Assembly: GCA_028871815.1 (NCBI GenBank)
Contig: JAGWMJ010000003.1
Coordinates: 186,001 to 250,000 of the forward strand
Length of the DNA stretch: 64,000 bases
Origin: Armatimonadota bacterium
GTDB lineage: Bacteria > Armatimonadota > Chthonomonadetes > Chthonomonadales > Chthonomonadaceae
Direction of reading: 5' to 3'
Position numbers and translations under genes: made by a program. Numbering within the stretch: the first letter of the stretch is position 1; each line of letters starts with the position of its first letter. Below the pieces are notes generated by a model. That model was given only the letters and a program-made list of their open reading frames with translations. It was not told the origin of the DNA and made no database searches. Below are positions 1-64,000 of this stretch, piece by piece.

Positions 1-1135
1 TGTAGATCAGGGGCCCGCGAAAGTCGTTCCAGGAACCCATAAACGCCATGATTGAAATGGCGGCGAGCGCCGGCTTGAGTTGTGGCATCAGAATTCGCCA
101 GAAGGTGGAGAACCACGAAGCCCCGTCAATCCGCGCGGCCTCCTCCAGCTCCACGGGCACCCCAAGGAAGAACTGCCGCAGCATGAAGATATAGAAGGCC
201 TGACCAAGGAAGGTTGGAGCCCACAATGGAGTAAGCGTATCCACCCAGCCAACATCGCGAAACAGCAGGAACAGCGGCATCATGGTAACCGCCGACGGTA
301 GCATCATTGTGGCCAGAAGTACTGTAAAAAGAACGTTCCTGCCCGGAAACCGCAACCTGGAAAACGCGAAGGCTACGAACGACGAAGAGAAGAGCGTACC
401 GAGAATTGAGAGGACCGAGACCAGCACGGTGTTTTCAAGAAAGACCAGACCATGATCGGTCTCTGGCGGGAGGAAGCGAAGCGCCTCCGGATAGTTGGAC
501 CAAACCGGCGCGGGATGCCGTATTTCGGTAAGCGCCGAATGCGGCAGCACCATCCGCTTCCCGGCGAGCGACTGCGGAGCGAGCACGAGTATGTTGACGG
601 TACCTGTATCGCTCTGGTGCAGTTCCGCCACACGAGCACGCACTCCGTTGATGGTGGTAAGCGCGAGTCCGACACGCGCGCGATCCACCCGAACTGTGGT
701 CTGCTGTGTGGGAATCCACACCGGCGGAAAGCGGCTCAGTTCCGAGTCTTCCTTGAGCGAAGTCGACACGAGCCACGCAAACGGAACGAGAAAGATAACG
801 CTTCCCGTCAATAGAACGAGGTGAATGGCCGTGCGGCGCCGCATATCGCGCAGTACGCCGGCATCGCGCTGCGGCAGGCGCCGTATCGCAAGGATCCATA
901 CGAGGCCGAACACAACGTCGGTGGTAATTACGAGTGCACCGACCCTCTGGCCGGCGCCGCCGCGGACGAGCGCAAAAGCGACGAGACCTATAATTGGAGC
1001 AATAAGGGCGGTAAGCCCAATCTGAGATCGCTGCTTGATACCGACCGCTGCGAAAACCAGAGCGCCCCAAACGGCGAAATAGAGCGCGACAACAATGCCG
1101 ATCCAATACCAGGGTGAGTGGAGGGCGTACGACAT
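1..1135 (-). CDS. Sugar ABC transporter permease, MalG-like (partial)
   Basis: Inner-membrane permease of a CUT1-type carbohydrate importer. The frame starts at ATG 1135 and is still open at base 1, so the C-terminus lies outside the window. The EAA loop that contacts the ATPase is visible near the left edge (EEAARIDGASWFSTFWRI, then LMPQLKPALA). It is preceded by membrane segments such as LLATMMLPSAVTMMPLFLLF. The N-terminus is unusual: about 85 residues with two or three extra hydrophobic segments (WYWIGIVVALYFAVWGALVF and others) precede the standard first segment (LVLLTGSVIFLVPFAWLVST). It starts 8 bases after the stop of the fused binding protein/permease gene, so the two are co-transcribed and form one transporter. 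No ATPase gene is seen; such importers often share one encoded elsewhere. Confidence 0.88.
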   Translation of the reverse strand, partial: MSYALHSPWYWIGIVVALYFAVWGALVFAAVGIKQRSQIGLTALIAPIIGLVAFALVRGGAGQRVGALVITTDVVFGLVWILAIRRLPQRDAGVLRDMRRRTAIHLVLLTGSVIFLVPFAWLVSTSLKEDSELSRFPPVWIPTQQTTVRVDRARVGLALTTINGVRARVAELHQSDTGTVNILVLAPQSLAGKRMVLPHSALTEIRHPAPVWSNYPEALRFLPPETDHGLVFLENTVLVSVLSILGTLFSSSFVAFAFSRLRFPGRNVLFTVLLATMMLPSAVTMMPLFLLFRDVGWVDTLTPLWAPTFLGQAFYIFMLRQFFLGVPVELEEAARIDGASWFSTFWRILMPQLKPALAAISIMAFMGSWNDFRGPLIY

Positions 1136-1143
1136 GGGTGCTG

Positions 1144-3612
1144 TTACTTCTTCTCTCCCTCGTAGTACACCCACAGCGGCGCCAGCTTTAGCTGGATCAG
1201 AGTGAGAACGAGGATGATAACGAACAGGATCCACGCGATTGCGGAAGCATAACCCATCTTGAAGTATTGAAATGCGTTCTTGAACAGGTAGATCACCGGC
1301 ATCAGCAGGCTGTCCACAGGACCGACCGAACTGCTCGGATCACCTCCGCTAAGCACGTAAACGCGGTCGAACTCCTGCAGGGCGCCGATCGTGCCCATAA
1401 CCAGGTTGAAGAGGATATACGGCGACAGCATTGGCACCGTCACGTGCACAAACTTGCGCCACCAGTTGGCTCCATCGAGGCTTGCTACTTCGTACAGGTG
1501 TTGGGGAATGCCCTGCAGCCCGGCCAACCATAGGATCATGCCGGAGCCGGCGCCCCACAGCCCCTGCAAAATCAGGCCCGGTTTCGCCCACTCCGGCACG
1601 TTGAACCAGCCTGGAGGCTTGAGACCAAACCAGTGGCCCAGCGTCAACTGCCAGGCGGCGTCCACCAGGCCGCGATTCGGGTCACCATTTAGGAGCCACC
1701 ACCAAAGCAAAGCGCTCGCAACCACCGGCACTATGGACGGCAAGTAGAAGCACGTCCGGTAGAAACTCATGCCCGACACCTTGGCGTTAAGCAACATAGC
1801 CACTGCCAGGCCGGTGGCGATACCTAAAGGTATGCCGATCGCCGCGATGTAGAGCACATTGTTCAAGGATGTGAGCAGGTAGTACCGGTCCTGCCCCAGC
1901 AGCTGCGTGTAGTTCTGCAGTCCGGCCCAGCGAGCGGGATGCAGCACATCGTAACTGCAAAAGCTCAGCGCAAGGCTGACTACGATCGGCCCGAGCGTCA
2001 GGCCGACCAGGCCCACGAGCCATGGCGCCGCGAAAAGATAGCCGGCGATAGCTTCCGCACGTGCCAGCCGGCGAAGCCGGGCAACGCGAACCCACACCGA
2101 TGCGATGCAATACAGAAGGATGGCGCCGCACAGTACCCAGAATGCGACGATGACAGGCCGGTGGATGCGCGGCAGCCGACGAACCGACCACGCCGCATCC
2201 AGCTCTCGCTGAACCACGGCAGCGCTTCGCGTGAGCGCCGCGCGCGGCGTCATTCCTGTAGTACGGTGATGGGTTGCGTTGTCAAATGCCCGGACCTGCT
2301 CGTCCCAAAGCCGCTGTCCCACAAAGGTCACCGGTCGGAATCGTGCATGCGGCAGCAGCTTCAGAAAGCCCTCCATGGCGGCTCGAAATCGCGGATTGGC
2401 CGGCATGTACTTCGCAAACACTGCAGCCGTCGCAAGGCGATTTGCCGACATGCCGGGCACAAACGCCCTCTGCTTGCTCCGGTTATAGGCCTGCTGAGCA
2501 CGGGCATCCACAAGCGCCGCCTGAGGACTGCACATCCACTGGATGAACTGCCACGCAAGACGCAGGTGCCGTGCCCCGCGCGGTATAGCGAATGAGTATC
2601 CGCCAGACCAGGTCACAAATCGGTCCGTATCGTGCTTGAAGCGGCCGGTCAGCGCGAGTCGCGCCGCCGGTACGGGCGCCGGCGCAACACCGAAATCCAG
2701 GTCCGGGCCGTATCGCGCGATGCTCTCGGCAACGCCGGAGTCATCCACCTTCATGGCTACCTGGCCCGTCAGAAACGGATCGAGTTCGTTCTCCTGAAAG
2801 CCGGACTGGAATGCACTCACCCGGTCAACGCCGCCCAGCGCGTCGTACATCTTGACCATATACTGCAGCGCGCCCACGTTTGCGGGTGACGCCAATGTAC
2901 ACGTTCGGCCGTCCGGTGAAAGGAACGATCCGTCATTCTCCCACGAGTAGAGATAGAGCCATGCATTGCCGTAGTTGGGAATGAAGCCGATACGCGTGTA
3001 GCCACCGTTTCCGTTGAACTGCGTCAGTTTCACCGCATCGGCGTACAGCTCGTCCCAAGTCTGCGGCGGGCGCGCGTGCCCCCGCGAATCCACGATTCCG
3101 GCCTGCCGGAAGAGGGTCTTGTTGAACAGTAGCGCCCGATCGTCCGTGGAAGTCGGTATGGCATAGACGCTGCTCTGATGCGTGAATGGATTCGTGAACG
3201 TTGCCTCACGCCAGCATGGAGCGTAGTAATCGGCTGGTCGCACCGCAAAGGGTCCACTATTTTCGTGCGCCAGAAACCCATCCAGTGGAGTGAAGGCGTC
3301 GCGGATGGCCCAATCTCCAATCGTGAAGCGGTCCTGCCGGATTACGTCGGGCGGCGTCCCGCCGACGATAGCGGTCATGAGCTTCTGGGGATTCATGCTG
3401 CCGGCGCCCATTGAGAGCACGCTGACGGCCACGCCGGGATGCATCTTTTCAAAGGCGTCTATTTCCGCCTCCAGCCCCTTCGTCTCGTCGCCGAACTCCA
3501 GTCCCCAGACCACAAGAGTCGTTTTGGGCTGCAAACGCCGGGCAGCACAACCGTTCAGGCCAAGAAACGTGCCGAGCGCCGCAATCAAAGCAGCAAGCTT
3601 GCGTGTAGTCAT
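1144..3612 (-). CDS. Fused sugar-binding lipoprotein and MalF-like permease
   Basis: An 822-residue fusion of two ABC-importer parts that are normally separate. Residues 1-25 are a lipoprotein signal (MTTRKLAALIAALGTFLGLN followed by the lipobox Cys). About 26-475 are an extracellular solute-binding domain of the CUT1 type (LVVWG start, GGTPPDVIRQD, ALLFNKTLFRQAG). A membrane anchor (IVAFWVLCGAILLYCIASVW) then leads into a six-helix MalF-like permease with an EAA motif (YEVASLDGANWWRKFVHVTV). The tethered domain would sit next to its own channel. The ATG at 3612 is chosen because the next one upstream (3654) adds 14 residues before the signal peptide and collides with the rpsT start. No clear ribosome-binding site is visible. 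The partner permease follows 8 bases downstream. Confidence 0.88.
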   Translation of the reverse strand: MTTRKLAALIAALGTFLGLNGCAARRLQPKTTLVVWGLEFGDETKGLEAEIDAFEKMHPGVAVSVLSMGAGSMNPQKLMTAIVGGTPPDVIRQDRFTIGDWAIRDAFTPLDGFLAHENSGPFAVRPADYYAPCWREATFTNPFTHQSSVYAIPTSTDDRALLFNKTLFRQAGIVDSRGHARPPQTWDELYADAVKLTQFNGNGGYTRIGFIPNYGNAWLYLYSWENDGSFLSPDGRTCTLASPANVGALQYMVKMYDALGGVDRVSAFQSGFQENELDPFLTGQVAMKVDDSGVAESIARYGPDLDFGVAPAPVPAARLALTGRFKHDTDRFVTWSGGYSFAIPRGARHLRLAWQFIQWMCSPQAALVDARAQQAYNRSKQRAFVPGMSANRLATAAVFAKYMPANPRFRAAMEGFLKLLPHARFRPVTFVGQRLWDEQVRAFDNATHHRTTGMTPRAALTRSAAVVQRELDAAWSVRRLPRIHRPVIVAFWVLCGAILLYCIASVWVRVARLRRLARAEAIAGYLFAAPWLVGLVGLTLGPIVVSLALSFCSYDVLHPARWAGLQNYTQLLGQDRYYLLTSLNNVLYIAAIGIPLGIATGLAVAMLLNAKVSGMSFYRTCFYLPSIVPVVASALLWWWLLNGDPNRGLVDAAWQLTLGHWFGLKPPGWFNVPEWAKPGLILQGLWGAGSGMILWLAGLQGIPQHLYEVASLDGANWWRKFVHVTVPMLSPYILFNLVMGTIGALQEFDRVYVLSGGDPSSSVGPVDSLLMPVIYLFKNAFQYFKMGYASAIAWILFVIILVLTLIQLKLAPLWVYYEGEKK

Positions 3613-3627
3613 TCGGCCGGGTATACT
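3599..3627 (+). promoter_or_regulatory. Putative rpsT promoter
   Basis: TTGCGT at 3599-3604 and TATACT at 3622-3627 are separated by 17 bases. The promoter overlaps the first codons of the divergent fused ABC gene and gives a leader of only about 20 bases before the rpsT start. AGGAGG at 3641-3646 is the matching ribosome-binding site. Confidence 0.55.
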
Positions 3628-3653
3628 GACCGGGCGAACAGGAGGTTTGAGCA

Positions 3654-3923
3654 TTGCCGAATATCAAGTCCGTCAAGAAGGATGTTGTTAAATCGCGTAA
3701 GAATCACTTGCGCAACATTGCTGCAAAATCGGCAATCAAAACATTCACAAAGAAGGCGCGCACGGCCATTCAAACCGAGCCCAGCGCCGAGTCGACGGCG
3801 CAAGCCGTCGCAACCGCATGCAAAGCCATTGATAAGACGGCGCAGCGTGGAATCATCCACAAGCGACAGGCAGCACGGCGCAAATCGCGCTTGATGCATC
3901 AGGCTTGGCTCGCCTCCCAGTAG
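3654..3923 (+). CDS. rpsT: 30S ribosomal protein S20
   Basis: 89-residue, highly basic primary-binding protein of the small subunit, which contacts 16S rRNA. The S20 pattern is clear: MPNIKSVKKDVVKSRKN at the start, SAIKTFTKKA, and a C-terminal segment with AIDKTAQRGIIHKRQAARRKSR. The start codon is TTG, set by a consensus AGGAGG seven bases upstream. A UUG start is also known for rpsT in Escherichia coli, where it contributes to autogenous control, so a similar weak start is plausible here. It is monocistronic in appearance: the divergent gene upstream is an ABC transporter and holA converges on it 44 bases downstream. Confidence 0.95.
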   Translation: MPNIKSVKKDVVKSRKNHLRNIAAKSAIKTFTKKARTAIQTEPSAESTAQAVATACKAIDKTAQRGIIHKRQAARRKSRLMHQAWLASQ

Positions 3924-3967
3924 GCGACGCCAGCGGGCTTGCCGGTGCGCTTTGAGCGGCACGCGTG

Positions 3968-5110
3968 TCATGTACGGCTCGCCGCGCGGCGGTCAAGTCG
4001 CGCTGGGCGCTGGCTAATTTGCATAACCAGCAACTCGAGATTCCGTGCCGGATTCAGACCGAACCGTGCGTGGGATTCAAGCACCCCACCCTTGTTCGCC
4101 AGGTCGCACTCCAAAGCGAGTTCCAGCGCTGAGCGGATATCCTCGGCGTTCCAAACGCGGGCCTGACTCCAGCACTGCTTCATGCGCCATCCCAGGCTGG
4201 TCACACGGCCATCCTCCGGTAGCTCTTGCAGCAGAGTTTCCGGGACGGAGGCCGCGTCTGCGCGAATCCCTTGCCCGGCGATGTGGACCGCCTGCCAGAT
4301 AAACCGCAACTGCCGGGCTATCAACGCTATAAGCCGTGCGGCAGCCGTTTGAGCCCGAGGCTCGAATGCCAGGGCTCCGTGCAGGAGGCGCATCGCGCGA
4401 TCGGTATCGCGAGCGCACACGGCATCGACAAACGCGAAACCCACATCTTCCGCTGCGGCTATCGTCACTGCATTCACGGCAACCTCGGTAACTACCGCGT
4501 CACCGGCCCAACTTGCCGCCTTGTCTGCCTCGTTACCGAGCGTCCAGAGATCGCGTCCCGTAAGCTCAACCAGGCGGTGGGCAGCGTCCTCGGTCATCGC
4601 CTGCCCCAAAGCATTGACACGGCGGATGCACCAGAGGGCCGCATCCTCCTCCGAAAGCGCGGGAAATTGTACAACCGCGCCAGCTTCGGCCACTGCGGCG
4701 TCCAGCGCAGGATGCACGCCTACCTTGCGGCGGCTTTCATCGTTTTGTGCCCTTACCAGAAGCAAGAGGCAGGCCGTCGGTGGTATTCGGCCTATCGCGG
4801 AAGCCAGAGTCGTGGCTTGCACGGCCTGGGTTCTGTCGCGCCACGTTTCCACCCCATGTACCACCACCAACCGCCGGCCGGTGCCCATCGGTGGCTGCAT
4901 CGCGGCCGATAAGATGGTCGCCGCGGTGTCGCGCTCCGCATCAAGGCGCTCATAGTCGAACTCCGGGAAGTCGGAATCCACGGTTTTCGCAGCCAGCGCC
5001 GGGGCGAGCGCCGCTTTGAGATACTCCTCCGGGCCCCAGGCCAGGATGATTCGTGGGCACTCCGGCTGCCACAATCGCTCAAAGTTGGCCGTACGCTGGT
5101 GCAGGTTCAC
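3968..5110 (-). CDS. holA: DNA polymerase III delta subunit
   Basis: 380 residues, the usual length for the clamp-loader delta subunit, which opens the beta clamp. Visible family features are the N-terminal region IILAWGPEEYLKAALAP, a degenerate AAA+ fold without a functional P-loop (RRLVVVHGVETW in the Walker B position), and the C-terminal collar domain with the LIALIARQLRFIWQA helix. The start ATG overlaps the stop of the upstream transglutaminase gene by four bases, so it is the last gene of the MoxR-DUF58-TgpA operon. It converges on rpsT. Pairing of holA with rpsT is common in bacteria and supports the call. Confidence 0.9.
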   Translation of the reverse strand: MNLHQRTANFERLWQPECPRIILAWGPEEYLKAALAPALAAKTVDSDFPEFDYERLDAERDTAATILSAAMQPPMGTGRRLVVVHGVETWRDRTQAVQATTLASAIGRIPPTACLLLLVRAQNDESRRKVGVHPALDAAVAEAGAVVQFPALSEEDAALWCIRRVNALGQAMTEDAAHRLVELTGRDLWTLGNEADKAASWAGDAVVTEVAVNAVTIAAAEDVGFAFVDAVCARDTDRAMRLLHGALAFEPRAQTAAARLIALIARQLRFIWQAVHIAGQGIRADAASVPETLLQELPEDGRVTSLGWRMKQCWSQARVWNAEDIRSALELALECDLANKGGVLESHARFGLNPARNLELLVMQISQRPARLDRRAASRT

Positions 5111-7344
5111 GCCTGCGGCGCCTCCTGCGCTTCGTGCATCTCCCTGCGAATTGCCGGCATCGCAGTTCGCAGTAGGCGATATGCCTTGTCCGCGCTCGCC
5201 ACGTCCTGGGCGTCTGCCACCTCATTCGAATACCGGTAGTGCGAACAGAGTTGTGTGAGCCGGAGAAACGCTGTGCGCGCGTCGATGTGATTGTCGCCAA
5301 TTCTAGCGGCCACAACGTCACCCCACTCATCCGGCGTAAGGGACTCCGGTCGCTTTATCCGACAGGTTGCCAAGAGATCGCACGTGGCGCCGTACCAGAC
5401 CAGTATCTGCCGGTTTGAAGCCGGTGCGTGCCACGCCCGGGCGCTCGCCACCCTGCTGAGACGATTGCGTGCTTCGGTCACCGCAACGATCCCCAACAAG
5501 GCGATGATGGCGGCGCCGGCGAAAATCGGCAGCGGGCCATGCGACACGAGCCAGCGCAAAAACGGTTCCCGCCGACCATTCGAACCGGCGGCGCTGCCAT
5601 GCGCCAGCGCCGCCCCTGCCGTCGCATCAAATGGCACCCAGCCAACGTGCGGAAAGTAGACCTCCGTCCAGAGGTGCTTGTCTTTCTCGCGCACCACGTA
5701 GTAGCCACGTGGGTCGTGCGTGCCGGGAAGAAATCCGGATGCTACGCGCGCCGGTATACCGGCGTACCGGCACAACATCGTGAGGGCCGCGGCGAAACTG
5801 TCGCAATACCCTTCGCGGCTTTGAAACAGAAAATATGCCGCTACATTTACGTTGCGCGGCGCTGCCGGGGTCGACAAGTTGTATTTGCAGCTGCTTGAAA
5901 CGTAGTGCTGCAGGGCCATGACCTTGTCGTATTCATTGCTGATGCCAGCTACCGTCTGGCTTGCCACGGCTTGCAGTCGGGCATCGCCGGCTGGGTCTGT
6001 TGTTTGTGTCTGAAGGTAGAAGTTGGCAACCTCCGGCGGATACGCCGGTGCGGCGCCCACGCTCCGCAGAATCGCTGGATCACTATCCGGCACGCGTGAG
6101 AGCACGTATAACACTGCGTCGACGCCGAGCGCCGTGGAGGGCTCGAGTCCTTCACTCTGGTTATATGTGACGCCGCCCATCACGCCCCGGACCTGCAGTA
6201 TGGTGCCCGCGCCGTAGATCTGATTGAACGATCCGTTCACGATATGCACAAACTGCCCGGCGAAGACCGCATTCCGGCGTGAGCGCGCATCCGGGTCCGT
6301 GGGATTGGATGGAGTGGTAAACACGTTGGCCGACGACCCGGCGTCGACCTCGTCCGGTCGTGGCCCGCTAACCGGGCCGGGCGGAGTAATCGCACCACCC
6401 GGGCTGGCCGATAGGGGAATCGCCGCTTGCCCCACATTGTTGGTAAAACTGTGGCCGCTGAACTGATCGAACGTGGCGCCGCGCCAATAGTACGGCTTGC
6501 CTGAGGTTACTTCCATAAGCGGCTGGTCGCTGGAGGTTACCGGACCATCGTCGATGTTCACGGAGAACTGTTCGCCAACACTTACGTCGGGTACCAGCTT
6601 GCGCAGCGGCTTCGGTGCGTTTCGGGCAATGTCGCGCATCGCCGCCGGGAGCGCAAGCGCCTGGCCGACCACTTCCACGGGCGCCTGCAGCACGGACGCC
6701 ACAGCAAACCCCGCAACAACACAGACGAGTACCAGCTGGGCCTGCCCGCCGAAACGCATCGCATGCGTCTCGAGGGCAGCGCCGGACTTGACCGCGCGCT
6801 GGGTTCGCAGGAAGTTCTCGTGCACCAGCATTACGGTGGAGCCGATGATAAACACAAAGAACGCATACTGCACCGGCACGTCGGCCGTTGCCGTACTTAC
6901 CAGCGAGAGCATCGTCAACGACGGTACGCAGGAAAAGAGCACCCACTCGTCTGTGGTCAGCGTAAAGCTGTGCAAAACGCCAAGCCAGAGAAAGACCAGT
7001 TGTAACAACCGTCCTCGATCATCCGAGGCGCCGAACGGGGCGAATGCCGAGTCCGAGTGGGCACCGCTAAGCGTGAGATATATATAAAACCACACGGCAA
7101 TTGCAGCGTAAGTTGGATACGGTCCAACCGCTATTCTTAGGCGGCGCATCGTGAAGCTCAGGCTGTAGCCGAGTACCGCCAGTCCGCTGGTAAGCAGCAG
7201 GAATGAGGTATCCGCCAGGCCGTAGTTCACGGCATAGATGCCCGCAAGTGTTACGGAGAGCCCGCCGAGGTACATTGCCGGCGCCGGTAGTCGCTCGGCT
7301 GGTTCCGCATCCGGCAGCCGGTCCGGCTGCAGCCGATCAGCCAT
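5107..7344 (-). CDS. TgpA-like transglutaminase membrane protein
   Basis: About 745 residues. An N-terminal block of six to eight hydrophobic segments (DUF3488/TgpA type) is followed by a long periplasmic region with a transglutaminase-like core. The catalytic Cys lies in REGYCDSFAAALTMLCRYAG, the His in HLWTEVYFP and the Asp in WVPFDATAG. After a last membrane helix (LPIFAGAAIIALLGIVAVT) there is a DUF4129-type cytoplasmic tail. The chosen ATG at 7344 overlaps the DUF58 stop by eight bases; a longer frame to 7404 would run well into that gene. The trio MoxR, DUF58 and TgpA is a widespread conserved operon thought to act in envelope protein maturation; its substrate is unknown. Confidence 0.88.
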   Translation of the reverse strand: MADRLQPDRLPDAEPAERLPAPAMYLGGLSVTLAGIYAVNYGLADTSFLLLTSGLAVLGYSLSFTMRRLRIAVGPYPTYAAIAVWFYIYLTLSGAHSDSAFAPFGASDDRGRLLQLVFLWLGVLHSFTLTTDEWVLFSCVPSLTMLSLVSTATADVPVQYAFFVFIIGSTVMLVHENFLRTQRAVKSGAALETHAMRFGGQAQLVLVCVVAGFAVASVLQAPVEVVGQALALPAAMRDIARNAPKPLRKLVPDVSVGEQFSVNIDDGPVTSSDQPLMEVTSGKPYYWRGATFDQFSGHSFTNNVGQAAIPLSASPGGAITPPGPVSGPRPDEVDAGSSANVFTTPSNPTDPDARSRRNAVFAGQFVHIVNGSFNQIYGAGTILQVRGVMGGVTYNQSEGLEPSTALGVDAVLYVLSRVPDSDPAILRSVGAAPAYPPEVANFYLQTQTTDPAGDARLQAVASQTVAGISNEYDKVMALQHYVSSSCKYNLSTPAAPRNVNVAAYFLFQSREGYCDSFAAALTMLCRYAGIPARVASGFLPGTHDPRGYYVVREKDKHLWTEVYFPHVGWVPFDATAGAALAHGSAAGSNGRREPFLRWLVSHGPLPIFAGAAIIALLGIVAVTEARNRLSRVASARAWHAPASNRQILVWYGATCDLLATCRIKRPESLTPDEWGDVVAARIGDNHIDARTAFLRLTQLCSHYRYSNEVADAQDVASADKAYRLLRTAMPAIRREMHEAQEAPQA

Positions 7345-8578
7345 ATATGCCTCTCGTAACGGCTGCCTCGGGCTGCAGCATGCCCTCCGGACGGAACTCC
7401 ACACGCCAGGCAGGCAGGCGGGCCGCCGTCAGTCGATCCAGGCCCTTCGCAACGGTTCGCGCCTCGCTCTTGTCGTCGGCAATCTGCACAAGCATCGCTC
7501 CGACCGCGGCGCCACCCTCCAGCACATGGCGGAGAGAATCCGTGAGTTCCTCGCCGGCCTCCGTACTAACGGCAATGAGCGCCGCTCCACGAAACAGCAG
7601 ATCCCGATGCGCGCCAATGGCGGCTGAGACGCTTGAACCGGCGTCACGCTTTACCTCAGCGAGCCGCCGAAGGATGGCGTATAATCGGCCCGGCGCGAGC
7701 GACGGGACGGCAGGCATGTTCTCCGTCTCCGTATCTGTGGGCTCACCCGGACACAGGAGCGCCACGCCGGCGCCACGCTCGATCGCGGCTTTGGCAAGAC
7801 TCGCGGCAAGTACCACAGCCGCTTCAAATGGGGCATCAGCGTCGCCGTCAGCAGCGCCGGAGTTATCGAGCGCGATCACAACGCTCATCGACTGAACTTC
7901 ATCGAACTCAATCACCGCCAGGTTACCCGTGCGTGCGGTCTGCCCCCAATGAACCCGCCGCAGCGAATCCCCAGGCGCCCACGGACGCACACCGGCCATC
8001 TCGACGCTGGTTCCGGTTAGCGCCTCGTTCGTGAACTCTTCCCAACCGAAACGTCCACCACCCAGCCATGGCGCAATCATCGGCCTTGGCCTTGGTAGCA
8101 CCACCACGCGACCGTCCAGCACCAGCCGGCGTCGGTAGGTGAAAATGCCAAGCGGGTCGGTGGCGGCTACGTCGACATGGCGCAGGGCAAATACGCCGCG
8201 CCGAGTGTATTGAACCGACAGGAATATCCGAGTGGACGACTGCGGTCCAACATTGAAGAGTGAGGGCTCCGACTCTGTAGCCACAATCGCAGTAGGCAGC
8301 ACTTCTGCGATCGATATGAAGTACCGCGGTAAACGCGTTGGATTGGTGATGAGGTAACCGAGCTCGCCGCAGTCCCCAGCCCACGCTTCCGCGGATAACG
8401 ACCTCTGCACGACCAGCCCGCGTAAAGCCAGCCAGCCCATGGCCCACGAAACTGCAGGCAGCGCCATGAGCAGCGCAGCCATATAATAGAGCTGCAGTGC
8501 GTTGACCTCACTGGCTACCAGAATCAGGCACACGGCGCCAAGCCCAAGCGTGATCCGCTTGAATGTCTGCATGGTCAC
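7337..8578 (-). CDS. DUF58 domain protein
   Basis: 413 residues. Two N-terminal hydrophobic segments (LGLGAVCLILVASEV and LYYMAALLMALPAVSWAMGW) are followed by the DUF58 domain. Its signature is VRPWAPGDSLRRVHWGQTAR, and then a vWA-like segment MSVVIALDNSG that retains an Asp. These proteins are encoded with MoxR ATPases and transglutaminase-like membrane proteins. They are presumed to be the substrate or adaptor of MoxR. The start used is GTG 8578, seven bases after the moxR stop; ATG 8572 two codons later is equally possible because no good ribosome-binding site separates them. Confidence 0.87.
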   Translation of the reverse strand: MTMQTFKRITLGLGAVCLILVASEVNALQLYYMAALLMALPAVSWAMGWLALRGLVVQRSLSAEAWAGDCGELGYLITNPTRLPRYFISIAEVLPTAIVATESEPSLFNVGPQSSTRIFLSVQYTRRGVFALRHVDVAATDPLGIFTYRRRLVLDGRVVVLPRPRPMIAPWLGGGRFGWEEFTNEALTGTSVEMAGVRPWAPGDSLRRVHWGQTARTGNLAVIEFDEVQSMSVVIALDNSGAADGDADAPFEAAVVLAASLAKAAIERGAGVALLCPGEPTDTETENMPAVPSLAPGRLYAILRRLAEVKRDAGSSVSAAIGAHRDLLFRGAALIAVSTEAGEELTDSLRHVLEGGAAVGAMLVQIADDKSEARTVAKGLDRLTAARLPAWRVEFRPEGMLQPEAAVTRGIYG

Positions 8579-8585
8579 GCGAACT

Positions 8586-9536
8586 TCACGCCGCCCCGAC
8601 CGGCACAGTTTGCTGCTCCAGCGCCGCCATAACGCAGCTCTCCTGGGTCGCTCCGCGAATCCGGCCCTCCGGACGCAGGATCAGCCTGTGGGCCAGCACA
8701 GGCACAGCAAGCGCCTTTACGTCGTCCGGCTTTACATAGTTGCGCCCGCTGATCGCTGCTCGAGCCTGCGCTGCATGCATCAGGTGCAATGAACCTCTCG
8801 GACTGACACCCAGCGCTACTGCATCCATGTTCCGAGTGGCATCAACCACGTCGAGCATGTACGAGCGCACGTCCGGATCGACATAAACCGCCTGAACGGC
8901 AGCCTGCATCGCCGCCAGTTCGTCGACGGGCACGGCACTCTCGATGTTCTCCGCCGGCGCTGTGGTCTGGTTGAGATCCAGGATCTCCTGCTCCGCCTTG
9001 CGATCCGGATACCCGATCCGTATCCGTGCTGAGAAGCGATCCAGTTGTGCCTCCGGCAGAGCAAACGTTCCAGTGACATCCACGGTATTCTGCGTCGCAA
9101 TTACGAAAAACGGGCGCGGTAAGGCGTGACTGCTGCCTTCGATCGACACTTGCCGCTCCTCCATGCACTCGAGCAGCGCAGACTGAACCTTGGGAGTGGT
9201 GCGGTTGATCTCATCGGCAAGAACGATGTTGGCGTACACTGGACCGCGCCGGACTTCGAATTCACCACTCTTCTGGTTGTAGAAGGTCATTCCGGTAATC
9301 TCGCTCGGCAGCATATCCGGTGTGAACTGGATGCGCTTGAACGAGAGGCCCAGTGATCGCGCAAGCGCCTTCGCCAGCGTGGTTTTACCGACGCCCGGAA
9401 TATCCTCAATCAACAGGTGCCCGTTACTGAGGAGAATGGCAAGCGCCATCTCTACCGTACTGGTCTTGCCCTTTATCGCCGCCTCAACCGCATGTACAAC
9501 CTGGCCAGCCTTCTCGGCAACATCTTTGTAATCCAC
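8586..9536 (-). CDS. MoxR family AAA+ ATPase
   Basis: 316 residues, typical of MoxR chaperone ATPases. Walker A is DIPGVGKTTLAKALA (about residues 43-57). Walker B is IVLADEINRTTPKVQSALLE. Sensor 1 is PFFVIATQNTV and the arginine finger region is EAQLDRFSARIRIGYPDR. Start is GTG 9536 behind GAGGGG. It is the first gene of the operon that continues with DUF58, TgpA and holA. Family members assemble or activate vWA-containing partners; the DUF58 protein downstream is the obvious candidate. Confidence 0.92.
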   Translation of the reverse strand: MDYKDVAEKAGQVVHAVEAAIKGKTSTVEMALAILLSNGHLLIEDIPGVGKTTLAKALARSLGLSFKRIQFTPDMLPSEITGMTFYNQKSGEFEVRRGPVYANIVLADEINRTTPKVQSALLECMEERQVSIEGSSHALPRPFFVIATQNTVDVTGTFALPEAQLDRFSARIRIGYPDRKAEQEILDLNQTTAPAENIESAVPVDELAAMQAAVQAVYVDPDVRSYMLDVVDATRNMDAVALGVSPRGSLHLMHAAQARAAISGRNYVKPDDVKALAVPVLAHRLILRPEGRIRGATQESCVMAALEQQTVPVGAA

Positions 9537-9713
9537 ATTCCCCTCATATTGCTGAAGTTATGGATGCCGGCGTGGCACGCTCGAGGTAATACCGGCTGCC
9601 CAATACACGGCATACGATGCTGGTCGCAAGTCACCAGGCTGCAGATTCGGAACCGGCGGCACGATTTCCTGCCACCGCTCGGCAAGACCGTCCGGGTGGC
9701 TCAACCCGGATGG

Positions 9714-10865
9714 CTACAATCCCCGAAGCATCTGCCGCAACTCGCTCACGTTGGAGGAGACTGCAGTAGCTTCCTCGCTGGTTACACGCCCCGATTTGCA
9801 CAAGGCACACAGGGCCTGATTGATCGTGATCATGCCAAAGTGCGAGCCGTTTGCGATCGCGGTGTTCAGATCCGTAGTGTCGCCATCCTCAAGCTGCTTG
9901 CGGACGGTTGGCGACACGGTCATCACCTCCACGGCCGGGACGCGCGCCTTGCCATCGCTTCGCCGCACAAGTCGCTGTGAGCTGACGCAAAGGAGTGATG
10001 CGGCCAACTGCTGGCATACGTCCCGCTTTAGATGCTCCGGGAACCGATTCACGATCCGGTCGATGGTGGCCGCCGCCGAAGTCGTATGCAGAGTGGTCAA
10101 AACAAGATGACCGATCTCCGCAGCCTGCATGGCAACCTCAACGGTCTCTCGATCGCGCAGCTCGCCGATGGCGATAACGTCCGGCGATTGTCGCATGACG
10201 CTGCGCAGCGCGGTGTCGAATGAAGAGGTGTCGCTGCCAACCTCACGCTGATGGATCAAGCTGAGCTTGTCTTGAAAAACGTACTCCACCGGGTCCTCAA
10301 CGGTGAAGATATTGGCATGTACGTTTCGGTTGATCTGCTCAATCAGCGCCGCCATCGTTGTGGTTTTACCGCTGCCGGTCGGCCCGGTCACGATCACTAA
10401 CCCCTGCGGTTCTAACGCAACCGTTTTCAATTGCGCCGGAAGGTTCAGTTCATCAATGGTGTATGGCTGCAGTGGAATGATGCGAAGAGCGGCGCCAATG
10501 GCTCCGCGCTGGAGAAACAGGTTGCAGCGAACGCGGACCAGCCCGGGCACCGTGAAAACGGTATCCAGTTCGCGGCCTTCGGAAAGTTGATGCATCCACT
10601 CCGCCGAGTCGTCGGTGGCGTCGCCATCGCCTTCGTCGGCCAGGAGCATCCGGTCGCGGGAGGCGCTGTCGATGACTTCGCGGGCGAGTTCACGTGCGTC
10701 ACGGCCAGTCAGGATGGGCAGGTCGGTCCTGGTCAACCGACCGTCGATCCGGAGTGCCGGCGAGGTTCCGGCCTTCACCACAACATCCGATGCCCTGCGG
10801 TGAATTGCGTACTCCACCAGCGCATGGATGTGTTGTCGCTCTGATGTTACAGGATCAACCGCCAT
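9714..10865 (-). CDS. PilT-like twitching/secretion ATPase
   Basis: 383-residue hexameric ATPase of the GspE/PilT family, normally at the cytoplasmic base of type IV pili. The N-terminal PAS-like domain contains RRASDVVVKAG, a family hallmark. Walker A is GPTGSGKTTTMAAL, the Asp box is FTVEDPVEYVF, Walker B is PDVIAIGELRDRETV, and the His box follows in HLVLTTLHTTSAA. The GELRD sequence matches the PilT-type AIRNLIRE-adjacent Walker B. An acidic insertion (DEGDGDATDDSAEW, about residues 77-90) is unusual. No pilin or other pilus gene is nearby, so whether it retracts pili or drives something else cannot be told here. AGGAG lies 12 bases upstream of the start. Confidence 0.88.
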   Translation of the reverse strand: MAVDPVTSERQHIHALVEYAIHRRASDVVVKAGTSPALRIDGRLTRTDLPILTGRDARELAREVIDSASRDRMLLADEGDGDATDDSAEWMHQLSEGRELDTVFTVPGLVRVRCNLFLQRGAIGAALRIIPLQPYTIDELNLPAQLKTVALEPQGLVIVTGPTGSGKTTTMAALIEQINRNVHANIFTVEDPVEYVFQDKLSLIHQREVGSDTSSFDTALRSVMRQSPDVIAIGELRDRETVEVAMQAAEIGHLVLTTLHTTSAAATIDRIVNRFPEHLKRDVCQQLAASLLCVSSQRLVRRSDGKARVPAVEVMTVSPTVRKQLEDGDTTDLNTAIANGSHFGMITINQALCALCKSGRVTSEEATAVSSNVSELRQMLRGL

Positions 10866-10970
10866 GCAGTAACGGGCTCCTCGGCTATTATCTCGCTATT
10901 ACTATGACGCTATCTGGCATGTCAGACGCGTACCCTGCGCTTGCGCTGTGCCTTCAGCGCTTTCGCGGAG

Positions 10971-10999
10971 TTGTAAAGCAGTACACCAACAAGTATAAT
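10971..10999 (+). promoter_or_regulatory. Putative sigma-70 promoter for CBS-DUF1385 gene
   Basis: TTGTAA at 10971-10976 and a perfect TATAAT at 10994-10999 with 17-base spacing point at the plus-strand gene starting at 11044, leaving a leader of about 38 bases. Confidence 0.6.
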
Positions 11000-11043
11000 G
11001 CTTTCAACCTCATCTTATTGCGGACGCACCCAGAACCGCCCTC

Positions 11044-12240
11044 GTGCCCAACTTGCATCGAATAACCGACCTGCCGATCAGCCTTCGCACCGCAATCAGC
11101 CAGCCCCTCCCCCTCGATCCATCCGACAGTGTGCAAACGGCAGTCTACCGGCTTCGCGTTTCGCGTATCGCCGTTCTGCCGGTCCTTGACGGTGACCGTC
11201 TTGTGGGGCTGTTTTCGCTTCGTGATTTGATGCAGCACAGCGCCGGCGCCGCGCCAGGCCCCGACATGATGCTCGCCCCGGTAGCGAAGATTGCGCATGC
11301 CCCGCAACTTTGGCTGCCCACCACCTTCAGTCCAACTGAAGCCATGGACGCATTGCTCAGAAGCGGACTGGAGGCCGCACCCGTAGGTGACGGCGCCGGG
11401 ACATACTTCGGTATGGTTTCCCTTGCCGATCTGCTTACCACACCGGGCACGCCACCGAGGCCGCTCCGGATTGGTGGTATGGCCACGCCATTTGGCGTGT
11501 ATCTCACCGATGGTTCGCGACAGGCCGGCGCAGGAAACCTTGCGCTAGCTGCAACCGGCGCATTGTTGTTCGTGCTTATCCTGCTGGCAACAGGACTCGT
11601 GACGGTAGTGGCTGCCGCAGTGGATTCGGTCACCGGCCTCCGGCTAACGGCGGCCATCGCTTTGATGACGGCGCAAGCGGCGCCGCGCGGCGGTTCCGCG
11701 TTCGCCCTTATTGCTGTACAGGCTGTGGTTGTGCTTACTTTTCTGACGATGATGCACCTGACACGACTCGCAGCGTTTCACGGCGCAGAACACCAGGCTG
11801 TTCATGCCGTGGAGCGCGGTGAACCGTTGGTTGAGAGCATTGTTCAGCGCATGCCGTTGGCGCATCCGAGGTGCGGCACCAACTTGATGACTGCGGCAAT
11901 GCTGTTCACCGCCCTCACCGAGGCTCTGTCGCACCTGCCGACTATCACGGTAACCGGTGCCGCGAGCATCGCTGCGCTCAGCACGCTCGCATCCTGGAGA
12001 ACCCTCGGCACGCAGATCCAATTGCGCTTCACAACCCGCCGGCCGCGCCACCGGGAGATTGTTAGCGGTATTCGCGCAGCGCAGCAACTCGTGGAGCAGT
12101 ACGGAGCCAGCCAACCCGCCCGCGCAACTGTGCTTCGACGAATATGGTGTGCTGGTGTCCTCCAGACCGCTGCCGGAATGCTGACGGCGGCGATGTTGGC
12201 TAACGGAGTGCTCTGGCTGGGTCACCTAGTCCGATTATAG
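11044..12240 (+). CDS. CBS-domain / DUF1385 (YqhQ-like) membrane protein
   Basis: 398 residues combining two modules. Residues about 5-130 are a pair of CBS domains (SRIAVLPVLDGDRLVGLFSL and GTYFGMVSLADLL), which usually bind adenosine nucleotides. The rest is DUF1385/YqhQ, a multi-pass membrane family; its hallmarks are present as RIGGMATPFGVYL, FHGAEHQAVHAVERGEPL and HPRCGTNLM. The His, Glu and Cys positions look like a metal site. DUF1385 proteins normally have no CBS part, so the fusion suggests ligand control of this poorly understood protein. Start is GTG 11044; no clear ribosome-binding site is seen. argS follows 40 bases later in the same direction. Confidence 0.82.
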   Translation: MPNLHRITDLPISLRTAISQPLPLDPSDSVQTAVYRLRVSRIAVLPVLDGDRLVGLFSLRDLMQHSAGAAPGPDMMLAPVAKIAHAPQLWLPTTFSPTEAMDALLRSGLEAAPVGDGAGTYFGMVSLADLLTTPGTPPRPLRIGGMATPFGVYLTDGSRQAGAGNLALAATGALLFVLILLATGLVTVVAAAVDSVTGLRLTAAIALMTAQAAPRGGSAFALIAVQAVVVLTFLTMMHLTRLAAFHGAEHQAVHAVERGEPLVESIVQRMPLAHPRCGTNLMTAAMLFTALTEALSHLPTITVTGAASIAALSTLASWRTLGTQIQLRFTTRRPRHREIVSGIRAAQQLVEQYGASQPARATVLRRIWCAGVLQTAAGMLTAAMLANGVLWLGHLVRL

Positions 12241-12280
12241 GCCGCACGGTGTCTGCCAATTCACTTACAGGAACGACTAC

Positions 12281-14056
12281 TTGATAACCGATAAGCTAGC
12301 GGCAGCGGTCCGCGATACCCTTGAGGCGCTGTGTATGGATGGCAGCCTGTCCCTCAATAACCCGACCGCCACTCCCATCAGTATCGAGATACCGGGACGA
12401 CCGGATCACGGCGATTATGCGTGCAATGTATCGCTTGTTATTGCGCGCGAGGCCGGTATGCCACCGCGGACGGTCGCCGCCTTGATTCAGGCACGGCTCG
12501 CTGCCAATTCCGATCTGTTTGAAAGTGTGACTATCGCTGGACCCGGCTTTTTGAACATGGTGCTCAACCGCGTGTGGATGCGCGACCTGCTCCTGGAGAT
12601 TTCGGTGGCCGGCCAAGAATATGGCCGATCGCGTCAGTACGCAGGAGAAAGGATTCTGATTGAATTCGTAAGCGCCAATCCAACCGGCCCAATAAGCGTG
12701 GTCAACGGTCGCGCCGCGGCAGTTGGCGACGTTTTGGCGAACCTTCTACAGTTTGCGGGCGCTGCCGTCGCTCGCGAATTCTACGTCAATGATGCGCTCA
12801 ACTCCACGCAGCTCGAGAGGTTCGCGCTCAGCGTCCGAGCACGGTACCTGCAGGAGTTGGGCCGCCCACTCCTGATCCCGCCGGCGGATGGCAGCGCCGA
12901 TTCAGTTCTGGAGGCTGGTGCGAGCGGCAATCGAGACGGCGAACCGATCCTGTTTCCAGCGGACGGTTACCGCGGCGAATACGTGCGTGACATTGCTCGC
13001 GAGGTCGCCATCACCGCTGGACGCGCCTGGGAAACCGCGCCGGAAGACGAGGCGCTTCAGTTCTTTCGAGCCGCAACGCTCGAGCGCCTGGTGGCGTCGC
13101 AGCGCGCGGCGCTCCTGGCGTTTGGCGTAGAGTTCGACGTCTGGTTTTATGAGAGCGAGCTGTACGCAAGCGGCGCTGTGGATTCGGTCATCAATCAGCT
13201 GAAAGAGCGTGGCTGTACGTACGAATTGGACAGCGCGTTGTGGATCCGCAGTTCGGAATACGGCGATGAGAAGGACCGCGTCCTGATCCGCTCCAACGAC
13301 AAGCCGACCTACGTTGCCGCCGACATCGCATATCATCACAACAAGTTTCAACGGGGCTTTAACCACCTGCTGGATATCTGGGGCGCAGATCATCACGGAT
13401 ATGTCCAACGCCTTACTGCTGGAGTAACTGCGCTGGGTTACAACCGGGAGGATTTGGAGATAATCCTGCACCAGATGGTCTGCCTGCTGCGAAATGGCGA
13501 AGCCGTAATGGGTGGCAAACGAGACGGCGTAGTGATCGAGCTGGAAACCGACCTGATCAACGTCATCGGTCGCGATGCCGCCCGATTCTACTTTCTCCTG
13601 GCGTCGCACGATACGCCCGCAACCGTCGATGTGGACCTGGCCCAACGCGAGAGCACCGAGAACCCTGTCTACTACGTGCAGTACGCCCATGCCCGCCTGT
13701 GCAACATTCTGGAGAAGGCGGCCGCGGCCGGGATTCTGCCGCCAACGGCTGAGGATGTGGATCCTGAGCAGCTTTGCGAACGGTCGGAACGCGACCTTGC
13801 CCGAATCCTTGCTCAGTTTCCGCAGGTGTGCCAGGTTGCAACAGAAATGCGTGAACCCCACCGGTTAACGCGCTTCTGTATCGACCTAGCTTCGGCCCTC
13901 AATACTTTCTACGAGCACTGTCGGGTTCTTCCCGGACCTGGAAACCCGCAGGACGTCGACTTGACCCGGGCGCGCCTTGCTCTGGTTGACGGAGCGAGGA
14001 TCGTATTGGCAAATGCGCTGACCTTGCTAGGGGTTACGGCGCCCGCGCGCATGTGA
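12281..14056 (+). CDS. argS: Arginyl-tRNA synthetase (divergent signature motifs)
   Basis: 591 residues, normal for ArgRS, which charges tRNA-Arg in the cytoplasm. The N-terminal Add1 domain (RPDHGDYACNVSLVIA) is followed by the class I catalytic domain (FVSANPTGP, then GRAAAVGD). Further family landmarks are NDKPTYVAADIAYHHNK, DIWGADHHGYVQR, YYVQYAHARLCNILE and the anticodon-binding DALR domain. Both class I signatures are altered: the HIGH-type HVGH is SVVN (residues 139-142), and the KMSKR segment is MGGKR (410-414). Start is TTG 12281 behind AGGA. It is the only ArgRS in the window and the rest of the fold is intact, so it is probably active. ArgRS is known to vary at KMSKS more than other class I enzymes. 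Confidence 0.9.
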   Translation: MITDKLAAAVRDTLEALCMDGSLSLNNPTATPISIEIPGRPDHGDYACNVSLVIAREAGMPPRTVAALIQARLAANSDLFESVTIAGPGFLNMVLNRVWMRDLLLEISVAGQEYGRSRQYAGERILIEFVSANPTGPISVVNGRAAAVGDVLANLLQFAGAAVAREFYVNDALNSTQLERFALSVRARYLQELGRPLLIPPADGSADSVLEAGASGNRDGEPILFPADGYRGEYVRDIAREVAITAGRAWETAPEDEALQFFRAATLERLVASQRAALLAFGVEFDVWFYESELYASGAVDSVINQLKERGCTYELDSALWIRSSEYGDEKDRVLIRSNDKPTYVAADIAYHHNKFQRGFNHLLDIWGADHHGYVQRLTAGVTALGYNREDLEIILHQMVCLLRNGEAVMGGKRDGVVIELETDLINVIGRDAARFYFLLASHDTPATVDVDLAQRESTENPVYYVQYAHARLCNILEKAAAAGILPPTAEDVDPEQLCERSERDLARILAQFPQVCQVATEMREPHRLTRFCIDLASALNTFYEHCRVLPGPGNPQDVDLTRARLALVDGARIVLANALTLLGVTAPARM

Positions 14057-14140
14057 TCTGCATTGACGCGGAAGCCAAAGCATGATAAGATAGGCTGGAT
14101 ATTGGAGGCAAGCCGCATTGGCGGCATCGGATTCTTGCGC

Positions 14141-14491
14141 ATGTATGCTCTGAACTTTTACACCGAATTCTACGAAGAAGTCCTCCGGAACGGTAGAAAA
14201 ACCGTCACGATCCGTCTCGGCGACAAGTCGAACAAGTACGAAACCGGTATGATCGTTTGGGTAACTATGGGTGCCAGATTTGCTCGCCGCCAAAAGCTGT
14301 TTACGGCTATTCTGGATCGCGTGGACGTCAGGACGATTGACCAGCTCTCGCCACGCGAAATTCAAAAAGAGAACGGCGAGTTTCGTGCGCCGCAGGACGT
14401 TGCCCAGTTGCTGCAGCGGATATACGGTGAGGATATTTCCGTAGAAGACACGGTCACCGTAATCCACTTCTCCCCCGTTTCGGAGTATTAA
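14141..14491 (+). CDS. ASCH domain protein
   Basis: About 116 residues from ATG 14141. The fold is indicated by FYEEVLRNGRKTVTIRLGDK followed by YETGMIVWVTMG and a C-terminal DTVTVIHFSPV strand, the usual layout of ASCH domains. These are PUA-like, small RNA- or nucleotide-binding domains. A start at TTG 14063 would add 26 residues without family character (MTRKPKHDKIGW). No convincing ribosome-binding site marks either start. It lies 84 bases after argS and may share its transcript, which would suit a role near tRNA or translation, but the function is unknown. Confidence 0.65.
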   Translation: MYALNFYTEFYEEVLRNGRKTVTIRLGDKSNKYETGMIVWVTMGARFARRQKLFTAILDRVDVRTIDQLSPREIQKENGEFRAPQDVAQLLQRIYGEDISVEDTVTVIHFSPVSEY

Positions 14492-14570
14492 CTCCGGTGC
14501 CGTGGCGCACTCCTCGAACCGAAACCCATGTTCGTTCAGCGCGCCGGGATGTTCCAGGAGAGTTGATCTG

Positions 14571-17204
14571 ATGCGTTTGATATTCCGCGTTCCGGCTTTC
14601 TCCGCTGCATTCCTGGCCGCGGCGGCCGGCGCCGCGCCGCCAAAACCGACCAGTGTGGCAATTACGCCACCGACGCGTAAGTACGCGCCGACTGCAGGCA
14701 TCTACGTGGATGCGGCTGGAGGCAAGCACGCATGGAATGTGTCGGCTACGCACGCTATCTACTGGGATGGCAATCCCTGGATCGCAGCAGCCGCGTCCTT
14801 CCAACCGGCTTCGCTTGCTACCGCCGCGCCGTCGGCGTGGGTCGCCGATCAGGCTGCGATACTCAAACTGAAAAGCAGCGGGGCGGGAACGATTCTCGTG
14901 AATCCCGGCGTTCCACTGCCCACCGTCAACCCGGTGGCGCTGCAGCGACTCATCAGTTTTCTTGATGCCAATGGCCTCACGTACGGTCTCACCTTTGGTA
15001 GTGGCATTCAGACGCCACTCTCGGGAACGGTTGTAAAGCCGGCCGTTTACCGTTATGCGGCAGCGGATGGCGCACTGACGGCTACCTGGCAGGTGCCGAA
15101 CTGTACGTCGGCCATCGTTACGCTGATCGATACCGGTGATGCAAACAAGATAATCCGTACAACTACCGTAGCGGCCAACAATGGCGTGGTCACGTGTCCG
15201 ATTGATGTATCGGCTATTGGCAAGGTGGTAGCTATTATCTATCCGCAAATCACGGAGCCGCGGGTCTCCAGCGGGTCACTACCGGACATTTGGGAGCATT
15301 TTGACGGCTGGCGCGACTCCGCACTGGCGATGCTGAAACAGGTCCACTTCGGTCCGGGGTTCCGCTTTTTCTGTGACCCTCTGACGCCGCACATCGGTCT
15401 CCCAGGCGACACCGACTATATGATTCCAAACTCTCCGGAGTTTCTCCTGGAGTGGGAGGCGTTTTTGGCACGGCGCTACCCCAGCGTAGATGAAGCCCGA
15501 CAAACCTGGGGCCTGGCCGAAGGCGATTATAAATCGCACAAAGATCTTGCCAGGCTCGTTCCACTCTGGTCAAACGACCGGGGCGCACCCTACTTCTATG
15601 ACCCCGCCAGCCATCAAACGTACCGGCTGGTAGATGCTCGCGAATCTCGCTGGTGGGCCGATTTTCTCGACTTTCGCAATGCGTCCATTCAGTACTACAT
15701 GAACGCCATCTGTCGCGTTCTGCGGCACTCGGTTGCCGACGTCCCGGTTGTCTATACGTGGTCCGTGTCACAGCCGTTATTCGCCGGCTCGATATCTGCA
15801 GACGGGTGCGATGGCCTTGTCGCCGATGTGCCGGCCGACGCAGAAGCGGCACTTGCGCGAAACCTGGCGCCCTGTTACGCCGAGGCAGAGCAGGCCCAGA
15901 AGCGGCTCTGGTGCAGCGTGGAGATAACCGCCCCGAAGCCGGCGTCGGGAGCGCCGACACCTGCCCGCGTCACCGCAATGCTCACCGATGCAGATCGGGC
16001 CGGCTTCAAGGGCTTCATTAGCGGAAGTACGGTCAGCACAGACGTGGCTAGTACCTTGCTGAGTTATGCGCATCGCGTGGCTCCAGGGGCCGCAGACTAC
16101 GCGCCACGCGTGCTCTTCTACCCGCTCAACGCGCCAGGTCCGGCGGACGAGGGCTTTGTCTCATCCGACAGCTCGGTACTGTGGCTTGGCGCCTATCAGC
16201 CCGGCGATGCCGTCGATTGGTGGCCCAGCTATAGCGGATATGCCATGCAACTTGGCAACGTAACCGAAACAGTACTCACATCCCTCCGTGGCCGCCGCAT
16301 TACGCATTTTCTTCTCGCGGATCCGCGCCATGTGCTGGTTCAAACTGCCGCGGGTACTCCCGTGCCGGTAAAGGTGGATGGGCGCAATACGCTGACGGTG
16401 ACGCTCGATTCCGCACCAACTGTATTCTTCACCGAGGGCCAGCGTCTGGTGCCCGAGGAAGCCGCCAGCGATACGATCGTGCAGCTGATCGCCCTGATGC
16501 AGCGCGCCACGGCTGGTCACGTACCCACGGTGGACAACGTCCGACCATCGCTGGACAGAGCCCAGTTTGCATTCCACCAGAAGGATTACGAGCAGGCGTA
16601 CACCTTTGCCCGAAGCGGCCTCGACGATCTAACCCTGTCGGATCTGCCGTACATCTGGATAGAAGGCGAAAACCCGTTCAACAACATGCAGACGTTTACG
16701 CAGGTCGCCTCCAATCCAGCCGCGAGCGGCGATGGCTACCTGCTGCTGGATACGTCCAACGCGCCGGGCAACGCCGGGTACGGCGCCCGATACGTGTTTG
16801 ATGTACCAGCCGACGGAAAGTACAACTTCTGGATGGCATGCACCCCGCCCGGTCCAGAGACATCGCCAATACGCTGGCGCCTTAACTCCGACCCGCTTCA
16901 GGACGTGGCCGACCCGGCCGCAGTAGGCCCACTATACATGCAAGGCCACTTCGGCTGGATTTTGCTGGGCACACAAGATCTGCATGCCGGGTCAGGCCAG
17001 GCAGTTACCATCTATGCCGTTGACAAAGCCCCAGCAACGAACAAATACCTGTTCGGAATCGATGCCATCTTAATCACGACACACGTGTTCACACCCAATG
17101 GCACCGCGCGGCCGCTGCCCGTGAGCCTAACCAGCAAGCGCCTCGTGCCGTCAAAGAAAGGGCGCGGCTCAGTAGTCCCAGACGTGCTGCCCGGCCCCGA
17201 CTAG
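14571..17204 (+). CDS. Secreted GH42-like TIM-barrel protein
   Basis: About 877 residues. The signal peptide is MRLIFRVPAFSAAFLAAAAG, cleaved near AAP. AGGAG lies 11 bases before ATG 14571. The central part resembles clan GH-A glycosidases of the beta-galactosidase (GH42) type: SPEFLLEWEAFLARRYPSVD with TWGLAEGD, then RWWADFLDFRNASIQYYMNA and VPVVYTWSVSQPLF. I cannot identify a canonical Asn-Glu acid/base pair, so activity is uncertain. The last 200 residues (WIEGENPFNNMQTF to GIDAILITT) look like a jelly-roll carbohydrate-binding module in which a Trp-Ile-Glu motif opens the fold. A Lys/Arg-rich tail ends it. It is probably a periplasmic or extracellular polysaccharide-active protein. Confidence 0.72.
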   Translation: MRLIFRVPAFSAAFLAAAAGAAPPKPTSVAITPPTRKYAPTAGIYVDAAGGKHAWNVSATHAIYWDGNPWIAAAASFQPASLATAAPSAWVADQAAILKLKSSGAGTILVNPGVPLPTVNPVALQRLISFLDANGLTYGLTFGSGIQTPLSGTVVKPAVYRYAAADGALTATWQVPNCTSAIVTLIDTGDANKIIRTTTVAANNGVVTCPIDVSAIGKVVAIIYPQITEPRVSSGSLPDIWEHFDGWRDSALAMLKQVHFGPGFRFFCDPLTPHIGLPGDTDYMIPNSPEFLLEWEAFLARRYPSVDEARQTWGLAEGDYKSHKDLARLVPLWSNDRGAPYFYDPASHQTYRLVDARESRWWADFLDFRNASIQYYMNAICRVLRHSVADVPVVYTWSVSQPLFAGSISADGCDGLVADVPADAEAALARNLAPCYAEAEQAQKRLWCSVEITAPKPASGAPTPARVTAMLTDADRAGFKGFISGSTVSTDVASTLLSYAHRVAPGAADYAPRVLFYPLNAPGPADEGFVSSDSSVLWLGAYQPGDAVDWWPSYSGYAMQLGNVTETVLTSLRGRRITHFLLADPRHVLVQTAAGTPVPVKVDGRNTLTVTLDSAPTVFFTEGQRLVPEEAASDTIVQLIALMQRATAGHVPTVDNVRPSLDRAQFAFHQKDYEQAYTFARSGLDDLTLSDLPYIWIEGENPFNNMQTFTQVASNPAASGDGYLLLDTSNAPGNAGYGARYVFDVPADGKYNFWMACTPPGPETSPIRWRLNSDPLQDVADPAAVGPLYMQGHFGWILLGTQDLHAGSGQAVTIYAVDKAPATNKYLFGIDAILITTHVFTPNGTARPLPVSLTSKRLVPSKKGRGSVVPDVLPGPD

Positions 17205-17380
17205 CGGCGCTTGCTGCGGGGCGCCACCGTGCGACGACGATTTGCCCGCTGCCGCTTCTTTAGCGAAGCCGGCTCTCCAAAGCGCGACCGCATGGCGGTC
17301 TGCCCGGTAGCACTTCTGGCCCAAACGACGAATGCAGCAAATCCGCCGATCAGTACGATTGCCGTTATCAGGTATTGCAT
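17201..17380 (-). CDS. Small single-pass membrane protein (hypothetical)
   Basis: A 59-codon frame. It encodes a start-proximal membrane helix (MQYLITAIVLIGGFAAFVVW) followed by a very basic tail ending RRRTVAPRSKRR, the N-out/C-in or tail-in layout of many real small membrane proteins. It lies downstream of apbE on the same strand. Its stop overlaps the stop of the convergent glycosidase gene. The frame stays open further upstream to about 17550 but has no ATG, GTG or TTG there. A good GGAGG site near 17463 belongs to a different frame (ATG 17453) that ends over this ATG. The ribosome-binding site is weak and I recognise no family, so this is a candidate only. Confidence 0.4.
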   Translation of the reverse strand: MQYLITAIVLIGGFAAFVVWARSATGQTAMRSRFGEPASLKKRQRANRRRTVAPRSKRR

Positions 17381-17531
17381 GACGCGTTTCCCACGGCGGG
17401 CTCGGGTGACTGTAATCTCCGTGGCACTCGCAAACTTGCCTTTCGCCGCCGGCCCATAGATTCCTCCATGGGTCCCCCTGGGAGCAGCGCCGACGGAACA
17501 GCATGAGGTGGCCGCCGCGCCGCGCGGAGAA

Positions 17532-18530
17532 CTAGATTCCCACTCGCGTTACCTCGTGCCTCCCATCATCACCGACCTCGATAGTGAGGCCGCCGTCCAG
17601 CACCCCACCAGCTGTAAGCTCCCGCAGACCCGGTGCGCCCAAAACCAGCAGCGCGGTGGAAAGTGCATCACACAACTCCGCCGAATCGCCGACGGCTGCC
17701 GCCAGCAGACACGCATGAACCGGTCGACCCGACCGGGGATCGATTACGTGCCCGCGCCATTCGCCTCCAACGAACACCTGCTTACCGCACGGCGTTGAGA
17801 CGGCCAACGCTTTGTCACGCAGCACCAATTCATGCAGACGTCCCGGCCCGGCTTCGTCCAACGGCTCGTGAATCGCAATGCGCCAGCCCGCCCTACCGGG
17901 CGGTGCGCCAATGCATCGCGCACTGCTGGTTCCACTCTCCACCAGCGCGTGATCCACGCCGTTCTCGCTCAGTGATTCGACAATTGCGTCGATCGCGGTG
18001 CCTTTGCCGATTGCCCCGGTATCGAGCAAAACTCCCTCACGTAGGAACCTGACCGATCGTGTCGAACGATCTATCTCAACAAGGTGCATGCCGGTGATCT
18101 TCAACGCTGCGTCCAGGTCGGCCGGCTCCGGCTGCAGCCCTACACCGTCCGTGATGCCCCATGCATCCAAAAGTGGCCCAACCGTGATGTCAAACGCTCC
18201 ATGCGTCACGCAGGTCAGAGCGGCGCAGCGCTGTAAAAACGCAAGCACCCGCCCATCACTACGTACCGGTTCCCTGGCGGCCCGTGCGTTAATATCCCAA
18301 ACATCGCTGCCCGGCATGTATCGGCTCAGCATGGCGTCGAGACGCACCGCCTCTTGCAGGGCTTGCCTTGCCGCGGCCTCCAGCCGCACGGCGTTACCAC
18401 CGGTGAGCGCCACCTCGAATCGCGCTGCCATAGCGCCCGTGGAGGCCCGAATCAACGGGAACGTCATCGCTGCGAGGCCGAACCAGACAGCAATACCAAG
18501 CCGGCGTGCAACACACCACGGGCGCGGCAC
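17532..18530 (-). CDS. apbE: FAD:protein FMN transferase
   Basis: 332 residues. ApbE moves FMN from FAD onto Thr residues of exported flavoproteins in a Mg-dependent reaction on the outer face of the membrane. The N-terminus has a hydrophobic export segment (LGIAVWFGLAAMTFPLI). Family motifs follow: THGAFDITVGPLLDAWG, the nucleotide-binding DTGAIGKGTAIDAIV, HVIDPRSGRPV and the metal-site region DALSTALLVLG. The start is GTG 18530. No Nqr, Rnf or other usual flavinylation target is in the window, so its substrate lies elsewhere. A small membrane ORF follows on the same strand. Confidence 0.9.
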   Translation of the reverse strand: MPRPWCVARRLGIAVWFGLAAMTFPLIRASTGAMAARFEVALTGGNAVRLEAAARQALQEAVRLDAMLSRYMPGSDVWDINARAAREPVRSDGRVLAFLQRCAALTCVTHGAFDITVGPLLDAWGITDGVGLQPEPADLDAALKITGMHLVEIDRSTRSVRFLREGVLLDTGAIGKGTAIDAIVESLSENGVDHALVESGTSSARCIGAPPGRAGWRIAIHEPLDEAGPGRLHELVLRDKALAVSTPCGKQVFVGGEWRGHVIDPRSGRPVHACLLAAAVGDSAELCDALSTALLVLGAPGLRELTAGGVLDGGLTIEVGDDGRHEVTRVGI

Positions 18531-18597
18531 CTCGAAGGGGCCGCGCCACTCCGTGGTATCACCGGATCGAATCCGGCGCGATTCTCACAACCTGAAC

Positions 18598-19938
18598 CTA
18601 CGCGCTAACTCGGCGCGTTTCGGGATCGAACGTATACTCCTTCCGATGCCGGTACGAAAGCTCACCCAGCGAGATCATGATCTGAACGCGCAGGCCAAGG
18701 TCGATGTTGCAGTTCGGTATGCCGTTGGTCCGAACCGCGTCGAGGAAGTTGCGCTCGTGCGCTGCGATATCCTCGCCTGGCCCTCCGACGGGTAGTACCC
18801 CACCCTCGACTTCGTCACTCCAGATCCGCTCCGGCTTGATCTCGACGCCATCTCCACCGAAATAGATCGTGGCCTTGTTCCCGCGCACCATATCCTGCCA
18901 GCCGATTTCGTTGATCACGGTGCCGAGCAGCATGATCGAGCACTCGTCCTTCATATCAACGATGATGTTGGTGAAGTCGGGGACTTCACGATCGGGCTTG
19001 TGTGTTACCGGATTGATCTTTTGGACGTAGAGGCCGCCCAATGATGCGACGTGGATCGGGAAGCCCTCAAATCCATCCTGCGGCTGTGCCAGCGCAATCA
19101 TGAGCGGGTGCAGGCGGTGCGGGAAGAGATCGCCCAGGATGCCGCTGCCATACTCCCAGTATTTGCGCCACCGGAAGAAACGATCCGGATCCCACGCTGC
19201 CGGCTCAACGCCACGGCGGAAGAGGTCCCAATTGACATATCCATCTCCCGTAGCGTGGGGGCTGGCGTCCGGATCGATCGTATAGTAATTCCACTCGCCC
19301 TCTTTGCTGTTACGGCAGTAACTTCCCTGGCCCATAACCGTATGGCCGATTCGACCACTCCGTACAGCGTCGCCTGCAACGTGCCATTTCAGGTCGGTGC
19401 AAGATTGAACTCCGATCTGCACCACCCGCTTCGTTCGCTTTGCCGTGGCGTGCATCGCATAGGCCTGCTCCACGGTCTTGCACATCGGCTTTTCGCAATA
19501 CACGTGCTTTCCAGCGTCCATCGCGGCCATGGCCACGTCCGCGTGCCATTGGTCCGACGTTGTCACCCACACGCAGTCCAAATCCGGCCGCTCCACCAGC
19601 CGCCTGAAGTCATCGTAGGCGGCCGCGTCGGCAAGACCTAAAAACTGCTGCGCCTCCTTCTTGCGGCGGACGTACAGGTCACAGACGGCGATCGACTCGG
19701 TGTTGTTCTTCAGGTTGTCCTGTGCGTTTTGCTTCAAAAGCCGCACATGTGTCATTCCCTGGCCGCCCAGACCCACGTGACCAATCTGAATCCGGTCGTT
19801 GGCGCCGATAATACGCTGCATTGCTGCAGCGGTTGTGGGCATAACGCTCGCTGACGTGGCCCCGGCTGCGACGCCGATTGCAGCCTTCCGCAGAAAGGCG
19901 CGCCGCGTGTCGCCCTGCGGGATCGAATTATCACTCAT
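18598..19938 (-). CDS. Tat-exported Gfo/Idh/MocA oxidoreductase
   Basis: About 446 residues. The Tat signal is DTRRAFLRKAAIGVAAGA. The Rossmann fold begins IQIGHVGLGGQGMTHV and the substrate-domain junction carries GKHVYCEKPMCKT, in which the Lys-Pro is the family signature. The second domain contains SYCRNSKEGEWNYY and DPDRFFRWRKYW. The ATG at 19938 is used because AGGAG lies upstream and the extra residues above it precede the signal. It is probably an exported NAD(P)-dependent sugar or cyclitol dehydrogenase whose cofactor is bound before export. It is paired with a second family member 72 bases upstream on the same strand, as often seen in Planctomycetota and Armatimonadota. Confidence 0.86.
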   Translation of the reverse strand: MSDNSIPQGDTRRAFLRKAAIGVAAGATSASVMPTTAAAMQRIIGANDRIQIGHVGLGGQGMTHVRLLKQNAQDNLKNNTESIAVCDLYVRRKKEAQQFLGLADAAAYDDFRRLVERPDLDCVWVTTSDQWHADVAMAAMDAGKHVYCEKPMCKTVEQAYAMHATAKRTKRVVQIGVQSCTDLKWHVAGDAVRSGRIGHTVMGQGSYCRNSKEGEWNYYTIDPDASPHATGDGYVNWDLFRRGVEPAAWDPDRFFRWRKYWEYGSGILGDLFPHRLHPLMIALAQPQDGFEGFPIHVASLGGLYVQKINPVTHKPDREVPDFTNIIVDMKDECSIMLLGTVINEIGWQDMVRGNKATIYFGGDGVEIKPERIWSDEVEGGVLPVGGPGEDIAAHERNFLDAVRTNGIPNCNIDLGLRVQIMISLGELSYRHRKEYTFDPETRRVSA

Positions 19939-20010
19939 AGTTGCAGAAATCTCCTTTGAGCCCATACGTGCCACCGCCTGCGCCTACCATCCGAGCACCG
20001 AGCTGCCGGC

Positions 20011-21282
20011 CTACGTCAGTGAGAACATTGTAGGATCGAAGACCACCGTGGAACCCGTCATCGAGGCATCGTGCGCCTTGCGAGCTATTACGGTAGCCTG
20101 ATAGCCCACTGCCGCATCGGCATCCGGTTTCGCTCCGGTACGAACCGAGTTGATAAATGCGGCCACCGACTTGAATAGAGCCGTTTGGCTTACGTCGGTA
20201 CCAACCGACGCAGGCTGCACTCCCTGAGCCAGCAGCTTCGTTGCGTCGGCGACCAGAGCGACTCCGGTGCCATCGACTTCATCACCGATGGCCAGCTTGT
20301 CCTTGCGGGCGTACACCTCCCAGCCCAAAAGCGGGGAGTCGATCTCCTTGAACATCCAGGCCCTCTGGTCCCTCACGAGGATACTGCAGTCGGAGCCCAT
20401 GAAAACGTCCGAAGCCCCGTCAAACGACGAAACGAGAGTTCCATCGAATATGTATCGCACACTGTTTGGATATTCGAAGATCAACTGTACGGTATCGGGG
20501 ACCTCGAGGCCCTCACTCTTCCAGAACATAATGTCGCCATGCCCGGTCACCTTGAGCGGCGGCGCGTTCAGAAACCAGGTGGCGATATCGATCTGGTGTA
20601 TGCCCACCTCGCCGGGTAGACCGCTGGAGGTACTTTTATGCAGACGCCAGTTCAACTCCTGTTCGCGCGCGTCCGTTGGCGCTACCACGTGCCAACTGGT
20701 CTTCTTGCGCCACTGCGACCGGCCCTCACAGATAGTGCCCAATGCGAGACTGCGGATAAACCCCAGCACGTGGTGATGCTGCTTGTTGGCCCGGTACTGG
20801 AGGCCGGTCTGGAAAATGGTCTTGGCGGCTGCGCCAGCCTGAGCGATGCTTTTCGCGTCATCGAGATCGGAGGCCAGGGGCGCTTCGCAGTAAACATGCT
20901 TGCCGGCGCTCAGAGCATCCAGGACGATCTGCTTGTGTTCGTGAGATGGCGTGGCAACAAATACAGCTTGAACGGCGGCTGAGCTCAAGACCTGCTTGTA
21001 GTCGGCCACGGCCTGAGCTTGCGGCACGATATCGGTTGCGTGCTTGATAAACGCCGGCACCGAATAGCTATCGCAGACATAGCTCACCGATATTCCGTCC
21101 TGCTTCGCCAGAGCTGCCGTGATCTCACGCCCCCTCGGCCCAAGGCCGATTACGGCGCAGTTTACTGCCGCAGGCGCTGCCGTATTCGCGTGCGCGGGTT
21201 CTGGTTGCAACTCCTCCACCATAAAACCGCCTGCGGCGGCGGTTAACAGCGCGGAGTCCCGAATAAAGTCACGACGATTCAA
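20011..21282 (-). CDS. Tat-exported Gfo/Idh/MocA oxidoreductase
   Basis: 423 residues with a Tat signal (MNRRDFIRDSALLTAAAGG), the nucleotide-binding loop CAVIGLGPRGREI and the family motif GKHVYCEAPLASD, in which the usual Lys-Pro is replaced by Ala-Pro. The substrate half contains WRKKTSWHV and NWRLHKSTSSGLPGEVGIHQ, the latter including the GG/GD-type His active-site region. It is transcribed ahead of the related gene at 18598..19938 and differs enough from it to suggest a different substrate. Loss of the conserved Lys may reduce hydride-transfer activity; some family members are non-catalytic. Confidence 0.84.
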   Translation of the reverse strand: MNRRDFIRDSALLTAAAGGFMVEELQPEPAHANTAAPAAVNCAVIGLGPRGREITAALAKQDGISVSYVCDSYSVPAFIKHATDIVPQAQAVADYKQVLSSAAVQAVFVATPSHEHKQIVLDALSAGKHVYCEAPLASDLDDAKSIAQAGAAAKTIFQTGLQYRANKQHHHVLGFIRSLALGTICEGRSQWRKKTSWHVVAPTDAREQELNWRLHKSTSSGLPGEVGIHQIDIATWFLNAPPLKVTGHGDIMFWKSEGLEVPDTVQLIFEYPNSVRYIFDGTLVSSFDGASDVFMGSDCSILVRDQRAWMFKEIDSPLLGWEVYARKDKLAIGDEVDGTGVALVADATKLLAQGVQPASVGTDVSQTALFKSVAAFINSVRTGAKPDADAAVGYQATVIARKAHDASMTGSTVVFDPTMFSLT

Positions 21283-21377
21283 ATTAACCTCTTTCCCGGT
21301 GCCGTTCGATGGTGGAGTTCCAGCCCCAGCAGCTCCACGCTTATAGTCTACCCTCGCGGTTTGCGGACAGCGAGCAC

Positions 21378-22271
21378 TCAGGTTGTACCAGACAGCGTGC
21401 CGCCGAGGAACCCCGTAAGCGCCAAAACTCCAAGAGCGACAAACGCAAGAATATAATAGGTTCTCGGCGGCGCCGCATCAGGCGTTGCAAAAAGCTTTCG
21501 CCGAACAAAAAAGAGGCTCCAAAGCATTACGAATGAGCCCGCGCCAAAAACTGTATGGAACAGAAGTGTGCCGGCCAGGGCCGCCCCACCAAACGCAATG
21601 CGCCACGCCAGAATGCCCGCGATGCAAGCCGGTACCGACATGACGGCAGCAGCCATCAAGTTGAATGCCGCCCCAATGTGCAGCTGCGGTGACCGGCGGA
21701 CGAGCGCCAGAACATCCAACAGAAGGCTGAATACAAACAGCGCTATCGGAAAGTGAACCAGGAGCGGGTGCTGTGCGCGCGGAGAAAGCAGCGTGGTCCG
21801 TAGCGTGAACAGGCCCAGAAACGAACTGAGTCCGTCGGCATGGCTGCCCGACGCCAGTTTTGGTTTGCCGGCGTCGCCAGGAAAGCTGGTAGGATCCCCA
21901 GGGAGCGTATCGGCGCCAATCTCCTGGCCATTGGTGAATCCATCGCCGTCCGAGTCGATGTTGTCAATCGAGTGGAGGATCGATGCATTGATAACGCTCG
22001 CGTTGGCTTCCTTCAAGGCGTTGCGCACGGTCCGGCCATATGGGTTTAGATTCGGCGGCCCCGAAGGCGCGTGGCAAAGTGTGCATGCCTGCGCAGCTGC
22101 CGCGACGGTGCCACCGGGCACCGGATGGTAAACCGCTATGAATATCGGCGGAAATGTTGGTTTGGCCCACGCCATTCCGGGCGAGGTCAGCAAGCCAGCG
22201 GATGCCAGCAACGCAAGCGCTGCGCAGCGGATAGTTCGTACACGGTCAAATGCAGGGCGGAAGTTTGGCAT
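21378..22271 (-). CDS. c-type cytochrome fused to DUF2231 membrane domain
   Basis: About 297 residues. A signal peptide (CAALALLASAGLLTSPGMAW) precedes a single haem-c site CTLCH and a calcium-type loop DSDGDGFTNGQEIG. The second half is a four-helix DUF2231 domain starting HPLLVHFPIALFVFSLLLDV. The start ATG 22271 is set by AAAGGA five bases upstream. It would be an exported, membrane-anchored electron-transfer protein. The cytochrome b-c and Rieske genes lie 2.5 kb upstream on the same strand, with a metal ATPase between, so a respiratory role is plausible. The DUF2231 function is unknown. Confidence 0.75.
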   Translation of the reverse strand: MPNFRPAFDRVRTIRCAALALLASAGLLTSPGMAWAKPTFPPIFIAVYHPVPGGTVAAAAQACTLCHAPSGPPNLNPYGRTVRNALKEANASVINASILHSIDNIDSDGDGFTNGQEIGADTLPGDPTSFPGDAGKPKLASGSHADGLSSFLGLFTLRTTLLSPRAQHPLLVHFPIALFVFSLLLDVLALVRRSPQLHIGAAFNLMAAAVMSVPACIAGILAWRIAFGGAALAGTLLFHTVFGAGSFVMLWSLFFVRRKLFATPDAAPPRTYYILAFVALGVLALTGFLGGTLSGTT

Positions 22272-22524
22272 CACATCCTTTTCTAGTTGCATGAACAGAC
22301 GTCGATTGCTCTGCGTCCATCAACCGAACCCGATTCTATGGCACGCAAGCCGTCACTTTACTCACTACGAAATTGGGGTGGATGCTGTTCGCGGAGCCGT
22401 GTATGGGCAGCGGTTGATACACCGACCAGCCAGCATACGGGAGGAAGAGGCCAGGCGATTTTAGCACGGCGGCATCGTAGCCGCCTGACAAGCGCTATGT
22501 CAACCCAGGGGTGCGATCACCCAC

Positions 22525-24810
22525 TCAGGTTGTTGATGGAAGATCTTCCAGAAGCGACACGGCATCCTCCTCAGCAGCCAGATGCAGCGAAATCAATGCC
22601 GAAAGCGAGTACAGGCATCGACTGACCTCGTGACGCTCGTCTGGATCAAGCTGCGGCCCTGTCGACCCTCTCACAACAGAACCGAGGTTGGCAACCAGCG
22701 CCGTGATCTCGGCATGCATGCGAAGCATGGCCGCCATCGGATCCGGCCCGCCAAGCTTCTTGGCCAACGCCGGAAACACAGCCCGTTCCTCGGATGCCTG
22801 GTGCGGTTCAACCAGCGCGGTCACTTCACTGTAAATCCGTCTCAGCGCGTCCAGCGCAACGAAGCCAGGCTCATCGAGGCGTCCCGCGGTTTCTACCATT
22901 TCTTGCGCCAGCCGCCGGAGAACCGCATGCTCGGCAACCATCCTCTGGATCTCGGTATGTGCGGAGCTTGTATCTGCAGGTATGTCTTTTGGCCGAACCA
23001 GTACCCGCAACGCATTCAGGATCACAGCCGCGTCGATCGCCTCTTGCAAAAAAGCCCCGGGAATGGGTGGCAGGCGCCCGCCGGCAGCAAACCCCATCGC
23101 GATAAACGACAGCAACATGCCGACGATGATCGACTGGAGTGCGATAAACCGCGACCTTCGTGCAATACCGATCAGTTCCGGAATGCGGTCCAGCCGGTCA
23201 ACCAGCAGGACAGCGTCCGCCGCGGTGGCGGATACACCGGATCCATGGACACCCATCGCAACGCCAACGTCAGCCTCGCCGAGTGCGAGGGCGTCGTTCA
23301 TACCGTCGCCGACCATCATCACAGGACCGGCGCGCTGTTCCTCACGGACAGCATCGATCTTATCCTGCGGCAGCAATCCCGTAAGTATCCGGTCGAGGTG
23401 CACGCGCGATGCAACCGCCTCGGCGTTCTCCAAACTGTCACCGGTAAGCATCACAATCCGGTTGAGGCCCAATGTCCGGAGCTGTCTGAGCGTGCGTGGA
23501 GCTTCCGGGCGCAGCGCATCATCCAACCGTACCACGCCTGAAAGGTTCCTATCTACGGCTACCCAAACTGATCCGGGACCGGCCTTCGCCGCGAGCCGGC
23601 GGGAGTGGATGCCGGAGGTATCTACGCCTGATGCGAGCAGGAGCTGCATGGCGCCGACGAGTAGTTCATGGCCCTCTACCGTAGCCGATACCCCTAGCCC
23701 ACCCTTCGCCTGCACACTCGTTGGTAACGACAGGTTCAGCCCGGCTGCCACAGCAGCGCGCACCACGGCGCGGGCGGATACGTGTTCGACACTCTGTTCT
23801 GCCGAAGCTGCGAGACGAAGCACGTCGGTTTCCGTCCATGGCTCTGCCGCAACTATCGATGACACCAACGGCTCGCCGCGGGTGAGTGTGCCGGTCTTGT
23901 CAAAGAGCGCGATATGTACACCGGCGAGCCGCTCCAGAACGCTCCCGCCCTTTACAACCACGCCTCGCCCCGCTGCACGTGAGACGCCACAGACGAACGC
24001 AACTGGTGCCGCCAGAATCAGTGGGCAAGGCGTGGCGACGACCAGCACGGCGAGAGCACGCTGAGGGTCGCCAGAATGCCACCATGCCGCCGCCGTTACC
24101 ACAAGGACTGCAGGCAGGAAGAGCACTGCCCACCGATCCGCCATCCGTACCAGGGGCGGACGCTCCATCGCGGCGTCCTCCACGCGGCGGATCATCCCCA
24201 TCCAGGTGCTGTCTTGCGCGGTTGCTGTGGCAACCATACTGAACGATCCACCGCTGTTGCTCACTCCGCTGCGGATACTCGAGCCAACGACGTGAGCGAC
24301 AGGGAGCGGCTCACCGGTCAGTGAGGACTCGTCCAGCAGGGCGGTCTCGGCGGCGACGCTCCCATCCACCGGAACAACCTCACCGCCGCGCACAAATAGC
24401 ATATCGCCGACGGCTACCGCGGTCGCGGGTACATCTTCGAGCTGGCCGTTGCGCTGCAAGTGGGCGACGTCGGGCGTGCGGGCGTGAAGTTTGCTCAACT
24501 CCAGCCGTGCCCGGGCTGTGGCCGACTCTTCCAGCGCCGAGCCGCCCGCGACCATGACAGCGATGACGCCACCGGCCAGCCACGAGCCAAGCGCCGCTGA
24601 GCCGGCAAGCGCTATGAGCGCTATAACATCAACGCCTGGAGCGCCGCGGCGGATGCCCGCCAGCGCCTCAATGGTCAGAACCAGTATGACGGGCGTCATC
24701 GCCGCCGCATCCAGGATGTTCGCCACCAGCGGCAGCCCGGCAACGCCGAAGACAGCGGCTATTACAACGCAAGTCGCGGTGAATGCCGCAAGAAGCCGGC
24801 GGTGGCGCAT
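22525..24810 (-). CDS. P1B-type metal ATPase with C-terminal hemerythrin domain
   Basis: 761 residues. The P-type landmarks are LLDESSLTGEPLPV (actuator TGE), FDKTGTLTRGEP (phosphorylated Asp), MLTGDSLENAEA and MVGDGMNDALALGEADV. The membrane metal site is ATPCPLILAAP, a Thr-Pro-Cys motif rather than Cys-Pro-Cys. No N-terminal metal-binding domain is present. From about residue 610 a hemerythrin-like four-helix domain follows, with metal-ligand patterns EHAVLRRL, PHQASEERAVFP, RMHAEI and LHLAAEEDAV. TPC motif plus hemerythrin tail is the known P1B-5 architecture, for which Ni and Fe transport has been reported. Export driven or gated by an oxygen-binding di-iron domain is therefore likely. 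It follows the Rieske gene by 18 bases. Confidence 0.88.
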   Translation of the reverse strand: MRHRRLLAAFTATCVVIAAVFGVAGLPLVANILDAAAMTPVILVLTIEALAGIRRGAPGVDVIALIALAGSAALGSWLAGGVIAVMVAGGSALEESATARARLELSKLHARTPDVAHLQRNGQLEDVPATAVAVGDMLFVRGGEVVPVDGSVAAETALLDESSLTGEPLPVAHVVGSSIRSGVSNSGGSFSMVATATAQDSTWMGMIRRVEDAAMERPPLVRMADRWAVLFLPAVLVVTAAAWWHSGDPQRALAVLVVATPCPLILAAPVAFVCGVSRAAGRGVVVKGGSVLERLAGVHIALFDKTGTLTRGEPLVSSIVAAEPWTETDVLRLAASAEQSVEHVSARAVVRAAVAAGLNLSLPTSVQAKGGLGVSATVEGHELLVGAMQLLLASGVDTSGIHSRRLAAKAGPGSVWVAVDRNLSGVVRLDDALRPEAPRTLRQLRTLGLNRIVMLTGDSLENAEAVASRVHLDRILTGLLPQDKIDAVREEQRAGPVMMVGDGMNDALALGEADVGVAMGVHGSGVSATAADAVLLVDRLDRIPELIGIARRSRFIALQSIIVGMLLSFIAMGFAAGGRLPPIPGAFLQEAIDAAVILNALRVLVRPKDIPADTSSAHTEIQRMVAEHAVLRRLAQEMVETAGRLDEPGFVALDALRRIYSEVTALVEPHQASEERAVFPALAKKLGGPDPMAAMLRMHAEITALVANLGSVVRGSTGPQLDPDERHEVSRCLYSLSALISLHLAAEEDAVSLLEDLPSTT

Positions 24811-24828
24811 CAGTTAGGCGGGCTCGAT

Positions 24829-25338
24829 TCAGGCCGACTTGACGTAGATCGTACCGCCTTCTACCTTGGCCATGAAGCGGGTCAGCGGACGTGGCGGCGG
24901 GCCCGAAATCACGCGACCGGAAGCATCGTACTGCCCGCCATGGCAGGGACACACGAACCGGTTGAGGTTGTGATGCCAGCCCACGCGGCAGCCGGCGTGC
25001 GTGCAGATGGCCGACAGCGCAATAACGCCGGACTCGCTGTTCTGGACCCACACCGTCTGCTGCATAGAGCTCTTCATCCAACCGTCGTTGGAAGGCGATA
25101 AATAGTCGGCCGCTGTGAACGTTCCGGCCGGGAAATCGGCTACCGGACCCAATGCCACCCATGCACCCTTGCTTTTTGGCTGCAGCACCGGCGTCAAGAG
25201 AGCCGCGATAAATGGTATGCCGATAAACCCCGCCAGCAGTGCCGACAATCCGCCAACAAGCCAGCTGAGCAGCCGGCGCCGCGAGGGCGGGATATAAGGA
25301 ACCTCATCATCGGGTTGAGGTGGTGCCGGACAGTTCAT
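24829..25338 (-). CDS. Rieske iron-sulfur protein (QcrA/PetC-like)
   Basis: 169 residues. An N-terminal anchor (LLSWLVGGLSALLAGFIGIP) precedes the periplasmic Rieske domain. The 2Fe-2S ligands are in CTHAGC and CPCHGGQYD. It transfers electrons from quinol at cytochrome b to the cytochrome c acceptor. Its ATG overlaps the stop of the cytochrome b-c gene by four bases, and the metal ATPase follows after 18 bases, so the three genes form one unit. There is no separate cytochrome c1 or f gene; the haem-c domain is fused to cytochrome b. Confidence 0.93.
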   Translation of the reverse strand: MNCPAPPQPDDEVPYIPPSRRRLLSWLVGGLSALLAGFIGIPFIAALLTPVLQPKSKGAWVALGPVADFPAGTFTAADYLSPSNDGWMKSSMQQTVWVQNSESGVIALSAICTHAGCRVGWHHNLNRFVCPCHGGQYDASGRVISGPPPRPLTRFMAKVEGGTIYVKSA

Positions 25339-26699
25339 TTTGATGCTCCTTTCAAAGTGGCCAGATAAGTGCCCAACGATTTCAGGTCTGAAGCGGAGAG
25401 CTTGAACGCCGGCATCGTCGTCTTCGGATTATGCCCGGTGGGGTTCGCGACCTGAGACTCCAGCCAGGCCTCCGTCTCCCTGGAACCGACGGCATCCAGT
25501 GCGGGACCTACCTGCCCACCCTTACCGCCGATGCTGTGGCAGCCCGAGCAATTCTGTGCGGCATATACTTTCAGGCCGGCCAATGCCTGAGCCGACAGTC
25601 CGGGTGCGGCCTTGGGCAGCGCCGCGGCCGCTCCGGAGGCGCCACTTGCAAGGCTCTGCTGCTCACTGGTGAGTGCGATACCCGTCAATACAACCACGAC
25701 AAGGAGTACCGCGCCGGTCGGCGCCAGCACGCGAACACGCCGCCGCGGATCCCGTTCTGGGCCGCGGTCCAACCACGGCAGCAGCAGTAGCGCCAGCCCA
25801 AGTACGGCTGGAATTACGACCACGCCAACTACCTCAAGCGAACCGGGTAGGTACTTCAAGCCCTGGTAGAGCGAGAGAAAATACCACTCCGGGCGTGGGA
25901 CGAAGCTCGCGTTGGTAGGGTCCGCGCGTGCAGCAAGCCCGACCGGTTTGAGAATGGCGAGCGCGATAACAACACTGAAAGCACCGACGGCGACCATGAT
26001 GTCGCGGAACGCCTGTTTTGGAAAGAATGCATCACCTTTACCGTGGTGAGGCTTCCAGGTGCCCGCTGAGCCCATCTTTCGCACCAGAAAGAGGTGTAAG
26101 CCAACAAACGGAACCAACAGCGCGGGAAAGAGCATGGTATGCGCGGTGTAAAACCTCATCAAGGTCATGGCGCCCACATTGCCTCCACCGCGCAGCAGCC
26201 GCATTGCAATGCCACCCACCAAAGGCACGCTCCGTGCGAGTGCAGTGCCCACCGTAGTCGCCCAGTACGCTCGCTGATCCCATGGCAGTAGATAACCCGT
26301 AAAGGCGAAGCCCGCAATGAGAAGCAGGAGGAACACGCCGATCAGCCACGTGAGTTCCCGCGGATTCTTGTAAGCGCCCCAAATGATGACGCGCAGCATA
26401 TGCAGTGTCACCACGATCACGACCGCGCTGGCGGTGTACGAGTGAATGCTCCGCAAGAAGCTGCCGAACAGCACATCGTGTCGGATGAACTGAATGCTCG
26501 CATAGGCATGGTCGGGGGTGGGTGCATAGTTCAGAGCGAGGGCGACACCGGTGGTGATCTGAACAATCAGAAACATAAACGTGAGATTGCCCAGGCTGTG
26601 AGCCCACCCGATGCCTGGCGCCATCGGCTTGACTAACTCTTCTTTGGCGATCGTTACAAACCCACCGTGCTCATCCAGCCACTCTGCAGCTCGCTTCAC
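25335..26699 (-). CDS. Cytochrome b fused to C-terminal cytochrome c
   Basis: 454 residues. The cytochrome b core has the two pairs of haem-ligand His in the second and fourth helices (RSIHSYTASAVVIVVTLHML and YTAHTMLFPALLVPFVGLHL). The quinol-site motif PEWYFLSLYQGLKYLP follows, then the last helices. From about residue 365 an extracytoplasmic haem-c domain follows with CSGCH and the methionine-containing TTMPAFKLSASDLK. This replaces a separate cytochrome c1/f or acceptor. The start is GTG 26699 behind AAGGAG. Together with the overlapping Rieske gene it makes a minimal quinol:cytochrome c reductase. Similar b-c fusions occur in Firmicutes QcrC (subunit IV-c) but there the b6 part is separate; here b is whole. 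Confidence 0.9.
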   Translation of the reverse strand: MKRAAEWLDEHGGFVTIAKEELVKPMAPGIGWAHSLGNLTFMFLIVQITTGVALALNYAPTPDHAYASIQFIRHDVLFGSFLRSIHSYTASAVVIVVTLHMLRVIIWGAYKNPRELTWLIGVFLLLLIAGFAFTGYLLPWDQRAYWATTVGTALARSVPLVGGIAMRLLRGGGNVGAMTLMRFYTAHTMLFPALLVPFVGLHLFLVRKMGSAGTWKPHHGKGDAFFPKQAFRDIMVAVGAFSVVIALAILKPVGLAARADPTNASFVPRPEWYFLSLYQGLKYLPGSLEVVGVVVIPAVLGLALLLLPWLDRGPERDPRRRVRVLAPTGAVLLVVVVLTGIALTSEQQSLASGASGAAAALPKAAPGLSAQALAGLKVYAAQNCSGCHSIGGKGGQVGPALDAVGSRETEAWLESQVANPTGHNPKTTMPAFKLSASDLKSLGTYLATLKGASK

Positions 26700-27123
26700 G
26701 TCGCAGCTATCTCCTTCTATCGCGCCGGTTTACAGTTGCCTGGCAGAGAAACCGCCGCGAGAGGCGGCGGGAACCTGACAGCGAGTTATGGATACAGAAC
26801 TCTTGCACACTTACGAACAAGGTACCCGCTCTAACGCCAATTTGCCAGCGAGCGGCCGGTCTTGGTGCGAATCTCACACAAAGAGCGTGAAACGCCGGCC
26901 AGCAGTGTCGTGGATACGCGTGTTTCTGCGCCGCCGATTGCGGCCTGCGATCACATCCTGTGCGACGGCCCGCCGGCTAAAGCTTACCGGCGCGCAGGAA
27001 ACGGCCGCCCGGTTGAAGAAATATCGCACGTAATTCGGCTCTCCCATGGCGCTCGGTACCACACCGGCAGTTCCTCCGCCGGCGCGTGGTCCTGCGCAGT
27101 TGCTTTTATCACGAGGCAGTACC
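26700..27123 (+). other. Intergenic divergent promoter region
   Basis: 424 bases between the divergent cytochrome b and Asp-box genes. I see no gene with family character here. A small hairpin (CCGCC-GCGAGA-GGCGG, 26752-26767) is the only structure noticed. Both flanking genes must have their promoters here, but I could not pick one with confidence. Confidence 0.4.
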
Positions 27124-30100
27124 ATGAAACCAATAAGATCGGCCGGCTGCTTGCTGGCTCTTGCATCGATATGCCTGGCAGTACCGGCTGCTGCGCAGAC
27201 CGTAAACCCCGCACTCTATTCCGGCCTGGTATGGCGCAACATCGGTCCGTTCCGCGGCGGCCGCGTCTCGGCGGTAACCGGAGCCGTCGGTGAGCCCGGT
27301 GTCTTTTACATCGGGCTGCCGCTGGGTGGCGTGTGGAAGACTACCGGCGCAGGTACCACCTGGACACCGATCTTCGACTCGATCAAAACCGCATCGTGCG
27401 TCGGCGCAATCGAAGTTGCCCCGTCCGATCCCAACATCATCTATGTTGGGATGGGCGACCTCATAACCGGCGGCGGCATCGATGAAGGCAATGGAGTTTA
27501 CAAATCCACTGACGCGGGCAAAACCTGGACCCACCTTGGTCTGGACGACACCCGCCAGATTCCTTCCATACTCGTCGATCCGCACAATCCGGACTTGGCG
27601 ATGCTCGCCGCACAAGGCAATATCCACGCGCTATCCACGATGCGCGGCGTCTATCGAACCACGGATGGCGGCGCCAGCTGGACAAAGACACTCTACGTGG
27701 ATAACCAGACTGGTGTGCAGAAGATTGCATGGGCGGAGGATGACCCCAGCGTAATGCTGGCTACCACCGTTCATCACTACATTGCGCCGCCCCAGCCGGG
27801 CCGTCCGCCGGCCTTTGGCGGACCGTTCGGTGGAGCGCAACCCGGCACACACCTGTTCAAATCTACCGACGAGGGACTAACATGGCACGAGCTTACGGGT
27901 GGAGGATTGCCGAAGCTTGGAGGAAGAACCTGCGTCGCCGTGGCGATGCATACCAACGGTCAGCGCATGTTCCTCGTCGGCAACTTCGGACTCTATCGCT
28001 CTGACGACGGCGGCGCTACGTGGCGGCAGATGGACGCTGCGGATCATCGAGTGGCCAACGGACAGGGAGGCTACAACTGCGGCGTGTACGTAAGCCCCGC
28101 AGATCCCAACACCGTGTACGTGATCAACACATCCTCATACATCTCGCGGGATGGCGGCAACACATTCACAGGGTTCAAGGGCGCTCCCGGTGGAGATGAC
28201 CCACAGCAGATGTGGATCGACCCGACCAATGCCAAGCGAATGCTGCTTGGCATGGACCAAGGCGCCACCGTATCGCTGGATGGTGGTCTCACCTGGAGCA
28301 GCTGGTACAACCAGCCCACCTCCCAGATCTACCACCTTTCCGTAAACAACGCGTGGCCATACTGGGTGTTTGGCACCCAGCAGGATACGGATGCCGTGTC
28401 CACCGCAAGCCGGGGCAACCTCGGCGAGATCACGCCCCTCGACTGGCTGCCGCATCCCGGGTCCGAGTTTGGCTCCATCGCCGCCGACCCGCTCGATCCC
28501 AATATCAGCTACGCCAGCGGCGGCGGCGGCGGCGTGATGAAGGTCATCAATCCCAGCGGACAGTGGTTCAGCATTGGACCGAGCCTCGATCCATCGCTGT
28601 CGCTGTTCGGCGGGCGAAACCAGCCGATGATGTTCTCACCGACGAATCCGCATGAACTTATGGTCGGCTTCCAGTACCTGATGGCGACCACGGATGGCGG
28701 CATGCACTGGTTCAAGCTCAGCCCGGACCTTGGCCATCCCAAAGGGTATGTCCCACCCGCCCCCGGTGCACGACCGGCCGTCCGCCGGCGGCCCTCCGGC
28801 GGAAACGCGCCAGAGGACGAGACAAGCGGAAACGCCCAGTTCTTCCCGGGTCGCGGTGGCGCCATAGACTCCTTTTCTCCGTCGAGCGTCGATGGCAAGA
28901 TTATATGGGCCGGCACTTCCAACGGCCTGATCAAGCTGACGCGTGACGGCGGTAAGACCTGGTCCGATGTCACTATTCCGGATTTGCCGAAGCAGGATCC
29001 GGGCGATGTGACCTGCATCGACGCATCCCACCAGGATCCGGCAGAGGCCTATGCGGCAGTCGACCGGCAAATGACTGGAGACTACACGCCCTGGTTCTAT
29101 CGCACCCGCGATTACGGCGCAACGTGGACGAAGATCGTCGCCGGCCTTCCCACCGACCAGCCGAGCGGCAGCTTCGCGCGCTTCATCCGGGCGGATACCG
29201 AGCGGAAGGGGCTCTTGTTCGCCGGGACCGAAAGCTCCGTCTACGTGTCGTTCAACGACGGCGACAACTGGCAGTCACTGATGCTGAACCTGCCGAACAC
29301 CTCGTACCGCGACATGGTGATACACGGCAACGACCTCGTAACCTGTACGTACGGCCGGGGCTTCTGGGTGCTCGACGATATCTCGCCGCTGCGTCAGATC
29401 ACGGCATCGATGGCCAACAGCGACGTTGTACTCTTCAAGCCGGGCAATGCGGTCCGCGTGCGCCGGAACGTTGGCAACGACACACCGTTCCCGCCAGAGG
29501 TACCGCATGCGCTCAACCCGCCGGATGGCGCAATCGTCTACTATTGGTTGGGCAAACCGGCCAGCGGGTTGGTAACGCTGGATGTTACCGATGCCGATGG
29601 ACACGAGATCCGCCACTACTCCAGCGCGCCGATCACATCGCATGCAGCGCCGCCGCCCGAGCCCGACTTCTGGATCGCCAAAGTGATGCCCCTGCCTTCC
29701 AATGAGGGAATGACGCGCGTCAACTGGAACCTACGGTACGACGATCCGCCGGCATTCAATCACGGCTATGGGATCAATGCGAATCCTGGTCTTACGCCAG
29801 CAACACCGCAAGGACCGATGGTTCTTCCGGGCGTATACACGCTGACACTCCGCGCGAACGGACATACCGAAACCCAAACGGTCACCGTAACCAACGATCC
29901 TCGATCGCCGGCCACACCGGCGGACTTGCGATCGTTGTTTGCGCAACAGATCGCCATGTACAACGGCGGAAGAGCGGCCTACAACTACTACCAGCAGGTG
30001 GCAGATATGGAGACGGCGGTTACCGCCTCCGTCCATGGCAGCACCGACAAAGCGGTTACCGACGCGGCGGCGGCATTCACCAAAGAGCTCCAGGCGATCG

Positions 30101-30393
30101 GTGGGCAGGCGCAGTTCAACTTCCGCTTCTTTGGAGGTTTCCGGCGAGGCGGCCGGCCGCAAGCGCCGACCTTTGCCGACGTCAATCGCAATATGTTGAG
30201 GTTTCTCGACATGCTCGGGACCGGTGATCTGGCGCCGACCGAGGGGATGGTGAAGGGCTGCGATGCCGCTACGGCGAGCCTGACAAACTGCCTGGATCGC
30301 TGGCGGGCGTTGAACGGCAAGGACCTGACGGCATTCAATGCCGTGCTCTCAGCACATAACCTGCCAACCGTAGCGGCTGCGATACTGCCCTAG
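27124..30393 (+). CDS. Secreted Asp-box (BNR/VPS10-like) propeller protein
   Basis: 1089 residues after a signal peptide (CLLALASICLAVPAAAQ). GAGG precedes ATG 27124. At least ten Asp-box blades can be read: STDAGKTW, TTDGGASW, STDEGLTW, SDDGGATW, SRDGGNTF, SLDGGLTW, TTDGGMHW, TRDGGKTW, TRDYGATW and FNDGDNW. These form one or two beta-propellers of the sortilin/glycosidase type, starting with WRNIGPFRGGRVSAV. The C-terminal 300 residues contain an Ig-like strand region (GVYTLTLRANGHTETQTVTV) and a helical tail. This architecture is common in Acidobacteriota, Bacteroidota and Armatimonadota as an exported glycosyl hydrolase-like protein of unknown substrate. It ends 48 bases before a strong terminator hairpin. 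Confidence 0.85.
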   Translation: MKPIRSAGCLLALASICLAVPAAAQTVNPALYSGLVWRNIGPFRGGRVSAVTGAVGEPGVFYIGLPLGGVWKTTGAGTTWTPIFDSIKTASCVGAIEVAPSDPNIIYVGMGDLITGGGIDEGNGVYKSTDAGKTWTHLGLDDTRQIPSILVDPHNPDLAMLAAQGNIHALSTMRGVYRTTDGGASWTKTLYVDNQTGVQKIAWAEDDPSVMLATTVHHYIAPPQPGRPPAFGGPFGGAQPGTHLFKSTDEGLTWHELTGGGLPKLGGRTCVAVAMHTNGQRMFLVGNFGLYRSDDGGATWRQMDAADHRVANGQGGYNCGVYVSPADPNTVYVINTSSYISRDGGNTFTGFKGAPGGDDPQQMWIDPTNAKRMLLGMDQGATVSLDGGLTWSSWYNQPTSQIYHLSVNNAWPYWVFGTQQDTDAVSTASRGNLGEITPLDWLPHPGSEFGSIAADPLDPNISYASGGGGGVMKVINPSGQWFSIGPSLDPSLSLFGGRNQPMMFSPTNPHELMVGFQYLMATTDGGMHWFKLSPDLGHPKGYVPPAPGARPAVRRRPSGGNAPEDETSGNAQFFPGRGGAIDSFSPSSVDGKIIWAGTSNGLIKLTRDGGKTWSDVTIPDLPKQDPGDVTCIDASHQDPAEAYAAVDRQMTGDYTPWFYRTRDYGATWTKIVAGLPTDQPSGSFARFIRADTERKGLLFAGTESSVYVSFNDGDNWQSLMLNLPNTSYRDMVIHGNDLVTCTYGRGFWVLDDISPLRQITASMANSDVVLFKPGNAVRVRRNVGNDTPFPPEVPHALNPPDGAIVYYWLGKPASGLVTLDVTDADGHEIRHYSSAPITSHAAPPPEPDFWIAKVMPLPSNEGMTRVNWNLRYDDPPAFNHGYGINANPGLTPATPQGPMVLPGVYTLTLRANGHTETQTVTVTNDPRSPATPADLRSLFAQQIAMYNGGRAAYNYYQQVADMETAVTASVHGSTDKAVTDAAAAFTKELQAIGGQAQFNFRFFGGFRRGGRPQAPTFADVNRNMLRFLDMLGTGDLAPTEGMVKGCDAATASLTNCLDRWRALNGKDLTAFNAVLSAHNLPTVAAAILP

Positions 30394-30440
30394 CTCAGCC
30401 GGCTGCGCCCGCGCTGCCCTGCGAACAGCGCAATATGCCG

Positions 30441-30480
30441 CACCGAGGGGCGCCTCCACTGACGGAGGCGCCCCTCGGTG
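30441..30480. terminator. Perfect 17-bp inverted repeat, probable terminator
   Basis: CACCGAGGGGCGCCTCC at 30441-30457 pairs perfectly with 30464-30480 around the loop ACTGAC. There is no T-tract on either side, so it may be a Rho-assisted or hairpin-only terminator, or an mRNA 3' end stabiliser, for the Asp-box gene that ends at 30393. Confidence 0.65.
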
Positions 30481-30801
30481 CATGGAGGCGGTATTAATCG
30501 CTGCGGACCATGTCTCGCAACGACGATTACCGGCCGCCTGCGGATGGGTGGCGAATTGCGGCAGACCAGGCCAAAACACGCGGTGAACCCGGACTTCAAA
30601 TGGCTGGCAGTTGCCCGGTATAGCCCGGTACGCAGCTTCGCCCACCTTGACCAAATGATTACATGCCGCCTCGTCCAGTAACAATGTGCCGTTGGAGGCA
30701 TCGTTTGCCGATAACCTGCTTTTCGACCCCTCTGCAGGCAACGCACATCGTACAACTCGATGAACGCCGATGACGATGCTGCGAGGCGTGTGGCAAGCGC
30801 G
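30481..30801. other. Intergenic, no gene seen
   Basis: About 320 bases between the two terminators of the convergent Asp-box and NlpC/P60 genes. Short frames exist on both strands but none has family character or a ribosome-binding site. Confidence 0.4.
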
Positions 30802-30836
30802 AAAAAGGGCGCCCGGAGCTGTGCCCCGGACGCCCT
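30802..30836 (-). terminator. Intrinsic terminator of NlpC/P60 gene
   Basis: On the minus strand an 11-bp GC-rich stem (arms at 30826-30836 and 30806-30816, one G-T pair) is followed directly by TTTTT (30806-30802). It lies 28 bases past the stop of the NlpC/P60 gene. Confidence 0.8.
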
Positions 30837-30863
30837 CGTCCTGGCGTGCGTTATGTGCGCTCT

Positions 30864-32093
30864 CTACCTTACGCGGCGCGCTCCGCGAAACGCCGTTCGG
30901 TAGTAACCGGAACTCAGCGAATCTTCACGCACTCCGCCGCTTCTCCGACTGGAAGCGTGAACAAAGCGCCCGTTGCCAACGTACACACCGACGTGGGAGA
31001 TGCCCGGTGTCACCGTGTGAAAAAACACCAGATCACCGGCCTTGAGGCTGCGATATGAAACCTTGGTCCCCAGTTGGAACTGCGCCCGTGCCGAGTGCGG
31101 CAGTGATACGCCGTGCTTTGCAAACACATAGCGTGTGAACCCGGAGCAATCGAAGCCGCCGCGTCCCGAGCCCCCGTATACATATGGCGTGCCGCGATAT
31201 GCGAACGCCGTCTTGACAATGCGCACGCCCCGTGTTCCGGCTCCACTTCGTGATCTGCCGGACGCCATAGCAACGCGCACCGGTTTGGCTGCGCGCACTG
31301 CACCATTCGAGTGCCTGGACAATGCCAGCCGATGGTGAAGGGCCGCCGATGCCAATCGCGCTGCATGCGCCACAGCCAGTCGATGGTGGGTGGCCGCTGA
31401 AGCCACGCGAGCCGCTTGCGCCACTTCCAGTCGGTGTCGCCTAGCCGCGGAAGCCAGTTGCTGGTCGCGCTTTGTTTTGGCAGCCATCCGCCTGGAGGGC
31501 GCGTGTACCGCCCTACCCGAGTTGTGTTTCCTCTGAGTATGAGCAGCCGAGGCAATACGCTGAAGATGCTTCGCCCGCGCCGCTGCCTGCGGTTTGGCTA
31601 CCACCCGGGCAATGCGCGTTGCTGGTACCGGCGCAGTTTTCCCCGCGCTGCTGCCGACAAAGTCGTTGCGGACCCAACCTACCGTGCCACTTGCAAGAGC
31701 AACCTGCGACCAGCCGTCGCGCCGGGCGGTAACGATTACGTGCGTGCCTGAATCGATGCATGTCATCAACGGGTGCTGCTCACCCGGCCCCATCCGTACG
31801 CTAACTCGGTTGGCAACGATTTGCCGAGGGAGATAGAGCGATCCGTGAACAACAACGTGCTTTGGAGGATCGGGAATTGTAACTACGGTTCCAATTCCCA
31901 CAGTATTGCCATTACCCAGGTGATTGACTTTGAGGATAGCCTCTACCGATACGTGGTACCGCTGAGCTAAGAGCGAGAGGTTTTCGCCCTTCTGGAGTTT
32001 GTGATGCGTCTCGGCGTTTGCGAGTCCAGCAGCAACAGCCAGGGTAGCTCCGGCTATGAGAGTCGTGCTGGCTCCAAGTCTCAATAACTTCAT
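30864..32093 (-). CDS. LysM-SH3-NlpC/P60 peptidoglycan hydrolase
   Basis: About 409 residues. Order: signal peptide (LGASTTLIAGATLAVAAGLA), one LysM domain (HKLQKGENLSLLAQRYHVS), a bacterial SH3 domain (RVSVRMGPGEQHPL to GTVGWVRNDFV), a 120-residue basic Ala/His/Arg-rich linker, and an NlpC/P60 peptidase. The catalytic Cys is in GFDCSGFTRYVF, the His in ISHVGVYVGNGRFVHAS. It cleaves stem peptides in the cell wall. The linker contains about three copies of a 17-residue unit of the type ARLASAALHHRLALSR. ATG 32093 is chosen for the AAAGGA site eight bases upstream. A 185-base leader separates it from its promoter. Confidence 0.9.
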   Translation of the reverse strand: MKLLRLGASTTLIAGATLAVAAGLANAETHHKLQKGENLSLLAQRYHVSVEAILKVNHLGNGNTVGIGTVVTIPDPPKHVVVHGSLYLPRQIVANRVSVRMGPGEQHPLMTCIDSGTHVIVTARRDGWSQVALASGTVGWVRNDFVGSSAGKTAPVPATRIARVVAKPQAAARAKHLQRIASAAHTQRKHNSGRAVHAPSRRMAAKTKRDQQLASAARRHRLEVAQAARVASAATHHRLAVAHAARLASAALHHRLALSRHSNGAVRAAKPVRVAMASGRSRSGAGTRGVRIVKTAFAYRGTPYVYGGSGRGGFDCSGFTRYVFAKHGVSLPHSARAQFQLGTKVSYRSLKAGDLVFFHTVTPGISHVGVYVGNGRFVHASSRRSGGVREDSLSSGYYRTAFRGARRVR

Positions 32094-32276
32094 AGGCAAC
32101 ATCCTTTCGGGTTTCGAGTTGGAGGCGCCATGGCGCAATGCAAGCCAGATGCGAACCATGCAGCGAACTCGTGCGTCCACTGGTTACCGACGAGGCGGGA
32201 TCGTCCGCGAAAGCGCTTCCTGCTCTTCCACTGCCGCTGATGGGCAGATCTGCGCCCGGCCAACGGGCGCACAATA

Positions 32277-32306
32277 AGCTTAGCCTATTGGCGCGCAGCC
32301 TGTCAA
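32277..32306 (-). promoter_or_regulatory. Promoter of NlpC/P60 gene
   Basis: On the minus strand TTGACA (32306-32301), an 18-base spacer and TAAGCT (32282-32277). The resulting leader of roughly 180 bases contains a perfect GCGCCCG/CGGGCGC hairpin near its 5' end and a GCGCCATGGCGC palindrome near the ribosome-binding site. I could not match it to the c-di-AMP (ydaO) riboswitch that often precedes such genes. Confidence 0.6.
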
Positions 32307-32322
32307 CCTTGCGCGTGGGCTC

Positions 32323-32379
32323 AACTAAAACCTGACCGGAGTAGAATTGTTGCTTCCTCGTAAAACCTGACCGAAAGGC
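32323..32379 (+). repeat. Left 57-bp direct repeat bounding the toxin island
   Basis: Matches 39250-39306 base for base except two positions (offset 6927). Inside each copy TAAAACCTGACCG occurs twice, 35 bases apart. Both copies point the same way and enclose the whole toxin-immunity array, so they could be recombination sites, duplicated insertion-element ends, or relics of the island's integration. Confidence 0.85.
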
Positions 32380-32545
32380 TAAACGGCTCGCCGGCTTTCG
32401 GGAGGAATCGCAGCGGGACGGTGAGCCGGTTCAGACGATCATCATCTCGTACAACGTGGCCGGTATCCAGGGGCAGACACCGGCCGCAAAGGCCGCCCCG
32501 CATGAGTCCAAGCCCGGCGGAGGCGGGGCCGGATCGACGAATTGA
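32366..32545 (+). pseudogene. Possible IS transposase C-terminal remnant
   Basis: A frame open for about 66 codons with no proper start. It reads PDRKAKRLAGFREESQRDG, then SYNVAGIQGQTPAAKAA. This resembles the end of DDE transposases in which a DRK-x-K-x-L-x-GF segment is followed by YN and G-x-TPA-x-x-A. Only this tail is present, so any element is long decayed. Its first codons lie inside the left direct repeat, which would make that repeat part of an insertion element. The resemblance is from memory and short; treat as a lead. Confidence 0.35.
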
Positions 32546-32792
32546 GCCGGCTGTCCCGTACGCGGCGGAACATTCGGGGCCCGTGAAAGTCGGACTCTGA
32601 TCCGACGCAACGAGACTGCGCAGTTCTCGACGGGAACTGATGCGTGCCCGGGATGCCTGATGGCGCAATCCGCCGTATCATCGCTGTGCTAGCGTCCAAC
32701 ATCCTCGGGCCGGCCTCACAATGCCGGTCCCAACGATCCGCGCGCTCGCGTCCCTCCGCGTACCGCTCCCCTTCCTGCTTGCCGACTCCGGG
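32546..32792. other. Island left flank, no gene seen
   Basis: About 250 bases between the transposase-like remnant and the last immunity-type gene. The only frames present are shadows without ribosome-binding sites or recognisable sequence. Confidence 0.4.
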
Positions 32793-33641
32793 CTAAAAGT
32801 CACCGACCAACAGGGCCGCCGCCGTCGACGGTGCAGCGTGATGGAGCGCCGCCTGAAGCGCGGAAACAGCCTCGGTAAAGGTCCGCCAGTCGCCGGCAGC
32901 CAGAACCTCCGGATTGCGCCATACCAACGCCACGGGTTGACTGCCCTCCGCGCGCAGCGCCAGCACGAGGACGTCGCGAAACAGTTCCCAGCTCACGCCC
33001 TCGCCGGCCGGAGAGTTTGAGTTCGATCGAGAGTTCGACGTCCATGCTGAAAGCGCGGCCCCGGCGAAGTCGGAGCTCACGGCCGCGGCGGCGCCGTCCA
33101 GCTCCATCCACCGGATGTGCGATGCCTCCGCGCGCTTCCGGAGGCCCGCGTACGCGGCACTGTGATAGCACGCGAGGCGCAGAAATGCCGACGGTTTCAG
33201 CAGAACCTCCGGCCAGCGCGAGGAGGACTCAACATCCTGACCGCCGCTAGCGTCCTGGGCTTCGACGGCAGGCGACGTGGGCTCACCATTATCGACGACG
33301 AAGGCGGCATGCCGTGTCATCTGAAGCGCAGCGACGGCATACGCGGCGACACGCGGGCTGTAGCTGGTGGTCCATGGCAAGCCATACCAGGCGTAGTTCG
33401 TGAATTGGAGCCCGACACTGCCAATTCGCGCGGCGATCGCGGCGGCGGCGGCCTGCCACTCTTCCTGGTCGGATAGCCCGGCCGGCAGCCTCGGCATCGG
33501 GAGCATAGGTGTATCCCAGGCGGAACACAACGAGCTTAAGAAGCCGACGCGGGTGACAACGCCCGTCGTGTCGATCCGCGCCCTGTTGGCGCGCCCCCAT
33601 TCGGGGAGTATGGCGTGCGGCGCCAGCAGCGTGATTGTCAT
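32793..33641 (-). CDS. Large immunity-like protein, paralogue 2
   Basis: 282 residues, no signal peptide or membrane segment. It is clearly related to the next gene upstream (33669..34523): both have a tyrosine/tryptophan-rich middle, a WxELDGA segment (IRWMELDGAAAAV here), a VLVWRNPEVLAAGDWRTF-type region and the same ending (SALQAALHHA, then ALLVGDF). The usual place and form suggest a cytoplasmic immunity protein for a contact-dependent or secreted toxin; I do not know the family. It has no toxin gene directly upstream of its own and starts 27 bases after its paralogue, so it is probably a duplicated or collected immunity gene. Confidence 0.6.
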   Translation of the reverse strand: MTITLLAPHAILPEWGRANRARIDTTGVVTRVGFLSSLCSAWDTPMLPMPRLPAGLSDQEEWQAAAAAIAARIGSVGLQFTNYAWYGLPWTTSYSPRVAAYAVAALQMTRHAAFVVDNGEPTSPAVEAQDASGGQDVESSSRWPEVLLKPSAFLRLACYHSAAYAGLRKRAEASHIRWMELDGAAAAVSSDFAGAALSAWTSNSRSNSNSPAGEGVSWELFRDVLVLALRAEGSQPVALVWRNPEVLAAGDWRTFTEAVSALQAALHHAAPSTAAALLVGDF

Positions 33642-33668
33642 CGCGTTGAAATTGAGCCGCAGAGCCTG

Positions 33669-34523
33669 CTACCAGTCGCCGCCCAGAACGGCGGTCGACT
33701 GAAAGCGCAAGTCCGATTCAAGGGCTGACTGAAGGCTGCCGATCGCGTCGACGAAAGCCACCGGGTCCCTCGCGGCAAGGGTCTCCGGACTCCGCCAGCC
33801 GAGTACGAGCGGCATATCGTTGTGGTCGTCCACGCTTTCAGACCAGATCTCCTCCACCCCGGTCCAGACCTCCCTGGCCAGTTGCTCGTCGGTCAATGCC
33901 GCGGCGTATCCGGATGGCCAGGCGCGCATCGAGGCCACCTTGAAGGCAGCTGTCGTTTCAATGGAAGCGCCGTCAAGCTCCAGCCAGCGCGCAGTACCCT
34001 CCATCGCGGTGCGGAGTTCGTCGTACACGACCGTTTCGCAGCAGACCACGCGCAAATGACTCGGCACATTCAAGCTGGTAAGCAGAAAATCAGCCGGGCA
34101 GCCGGTGGAAGCCCGCTGTGCCCGGCGCGTCGCTATGACCGGCATCGGTTCGCTTTCGGACGACTGTGCGGCCACGCGGAACCATGTCCTCGCAAGGTCG
34201 ACCGATGCGATCGCGTAGGCAGCCGTCCTCGGCACACTCTTGATCATGCGCCAGCATCCACGCCAGCGACACTCTGCGTTCACGAGGTCCTTGATGCCCA
34301 GCCATGCGGCGAACCAGAACGCGAATTCGCGCCACGCGTCCAACTCCGTGTCACTCGCAATGGCGCTAGTGAGTATTTCATGCGGAATCCCAAATGCCGT
34401 TGAAACCGCGATGAAGAATTCCTGGCGGGATAAGACGCTGCCCGTCAGGAGCTCGCGGTCGAGTTTCCTCCAGGATGGCCCGGGTGGGCGATGGTTTTCC
34501 TTGACCGTTGCCCTCGCCATCAT
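33669..34523 (-). CDS. Large immunity-like protein, paralogue 1
   Basis: 284 residues, cytoplasmic, starting at ATG 34523 behind GGAGG seven bases upstream. The landmarks ARWLELDGASIETTAA, VLGWRSPETLAARDPVAF and SLQSALESD followed by STAVLGGDW match the downstream paralogue. It begins 40 bases after the short toxin-tip ORF D (34564..34758), so it is the natural immunity partner of that tip. No database family comes to mind. Codon use and GC content look like the rest of the window. Confidence 0.65.
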   Translation of the reverse strand: MMARATVKENHRPPGPSWRKLDRELLTGSVLSRQEFFIAVSTAFGIPHEILTSAIASDTELDAWREFAFWFAAWLGIKDLVNAECRWRGCWRMIKSVPRTAAYAIASVDLARTWFRVAAQSSESEPMPVIATRRAQRASTGCPADFLLTSLNVPSHLRVVCCETVVYDELRTAMEGTARWLELDGASIETTAAFKVASMRAWPSGYAAALTDEQLAREVWTGVEEIWSESVDDHNDMPLVLGWRSPETLAARDPVAFVDAIGSLQSALESDLRFQSTAVLGGDW

Positions 34524-34563
34524 AACGACTCCTCCATGCAGATGGCAAAGGCGACGCCAGCCC

Positions 34564-34758
34564 TCACGGCCCCAGCGTCGGCAGCCGGTAGAACGTCACA
34601 TAATGGTCCGGGGTGTAGTACCAAGCGCTGTCGGGAAACGTGATCAGCCTGCGAGGGACTCCGGCGCCGCCCGCCTCGGTTGGCAGCCTGTAGTATCGTC
34701 CCCTCTCGCCTTCAACGCCGGTCCCGCCTTCCAGTCGCCGTTCATCATCCGATCGCAT
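34564..34758 (-). CDS. Orphan toxin tip D without Hint (64 codons)
   Basis: A short frame that reads like the very C-terminus of a polymorphic toxin: GERGRYYRLPTEAGG, LITFPDSAWYYTPDHYVTFY, RLPTLGP. Aromatic, compact endings of this kind are typical of Rhs-associated tips. There is no Hint segment and no good ribosome-binding site. It sits between an immunity gene (34773..35150) and a large immunity gene, where a tip would be expected. It is either a stripped cassette or a small free-standing protein. Confidence 0.45.
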   Translation of the reverse strand: MRSDDERRLEGGTGVEGERGRYYRLPTEAGGAGVPRRLITFPDSAWYYTPDHYVTFYRLPTLGP

Positions 34759-34772
34759 ACAAACCGGGTTGG

Positions 34773-35150
34773 CTAATTAAAGATCACCGGGCTGCACTTC
34801 CACTCGGTCAGCGTCACTCTGTCTTCCACGGCTTCGCACGGCGGCAGCGGTATGCGGAGCTTCACGCCGCTCTCGAAGACGACGCAAATCGCATTATCAG
34901 GCTCCAGCGTGGCTGCCGACGCTACCTGCATGATTGAAGCGAGCAGTTCATCCCTGTAACCCTCCAGTCCGATGGTCAGCACCTTGCCGTCAACCGACAC
35001 CTCCGGCCACACCCGGGTGCTCAGTGAGGTCCAGGGGTGGAATCGCAATTCCAGAACGTCCAGGCTGAACGTCACCGATGTGAGAGTCCTGCCAGCAAGC
35101 CGGGCAAACGCCTCCTCTTCGTTCTTGATTCCGGCAGCGCCGTCCGTCAT
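34773..35150 (-). CDS. Immunity protein C2 (paralogue of immunity C)
   Basis: 125 residues from ATG 35150. It is homologous to the next immunity protein upstream (35473..35853): both share a layout of LELRFHPWTSLSTRVWPEV / LQLDFSGCLSLTLLVWPEV, GLEGYRDELLASIMQ / GTPGYNDALCALIQS, ICVVFESGVKLRIPL / ICITFDSGAELNVLL, and a terminal beta strand. The ATG overlaps a TGA (35147-35149) that ends an upstream frame, the same toxin-immunity junction seen elsewhere in this island. A longer frame to 35483 exists but its first 110 residues look random. Probably cytoplasmic and single-domain. Confidence 0.65.
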   Translation of the reverse strand: MTDGAAGIKNEEEAFARLAGRTLTSVTFSLDVLELRFHPWTSLSTRVWPEVSVDGKVLTIGLEGYRDELLASIMQVASAATLEPDNAICVVFESGVKLRIPLPPCEAVEDRVTLTEWKCSPVIFN

Positions 35151-35472
35151 GTTACAGTGCTCCGCTCTCGGATGTATGCCGTCTCCCGTTGGCGCGCGGC
35201 ACCGGCCATGCCTGTTCCGGGATTCGCAGCGCTCCAGCCGACATCGGGCAGCGGACTGCAGCGTGCCCTCGGCCTGTCCGGCGGCCCGCCAATGCGCCCC
35301 GTAATGCGGAGATCCGCTACCACTGGGGCGGCCTCTGTCGCCGGCCGCGCAACCAACGTAGATAGGGCCGGTCGCGGGTTTCCACGCTACCGGGCCAACC
35401 GACGGAGCCCCGTGCAGAGTCGCGATGCCTGCTTTATGGCTCCGAGCCCTAGCCCATCCACGCAGTGGTGGC
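35151..35472 (-). other. Decayed cassette remnant upstream of immunity C2
   Basis: About 320 bases where a Hint-tip would be expected. All three minus frames can be read through parts of it, one ending in TGA over the immunity C2 start (last residues QRETAYIRERSTVT), but none shows Hint sequence or a recognisable toxin. I interpret it as a degraded tip. Confidence 0.4.
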
Positions 35473-35853
35473 CTACCAGACAAACAGATAGTGTTCCGGC
35501 CCGTTTAACATCAGCCTTTCTCCACACAAAGGGACCGGTCGTAGGAGTACGTTCAATTCGGCCCCGCTATCAAAGGTGATACAGATGGTTTCGCATCCGT
35601 CTGTCGTCACGCCTGTTACGACGCTCTGGATTAAAGCGCATAGAGCGTCATTGTAGCCAGGTGTTCCAGTAGCCAACGTTTCACCTGCAAGGTGCACTTC
35701 GGGCCAGACGAGAAGCGTCAACGAGAGGCACCCGCTGAAGTCCAGCTGCAGATAATTCACGACGAAGGCGACCGACTCCAGGCGTGCGCCAATCAGCCTG
35801 GCTACCTCCTCTGCCGCTTCGCTCGTCGTGGGTTCGCCTGGGTATTTCGTCAT
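35473..35853 (-). CDS. Immunity protein C
   Basis: 126 residues from ATG 35853, which lies one base after the TAG of toxin tip C. Such a junction is typical of polymorphic toxin-immunity pairs. A longer frame to 35964 would lie inside the toxin and is rejected. Sequence landmarks: EVARLIGARLESVAFVVNYL, LLVWPEVHLAGETLA, ICITFDSGAELNVLL. It is paralogous to the gene at 34773..35150. Presumed to bind and block tip C in the cytoplasm; the family is not one I can name. Confidence 0.72.
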   Translation of the reverse strand: MTKYPGEPTTSEAAEEVARLIGARLESVAFVVNYLQLDFSGCLSLTLLVWPEVHLAGETLATGTPGYNDALCALIQSVVTGVTTDGCETICITFDSGAELNVLLRPVPLCGERLMLNGPEHYLFVW

Positions 35854-35854
35854 A

Positions 35855-36475
35855 CTACGGCTCTGGAGATAACGGTATATGCCACCACGGGTTGTCCGGC
35901 CAGACCGGCTTGCCAGAATACGGATTGACTGATTGCCAACCTTTAGGAACCTGCCGTTGTCCATAGTTCACATACCCATTGGGGTTCGTCGCGCTGGGCT
36001 CCATGATGCGGACGTCGGTCACGTTGTCGGCCAGACCATTGCCGCCGGCGCCCCCGTTGTATTGGAAGCCGGGGTTCCGCGTCGGGAACGGACCGTTAGC
36101 ACCCTTCGGAACGGGAATGACATCACCGCCTGGCGTCACGACAAAGGCGGTCTTGTCCTGCGCCGCCCCGCTTCCACCGCATGGCCCGTTATGAACCTCA
36201 ACCCCGCCGCCGACTTGCCCAACGAAATAGTCGTGGACGCCATCGACGATGAGGTTGTAGACGGTATACCCGCCGCGGCGGTGCAAAACGTCAATACGGC
36301 TGACAACCAGCTTTGGCCCGGCGCGGGTGACGATGGAAGTGCCGAGCGCCAACTCGCCCGCGTACACAAAGCCCTTGCCCGCAACGTAGAACGGATGCTG
36401 CCGGGTGCAGAGCAGGGTTTCAACCGGCTTGCGGGAGCCGGGCTCCGTGAGCGTAACGCGAAGTAGCTGCGGCAC
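35855..36475 (-). CDS. Hint-toxin cassette C
   Basis: 206 residues. Residues 1-97 are the C-terminal half of a pretoxin Hint domain: TRQHPFYVAGKGFVYAGELA, VYNLIVDGVHDYFVGQ, ending GVEVHN, the usual cleavage site. The N-terminal Hint block with the catalytic Cys is absent. Residues 98-206 are tip C: GDVIPVPKGANGPFPTRNPG, VRIMEPSATNPNGYVNY, SVNPYSGKP and WWHIPL, a pattern I recall from Rhs protein C-termini. GTG 36475 could start it, but the frame is open back to the TAA of immunity B (36515), and there is no ribosome-binding site. I take it as an unexpressed donor cassette. Immunity C follows after one base. Confidence 0.75.
   Translation of the reverse strand: MPQLLRVTLTEPGSRKPVETLLCTRQHPFYVAGKGFVYAGELALGTSIVTRAGPKLVVSRIDVLHRRGGYTVYNLIVDGVHDYFVGQVGGGVEVHNGPCGGSGAAQDKTAFVVTPGGDVIPVPKGANGPFPTRNPGFQYNGGAGGNGLADNVTDVRIMEPSATNPNGYVNYGQRQVPKGWQSVNPYSGKPVWPDNPWWHIPLSPEP
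36184..36472 (-). repeat. Hint repeat, copy C (289 bp)
   Basis: One of three nearly identical 289-base segments (others 37281-37569 and 38483-38771) encoding PQ(L/I)LRVTLT through VGGGVEVHNG. It differs from copy B mainly at FVYAG (B has FLDAG) and IVTRAG (B has IITGAG). Tips beyond the repeat are unrelated. Confidence 0.92.
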
Positions 36476-36514
36476 GCTGCGGGCCGACGTGGAGATGTCC
36501 GACGATGGCGGAGA

Positions 36515-36997
36515 TTAAACTGGGCCGGCGTGGTGGTTCAGCCACGCCTTCAATTCGGTCATGGGCTCTCGCAGAAAAGTGAGGTCCGTTGCGATTGCGA
36601 ACTTCACCACGAAGCCGTCGTCGCTCATCTCGCCGATAGAGCCCGAGATTGTGCCGCGGCCGCTAGGGCCTAGTTCAACTGAGATTTCGCAGCCCCCATC
36701 TAATGCCTCGAGGTTCGCCGCACCAGATAGAGTCGCCATGACCTCAGCCAGATCCTGACAAAACATCTCCAAATCGGCCACGGTCGTATATGTACCCGCC
36801 GAGGCCGTTAGCGGGATCGACTCTACGGCCGCCGCCATGCGGATCCAGCGGTAGCCGTCTTCCGGATCCTGAGGCGGATCAAGAAATAACAACAGAGCCC
36901 TGGAGTGACCGCGGAGCGTAATATCAGCCGTGGAATCGGCGCCGGACCGGCCCGGCGGCGGCAGCCCCGTACTCAAGGCTAGGAGCCAACGCGCCAA
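36515..36997 (-). CDS. Immunity protein B
   Basis: Up to 160 residues. The TTG start at 36997 overlaps the end of toxin tip B by 19 bases; a TTG at about 36973, directly after the toxin stop, would give a slightly shorter protein, and no site decides. Landmarks: GYRWIRMAAAVESIPLTASA, TVADLEMFCQDLAEVMATL, ISVELGPSGRGTISGSIGEM, FVVKFAIATDLTFL. The strand-helix pattern and position resemble WapI-type immunity proteins, which is an impression only. Its TAA is the upstream limit of the cassette C frame. Confidence 0.68.
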   Translation of the reverse strand: MARWLLALSTGLPPPGRSGADSTADITLRGHSRALLLFLDPPQDPEDGYRWIRMAAAVESIPLTASAGTYTTVADLEMFCQDLAEVMATLSGAANLEALDGGCEISVELGPSGRGTISGSIGEMSDDGFVVKFAIATDLTFLREPMTELKAWLNHHAGPV

Positions 36998-37632
36998 GCG
37001 GAAATCACCTGTCCCGACTCGGGGTTGACATGTACGGTGAGTTCGTCATTCATAAACCTGAGCGCGCCGCGGTCCGTCAAGGAAGGCTCGCAGTTCTGTA
37101 TCATGTTTTCTATCGCGGATGGTGGTATGCCGCGTTCCAACATCTTGTCGAGCGCGTGCCCGGAGTACCATCGCCCACCAATCTCCGTTCGCCAGCTTAG
37201 TTTGTATCCCTTTGAGAACCCAATCTCGTCGCCTGAGCGCCCGACAACATGCGACCCGTCGCCGCCGCCGCCCCCGCTTGGCCCGTTATGAACCTCAACC
37301 CCGCCGCCGACTTGCCCGACGAAATAGTCGTGGACGCCATCGACGATAAGGTTGTAGACGGTATACCCGCCGCGGCGGTGTAAAACGTCAAGTCGGCTGA
37401 CAACCAGCTTTGGCCCGGCGCCGGTGATGATGGAAGTGCCGAGCGCCAACTCGCCCGCGTCGAGAAAACCCTTGCCGGCAACGTAGAACGGATGCTGCCG
37501 GGTGCAGAGCAGGGTTTCAACCGGCTTGCGGGAGCCGGGCGCCGTGAGCGTGACGCGAAGAATCTGCGGTACGACTTTGATGTCGGCGATCGGCTGCTTG
37601 AACAGGTGTCTTCGGCCGCTTTGTCCATTTCG
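36979..37632 (-). pseudogene. Hint-toxin cassette B (no start codon)
   Basis: Open from the base after TGA 37633-37635 to the TAG at 36979 without ATG, GTG or TTG before the Hint part. It reads HLFKQPIADIKVVPQILRVT, then the C-terminal Hint half (TRQHPFYVAGKGFLDAGELA to GVEVHN), a Gly/Ser linker, and tip B: WYSGHALDKMLERGIPPSAI, ENMIQNCEPSL, RFMNDELTVHVNPESGQVIS. The HALDKMxxRGI pattern is that of BECR-fold/DUF4258-type RNase toxins. The catalytic half of Hint is missing. I call it a start-less reservoir cassette rather than a decayed gene, because the frame is intact. Immunity B follows with overlap. Confidence 0.72.
37281..37569 (-). repeat. Hint repeat, copy B (289 bp)
   Basis: Second copy of the Hint segment. 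Similarity with copy A continues beyond it into the GCC/GGC-rich linker (about 37255-37280 versus 38459-38482), whereas copy C diverges at once. Confidence 0.92.
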
Positions 37633-37772
37633 TCATCTGGCTAACCCTGTGAAGGAATGGGTGCGCCACCAGTCCAGCCCACGCTACGGATACTCTATGC
37701 CGCTGGACACGCAATGGCCCTCGTACGCATCCACGATTCGGCCCCGGACAGCAGCGCTCGTGCCGGTAGCCT

Positions 37773-38156
37773 TCAGCGCGTGGTGATGCAGTGCGCTTCC
37801 GCCTCCTCCTGCACACGATAAATCGTCGCCCATGCCATCATCTCCACGTCGTCGGGGCCAACGAACAGCGTGCGTGTGACAGATTCGTTCAATATGCGGG
37901 CAACGTAGACGTGGCACGGCCATTCGGTTACGGGGAAGAGGGAGGAGCCCTCGAAGCGCGGCGAGAGGATCACGCTGGCAATGTCTTCGCCACCCATGCC
38001 ATACGGCTGCCCTACCACAGGAGGGTCGACAGCGACGAGCATCAACTCGTTGCAAGATCGGCTTCGCAGTCGGCCCGCGATACGGCAGGCCCGCGGCGGC
38101 ACGAACGCGGGCGATTCTCTGGCAGACGATAAGTAGAAGTCGGGCACCTTCTTCAT
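37773..38156 (-). CDS. Immunity protein A
   Basis: 127 residues from ATG 38156, one base after the TAA (38158-38160) that ends the corrected frame of toxin tip A. Landmarks: LMLVAVDPPVVGQPYGMGGE, ASVILSPRFEGSSLFPVTEW, VYVARILNESVTRTLFV. No export signal. It sits exactly where an immunity gene belongs and is intact although the toxin upstream is frameshifted, as expected if protection is still selected. Function inferred from position. Confidence 0.72.
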   Translation of the reverse strand: MKKVPDFYLSSARESPAFVPPRACRIAGRLRSRSCNELMLVAVDPPVVGQPYGMGGEDIASVILSPRFEGSSLFPVTEWPCHVYVARILNESVTRTLFVGPDDVEMMAWATIYRVQEEAEAHCITTR

Positions 38157-38157
38157 C

Positions 38158-38840
38158 TTAGAATGCCGCGTTCGCGCCCGAAACCCGTCCGATGTTTATC
38201 TGGGTTTCAGGATTGGGCACAAACACCTCCGGCAACCCGCCGCCGCCGCCGCCCGGGCCCGCGACGCCACGCGGAAGACGACGCCCTCGGTGTCGTTAAG
38301 TGTGCACTCCAATACAAATCGGCCAGTGTTTCCTGGAAAAAGACCCGCCGCGACTCGGTAGTCATCCACGGTGATCGGATCCACCGTGGTGTAGTAGTTG
38401 CCGAGGCCTGGCGCTTCGCCACCAAACACACGATGAAGCTTTCTTTGTGGCAGGGCCGACCCGTCGCCGCCGCCCCCGCTTGGCCCGTTATGAACCTCAA
38501 CCCCGCCGCCGACTTGCCCGACGAAATAGTCGTGGACGCCATCGACGATAAGGTTGTAGACGGTATACCCGCCGCGGCGGCGCAAAACGTCAAGTCGGCT
38601 GACGACCAGCTTTGGCCCGGCGCGGGTGACGATGGAAGTGCCGAGCGCCAACTCGCCCGCATAGACGAATCGCTTGCCGGCAACGTAGAACGGATGCTGC
38701 CGGGTGCAGAGGAGGGATTCAACCGGTTTGCGGGAGCCTGGCGCCGTGAGCGTAACGCGAAGTAGCTGCGGAGATTTGCGGCCCCGTTTTTGGCGCGGCG
38801 CCGCCGCCTCCGCCGACCGGAACGCTCTGCATTTCAGTGG
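38158..38840 (-). pseudogene. Hint-toxin cassette A (frameshifted tip)
   Basis: The Hint half is intact (TRQHPFYVAGKRFVYAGELA to GVEVHN). Tip A begins GNYYTTVDPITVDDYRVAAG, LFPGNTGRFVLECTLND, GVVFRVASRA. From there the same frame runs into an Ala/Arg-rich stretch and stops at 38196. Shifting frame in the GGC-rich tract at about 38240-38262 restores a typical ending, GGLPEVFVPNPETQINIGRV with SGANAAF, that stops one base before the immunity A start. Rhs tips with a TTVDP...YR.AAGL...NTGRF...GLPE....P pattern are familiar to me. The frameshift is a one-base deletion, a reversible slip, or an assembly error. No start codon precedes the Hint part. Confidence 0.75.
38483..38771 (-). repeat. Hint repeat, copy A (289 bp)
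   Basis: Third copy of the Hint segment, nearest to the truncated secreted N-terminus. It differs from copy C at GKRF (C has GKGF) and VLRRRGG (C has VLHRRGG). Confidence 0.92.
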
Positions 38841-39188
38841 CTACCTGTGCGGTGATACCCCGGTGGTGGTGCTTGTCGGTGTGTTCAGCACCGGGCTTAG
38901 GCTAAACGGGGTCGCCGCCGGCGAGAAGGCGTTAACGGTTATCTTGTTACCCGAGGTGGTTGGCAGCGAATATGTGCCGTTCCCGCTGTAGCCGATCGCA
39001 AGCTTCCACTGCCCGTCGCCCGTCTGGCCCGCAGCCGGGCGCGGCGGGCCAAACACCAGCGCGCTCGCGAACGCCAGCGGCAAAAACAATGCGAGAAAGG
39101 AGGCGCGGCGGGAGTTGATCCACGCAGTTCCGGGTGAGTGCAAAATGGTACAACAGGAGGCACTGTCGCGCATGGTATTAACCACCAC
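38841..39188 (-). pseudogene. Truncated secreted N-terminus of a carrier protein
   Basis: 115 codons with an export signal (RRASFLALFLPLAFASALVF, cleaved near AAGQ) and then QTGDGQWKLAIGYSGNGTYS, LPTTSGNKITVNAFSP. It stops at TAG 38841, and the Hint A frame continues on the other side of this same codon. Reading one base differently near the GGGG at about 38856-38860 gives a more natural continuation (GITAQVATEMQSVPVGGGGG, AAPKTGPQISAATS) that runs to the Hint edge in a third frame. I infer the remains of a large secreted carrier whose middle has been deleted, leaving signal and toxin end. Confidence 0.55.
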
Positions 39189-39249
39189 TCATATGGGATG
39201 CGCCAGTATACGGTTTTGCGGCCAGAATGTCAGGTACGCGCGTTGCGTT

Positions 39250-39306
39250 AACTAAAACCTGACCGGAGTAGAATTGTTGCTGCATCGTAAAACCTGACCG
39301 AAAGGC
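39250..39306 (+). repeat. Right 57-bp direct repeat bounding the toxin island
   Basis: Second copy of the sequence at 32323-32379, same orientation, two differences (39282 and 39284). After AAAGGC the two loci diverge quickly. The nearest gene on the right is the PP2C phosphatase, which ends at 39666. Confidence 0.85.
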
Positions 39307-39665
39307 CCAAACGGTTTCGGGGCGTCGACAGGAACCGTGGCTGATGCGCCGGAGCGGTCATGCCGTGCGAGCCGGTTGCTGCAGTGGATGTGCTTTCAAA
39401 AATCACCGCCGGGCACTAGAGGAGATGCTCCTCTCGCTCAACCATGCCGATATGTCGCGGCAGATCCTGACCGCACTCCGCACTGCACAAGTCCCAATGC
39501 CGCGGAGGGAATGCTAGCTCAAGGAATGGAACCCGTTACGCACGATGCCAGGCTGGCGGGCACGCCGGCCAGCCGTGTGGCAGGAGCTTCGGGCCTCCGA
39601 AGGTCAGATTCTTGCGTGAGACAACACGCAATGCCGCGCAAAAGGCGCCGACCTATCGACTCGTC
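39307..39665. other. Island right flank, no gene seen
   Basis: About 360 bases between the right repeat and the phosphatase stop. Frames on the plus strand run on antisense into the phosphatase gene and look random. Nothing recognisable. Confidence 0.4.
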
Positions 39666-40649
39666 TCAAGTGCCGAACAGGCGGCTCCAGGCCGAGGAGC
39701 GGCGTCGCAACGAGCCCTGGCCGTCGCGCTCGGAGTCCGCCGCAGCGGCCCCGGCTTCGAGGCCGTCTCGCAGCACTTCGCGTACCGAAACCACCATTGC
39801 GGTCACGTTGTCCGGTCCCCCTCGGGCGTTGGCCAGCACAATCAAGCGTCGAACTGCCTCCGCTGGCGAACAAGCCTCCACGGTGGCGCAAATTTCGTTA
39901 TCCGACACGCAACCACTCAGCCCGTCGGAACACAGCAACCATATATCTCCGGCTCGGGCTTCCTCCCAGAAGAAGTCGACACGCGTTGTTGGCGCCGACC
40001 CCACCGATCGGGTAATGACGTTCCGAAATGGCGACATCTCGGCATCCGCGCGCGTCAGGGCGCCGCTTCGCACCTGCTCTTCTACCCAGGAGTGGTCCAG
40101 CGATACCTGCCGGATGTCTCCATTCCGAACGAGATACGCCCGGCTGTCGCCGACCTGGGCGATGACCACATCGCCACCAACAATAACGGCTGCTGTAAGT
40201 GTGGTAGCCATGCCGGAGCGTGATGGCAATAGGCGCGCCATCGCATAAATCCGGTCGCTCGCTGCCTGGATGGCCTCATTCAGTGCGCCATCGACATCTT
40301 CAAGTTCACTGTTGTAGTAGCCGGTGATCAGCATGCTCAACGCGGTTTCACTGGCAATCTGCCCGGCATTGGCGCCGCCGACGCCATCCGCCACAGCAAA
40401 CAGCGATCCGCGCGCAGCAACCACGCCGGGCTCTTCCGGCTCATACCACTCGAACTTGTCTTCGTTGTTCTCGCGCACACGGCCCATATCGGTGCGCGCA
40501 GCAACCTTCACCACAACCTTCGTTTCGGCGCCAACATCCGCATACGCGCGCCAGCCCAATACAAGTTCGGCGCGGTCGATCCGTGCGGTTCGATCCGTCA
40601 CAGCCGGTTCAGGCGTGTGTGTTTCAGCCGAAACCTCGGGCTCACTCAT
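39666..40649 (-). CDS. PP2C-family Ser/Thr protein phosphatase
   Basis: About 327 residues. Metal and catalytic motifs of PPM phosphatases are complete: REENNEDKF-like RVRENNEDKFEW (about 58-68), FAVADGVGGANAG, AQVGDSRAYLVR, DIWLLCSDGLSGCV and GGPDNVTAMVV. The first 40 residues are an acidic, probably disordered tail. ATG 40649 overlaps the stop of the double-FHA gene by eight bases. It is the last gene of the FHA-vWA block and would remove the phosphates that FHA domains read. No Ser/Thr kinase is encoded in the window. Confidence 0.93.
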   Translation of the reverse strand: MSEPEVSAETHTPEPAVTDRTARIDRAELVLGWRAYADVGAETKVVVKVAARTDMGRVRENNEDKFEWYEPEEPGVVAARGSLFAVADGVGGANAGQIASETALSMLITGYYNSELEDVDGALNEAIQAASDRIYAMARLLPSRSGMATTLTAAVIVGGDVVIAQVGDSRAYLVRNGDIRQVSLDHSWVEEQVRSGALTRADAEMSPFRNVITRSVGSAPTTRVDFFWEEARAGDIWLLCSDGLSGCVSDNEICATVEACSPAEAVRRLIVLANARGGPDNVTAMVVSVREVLRDGLEAGAAAADSERDGQGSLRRRSSAWSRLFGT

Positions 40650-41592
40650 CCTGTACGGAGTCCGCGGGGGGATTCTCAGCGCCATCCGAGAGGCCGTCGC
40701 TCACGCCGCCACCCCCGGATTCTCCTGAGCGTGCAGCAAGCTCGATACGGAACGCACGTACCCCGATCTGAAGAGTATCTGCCGGACTCAGAAACCGCGG
40801 GATGTGCGGAGCGAGGCGTTCGCCGTTTACCAGGGTGCCATTTGTGCTGCCGAGATCGGTGACCATCATGCCGCCGTCGGCGACCTCCAGCCGGACGTGG
40901 ACGCCCGATACATAGTTGTCATCGCTAATTACGATGTCGTTGGCGGCGCCACGGCCGGCCGTAACGGTCGCCGCAGTAACCGCGAACTGCTCGTCACCGG
41001 TAGCAGCCCGCAGCCATCCAAACGGCTCTGCCCCCTCAAAACCCTCCGACCCGGCGACGGTGTCATCGGTCGGCAAGACCTGAGTGACCTCCGCTGCCGC
41101 CGCCACCGCTTCAAGCCTCATCTGCCAGCCACCGAGCTTTATTGACGCGCCGTCAGCCAGCGGGCAGATCTCGCCAGGATTGAGCCTTCTTCCGTCTACG
41201 GACGTACCATTCGTGCTGTCAAGATCCTGGATGGTCGTCCCACCGGGCCGAATCGCAATCTCGGCATGCGTGCGCGACACCGAGCCATCCGGAGAGATGA
41301 TGTCGGTATCCGCACGGCCGATCGTGGTTTTACCCGACCGGAGCGGAAATCGCCGCCCGTCGGATGAGATCAGCCACGCCAAAGCCGCTTCCGTTGGCGG
41401 CTCAAGCTGCTGTGGCGCCGGCTGCGACAGCAAGTAGCCGCACTCGCCACACCAGATCTCAACATCCGGCGTGGAGCCGGCGCATACTGGGCAGACGACC
41501 GATCCGCCGAGCCGCGTGCGCTGGCCGTCATCCGGAAGAACGCCGGTAACTTCCTGCCCTGCTACCAGGGTCCGGTCCACGTTGGTCTCCAT
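40642..41592 (-). CDS. Zinc-ribbon protein with two FHA domains
   Basis: 316 residues. A four-Cys zinc ribbon (C34, C37, C48, C51: CPVC...CGEC) is followed by two forkhead-associated domains. FHA1: TTIGRADTDIISPDGSVSRT, HAEI, DLDSTNGTSVDG. FHA2: VTAGRGAANDIVISDDNYVS, GVHVRLE, DLGSTNGTLVNG. The Arg, Ser, His and Asn-Gly positions that hold phosphothreonine are present in both. It would act as a cytoplasmic adaptor. ATG 41592 overlaps the stop of the vWA gene by one base (TGATG), and its own stop overlaps the phosphatase start, so the three are translationally coupled. Confidence 0.9.
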   Translation of the reverse strand: METNVDRTLVAGQEVTGVLPDDGQRTRLGGSVVCPVCAGSTPDVEIWCGECGYLLSQPAPQQLEPPTEAALAWLISSDGRRFPLRSGKTTIGRADTDIISPDGSVSRTHAEIAIRPGGTTIQDLDSTNGTSVDGRRLNPGEICPLADGASIKLGGWQMRLEAVAAAAEVTQVLPTDDTVAGSEGFEGAEPFGWLRAATGDEQFAVTAATVTAGRGAANDIVISDDNYVSGVHVRLEVADGGMMVTDLGSTNGTLVNGERLAPHIPRFLSPADTLQIGVRAFRIELAARSGESGGGGVSDGLSDGAENPPADSVQDE

Positions 41593-42926
41593 CAGCTACC
41601 CTCCTCACGGCGACCCTGATCCAGGCTTACAATTGCGCCCATCAGCGTCTTTTGCGCATCGGCGCCACCGTGTCGCAGCGCGTTCAGAGCCTCATCCACC
41701 TCGCGCGCCGATCCAGCGGCCCCGGCGTGCGCCAACATCGCGCGTGTCTTCTCCAATTGCGCGGCTGCGCCGATTGCGGTGATCTGCTGGGTGCGCATAC
41801 CCATCACCGTCCGCTGCAAATCGGCCGAGGCGCGAGCCATCTCCAACTCGGCCGCCACAACCTCGCTGAGCGGAGCTGCCGCCGAGGCAGACGCATCAAA
41901 ATCCACCACAACATCGCTCCGCAGCGACTGGCGGCAGCCCATGGCAATATCTTCGTACTGAATGAGCGCCTGCGCAACACGGTACCGACCGGCGGAATGG
42001 CGCTCCAACTCCATCTCGAAGAGCACGGTCTGGGCCGTACCGCGCTCGATGTCTGAGAGTTGCATCTCCATTCCGCGTCCACTCCAACTGGCAGCTTGTC
42101 CGTAAACCTGACGGATCTGCACCCAACGTGCCGGTTCCAGCCTTACCGTTACGTTCCGTGCTGCGGTCGACATCATCGTATGCAGTTCATGCCGGAACAC
42201 CTCGGGGAGCATGTCGGAGCGTTGGATGTGGTAGTAGGATCCGCCACTGCGCTTTGCAATACCGGCCATGAGCTCCTCGTTGTAGTCAGGCCCGAACCCG
42301 AGCGCGCTGATGGTGATGCCTCTGGAACGCTGGTCGGCCACGGCCTGCACGATCGAGGTGTAGTCCTTCAGGCCCGCAGTGGGCTCGCCGTCGGTAAGCA
42401 GCAGTACCCGGCTTACGTAACCGGCAGCCTGCCCCATCACGGAGGATACTTGAGCGCACGCAGCAATCATTCCGTCGTACAGGTTCGTGGTATTGCCCAC
42501 CTCGAGCCTGTGGATATGCTGCTTCACGAGGTCCTTGTTGACCACGCGCCGAGCAGGCATCAGAACATCAATCTGCTCTTCAAACACAACAATCGAGAGA
42601 ATGTCGGTCGGTTCCAGCATATCAACAACGTGGTCGCAGGCGCGCTTCACGTATTCAATCGGCTCACCCTCCATGCTGCCGGAACGATCGATGCACAGGC
42701 ACACGTTCACCGGAGCTCTACGACCGGTCTGCTGGCCGGCGGCGCGCAAGACGAGCAGCGCGTGATCGCGCATACCGGCGGTAGGCGCGATGGCATGCCC
42801 GGAGATGCACTCGGCCTGTAGCGCCATGGCCGGCGCTCCCATCACCGTGGGCCCGGCGCCCAGTTGTCCGCCGATTATGGTCGGAGCAGCGCCGGCGCCC
42901 GAAACCATCTGCGTCTTTTCTTCCAT
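41592..42926 (-). CDS. vWA-domain protein
   Basis: About 444 residues, no signal peptide. The vWA fold has a complete MIDAS: CIDRSGSMEG (Asp80-Ser84), the Thr in GNTTNLYDGM and the Asp in LLTDGEPTAGL. It continues LGFGPDYNEELMAGIAKRSG, then a beta-rich region and a C-terminal helix (about 370-440) with an Ala/Gln-rich character. The N-terminal 45 residues contain a Gly/Thr-rich tail with several TQM/TIIGG/TVMG threonines, a possible phospho-target for the neighbouring FHA domains. AGGAGG lies five bases before ATG 42926; a GTG one codon earlier is less well placed. Neighbours are FHA proteins on both sides. Confidence 0.9.
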   Translation of the reverse strand: MEEKTQMVSGAGAAPTIIGGQLGAGPTVMGAPAMALQAECISGHAIAPTAGMRDHALLVLRAAGQQTGRRAPVNVCLCIDRSGSMEGEPIEYVKRACDHVVDMLEPTDILSIVVFEEQIDVLMPARRVVNKDLVKQHIHRLEVGNTTNLYDGMIAACAQVSSVMGQAAGYVSRVLLLTDGEPTAGLKDYTSIVQAVADQRSRGITISALGFGPDYNEELMAGIAKRSGGSYYHIQRSDMLPEVFRHELHTMMSTAARNVTVRLEPARWVQIRQVYGQAASWSGRGMEMQLSDIERGTAQTVLFEMELERHSAGRYRVAQALIQYEDIAMGCRQSLRSDVVVDFDASASAAAPLSEVVAAELEMARASADLQRTVMGMRTQQITAIGAAAQLEKTRAMLAHAGAAGSAREVDEALNALRHGGADAQKTLMGAIVSLDQGRREEGS

Positions 42927-42935
42927 CACCGCCTC

Positions 42936-44366
42936 CTAATCAAATCGGAACGTGCTCTCTCCAAACTGCAGTGTATCCCCCGGTTTGAGGGATTGGGACT
43001 GCACGCGCACACCATTCACAAAGGTGCCGTTCGAGGACCCGTTGTCGGTCACCATCGCCTGGTACCGGGCGCACTGGATCGTGGCGTGCAGGCGTGAAGT
43101 CAAGCCGTCGGTCGCCAGCGATATACGTGTTTCAGCGCTTCGGCCAACCGAGTTTGGTCCATTGGCAAGCGCAAACGTGACACCCTGGTAGGGACCGGCA
43201 ATGCCCGTGAGCCGGTGCTCGCCGGGAGCGCCTGCCGATGTTGTATCGGGCGCCGCGATCGCCGGCGCAACGGGAGCGCCTACGGTGCAGCCGCAGTTTC
43301 CCCTTGCATCACGCAACAGACCACAGAATGGGCAAGCGCCGGGAGCGGCGCCGGGTGCAACGGCCAAAGCTGGAGCCGACCTCGCCGTGTCGGGTTGGCG
43401 CGTCCCAACACCGGGCAGTCCGGCGCGCTGCCGAAATCTTATGGCGTGCGAGCCAATACGAATCTCGTCACCATCGCGCAGCGGAACGGCGCTGCGGGGT
43501 TCAAGGCGGTTGCCATTCAGCCGCGTGCCGGTTTGTGTTCCGGCATCCACCAGCATGTACTGCTTCCTGTGCACCTGTATCGCCGCGTGCTGGCTGGCCA
43601 CGCTGTTATCACCGAACAGCGGTACCTCGGCGCCTTCATCGCGACCCATTATGTTGAGCGCCCGGTCCAGAATGATGTCCTTGCCCTCGTTCCGTCCAAC
43701 CATCACACGCACCCAACCAGGCTTGAGGATCTCCTCCACCAGGCCGGTAAAGAATCCGGTGCAGGCGCCGACGGCGGTGAGGCCGATAGCGCGGCTGAGG
43801 CCGCCGACATCGTGAACGCCGCTGGCATTTGTGGCCGCAAGCTCCATCTTGCCAAACCATTGTGCGGCAAGGTCGAACACAAAGCCGCCGGCCAGGCCAC
43901 CAACCAGGCCACCGATAAGCCCGTGCCAGGACTTTCGGAATGAGAGCGAGCCAATTCCGACTCCCGCGCCGACCAGTGAGCCGAATGCTGCCCAGCCCAC
44001 CGATCGGGCGAACACCTCCTGGACGAAGCCTGCCATTCCCAGCGCTTCCGGCGCTACCTGTCCGCCAAGCGCCGTGAAGAGCGCATTGCCGATTGAAAAA
44101 CCCAAATAACCCAACGCCATACCGGATGCCGCCGAGATCAGCGCGCCGCGCACCATCAACTTCGGCGAACCATCCACGACGCCATCGACCAGACCCAGAA
44201 ACAGGCCGATGAACCCACCTACGGCCACGATGAAGATCAGACCGTCGCGGGCGCTGAGGTCACCAAGCGGGTGCGCGGAGTAGTTGACGTAATACTCCTG
44301 TACGGCATATCCAACAAAGCCGCCGACGGCGCCGAGCAGCAGGCCCAACAGGATTCGAGATCGCAT
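42936..44366 (-). CDS. Membrane protein with two FHA domains
   Basis: 476 residues. About 1-210 are a glycine-rich membrane region with six to eight helices (ILLGLLLGAVGGFVGYAVQE and repeated GG-rich segments such as LIGGLVGGLAGGFVFDLA). FHA1 follows (NIMGRDEGAEVPLFGD, ASQHAAIQVH, GTQTGTRLNG); then a Pro/Ala linker with a small Cys cluster (CPFCGLLRDARGNCGC) and FHA2 (SVGRSAETRISL, TSRLHATIQ, NGSSNGTFVNG). It may anchor phosphorylated partners at the membrane. The stop overlaps the ribosome-binding site of the vWA gene. Its upstream neighbour is another FHA membrane protein, 12 bases away. Confidence 0.88.
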   Translation of the reverse strand: MRSRILLGLLLGAVGGFVGYAVQEYYVNYSAHPLGDLSARDGLIFIVAVGGFIGLFLGLVDGVVDGSPKLMVRGALISAASGMALGYLGFSIGNALFTALGGQVAPEALGMAGFVQEVFARSVGWAAFGSLVGAGVGIGSLSFRKSWHGLIGGLVGGLAGGFVFDLAAQWFGKMELAATNASGVHDVGGLSRAIGLTAVGACTGFFTGLVEEILKPGWVRVMVGRNEGKDIILDRALNIMGRDEGAEVPLFGDNSVASQHAAIQVHRKQYMLVDAGTQTGTRLNGNRLEPRSAVPLRDGDEIRIGSHAIRFRQRAGLPGVGTRQPDTARSAPALAVAPGAAPGACPFCGLLRDARGNCGCTVGAPVAPAIAAPDTTSAGAPGEHRLTGIAGPYQGVTFALANGPNSVGRSAETRISLATDGLTSRLHATIQCARYQAMVTDNGSSNGTFVNGVRVQSQSLKPGDTLQFGESTFRFD

Positions 44367-44378
44367 ACCTTGGGTCGC

Positions 44379-45647
44379 CTAACCCGCGTCAAACCGGAAG
44401 CGAGTGAGCCCCACATGCAGCTCGTCTCCCGTTTGAATTGGCGACGGCTGATCGGGCGCAATACGGATGCCGTTCACAAAAGTCCCGTTAGCGGAACCCA
44501 GGTCCGTCACAGTCCAGCCTTCAGGTCCACTTCTCAAAACTGCATGCCGCCTTGAAACGTTCCCGTCGGCGCTCAACGCAACCTGATTGGTGATATCCCG
44601 GCCAATAGTCAGACTGGAACCGTTCAACTCGAAGCTGTGACCACCATAAGCGCCGGCGGACCCAAAGATGCGCGGTGTACCGGCTACCACCGCCTGGCCT
44701 GGAGCGGTCAACGGCTCTGCAGTGCCCTCCGTGATCGGCGCCACAGGCACCGGCGCCTGCTTCCCGAACCCAGGCAGCGATGCTGGCGCTTCCACGGGCG
44801 CCGTTTCGATGCCGAGGTGACTCAGCCACGTCTTGGCGTGACCGGTAGTCACCGCCCACCAGGCGCCGTATACGATTCCTCCAACAGAGACCAGCGCCAC
44901 CAGTGTACGCACGAAGGAGAGAAGCTCGTTATTCCCGCCACTCTCGGCCGGGGCCGGGATGCTGGTGTTGGCCACTTTGGCCACAACGTGGGCTCCGGGC
45001 GACAGCGTCTGCACATCGGACCAGGTGACTTCGATCGGCCCCAAAACCTTGGCGGCGGCCGGATGGTCCAGCCCGATTGTCTCGGTCAGGCTGACCGGTG
45101 AGTTCGAGCCATACTCCACGGTCACGGTAACCGGCACATTCAGCGGCACATTCCGGAATCGGGCGATACCGTCGTCGGAAGCTGTGAGCACCGTGCTCTC
45201 ACGGACTTTTGGGCTGGACGTACTCAAGGTTACGCGAGGGCCAGCTACCGGAACACCGCCTTCCTGAACGGAGGCCAATACGGACCGGCACTCCTTGAAC
45301 GCCGACTCCGCTAGAACCACGTTCGCGCCGGCCAACACCTGCATCCGCGCCACATTCCCGCGGGTCACATCGCAAACCTCCAGGTCGGCCGCTTTGTGCG
45401 GCATCGAGAGCACGATATTGCTTGACGAGGAGGCCGGCAGTGGCAGAGAGGCGGGCGCGGTTCCGGCATCCGATGCGCCGCGCACGAACCGGTATGTAAA
45501 CTGTCCGGGTACATCCACCTTGACGTGCAGCGGGTATTTGCCGCCGGCAGAGGCCGCGACCTGGGCACGAACAGGGCCGGGCACGTTGACCAGGATGCCA
45601 GCTACGAAGGCAGCCGCACTCAACTGCATCTTGATGGTTCGGTTCAT
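44379..45647 (-). CDS. Exported-domain FHA membrane protein
   Basis: 422 residues. Signal peptide (LSAAAFVAGILVNVPGPVRA), an extracytoplasmic part of about 240 residues with an Ig-like section (GVPVAGPRVTLSTSSPKVRE), one membrane helix (VRTLVALVSVGGIVYGAWWA), a Pro-rich linker, and a cytoplasmic FHA domain (LTIGRDITNQVALSADGNVS, RRHAVL, DLGSANGTFVNG). This topology links something outside the membrane to phospho-reading inside. The ATG overlaps the stop of the NAD(P)HX repair gene by four bases, which ties the signalling block to the upstream metabolic genes at least transcriptionally. Confidence 0.88.
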   Translation of the reverse strand: MNRTIKMQLSAAAFVAGILVNVPGPVRAQVAASAGGKYPLHVKVDVPGQFTYRFVRGASDAGTAPASLPLPASSSSNIVLSMPHKAADLEVCDVTRGNVARMQVLAGANVVLAESAFKECRSVLASVQEGGVPVAGPRVTLSTSSPKVRESTVLTASDDGIARFRNVPLNVPVTVTVEYGSNSPVSLTETIGLDHPAAAKVLGPIEVTWSDVQTLSPGAHVVAKVANTSIPAPAESGGNNELLSFVRTLVALVSVGGIVYGAWWAVTTGHAKTWLSHLGIETAPVEAPASLPGFGKQAPVPVAPITEGTAEPLTAPGQAVVAGTPRIFGSAGAYGGHSFELNGSSLTIGRDITNQVALSADGNVSRRHAVLRSGPEGWTVTDLGSANGTFVNGIRIAPDQPSPIQTGDELHVGLTRFRFDAG

Positions 45648-47230
45648 AGGCTCGATCTCATTCGCGCGATGGCACAGCCGATAGAAGCCGTGATATCCTC
45701 CGGAGTCATTGACGTTTCACCATACGATTCTGACGCGATATCGCCCGCAAGGCCGTGCAGATAACAGCCCAGGGCCGCTGCGGCCGCCATGCGTGCGTTT
45801 GATGCCTCAGAGCTTCCGCTCATCTCGGCCTGCGCCAGCAGCGCCACGATCATCCCGGTCAATGTGTCGCCCGAACCTCCCCTGGCCATACCAGGGTTCC
45901 CCGTGACGTTCACAGACAGCGATCCTTCCGGCTCCGCGATTATCGTATATCGCCCCTTTAGCAGCACCACGGCGCCGTATTCCCTGGCAAGCTGCGCAGC
46001 GGCGGCAAAACGATCTGCCTCCACAACCGATATCGTGCTGTCCAGCAAGCGCGCAGCCTCGCCGGGATGTGGCGTCAAGAGCGTAGAACCGGCGCGCCGC
46101 GGCAGCGGCGACCGACCTTCGCGGTGCATCTGTGCCAGGCAGTTCAGCCCGTCGGCATCCAACACGATCGAGCCCGACCACTCCGTCAGCAGACGCTCCG
46201 TCACCGCGTTCGCGCCGGGTCCGGTGCCGATGCCGGGGCCGAGCGCCAACACGGCGCTGGGCCGCATTGCACCGAGAACTGCGTCGGCTGCCTCTGCCGC
46301 CAACTGCCCTTCGGCCTCGGCGAGCGGCACCGTAAGCGCGGCCTCGAGCCCAGCAGCGACCACCTGCTGGATGGAACTGGGTGCGAATACGGTCACGAGC
46401 CCCGCGCCGGTCCTTAGCGCCGCGCGCCCCGCCAGACGCGGAGCGCCAATCATCCCCGCGCTCCCGGCAACGATAGCCGCCCGGCCATAATCTCCCTTGT
46501 TTGTGTTGGCGTGCCGGTCAAAGAGGCATTGCTGCGCCCAGGCGAACGCAGGCGCTGCAAACTCGCCTATGTCGAGACTTCGTACCCCAGTCTCCGGAAC
46601 GAGCCGGTCCCAGCAAATACCGATCGGATCAACCAGCACGCGGCCGGCGTGGTCGGCCCCGGGAAAGAGAAACATGCACCGCTTCTTGAATGCAAAGGTA
46701 ATCGTAGTGTCAGCACTCACAGCGGCGCCCGGGGTGTATCCGGTATCACACTCCACACCGGATGGAATATCGACCGACAGAATGGGACAATCCAAAGCCG
46801 TGACGCAACGGATCGCGTGGGCGATCTCGTCCCGCGGCGCGCCTACCGCTCCCGTGCCGAGGAGCGCGTCCACAGCGAGATCGCACCGAGAGAGCTCAGC
46901 GCCGGCGCATACTTGAACGCCGCAGGCATGCGCCGCCTGGTACTGCCGCGCGGCGTCGCCGCGCGGTCGACCAACGTCCGCAGCAAGCACTATCCGAACC
47001 CCGAACCCGGCGGCCGCAAGATGCCGCGCAGCCGCAAGGCCATCGCCCCCATTATTGCCTGGTCCGCAGAATACGGCGATTTGTTGACCGCGCTTGACGG
47101 AGACCATGTCGCGTGCAGCGCGCGCAACAGCAGCACCGGCGTTCTCCATCAGGATCGCGCTGCTCATGCCCTGTAGTTGCGCAGCCGCCGCGTCGGCATC
47201 GCGCATCTGCTGCGCCGTAGCGACCTTCAC
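45644..47230 (-). CDS. nnr: Bifunctional NAD(P)HX epimerase/dehydratase
   Basis: About 528 residues from GTG 47230, which overlaps the upstream stop as GTGA; a longer frame to 47743 lies inside the reductase gene and is rejected. The N-terminal YjeF epimerase domain has FCGPGNNGGDGLAAARHL and VDALLGTG; the C-terminal ribokinase-like dehydratase domain has ALGPGIGTGPGAN, LTPHPGEAARLL and NPGMARGGSGDTLTGM. Together they repair hydrated NADH and NADPH using ATP or ADP. It is the usual bacterial fusion and length. Confidence 0.95.
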   Translation of the reverse strand: MKVATAQQMRDADAAAAQLQGMSSAILMENAGAAVARAARDMVSVKRGQQIAVFCGPGNNGGDGLAAARHLAAAGFGVRIVLAADVGRPRGDAARQYQAAHACGVQVCAGAELSRCDLAVDALLGTGAVGAPRDEIAHAIRCVTALDCPILSVDIPSGVECDTGYTPGAAVSADTTITFAFKKRCMFLFPGADHAGRVLVDPIGICWDRLVPETGVRSLDIGEFAAPAFAWAQQCLFDRHANTNKGDYGRAAIVAGSAGMIGAPRLAGRAALRTGAGLVTVFAPSSIQQVVAAGLEAALTVPLAEAEGQLAAEAADAVLGAMRPSAVLALGPGIGTGPGANAVTERLLTEWSGSIVLDADGLNCLAQMHREGRSPLPRRAGSTLLTPHPGEAARLLDSTISVVEADRFAAAAQLAREYGAVVLLKGRYTIIAEPEGSLSVNVTGNPGMARGGSGDTLTGMIVALLAQAEMSGSSEASNARMAAAAALGCYLHGLAGDIASESYGETSMTPEDITASIGCAIARMRSSL

Positions 47231-47973
47231 AGTGAGGTAACTCCACCAATGCGATAGCGCAGGTACAGTTCGCTGCCATCCGCATACACAGACAGCAGGT
47301 CGAGCGACACTACCCGCCCGGGTGGCAGGCCGGCGCCAGCCATAATCGAAGGAATGCCGGAACCTCCCTTGAGTTTGGGCGAGATCGTCAAGAACAGTTC
47401 GTCTGCCAGCCCAGCCATAATCAGCGCGCTGTTCAGGGTTGGGCCGCCCTCGCACAGCAATAAGCGGCGGCCATATGTCTGGCGGAGTATACCGAGTAGT
47501 TGGGTGAGATCCACCTCCCCGGAGCCAACCTCCAGGACATCTGCACCATTGCCGACGCACTGCCGTACCGCGGCAGCCGCCTCCTCGGGCGCAGCCACCA
47601 ACGCCAGCGCGGATCGCCGCGTGAAGAAGGGGTTGCCGGCCGGCAGGTTTGCTGATCGCGTCACGGTAACGCGCAGCAGCTCCGGCGGATAGAGAACGGG
47701 ACCGGCGCGCAGCGTGGAGGCGCCCACCAGCACCGCATCGCACTGCCGTTGGAGGCGCCGAAACAAAAGCTGGTCGGTGGGCCCACCAACGCCCTTCGCG
47801 GTTCCACCGGGCTCGCCAATAACGATCTTGCCGTCCACTGTGGCGGCCATGTTGATGAAAACCGCCGGACGACCTTTTGCCGGCTCACCAAAATCCAGTG
47901 CCTCATAGAGTGCGTCCGGCGAGCCGGCCGGCCGGGTAACGTCGAGCAGGCGTGCGATACTCACGGCGCGCAC
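47227..47973 (-). CDS. RibD C-terminal-like (DHFR-fold) reductase
   Basis: 248 residues of the family that reduces the ribosyl group of the pyrimidine intermediate in riboflavin synthesis. Motifs: VFINMAATVDGKIVIG (substrate strand), AVLVGASTLRAGPVLYPPEL, and LLCEGGPTLNSALIMAGLAD, the NADPH-binding Gly-rich element. The deaminase domain of full RibD is absent, so it is either a stand-alone reductase or a relative with another substrate. It overlaps the NAD(P)HX repair gene. Confidence 0.82.
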   Translation of the reverse strand: MRAVSIARLLDVTRPAGSPDALYEALDFGEPAKGRPAVFINMAATVDGKIVIGEPGGTAKGVGGPTDQLLFRRLQRQCDAVLVGASTLRAGPVLYPPELLRVTVTRSANLPAGNPFFTRRSALALVAAPEEAAAAVRQCVGNGADVLEVGSGEVDLTQLLGILRQTYGRRLLLCEGGPTLNSALIMAGLADELFLTISPKLKGGSGIPSIMAGAGLPPGRVVSLDLLSVYADGSELYLRYRIGGVTSL

Positions 47974-47997
47974 CGTAGTGCAATTGGCGCAAACGGC

Positions 47998-48954
47998 CTA
48001 TGCAGAGGCGAGCGCGTGACTTCGCGAAGCCTGCAGCTGGCCGGCCGACCCCAGGTATTCGTTGCGGCTGGCGATGAACTTTGCATATTCGCCCATGAAT
48101 ATCTTTCCCGGATCTCGCAGGTCGAAGCCGGCGGGCTTATCGCGGAAATACTCGCGATGAACGCGCGTCCACACCAGCCGGCCATCTGTATCGATATTCA
48201 CCTTACAAACACCGAGCTTGGCGGCAGGCAGGTACTGGTTTGGATCAACACCCCGCGAGCCATGGATCGCCCCGCCGGCTGCGTTGATGCGATCCACTTC
48301 CTCCTGAGGCACGGAACTGGAGCCGTGCATCACCAGCGGCACGCCGGGCAGCCTCTGCTGGATCGCCCGAACGCGGTCAAAGTGGATGGCCTGGCTGCCG
48401 CTGAACTTGTATGCGCCGTGGCTGGTGCCGATCGCGCAGGCCAGTGAGTCGCAGCCGGTCAGCTTTACGAACTCCTCGGCCTCGGCGGGATCGGTAAGCA
48501 GCGAGTTCTTCTCGTCCACGTGGATATCTTCTTCCACGCCACCCAGCATACCGAGTTCCGCCTCCACCGATATGCCTCGCGCATGCGCCGCCTCAACCAC
48601 GCGCCGGGTTATGGCCACGTTCTCGGCAAACTCCTCGTGAGAGGCATCAATCATCACCGACGAATAGAAGCCGCTGGCGATGCAATCCATGGCGCTTGCC
48701 TCATCACCGTGATCGAGGTGTACGGCGAAGAGTGCATCCGGCCAGATCACCTCCGACGTGCGTATGATCGACTCAAGCAGCATCTTGTTGGTGTACGAGC
48801 GCGCACCGCGGGATATCTGTATGATGAACGGAGCCTGCGATTGGATGGCGCCCTCGAAAAGACCGACGGTCTGCTCCAGATTGTTGATATTGTAGGCGCC
48901 TAGAGCATAGTTGCCATACGCGTGTTCAAATAGCGTATGGGTGGGAACAATCAC
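47998..48954 (-). CDS. fba: Class II fructose-bisphosphate aldolase
   Basis: About 318 residues. The start is GTG 48954 because AAGGAG lies five bases upstream and the family N-terminus (VPTHTLFEHAYGNYALGAYN) follows at once; a longer ATG frame to 49041 is rejected. Zinc and phosphate motifs: AVHLDHGDE, SVMIDASHEEFAENV, SVEAELGMLGGVEED, ACAIGTSHGAYKF and VMHGSSSVPQEEV. Zn-dependent cleavage of fructose 1,6-bisphosphate, or a tagatose/ketose analogue, in glycolysis. It lies between the sulfur-transfer genes and the reductase gene, all on the same strand. Confidence 0.93.
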   Translation of the reverse strand: MIVPTHTLFEHAYGNYALGAYNINNLEQTVGLFEGAIQSQAPFIIQISRGARSYTNKMLLESIIRTSEVIWPDALFAVHLDHGDEASAMDCIASGFYSSVMIDASHEEFAENVAITRRVVEAAHARGISVEAELGMLGGVEEDIHVDEKNSLLTDPAEAEEFVKLTGCDSLACAIGTSHGAYKFSGSQAIHFDRVRAIQQRLPGVPLVMHGSSSVPQEEVDRINAAGGAIHGSRGVDPNQYLPAAKLGVCKVNIDTDGRLVWTRVHREYFRDKPAGFDLRDPGKIFMGEYAKFIASRNEYLGSAGQLQASRSHALASA

Positions 48955-49081
48955 GATATTCTCCTTACAGAGCCGAAGCCGGAGCGGTGCAACCGACCGG
49001 AATGCGGCGGACAAGCGCGCGAACAAAACCTTCGCGCGCACAACATTATAGCCGATGGCGTGCGGTGCGAACGCCCGCAGG

Positions 49082-50347
49082 TCAGTACTGCGGCACGGAG
49101 GGATCGATCTCTTCGCTCCAGGCGAGGATGCCGCCCCTGAGGTTTTTGAGCCGCTCGAAGCCGAGCGCTTTCAGGCGGAACAGTGCGTCGGCGCTGCGCT
49201 TTCCGGAGCGACACTGAAGGATGATCTCGGCGTTCCTGTCCAACTCACCGGCGCGTTCCTCAATCTCGCCCAGTGGTATCAGGATGGAGCCTGGAATACT
49301 GGCAATCTCTACCTCATACGGTTCGCGTACGTCCACAAGCGTGAACGGCTCATTTCGATCCATTTTCGCCTTCAGCTCGGTTACCGAGATCTCCTCCGCC
49401 ACGTCGGTTTCCAACGCAGGTGACTCCTCTCCACGGATTCCACAGAACGCTTCGTAGTCGATCAATTCGGTGATGCTGGCATTGTCACCGCAGATCGGGC
49501 AAGCCGGATCCTTTCGGAGTCTCAACGTTCGAAACTCCATGGCCAGCGCCTGAAACAGCAACAGGCGACCGATCATCGGCTCACCCATGCCGACTATGAG
49601 TTTGATGGCTTCATTCGCCTGCAGGCATCCCACGATACCTGGAAGCACGCCCAGCACCCCACCCTCCGCGCAAGACGGCACCATCCCAGGTGGCGGCGGT
49701 TCTGCGTAGAGGCATCGGTAACATGGCCCACGCGATGCCCAGAATACCGACACCTGGCCCTCGAAACGAAAGATGGAGCCGTAGACGTTTGGTTTATCCA
49801 GCAGGACACAGACATCATTGGTCAAATAGCGCGTAGCGAAGTTATCCGTGCCATCCACGACGATATCGTAGTCGCTGACAATTGCCATCGCGTTGGCAGA
49901 CTCAAACCGTGCATTGTGGTGCACGACGCGCACATTTGGGTTTATTCTATGGAGCGCATCGGCGGCGGATGCCAGCTTCGACCGACCAATGTCTTCGGTA
50001 GAGTGTAGAATCTGGCGCTGCAGGTTGGTAAGATCGACCACGTCGAAGTCGACAATGCCTATTGTCCCAACTCCCGCGGCGGCAAGGTACAGCGCAACGG
50101 GCGATCCGAGGCCACCCGCGCCGATACACAGTACGCGCGCAGCTTTCAGCTTTCGTTGCCCGGCGATCGTTACCTCGGGCAGGATGAGATGCCGACTGTA
50201 GCGAAGCAGCTCCTCCTGGGAGAACGAAACCGATGCAGCTCTCTCGGGTGAGATCACCGGTGGTGAATCGGAGAGTTCTTCGGCTCTCAAGTCGGCCGGT
50301 TCCGCGTTCGGTCCGGCGCCTGCGGTAAGTGTTGCGGTCTTCGGCAT
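49082..50347 (-). CDS. MoeZ-like adenylyltransferase with rhodanese domain
   Basis: About 421 residues. The ThiF/MoeB domain has CIGAGGLGSPVALYLAAAG, DFDVVDLTNLQRQ and VVDGTDNFATRYL, and two zinc Cys pairs (PCYRCLY and PACPICG). The C-terminal rhodanese domain ends in the active-site loop LQCRSGKRSA. Such proteins adenylate the C-terminal Gly-Gly of ThiS/MoaD/CysO carriers and sulfurate them. ATG 50347 lies one base after the stop of the JAMM gene with GAGGG upstream. With the JAMM peptidase and cysM it forms the set used for protein-thiocarboxylate cysteine synthesis, but the carrier gene itself is not here. Confidence 0.92.
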   Translation of the reverse strand: MPKTATLTAGAGPNAEPADLRAEELSDSPPVISPERAASVSFSQEELLRYSRHLILPEVTIAGQRKLKAARVLCIGAGGLGSPVALYLAAAGVGTIGIVDFDVVDLTNLQRQILHSTEDIGRSKLASAADALHRINPNVRVVHHNARFESANAMAIVSDYDIVVDGTDNFATRYLTNDVCVLLDKPNVYGSIFRFEGQVSVFWASRGPCYRCLYAEPPPPGMVPSCAEGGVLGVLPGIVGCLQANEAIKLIVGMGEPMIGRLLLFQALAMEFRTLRLRKDPACPICGDNASITELIDYEAFCGIRGEESPALETDVAEEISVTELKAKMDRNEPFTLVDVREPYEVEIASIPGSILIPLGEIEERAGELDRNAEIILQCRSGKRSADALFRLKALGFERLKNLRGGILAWSEEIDPSVPQY

Positions 50348-50348
50348 C

Positions 50349-50798
50349 TTATCCCTCACCCGGATCCGGGTTCTGCGGCGGGCTGCCGCTTACAATGGCT
50401 TCCTCCACAAACTGTCCGGCGTCGTCCAGCTTCCAGGCCGACAGCTTCTCACTCGCTCCGCGCGCCACGGCCACAATCGCGTAGGTGTACCATGGCGCCG
50501 CGTGTACGCGGTCGTACTCCGACGGCTGGGAAGGATGGTCGGGATGGGAGTGGTAGAACCCTATTATGGACCATGCCGCCTGAACTTCTTCCTCCAGCAA
50601 CGCACGCAACTGCTCCGGGTCGACCAGGTATCGCCGAGCGTGGCCGTCTTCGTGCACGTTGCGGAGCCGGCGCGTATCGCTCACCCGATCTCCGGTGGGC
50701 AGGCTTTTGCCCAACAAGGCGCCACAGCACTCGTTGGGGTACTCGGTCTCCGCGTGCTGGCGGATCGCCGCCTCCATCTCGGTGGGCACAACCAGCAT
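50349..50798 (-). CDS. JAMM/M67 metallopeptidase (Mec-like)
   Basis: 149 residues. The JAMM zinc site is complete: Glu in YPNECCGALLG, then HSHPDHPSQPSEYD with both His, Ser and Asp. The mycobacterial homologue Mec releases cysteine from the C-terminus of the sulfur carrier CysO, and here too the gene sits between cysM and a MoeZ-like gene. It starts five bases after the cysM stop. A general isopeptidase role cannot be excluded. Confidence 0.92.
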   Translation of the reverse strand: MLVVPTEMEAAIRQHAETEYPNECCGALLGKSLPTGDRVSDTRRLRNVHEDGHARRYLVDPEQLRALLEEEVQAAWSIIGFYHSHPDHPSQPSEYDRVHAAPWYTYAIVAVARGASEKLSAWKLDDAGQFVEEAIVSGSPPQNPDPGEG

Positions 50799-50803
50799 AA
50801 CGG

Positions 50804-51799
50804 CTACTCCTCCTGCCAGAAGCGGTCGGAAAGGTACCGCGCCCCGCCGTCAGCCAGCACGGTCACGACTACGCCGGCTCGCAGCTCCAGCGCCAGCTGC
50901 ACGGCAGCGGCCAGATTGGCGCCGCCGGAGGGACCGACCAGGACGCCTTCGGTGTGAGCCAGGCGGCGCGCCATCGAGCGCGCCTCCTCGGTTGAGACGG
51001 ACCGCTCCTGCGTTACCAGAGTTGGGTCATAGATACCCGGAACGATCGATGACGGCAGGTGCTTTATACCTTCCAGGCCATGGAGCGGCGAATCGGGCTG
51101 CACGGCCACAAGCTCGATCGCCGGATTCAGCTCACGCAGGCGCCGCCCCGTACCCGTAAAGGTACCCGTGGTACCCAGACCGGCAACAAAGTGCGTGATC
51201 CGCCCGGCGGTTTGTCGCCAGATCTCAGGAGCCGTGGTGCGGTAGTGCGCTTGCCAGTTCGCCGGATTGTTGTACTGATCCGGATAGAAGTACCGGTCCG
51301 GATCCGAGGTCGCCATCGCCCGGGCCCGCAGCATGGCGCCATCCGTTCCCTCTCCGGGATCCGTAAGGATCACCTCGGCGCCATATGCGCGCAGCAGGCT
51401 CTTGCGTTCCTCGTTCGCATTCGCCGGCAGACACATCGTGACCCGGTAGCCGCGCGCAGCCCCAATCAGGGCATATGCGATGCCGGTATTGCCCGATGTT
51501 GCATCCAGAATAGTCTTGCCTGGCGTCAGTTCGCCATCACGCTCGCCCTGGAGAATAATGCTCCAGGCTGCGCGATCTTTGATGGAACCGCCGGGGTTGA
51601 ACCACTCAGCCTTGGCGTATACGGCCGCCTGGCAGTCCGGCGGCAGAAGCGACTGAAACCGGAGCAGCGGCGTGTTGCCGATCAGGGCGGTGATCGGCGC
51701 CCCGAGCTCCATCGGTTCGGACGGCATGCGCTCGCAACGGATGCCGTGGCTCGTAGTCGTGTTTGTGGTGGGCCGATGCAATGTTTGGGCAGCTGCCAT
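50804..51799 (-). CDS. cysM: Cysteine synthase (CysM-like)
   Basis: About 331 residues. The PLP Lys is in FNPGGSIKDRAAW (about K74). Further landmarks: ATSGNTGIAYALIG, GLGTTGTFTGTGRRLREL for cofactor phosphate, and VGPSGGANLAAA. It is a beta-replacement enzyme; the operon partners favour thiocarboxylated carrier protein as sulfur donor on O-phosphoserine or O-acetylserine. ATG 51799 has GAGG five bases upstream; ATG 51727 would fit some relatives but has no site. A perfect inverted repeat lies 22 bases upstream. Confidence 0.93.
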   Translation of the reverse strand: MAAAQTLHRPTTNTTTSHGIRCERMPSEPMELGAPITALIGNTPLLRFQSLLPPDCQAAVYAKAEWFNPGGSIKDRAAWSIILQGERDGELTPGKTILDATSGNTGIAYALIGAARGYRVTMCLPANANEERKSLLRAYGAEVILTDPGEGTDGAMLRARAMATSDPDRYFYPDQYNNPANWQAHYRTTAPEIWRQTAGRITHFVAGLGTTGTFTGTGRRLRELNPAIELVAVQPDSPLHGLEGIKHLPSSIVPGIYDPTLVTQERSVSTEEARSMARRLAHTEGVLVGPSGGANLAAAVQLALELRAGVVVTVLADGGARYLSDRFWQEE

Positions 51800-51820
51800 A
51801 GGGCCTCGCTCTGCAATTCT

Positions 51821-51842
51821 GACTAATATTATGACATTAGTC
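51821..51842. promoter_or_regulatory. Inverted repeat operator upstream of cysM
   Basis: GACTAAT (51821-51827) and ATTAGTC (51836-51842) form a perfect 7-bp inverted repeat with an 8-base spacer, overlapping the likely minus-strand -10 (CATAAT). The size and position suit a dimeric repressor such as an Rrf2-family (CymR/IscR-like) regulator of sulfur metabolism; the regulator is not in the window. Confidence 0.5.
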
Positions 51843-51908
51843 TGGTTTATTACGGAACAGGCCGAAGCGGAGTTCCGTGATCGTCGGCTCCGCACCGATC
51901 ATGTCATC

Positions 51909-51938
51909 TTGACTTGAGGCAAGCGCCGTGACTATAAT
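51909..51938 (+). promoter_or_regulatory. tRNA-Pro promoter
   Basis: TTGACT (51909-51914), 18 bases, TATAAT (51933-51938). The tRNA begins 12 bases after the -10. Confidence 0.85.
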
Positions 51939-51949
51939 GGGCAGTTCGG

Positions 51950-52021
51950 CGGGGTGTAGCTCAGTGGTAGAGTGCTCGTCTGGGGGGCGAGTGGTCGCTG
52001 GTTCAAATCCAGTCACCCCGA
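51950..52021 (+). tRNA. tRNA-Pro (anticodon GGG)
   Basis: 72 bases fold fully: acceptor CGGGGTG/CACCCCG, D stem GCTC/GAGT, anticodon stem CTCGT/GCGAG around the loop CTGGGGG (anticodon GGG), T stem GCTGG/CCAGT with TTCAAAT loop, discriminator A73. The C1-G72 pair is characteristic of tRNA-Pro. The 3' CCA is not encoded. A T-run (52024-52028) follows directly. Confidence 0.95.
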
Positions 52022-52280
52022 CTTTTTATTCCTCACATCGTTCGTTTTGTCGCTCGTTACGGGGGCTTAGCCGGTTCAGCCCGGTTCAATCGGCAAGTCG
52101 AGCTTTCGCTATCCCCAGCCTGCGGCGCCAGGTCTGCCTTCGACCTGACACGTTGACAAACTCAGATCTCGTCGCTCCTTTCGTCGCGGCCAACCCTGAC
52201 CCGATAGTTTGTTCGGACGATCTATGCCGGAACGGCCACTCGACCGACCCGATCGGAGACTACTGCGGAGGTGTGAGGAA

Positions 52281-52865
52281 GTGGGAAGACTTGTGTTCGG
52301 AATGATGCAATCGCTGGACGGCTATGTTGCCGGCGCGGCGGGCGGGCCTGGATCGGATGGCTACGCGGCGGGTCTTGCCGCTCGTCTGGAGTTGCCGCCA
52401 CCCGGCGAGTCTCTCTTTCGGCACCTCAACGATCAATTCCGTGCTGTTGCCGGCTGTTTGTTCGGTCGTCGTATGTATGAAGTGATGCGGTACTGGGACG
52501 ACGACCAGCCGGAGTGGGACACACTCGAGCTTGACTTCGCGGCGGCATGGCGGGCGAAGCCGAAATGGGTGGTATCACGGTCGCTGAAGTCGGTTGGCAG
52601 AAACGCTGCGCTCGTGGCGGGCGATCTCGAAGCGTTCGCGCGCCGGCTGAAGACGGACGTTGAAGGCGACATCGATGTCGCAGGGCCCGAACTTGCGGCG
52701 AGCCTTACGGATCTCGGCCTCATCGACGAGTACCGTCTCTACTTCCGTCCGTTTGTACTGGGCCGCGGCAAGCCGTACTTCGCACGCACCACGCCGCCCC
52801 TCCGGCTCGTCACGGCCGATACCGCCGGCGAGGATGCGGTCAGGCTGACATACGTCCCTGTTTGA
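52281..52865 (+). CDS. DHFR-family (RibD C-terminal fold) reductase
   Basis: About 194 residues, related to the widespread YyaP/YwjB-type dihydrofolate reductase family. Sequence: GRLVFGMMQSLDGYVAGAAG, CLFGRRMYEVMRYWDDD, WVVSRSLKSVGRN, DIDVAGPELAASLTDLGLID and FRPFVLGRGKPYF. GTG 52281 is chosen since GGAGGTG lies seven bases upstream; the frame is open to 52209 but without such a site. Physiological substrate unknown; often found in mobile or accessory contexts. It is a different subfamily from the RibD-like gene at 47227..47973. Confidence 0.82.
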   Translation: MGRLVFGMMQSLDGYVAGAAGGPGSDGYAAGLAARLELPPPGESLFRHLNDQFRAVAGCLFGRRMYEVMRYWDDDQPEWDTLELDFAAAWRAKPKWVVSRSLKSVGRNAALVAGDLEAFARRLKTDVEGDIDVAGPELAASLTDLGLIDEYRLYFRPFVLGRGKPYFARTTPPLRLVTADTAGEDAVRLTYVPV

Positions 52866-53524
52866 TCCCGCTCCCTGGTAGACACATGGACAGGCTGCGA
52901 GCACGGAAATGTGCAGCTGCACCAGCATGAGTGATGCCCATGCGGTAAGCATGTCGGTTCCACAAACCTCCATCCGGCCGCCTGCGAAACGGGCAAGAGC
53001 CCTCTTGACGCTCCGAAATGAGCTGCCACGCTTACCAGAGCTCACGAACGTGATTTCAGGAGGTGGCCGTCGCAAAACAGATCCCTACGACACAGTGCGA
53101 TAGCTTCAAGGAGCAGTGCGTTTCGACCAGCGGCGAACCGAGTTTAGATGCCGTCCGCGCCGTCATTACCACCGTATCCAACTGTTCCACACAAGCCGAG
53201 CAATACCCGGAGGCAGCACGGCAGTTGTCGGTAGCTGAAGGAGAATGCGTACAGCGGCTGGAAGATGCAGTCCGCAGACGCCGAGCCGCAAGAGGAGACA
53301 CCCAATCGGAACCAGGAGTTCCGTCTTTCGATGCGCGTCCGGCGGCAGGTCTGCAAGACCTGGACGCGCGCTGGGACAAGTTCTGGTGTTAACCAGTCGC
53401 CACAACTTTTTGTGAGAGACCCGCGGTGGCGACGCGCTGCGTAGGCCGGCCGGCGAGCCGGCCAACAGCCACGTACTGACCGGTGTTCACCGACTTTGCG
53501 GCATAGAGGGGAGGGTCTGCGGAG
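52866..53524. other. Mostly non-coding stretch
   Basis: About 660 bases between the reductase and ankyrin genes. Apart from the doubtful plus-strand ORF at 53063..53392 I see only random short frames, no RNA gene, and no repeat. Confidence 0.4.
53063..53392 (+). CDS. Hypothetical 109-aa ORF (doubtful)
   Basis: GTG start inside an AGGAGGTG, so the ribosome-binding site has no room unless a later codon starts translation. Composition (KQIPTTQCDSFKEQCVS, GECVQRLEDAVRRRRAARG) is not obviously random and the segment TQAEQYPEAARQLSVAEGEC could be helical. No family recognised. Listed only because nothing else occupies the region. Confidence 0.2.
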   Translation: MAVAKQIPTTQCDSFKEQCVSTSGEPSLDAVRAVITTVSNCSTQAEQYPEAARQLSVAEGECVQRLEDAVRRRRAARGDTQSEPGVPSFDARPAAGLQDLDARWDKFWC

Positions 53525-54349
53525 ATGGCAGCCACTCAGAGCGTCTTTCCAGCATTGGCAGCCGGCGACCTCTCGGCAGTCCGTCACCTGCTGGAAGAGG
53601 ACCCGGGGCTGGTTTGGGTCCGTTATTCCGCGCAGGACGGGGACCTCATGACACCGCTGCAGTATGCAGCCTCAAACGGGCAGGTGGATGCTTGCCGTTT
53701 GTTGGTGGAGTTTGGCGCAGAGGTATATACCAATCCGATGAACACCTACCCGCCCGTAATGCTGGCGGCGTGGAACAAGCAGCCCGATGTTGTACGGTAC
53801 TTTCTTGAGGAGATCCCGGACAAAGCCGAAGGCACGAATGGTTTGGGGGTTGCGATCAACCTCGCCGCCCGCCAGGGCTGGATCGAGCTCGTCAAGGAGC
53901 ATATTCAACGCGACCCGCTTTCGGTCCATCAGCGCGGCTGGATCGGCGACTCTCCACTCCACTGGCCATCGCACAACAACTATCCGGAGATTGTGTCGGT
54001 GCTTTTGGATGCTGGAGCAGATATTGAAGCCGATGAGATCAATTGCTACGGCGGTAAACCGCTTCACTGGGCTAGTGAGCACGCGCCGGACTCGGTTCGT
54101 GTGCTCCTGGGCCGTGGAGCTGCGCCAAACAGCCGCAACCAGAAGGCCGACTCAGGCTTCTTCGGGATGACGCCGCTGATCATGAACGCCACGCAGCGCG
54201 ATGACTGCGCCGAAGTCACCGAGTTGCTGATCGACGCCGGCGCGGACATTGCAGCCGTGGACGCGAAGGGCAAGACGGCACTCGAGCATGCTCGGGAGCG
54301 CGGGCTGCAGCGGATCACTGCCGTACTTCTGGCCCACGGCGCGGCCTGA
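53525..54349 (+). CDS. Ankyrin-repeat protein
   Basis: 274 residues, almost all ankyrin repeats: MTPLQYAASNGQVDACRLLV, YPPVMLAAWNKQPDVVRYFL, DSPLHWPSHNNYPEIVSVLL, GKPLHWASEHAPDSVRVLLG, MTPLIMNATQRDDCAEVTEL, GKTALEHARERGLQRITAVL. About seven units plus an N-terminal cap. No signal peptide, so a cytoplasmic protein-binding scaffold. GGAG lies upstream of ATG 53525. It converges on the lipoprotein gene. Confidence 0.88.
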   Translation: MAATQSVFPALAAGDLSAVRHLLEEDPGLVWVRYSAQDGDLMTPLQYAASNGQVDACRLLVEFGAEVYTNPMNTYPPVMLAAWNKQPDVVRYFLEEIPDKAEGTNGLGVAINLAARQGWIELVKEHIQRDPLSVHQRGWIGDSPLHWPSHNNYPEIVSVLLDAGADIEADEINCYGGKPLHWASEHAPDSVRVLLGRGAAPNSRNQKADSGFFGMTPLIMNATQRDDCAEVTELLIDAGADIAAVDAKGKTALEHARERGLQRITAVLLAHGAA

Positions 54350-54510
54350 GGCGGCGTTATCCGGCACGCAACTGGTTGAGCCGGAGCGACCCGGCCCGCC
54401 AATGGCAGCGGCGTCCGCGCCGCGAACGCGGCCATGCTCCCACCGTTTTGCCGGACCGATACGCCACACATACGTTGGACCTGTGGGACCGGTGCGACCT
54501 ATGGCCCGGA

Positions 54511-54538
54511 GGCAGACCCGGAGGGACCCGCGTCTGCC
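54511..54538. terminator. Possible hairpin between convergent genes
   Basis: GGCAGAC (54511-54517) can pair with GTCTGCC (54532-54538). It lies between the ankyrin gene (ends 54349) and the lipoprotein gene (ends 54585) but has no T-tract. Confidence 0.3.
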
Positions 54539-54584
54539 CGATGGTAGTTGGCTAATCAGCGGTGGATGGTTCCGGGCCAGTTCC

Positions 54585-55625
54585 CTACTTCGGTACGCGC
54601 GCTACAACCGCATCGGTCGGGTCCTTGCCGACGTTTGTGGTCACCTGCAGGTTCAGCAGTCCACCTGCCGTCACGTCGTAGGTTGAGACGGTATTGGACG
54701 CGGTGTTGGTACCAAATGCCAGGGTATCGCTGGGTTCTATAACGAGCGAGTTGGTACCACTTCCACCAGCCAGAGTGGCCGGCTTCAGCGCAAGCAAGGC
54801 TCCAGTGGCCGGTAAGCCGTACTGGTAGAAGTTGTTGCCTGCCGGATTAGCCACGAAAACGAGAATGCCGGTCGTGTCGATCTCGATATTGGTCGGATTT
54901 GTGCTGGCGGGCAGCGTGGTGACGTTTGACACGCCCAACGTACCGGTCGCCAGCCCGTACAGCGACACAGACCGGTCGCCGCCGTTCAATACCAGTACGT
55001 GCGCGCCGTTGGGATCCACCACCACCTGGGTTGGCCCCACGCCGGTCGGCATCGAATTGATCGCCGTCACGCTGCCGTCGGCGTGAACGGTCCAGGTCGA
55101 TACCGTATTCGCACCCGTGGCCACCGTGACCAGATAGTTTCCGCCGGGATCCAGAGCGAGGCTCGATGAAGCCACACCTGTCAACGTTACGGCCGGACCA
55201 AGCACTCCACCCGTTTGGATGCTGTAGACCAGCGTGGCGCCGCCGGCGGATGCGAATACAAAGCGGTCCTGAGGATCGACCGCCAGGCCGGTAACGGCGC
55301 CCTGCGCCACGGATGTTGTAACGCCGGCAGAAAGCACGCCTTTCGCGCCAACCGTATAAGCGGTAATCCCTGATGCGCCGCCACAGAAGAGGTATTTGCC
55401 GGCCACGTCGGTTGCCAGAACCGTGCTCCCGGCGGAAGCCGGAAGCGTTGCCGGCGTGTTTGCCGTCAGCGAACCATCGCCGTTGATGGTAAATTGAGAA
55501 ATCGTCATGTCACCGGAGTTCAGGACGTACAGATACTCCAGACCGGTAAGGCTGCTGGTGCTGCCGCCGCAACCGGCAAGACCTACCAGTACAGCCAGCG
55601 CCATCCAACCTGCTAATCGCCGCAT
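54585..55625 (-). CDS. Lipoprotein beta-propeller (YncE/6-phosphogluconolactonase-like)
   Basis: 346 residues. The signal ends in a lipobox (LAVLVGLAGCGG). The rest is a seven-bladed propeller of the lactonase/YncE kind with repeated VDPQDRFVFAS, LDPGGNYLVTV, VDPNGAHVLVL, IDTTGILVFVA and IEPSDTLAFGT strands. No lactonase active-site residue can be assigned, so it may be only a binding or structural cell-surface propeller. Monocistronic, divergent from msrB. Confidence 0.82.
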   Translation of the reverse strand: MRRLAGWMALAVLVGLAGCGGSTSSLTGLEYLYVLNSGDMTISQFTINGDGSLTANTPATLPASAGSTVLATDVAGKYLFCGGASGITAYTVGAKGVLSAGVTTSVAQGAVTGLAVDPQDRFVFASAGGATLVYSIQTGGVLGPAVTLTGVASSSLALDPGGNYLVTVATGANTVSTWTVHADGSVTAINSMPTGVGPTQVVVDPNGAHVLVLNGGDRSVSLYGLATGTLGVSNVTTLPASTNPTNIEIDTTGILVFVANPAGNNFYQYGLPATGALLALKPATLAGGSGTNSLVIEPSDTLAFGTNTASNTVSTYDVTAGGLLNLQVTTNVGKDPTDAVVARVPK

Positions 55626-55718
55626 GCCTTACCTCCGTAGAAATCTGTAATTCAATGGGTGCGTGCCGGATTATACCCGTCCGGCATCGCGCCGCCCTGA
55701 ACTGAGAGGATATCCCCG

Positions 55719-56126
55719 ATGTCACAGAACCACGAACTGGAACTCACCGACGAGGAGTGGCGCCGCCGGCTCACTCCGGAACAGTATCATATCCTGCGCG
55801 AGCGTGGCACCGAGCTGCCAGGCACCGGAGCCTACGTGAAGCTTACGGATCACGGCGACTACACCTGCGCCGGCTGCGGGGCCGTGCTGTTTTCCTCCAG
55901 AGAGAAGTTCGATGCGCACTGCGGTTGGCCCAGCTTCTTTGACACCGTAAATCCCGATCTGCTCGATTTCGTGGAAGATTCCAGCGCGGGGATGCTGCGT
56001 ACGGAGGTGCGCTGCCACCGCTGCGGTGGTCACCTGGGCCACGTGTTTGAGGATGGCCCGGAGCCGACCGGCCAGCGCTACTGCATCAACTCGGTGAGTC
56101 TCTCATTCACAAAACGCGAGGAGTAG
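55719..56126 (+). CDS. msrB: Peptide-methionine (R)-S-oxide reductase
   Basis: 135 residues, complete. Zinc Cys pairs CAGCG and [15 protein letters not shown] substrate loop, [10 protein letters not shown], and the catalytic Cys in [11 protein letters not shown]. It repairs methionine-R-sulfoxide in proteins with thioredoxin. The resolving Cys found in some MsrBs near residue 60 position is replaced, so recycling may go directly through thioredoxin. GAGGA precedes ATG 55719. The next gene converges 19 bases downstream. Confidence 0.96.
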
Positions 56127-56145
56127 GCGCTGCGCGTCAGGCGTA

Positions 56146-57027
56146 CTACTCCGGCGGGATCCACGCTCCGCCACGACACTGCTTGAGGTAGTTGAGCGCG
56201 TGCACCTGACCTGTAATCTCGAGTTCGTCACGGTAGACGGGGTCGTGCCAGCCCTCGATGTCGATGCTGCCCATGTACCCGCCCATGCGAAGAATGGAGA
56301 TCACGTCGGTCCAGTTTGTATCGCCAAATCCCGGCGTTCGATGCCACACGTACTCCACGCCGGACCGTATTCCCTGGTCGCGCACAATATCCCAGGCTAC
56401 GGTAGCGTCCTTTCCGTGAATGTGGTAGATGCGGTGCACCCATTTGCGCAGTTGCGGTAGAGGATCGATGAGCGACGCCATCTGATGGCACGGCTCCCAC
56501 TCCAGTCCGATAGCCTCGGACGGCACCTCATTGAAAAGCATCTCCCAGGCACGCGGCGCGTGGGCAATGTTCCAGCGCGGACGCTCCCAGGATCCGCCCA
56601 TGTCGCAGTTTTCGAACGCGATCCGAACGCCCTCGCCCTCGGCCACACGCGCCAGGTGGCCCCACACCTCCTTGTACTTCGGCACGCTTTCGGGCAGGGG
56701 CCGATCTTCCAGAGCGCCGGCAAAGCCGCAGACCATGCTGCAGTTGAAGCTGCGCGCAGCGCGGATACATGTCTCCCAATCGCGCGCTGCCTCCTCTTTC
56801 TGCAGCGGATTGCCGAACATGCCGATGCTGCTGATTACCGCCTGATCGCCCACGGCGTCGAGCGCAGCCGGCGCACACGCAGCGAGGTCCAGACCGCGCA
56901 ACACGTCCCAGACCGTCAGCTGGAATGACTCAAAGCCGTGCGGAATCAAACTCTTGATGTACGCCGGATCGGGTGTCATGCGCGCCAGGGTGCCGATCCG
57001 GATATCTTTGTGGTCTGCGCGACTCAT
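56146..57027 (-). CDS. TIM-barrel sugar-phosphate isomerase/epimerase
   Basis: About 293 residues of the AP-endonuclease-2-like xylose-isomerase superfamily. Metal-site strands: RIAFENCDMGGSW, IGLEWEPCHQMA, RIYHIHGKDA and GSIDIEGWHDP, each ending in the usual Glu, His or Asp. Likely converts or epimerises a sugar or inositol derivative and may serve the exported Gfo/Idh/MocA dehydrogenases, with which this family is often co-encoded. ATG 57027 has GGAG five bases upstream; the ATG one codon earlier is too close. Confidence 0.85.
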   Translation of the reverse strand: MSRADHKDIRIGTLARMTPDPAYIKSLIPHGFESFQLTVWDVLRGLDLAACAPAALDAVGDQAVISSIGMFGNPLQKEEAARDWETCIRAARSFNCSMVCGFAGALEDRPLPESVPKYKEVWGHLARVAEGEGVRIAFENCDMGGSWERPRWNIAHAPRAWEMLFNEVPSEAIGLEWEPCHQMASLIDPLPQLRKWVHRIYHIHGKDATVAWDIVRDQGIRSGVEYVWHRTPGFGDTNWTDVISILRMGGYMGSIDIEGWHDPVYRDELEITGQVHALNYLKQCRGGAWIPPE

Positions 57028-57179
57028 CATCTCTCCTTTGGAACCGAACGGGAAGCTGTGGCCACCAGTTCGCCCATTCGCAACCGGGTTTCCTGCCGAT
57101 GCACGTGGTGGTGCGCAGGGAATTATCGTGCCAACGCGGAACAGGGCTGAGGCTGAACCAGCAAGCGAAGGGAACGAAA

Positions 57180-58058
57180 ATGGGCATTCTCAAGGCGCAC
57201 ACCGGCAACGGCAAGGTCCATCTCGGCGAGATCGATCCTGGCTTTCATGACGGATTGGACCGTGCGTCATGCGCGGCTGCAACCGCCGTACTGCACGCTG
57301 AATTGACCGAGATCCAGGAGTTGATGTACGCTGCCGGGCTTACGGGAATGCTGATCGTGCTGCAGGGTCTCGACTCTGCCGGCAAAGACGGCACGATTGC
57401 GCATGTGATGAGCGCGGTGAACCCGCAAGGCTGCCGCGTTGCCGGGTTCAAGGTGCCCACTCCGGAAGAGGCCTCGCATGACTTTCTGTGGCGGGTTCAT
57501 CCGCATGCGCCGCCCCGCGGCGTCATCGCGATCTTCAACCGGTCACACTACGAAGATGTGCTGGCCGTGCGCGTGCACAACCTGGTGCCAACGGAAGTCT
57601 GGCGCGCACGCTACGCACAGATCAACCATTTCGAGAACCTGCTCGTCGACTCGCAAACGGTCATCCTCAAGTTCTTTTTGCATATCAGTAAAGAGGAGCA
57701 GAAGGAGCGGCTGCTGGAGCGTGAAAAGACGACCGAAACTGCCTGGAAGCTCTCTGCCGGCGACTGGCACGAGCGAACGTTTTGGAGCGACTACCACCGA
57801 GCGTATGAGGAGGCGATTGAGACATGCTCAACGCCGCACGCGCCCTGGTTCATCGTGCCTGCGGATCACAAGTGGTTTCGTAACTATGTGATTACGGAAG
57901 CAATTGTCGAGGCGTTGAGGCCTTACCGCCCGTCATGGGAGAAGCACCTGAAACAGGTGGGAGTCGCGGCGCGCGAGGAGCTCCAAAAGATGCGACTTGC
58001 CGGTGGGGCGGACGCCGACGGCATCGCTCCGGACAGCGGAAAGAGAAAGACGGAGTAG
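57180..58058 (+). CDS. ppk2: Polyphosphate kinase 2 family protein
   Basis: About 292 residues. Walker A is LQGLDSAGKDGTI, Walker B region is AIFNRSHYEDVLAVRVHNL, and the lid is KTTETAWKLSAGDWHERTFW. PPK2 enzymes phosphorylate nucleotides with polyphosphate; the class (NMP or NDP substrate) cannot be read here. ATG 57180 with AGGGAA upstream is taken; the frame extends far upstream through the divergent gene. It converges on mutS with 12 bases between stops. Confidence 0.92.
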   Translation: MGILKAHTGNGKVHLGEIDPGFHDGLDRASCAAATAVLHAELTEIQELMYAAGLTGMLIVLQGLDSAGKDGTIAHVMSAVNPQGCRVAGFKVPTPEEASHDFLWRVHPHAPPRGVIAIFNRSHYEDVLAVRVHNLVPTEVWRARYAQINHFENLLVDSQTVILKFFLHISKEEQKERLLEREKTTETAWKLSAGDWHERTFWSDYHRAYEEAIETCSTPHAPWFIVPADHKWFRNYVITEAIVEALRPYRPSWEKHLKQVGVAAREELQKMRLAGGADADGIAPDSGKRKTE

Positions 58059-58070
58059 CCCTCCGGGCCG

Positions 58071-60728
58071 CTATCCGGCGTCATCGTTCAGCAGGCGGCG
58101 GCGCCAGATATCGAGCTGAGTCAGCGCCTCCATTGGCGTCATGGTGCCGGGATCCAGCGCCTTCATCTCTTCCAGGATCGGATGCGGCTCGGCCTCAAAC
58201 AGTGTAAGCTGAACGCGCCTTGGCGCAGGCTGTGGCGCCTGTGCCCCATTGCTTCCAGCGCCCGGTTTGCTCTTCTCCAGCCAGCGCAGCACCTCGCGCG
58301 CTCGCTCGATCGCCTCCATGGGAAGGCCCGCCATGCGCGCCACCTGGATGCCGTAGGAGCGGTCGGTGCCACCTTCTACCACGCGGTGCAGCCAGATGAT
58401 CATGTCACCTTTCTCTTTTACGGCAACCCGGTAGTTTCGCACCCCGCTGTTCTGGGCGGCGAGCTCGTTGAGATGGTGGTAGTGTGTGGCAAACAGAGTT
58501 TTGCAGCCGACGCGGAGCAGATACTCCGCAACCGCCCAGGCGATGGAGAGACCGTCGTACGTGCTGGTGCCGCGCCCAATCTCATCCAGCACCACCAGGC
58601 TCCGACCCGTGGCGTTGTTCAGGATGTTGGCCGTCTCATTCATCTCCACCATGAAGGTGGATTGGCCCGACGCAAGCTCATCGTGCGCCCCAACGCGAGT
58701 AAAAATGCGGTCGACAATTCCGATCCTGGCGCTATCCGCCGGCACAAACGAGCCGCACTGGGCAAGCAGAACGATGAGCGCAGTCTGGCGCAGATAACTG
58801 CTCTTACCGCTCATATTTGGGCCCGTGATGATAAACATCCGTTGATCCGGCTGCATCAGGCAGTCGTTGGGTATAAACGAGCCCTGTTCAGCCAGCTGCT
58901 CAATAACCGGATGGCGCCCGGCCTTGATGTCGACCGACTCCGATTCGTCGACCTCCGGCATCACCCACCGTCGACGCACAGCCGCCTCCGCGAAGCAGGC
59001 GGTCACATCCACCGCCGCCACAGCGCGCGCAAGTCCGAGTACCTGCTCTGAGCTCCGAGCAACGGAGTCGCGAACAGATGCGAACAGCAGCGCCTCCAGC
59101 TCCACGCTTTTCTCCTCGGCGCCCAATACGTGCGCTTCGTACTCCTTCAGCTCCGGAGTGATATAGCGCTCGCCACCGGCGGTTGTCTGCTTTCGGATGT
59201 ATTCGGCTGGCACCTTTGCAAGGTTGGCGCGCGTAACCTCGATGTAGTAGCCGAAGACGGCGTTGTAGCCAACCTTCAGCGAGCCAATCCCGGTTCGTTG
59301 ACGCTCGGTTGTCTCCAGGTTGGCAATCCAGATGCGCGCATCCTGACCGCCTGTTCGCAGCCTGTCGAGTTCGGCATCGTATCCCGGCCGGATAATCCCA
59401 CCCTCCCGAAGGCCCGCAGGCGGCGACTCCACAATCGCGCGGGCAATCAACGCCTCGGCTTCAGTCGGGCGCAAAAGCAGCTCGCGCTGTGCGGCCAGCA
59501 GAGGCTCAATCGGATCGGCAAGCAGCGCGCCAATGTCGGGCAGGCGTGCCAGACCGTCGTGCAGGGCAATGAGGTCGCGGGCATCGGCGAGGCAGGCCGA
59601 GGTGCGGCTCATCAGCCGCTCCAGATCGCCAACGCCTCGCAACAACCGGCGGATTTCCGTTCGAAGCAGTTCGTTTCGTGCCAGGTGATTGACGGCGGCA
59701 TGGCGCCGGCGTATCGCGGCAACGTCCAGGAGCGGCTCGTCGAGCCAGCGGCGCAGCATACGCCCACCCATCGGGGTAAGCGTCTCGTCCATGACGCCGA
59801 TCAGTGTGGCCGCGCGCCCACCGTCGCCCATTGGAGCTGTGATCTCCAGGTGCCGCCGCGCGGCGCCGTCCAGCACCATGTAGTCGCGCGTGGAATACGT
59901 GCCCAGGTTCCTGATATGCGCCAGAGCCGCAGCCTGTGTTTCGCGCAAGTAGCGCAGCACCAGGGCACAGGCGTCCAAACCGGCCGTAAACTCTTCGCAG
60001 CCGAATCCGCGCAGCGAGGTCGTGCCAAAGTGGTTGAGCAGCTGCTGCCGGCTGCTGTTACCTGGCGCTGTCGCGCGGTCTCCACCTGTAAGCTGCAGGC
60101 TTGCGTCGCTAGTTCGCCGTATCGCATCGAGCACGGCCTCCGGCGTCTCAGCCGGAACCAGGATTTCGGCTGGACCCAGGCGGGCGATTTCGTCCAGGAG
60201 TCGCGTCTCGCGTTCGCCGCCGGTGAGCTCCGTGGCCAAAAACTCACCGGTCGAAACATCCACAACACCAATGCCGGCAACCGGATCGCCGACGACGGCG
60301 GCCACGAGATAGTTGTTCGACCGCGCCTCAAGCATCGAGTCTTCAAGAACGGTGCCGGGCGTTACAATCCTGGTGACTTTGCGTTTGACGAGGCCCTTGG
60401 CGTATCGCGGGTCCTCCATCTGCTCCATAATCGCAACGCGGCGACCTGCGCGGATCAAGCGGGCGAGATAGCGTTCGACGGCATGGTAAGGCACACCGGC
60501 CATGGGAACGCGCGTGCCACCGTCTTCGCGCCCGGTGAGCGTAATCTGCAGATCGGCGGCAATCAGCACGGCGTCTGGACCGTAGGCCTCGTAGAAGTCA
60601 CCAACCCGCATCAAAAGCAGAATGGAAGCATTTTCGGCACGGGTAGCAAAATACTGCCGCATCAGCGGCGTGTTGCCGCAATAGTTTTCCGGCAGCTCTT
60701 CCGGCGCCGCATTCGGCTTTTGGGTCAT
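58071..60728 (-). CDS. mutS: DNA mismatch repair protein MutS
   Basis: 885 residues, full length. Mismatch-reading Phe-x-Glu in VGDFYEAYGPDA, connector and clamp domains, Walker A ITGPNMSGKSSYLRQTA, Walker B LVVLDEIGRGTSTYDGLSIA and the dimer helix-turn-helix before KPGAGSNGAQ. It recognises mispairs and recruits MutL (not in the window). ATG 60728 opens the canonical NTPLMRQYFATRA domain; longer frames add only low-complexity sequence. There is no ribosome-binding site, and a strong promoter ends six bases before the ATG, so the mRNA is probably leaderless. Confidence 0.95.
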   Translation of the reverse strand: MTQKPNAAPEELPENYCGNTPLMRQYFATRAENASILLLMRVGDFYEAYGPDAVLIAADLQITLTGREDGGTRVPMAGVPYHAVERYLARLIRAGRRVAIMEQMEDPRYAKGLVKRKVTRIVTPGTVLEDSMLEARSNNYLVAAVVGDPVAGIGVVDVSTGEFLATELTGGERETRLLDEIARLGPAEILVPAETPEAVLDAIRRTSDASLQLTGGDRATAPGNSSRQQLLNHFGTTSLRGFGCEEFTAGLDACALVLRYLRETQAAALAHIRNLGTYSTRDYMVLDGAARRHLEITAPMGDGGRAATLIGVMDETLTPMGGRMLRRWLDEPLLDVAAIRRRHAAVNHLARNELLRTEIRRLLRGVGDLERLMSRTSACLADARDLIALHDGLARLPDIGALLADPIEPLLAAQRELLLRPTEAEALIARAIVESPPAGLREGGIIRPGYDAELDRLRTGGQDARIWIANLETTERQRTGIGSLKVGYNAVFGYYIEVTRANLAKVPAEYIRKQTTAGGERYITPELKEYEAHVLGAEEKSVELEALLFASVRDSVARSSEQVLGLARAVAAVDVTACFAEAAVRRRWVMPEVDESESVDIKAGRHPVIEQLAEQGSFIPNDCLMQPDQRMFIITGPNMSGKSSYLRQTALIVLLAQCGSFVPADSARIGIVDRIFTRVGAHDELASGQSTFMVEMNETANILNNATGRSLVVLDEIGRGTSTYDGLSIAWAVAEYLLRVGCKTLFATHYHHLNELAAQNSGVRNYRVAVKEKGDMIIWLHRVVEGGTDRSYGIQVARMAGLPMEAIERAREVLRWLEKSKPGAGSNGAQAPQPAPRRVQLTLFEAEPHPILEEMKALDPGTMTPMEALTQLDIWRRRLLNDDAG

Positions 60729-60734
60729 GGCTGC

Positions 60735-60763
60735 AGTATACGTTTGCCGTGCCGGGGCGTCAA
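60735..60763 (-). promoter_or_regulatory. mutS promoter (leaderless start)
   Basis: On the minus strand TTGACG (60763-60758), 17 bases, TATACT (60740-60735). The expected transcription start falls on or next to the A of ATG 60728. Confidence 0.7.
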
Positions 60764-60785
60764 GGCGAGCCAAACTCATGCGCAG

Positions 60786-60820
60786 CAAGGGCCGATCAGG
60801 AAAGCCCTGGTCGGCCCTTG
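60786..60820. terminator. Terminator-like hairpin after 16S trailer
   Basis: A 15-bp stem (60786-60800 with 60806-60820, one G-T pair, loop AAAGC). It lies between the 16S rRNA transcription unit and the mutS promoter, both reading leftward, so it is well placed to end the rRNA transcript. No T-tract. Confidence 0.6.
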
Positions 60821-60844
60821 TCGATCTGCGCACTACTCTGAAAC

Positions 60845-60873
60845 GTCACGCTTAACGGCTTGTGTGGACTCTG
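60845..60873 (-). other. 16S processing stem, 3' arm
   Basis: 29 bases in the trailer that pair with 62659-62687 in the leader: one mismatch and three G-T pairs. This is the long stem cut by RNase III around pre-16S rRNA. Confidence 0.75.
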
Positions 60874-61007
60874 CCCCCTTCGAGATTCTGTTCGATAAGT
60901 AACACCGAACGAAGATATCGACCTTGTGCTGTTCACCGTATATTTGCCCGGGGGCGCCTGCATTGCTGCCGGCGCTGATCCCCCGGACTGTTTGGTGAGA
61001 CAGTCCT

Positions 61008-62544
<1,537 letters not shown>

Positions 62545-62658
62545 ATTATCGTGAAACACGATACGGCGCCGTGGCGCCACATCGCGAATCGCTATCGTAC
62601 GTTTGGATCCCCGCTCGGTTTTTTGAAGTTACTTATATTTGCAGATTCTGTCGTTGAA

Positions 62659-62687
62659 CAGAGTCCACACAAAGCGTCAAACGTGAC
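62659..62687 (-). other. 16S processing stem, 5' arm
   Basis: Leader arm complementary to 60845-60873. It lies about 115 bases before the mature 16S 5' end and 52-80 bases after the promoter start point. Confidence 0.75.
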
Positions 62688-62745
62688 TTTTCAAAGTTCG
62701 ATCAAACCGCTGGAGGTACTGTGACCGCCCCACCGGCAAGAGAAG

Positions 62746-62774
62746 AGGATACCGGATGGAAACGGCTATGTCAA
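62746..62774 (-). promoter_or_regulatory. 16S rRNA promoter
   Basis: On the minus strand TTGACA (62774-62769), 17 bases, TATCCT (62751-62746). Start expected near 62739. It is placed directly after the pth stop, giving a leader of about 195 bases. Confidence 0.75.
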
Positions 62775-62864
62775 TGCCTTGAGCCACTTTCTTTGAGAAA
62801 ATCCGAAAATAGTTTGCCGCGAACCCTCCGGGAGCCGACATGGCGGGCCGCTAGCGGCGTTGCT

Positions 62865-63494
62865 TCACGCCCCCCGGCCGGGATTGAACCGGGTCATAGC
62901 CAGCTCAAAGCCATGCTGAATCGCAAACTCCACGGCGTCGGCAGCCAGCTCACACGCTATGTCCATCTCTGCCTGCTCTTCTTTGCGGAACCGGGAGAGC
63001 ACGTGCTGAACCAGGTCCGCCGACCGGCTGCCCCCTACGCCGATGCGGATCCGCGGCACACTTTGCGTATCGAGTCGCTCCATCACATTCTGAAGCCCGT
63101 TGTGCCCGCCGGCAGAGCCCTGGCTTCGGAGCCGCAGCTTGCCGAGCGGCAAGTTCACGTCGTCCATCACCACAACAATATGGCTGAGCTCCACGTGGTG
63201 GTACCGCACGGCTGCAGCCACGCTGGTTCCGGAGAGGTTCATAAATGTAAGGGGCCGCAGTAGAACCACCCGGGCGTCACCGATCCGTCCAACGCCGACA
63301 GCGCCCTGAAACTGGCGGCGCGCCACCGCAATGCCGTGCCGCGCGGCAAGCTGCTCGATCACCTGAAAGCCGACGTTGTGACGCGTGCCGGCATATTCCC
63401 GCCCCGGATTGCCGAGACCGACCACCAGGAACAGTGGCGTCGCATCGGCGGAGGGGACCGGCGCCTTTTGGAATCGTTGAAAGATGGATGGCAT
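62865..63494 (-). CDS. pth: Peptidyl-tRNA hydrolase
   Basis: 209 residues. Active-site and substrate motifs: VVGLGNPGREYAGTRHNVGF with the catalytic His, LLRPLTFMNLSG, VVMDDVNLPLGKLRLR and GSAGGHNGLQNVMERL. It releases tRNA from stalled peptidyl-tRNA. About 15 extra N-terminal residues compared with short homologues. It is transcribed toward the 16S promoter. No rplY or ribosome-associated neighbour is seen. Confidence 0.96.
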   Translation of the reverse strand: MPSIFQRFQKAPVPSADATPLFLVVGLGNPGREYAGTRHNVGFQVIEQLAARHGIAVARRQFQGAVGVGRIGDARVVLLRPLTFMNLSGTSVAAAVRYHHVELSHIVVVMDDVNLPLGKLRLRSQGSAGGHNGLQNVMERLDTQSVPRIRIGVGGSRSADLVQHVLSRFRKEEQAEMDIACELAADAVEFAIQHGFELAMTRFNPGRGA

Positions 63495-63832
63495 TGCGGG
63501 GTTGAAGCGATAGCGGCGCCACGCGAAACATGGTACCCGCCGGCCAGATGGCGGCCACCGGATGGAGATGCGCTAAGCGCGGAGCCCGGAATCATCGAGA
63601 GCAACAGCCGATATCGGCGAGCGGAATCCGTCGAGCCCGGCGCCGAACCGGACGGCGGGACTCAAGGCATGGCCGAGCGAGCAAAACCGCGGTAAAGACC
63701 GCACGCCGGACGCGAACCGGAGCCGCTTGCGAGATTGGACACGGCCTTTGATGAACGAAATCATGCCGAGGCAACTATGCCGATGGCACAACGGCGCGAT
63801 ATCTGGCACTAATCGTGAGTGACCGGTGGGAG
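63495..63832. other. Intergenic, no gene seen
   Basis: About 340 bases between the divergent pth and the partial gene at the right edge. Short minus frames (63573..63809 and others) lack family character and ribosome-binding sites. Confidence 0.4.
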
Positions 63833-64000
63833 ATGCCCAATGAATTCAGTACTGGAAACGGAACACCGTTGCGTGCGATGATCCCCTACCGAGCGGGCCG
63901 CTCCGCCGCGCTGCAGCTGCTTCTTGCCAGCGCTGCGGCGGCCGTTTTCTCCCTGGCGACCTGGAGCAGCATCCGCCATGCCGATCGGCTGAGGGACGAG
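63833..64000 (+). CDS. Membrane-anchored protein, N-terminus only (partial)
   Basis: Open to the window end. From ATG 63833 the sequence is MPNEFSTGNGTPLRAMIPYR and then a membrane or signal segment SAALQLLLASAAAAVFSLAT followed by WSSIRHADRLRDE. ATG 63878 is an alternative start just before the helix. GGGAG directly abuts the first ATG, which is too close, so the second may be right. Too little is present to name a family. Confidence 0.5.
   Translation, partial: MPNEFSTGNGTPLRAMIPYRAGRSAALQLLLASAAAAVFSLATWSSIRHADRLRDE

Follow-up and report, generated by a model that had tools for sequence, protein, structure and literature searches.

Five co-directional genes occupy positions 39666-45647 on the minus strand of the window (i.e., the whole 64,000-nt stretch of DNA analysed here), and all five ORFs are present at the coordinates given in Table 1. 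Their products are three FHA proteins (five FHA folds in total), a vWA protein with an intact MIDAS and a PP2C phosphatase, and they constitute five members of a six-gene set, probably a phosphorylation switch, spread across Armatimonadota. ORFs, Pfam matches (FHA, vWA and PP2C, all far above cut-off) and junction sequences confirm the near-touching or overlapping arrangement described in an earlier, sequence-only reading of this DNA: gaps of 12 nt (SP-FHA to polytopic FHA-FHA) and 6-9 nt (polytopic FHA-FHA to vWA) are followed by a stop-start overlap TGATG between the vWA and Zn-ribbon genes and by the overlap ATGAGTGA between the Zn-ribbon and PP2C genes. Given this last, coupled-start overlap, the PP2C start is most likely at 40649, and that of the vWA gene is most likely the ATG at 42926. 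Directly upstream of the five and overlapping the SP-FHA gene by 4 nt lies nnr, with homologs in 27 relative loci. The transcription unit probably begins with nnr, one gene before the set, and the true start of nnr is likely near 47200. An Rfam search of window positions 38000-48500 gave no match.

Table 1 Genes and protein features of the FHA/vWA/PP2C operon, in order of transcription (window coordinates)
Feature	Position	Strand	Description	Evidence
nnr ORF	45644..47743	-	YjeF_N + Carb_kinase; NAD(P)H-hydrate repair enzyme	Pfam
SP-FHA gene	44379..45647	-	422 aa; signal peptide followed by a beta-rich exported part (about 38-190); single TM helix (241-268)	Pfam FHA (1x) 5.8e-18; AlphaFold; hydropathy; ortholog alignment
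Cytoplasmic FHA domain of SP-FHA	44409-44609	-
Polytopic FHA-FHA gene	42936..44366	-	476 aa; N-terminal 215 aa hydrophobic, three strong TM segments	Pfam FHA (2x); hydropathy
FHA-a	43452-43652	-	degenerate
FHA-b	42960-43151	-	canonical
vWA gene	41592..42929	-	about 444 aa; N-tail, vWA domain with intact MIDAS, beta-sandwich, helix bundle	Pfam VWA 1.4e-19; AlphaFold pLDDT 82
vWA N-tail	42834-42926		disordered, Thr motifs
vWA C-terminal helix bundle	41619-41864
Zn-ribbon-FHA-FHA gene	40642..41592	-	316 aa; Thr-motif N-tail, zinc ribbon, two canonical FHA domains	Pfam FHA (2x); Cys and FHA residue conservation
Zinc ribbon	41437-41493		four Cys
FHA domains of the Zn-ribbon protein	41131-41328, 40762-40965		canonical
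PP2C (PPM) phosphatase gene	39666..40685	-		Pfam PP2C 2.2e-15

Two of the three FHA proteins are membrane proteins, as had been proposed. In the AlphaFold model of SP-FHA, pLDDT is high at residues 81-210 and 326-420, and the structure matches are taken up by the FHA domain, leaving the exported part unrepresented among them. All five FHA domains counted earlier are indeed found as folds, but one of them is degenerate at its phosphothreonine (pThr) site. The pThr-holding residues show no or almost no variation in SP-FHA, in FHA-b of the polytopic protein and in both FHA domains of the Zn-ribbon protein (40-50 relatives each), whereas FHA-a of the polytopic protein has lost the pThr-binding serine in 41 of 45 relatives and the asparagine in nearly all, the window genome included. 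Thus, four of the domains are likely readers, and FHA-a, judging from these substitutions, probably does another job. In the Zn-ribbon protein, cysteines C34, C37, C48 and C51 are invariant in 14 orthologs, so that it combines an N-terminal Cys4 zinc module with FHA domains of conserved pThr-binding residues, as an ArnA-type partner requires. The phosphatase scores 227.8 bits against the Stp1 family, for which the cut-off is 230, and its N-tail carries a conserved TA[KR]F.R.ELV.GW-like motif.

The vWA protein shows both features ascribed to it from the sequence, i.e., an intact MIDAS (D81, S83, S85, T148 and D180, invariant in 81 aligned sequences) and a threonine-rich N-tail, which is conserved with its motifs in relatives. 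Its AlphaFold model places this disordered tail ahead of a vWA domain, a beta-sandwich and a helix bundle, and three whole-length structure matches stand out: ArnB (8s05_A; Z 34.0, 373 of 381 residues, all three domains), a vWA protein of Catenulispora acidiphila (4fx5; Z 33.8, the full three-domain fold) and ArnE (5a8j; Z 30.7, 360 aligned). The sequence profile of the protein also finds ArnB (E 3e-12). Conservation in the helix bundle reaches 100% at T374, 98% at T395 and 96% at T428, against a bundle mean of 43%, and in the N-tail it is 98% at T28 and 85% at T6. The N-tails are rich in [RK]TQ and RT.MG motifs, and the pattern [RKP]T.[MILV] occurs in them 127 times as compared to 15.0 +/- 3.6 in shuffled tails, an excess that is descriptive, as the pattern was chosen after the tails had been seen. 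We consider threonine conservation the stronger evidence of the two. Three gene neighbourhoods of related vWA proteins encoded on Deinococcus and cyanobacterial plasmids contain no FHA, PP2C or kinase genes.

The usual order in Armatimonadota is SP-FHA, polytopic FHA-FHA, vWA, Zn-ribbon-FHA-FHA, PP2C and a Hanks kinase, and owing to its recurrence in dozens of genomes of the phylum the set is not a chance grouping. Most same-order relatives have the kinase directly after PP2C. Among the best 80 of 433 named loci, which by their titles come wholly or almost wholly from Armatimonadota (several read only "bacterium" and one Actinomycetota), 40 contain PP2C with enough downstream sequence or have the kinase in view, and 37 of these have the kinase after PP2C, though the window genome does not. 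The gene set is thus not kinase-less by design. The sequence-only reading had named a kinase always adjacent in relatives as its refutation, and this is essentially what the relatives show. The window genome encodes its kinase at C3:314362-316152, outside the window, on the same contig and strand and about 83 kb from the operon. This protein aligns with an operon kinase over its full length (45% identity, 632 aligned columns), shares with the operon kinases the unusual glycine loop ARSNDIVYE (the ARSND signature), has a TPR tail with no PASTA match and falls among the operon kinases in a tree (support 94/99, slightly below the strict mark); the other kinases of the genome align to operon kinases over little beyond the kinase domain. 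By sequence and tree placement, it is the ortholog of the operon kinases, separated from the operon in this genome, and the earlier suggestion of a dependence on a distant kinase was therefore right here. All other genomes in the tree with no kinase visible beside the operon likewise encode one protein of the wider operon-kinase group. A metallophosphoesterase gene adjoins the kinase on its 3' side in the window genome, in five relatives and in genome G002, and given this shared pair, the two genes moved together.

Just downstream of PP2C, where the kinase would be expected, lies one copy (39215-39300) of an imperfect 86-nt direct repeat with TAAAACCTGACCG; the other copy is at window positions 32288-32373, the two flank a cassette region, and similar sequence occurs at five places in the genome. 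A transposable repeat was considered as a possible cause of the kinase move, but none of the TAAAACCTGACCG copies is at the present site of the kinase.

The co-occurrence across genomes that the sequence-only reading had suggested examining was followed in 201 Armatimonadota genomes of 90% completeness or more. The vWA marker is present in 153 of them and the ARSND kinase pattern in 133, with 127 genomes containing both, 26 the vWA marker only, 6 the kinase only and 42 neither (overlap counted by hand from two genome tables; Fisher p 5e-19, in a test that ignores shared ancestry). The 127 include cases in which the two are unlinked: eight genomes from a single large family, read at the kinase locus, have the kinase apart from the other operon genes and retain both. 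Part of the genomes with vWA only reflect the strictness of the ARSND pattern, e.g., the kinase of G035 reads IGRSND. Two 1.5 Mb genomes (G150 and G151) have no ARSND pattern and are not among the vWA-positive ones, while nearly all other members of their family keep both.

The closest working parallel that we recognize is archaeal. In Sulfolobus acidocaldarius, the archaellum is regulated by an ArnA-ArnB-ArnC-PP2A switch (PMC6509490, PMC12852372), in which ArnC phosphorylates threonines in the ArnB helix bundle, the ArnA FHA domain then binds ArnB, and the ArnA zinc finger also touches ArnB (PMC12852372). The likeness extends to a protein of vWA, beta-sandwich and helix bundle with threonine sites in the bundle, a zinc-binding FHA partner, a Hanks kinase with a TPR-like region and a Ser/Thr phosphatase. 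However, the partner here has two FHA domains and a zinc ribbon, whereas ArnA has one FHA domain and a RanBP2-type finger, the phosphatase is a PP2C instead of PP2A, the vWA protein has an added N-terminal threonine tail, the operon adds two membrane FHA proteins, and an archaellum output cannot apply. The sequence-defined ArnB_C domain (PF18677) is not listed for the vWA protein and is absent from the window genome and G002, the same search being positive in S. acidocaldarius. Moreover, the three-domain fold is widespread, with 4fx5, likened by structure alone, in a tie with ArnB, and most proteins with such a fold lie outside multi-phosphorylation processes (PMC12852372). As PF18677 was not found and the fold is common, we claim an Arn-like way of working by analogy, not membership of the family.

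We postulate that the operon and its kinase form a phospho-switch of ArnAB-like type, equipped with a kinase and a phosphatase of its own and with FHA proteins for docking at the membrane, and assign this reading a probability of roughly 0.6. The membrane Hanks-type kinase with its TPR tail would phosphorylate the N-tail threonines of the vWA protein (candidate sites in [RK]TQ and RT.MG) and its helix-bundle threonines (putatively T374, T395 and T428), and may also target comparable motifs in the Zn-ribbon FHA and PP2C tails. Canonical FHA domains, i.e., the two soluble ones of the Zn-ribbon protein and one in each membrane protein, would then bind the phosphorylated sites in pairings that we can only infer, and could bring the vWA and Zn-ribbon proteins together in a tight complex or recruit the pair to the membrane, with PP2C resetting the switch. 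The working principle would be that of archaeal ArnA, ArnB, the ArnC kinase and PP2A, plus two membrane FHA docking proteins, although the tail motifs might have another role. Nothing points to a membrane phospho-relay, as previously suggested for these genes; the anatomy suits an FHA-pThr assembly switch set by kinase and phosphatase. The stronger statement, that the set is a bacterial ArnAB counterpart conserved throughout Armatimonadota (an ArnB-architecture vWA hub with TPR-tailed kinase, PP2C, zinc-ribbon reader and two membrane FHA readers), we put at somewhat short of even odds. If true, Bacteria would have an Arn-type vWA-FHA switch of their own, a complete phosphothreonine set of writer, eraser, reader and hub could be defined across a little-studied phylum, and a ligand motif would be available for testing on bacterial FHA domains. 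Chthonomonas calidirosea and Fimbriimonas ginsengisoli belong to this phylum, are in culture and could be used to test the reading. Among open-licence papers we found no published description of this operon in Armatimonadota.

Mycobacteria offer a second comparison, as their FhaA/FhaB-PstP-PknA/PknB genes likewise bring FHA proteins, a PP2C and a membrane Hanks kinase into one cluster. The operon could accordingly be read as an envelope or division regulator of PknB-PstP-FhaA/FhaB type, in which the FHA proteins of the membrane bring in envelope enzymes, with only an accessory part for the vWA protein. The joint occurrence of kinase, PP2C and membrane FHA proteins is consistent with this, as is the resemblance of the FHA domains to those of FhaA, FhaB, GarA and OdhI. 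However, the operon kinase has a TPR tail and no PASTA (the PASTA kinase of the genome is at another locus, L047), the operon contains a vWA protein and polytopic FHA proteins that set it apart from the mycobacterial cluster, and FhaA_N was not found by Pfam in the five window proteins. FhaA_N is present at a separate locus of the same genome, L044 (G000:C1, 6358-11244), where an FhaA_N-FHA protein, a PP2C and a Hanks kinase resemble the mycobacterial FhaA-PstP-kinase set, and we consider an envelope role for the window operon unlikely.

Slightly less probable still is that threonine tails and FHA domains act within single proteins, as an autoregulatory GarA/OdhI-like intramolecular lock, and not in assembly between proteins. 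The Zn-ribbon FHA protein does have threonine motifs of its own N-terminal to its FHA domains, and GarA-type proteins likewise carry such motifs in this position, yet the densest conserved threonine tail is found in the vWA protein, where an FHA domain is lacking. A truly kinase-less scaffold, with the FHA proteins standing in for a kinase and an unrelated distant one serving it, was the core of the earlier proposal and is now very improbable. It agrees with the view from the window, which shows no kinase gene between 39666 and 45647 or immediately downstream, but as a general statement it is refuted by the adjacent kinase in the relatives counted above, and in the window genome itself the ortholog is retained at another site, together with the gene that normally follows it. 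One moved gene can make a gene set look kinase-less.

A role as regulatory module in a T7SS-like secretion system can hardly be entertained: T7SSc does encode a membrane kinase (TscD), a vWA protein (TscE) and a PPM phosphatase (TscF), the same trio as here, and FHA proteins are common in novel T7SS clusters (PMC11217815), but the WXG100 family was found in 0 of 31 genomes (the window genome and 30 relatives) with a positive Bacillus subtilis control, and the link was rejected on this absence. A defence system was likewise rejected, as the PADLOC matches were to kinase-domain models, PD-T4-6 among them, and to a single weak PP2C model, with no system assigned.

Two further observations concern this genome. 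An 804-aa protein encoded at locus L050 (G000:C10, 6422-8836) has a divergent kinase-like N-terminus followed by WD40 repeats. Just downstream of PP2C, window positions 36168-38766 contain three 300-nt copies (93% identity, spacing 1.1-1.2 kb), each encoding a pretoxin-HINT-like segment and then a different tail, an arrangement suggestive of a cassette array that offers alternative C-termini.
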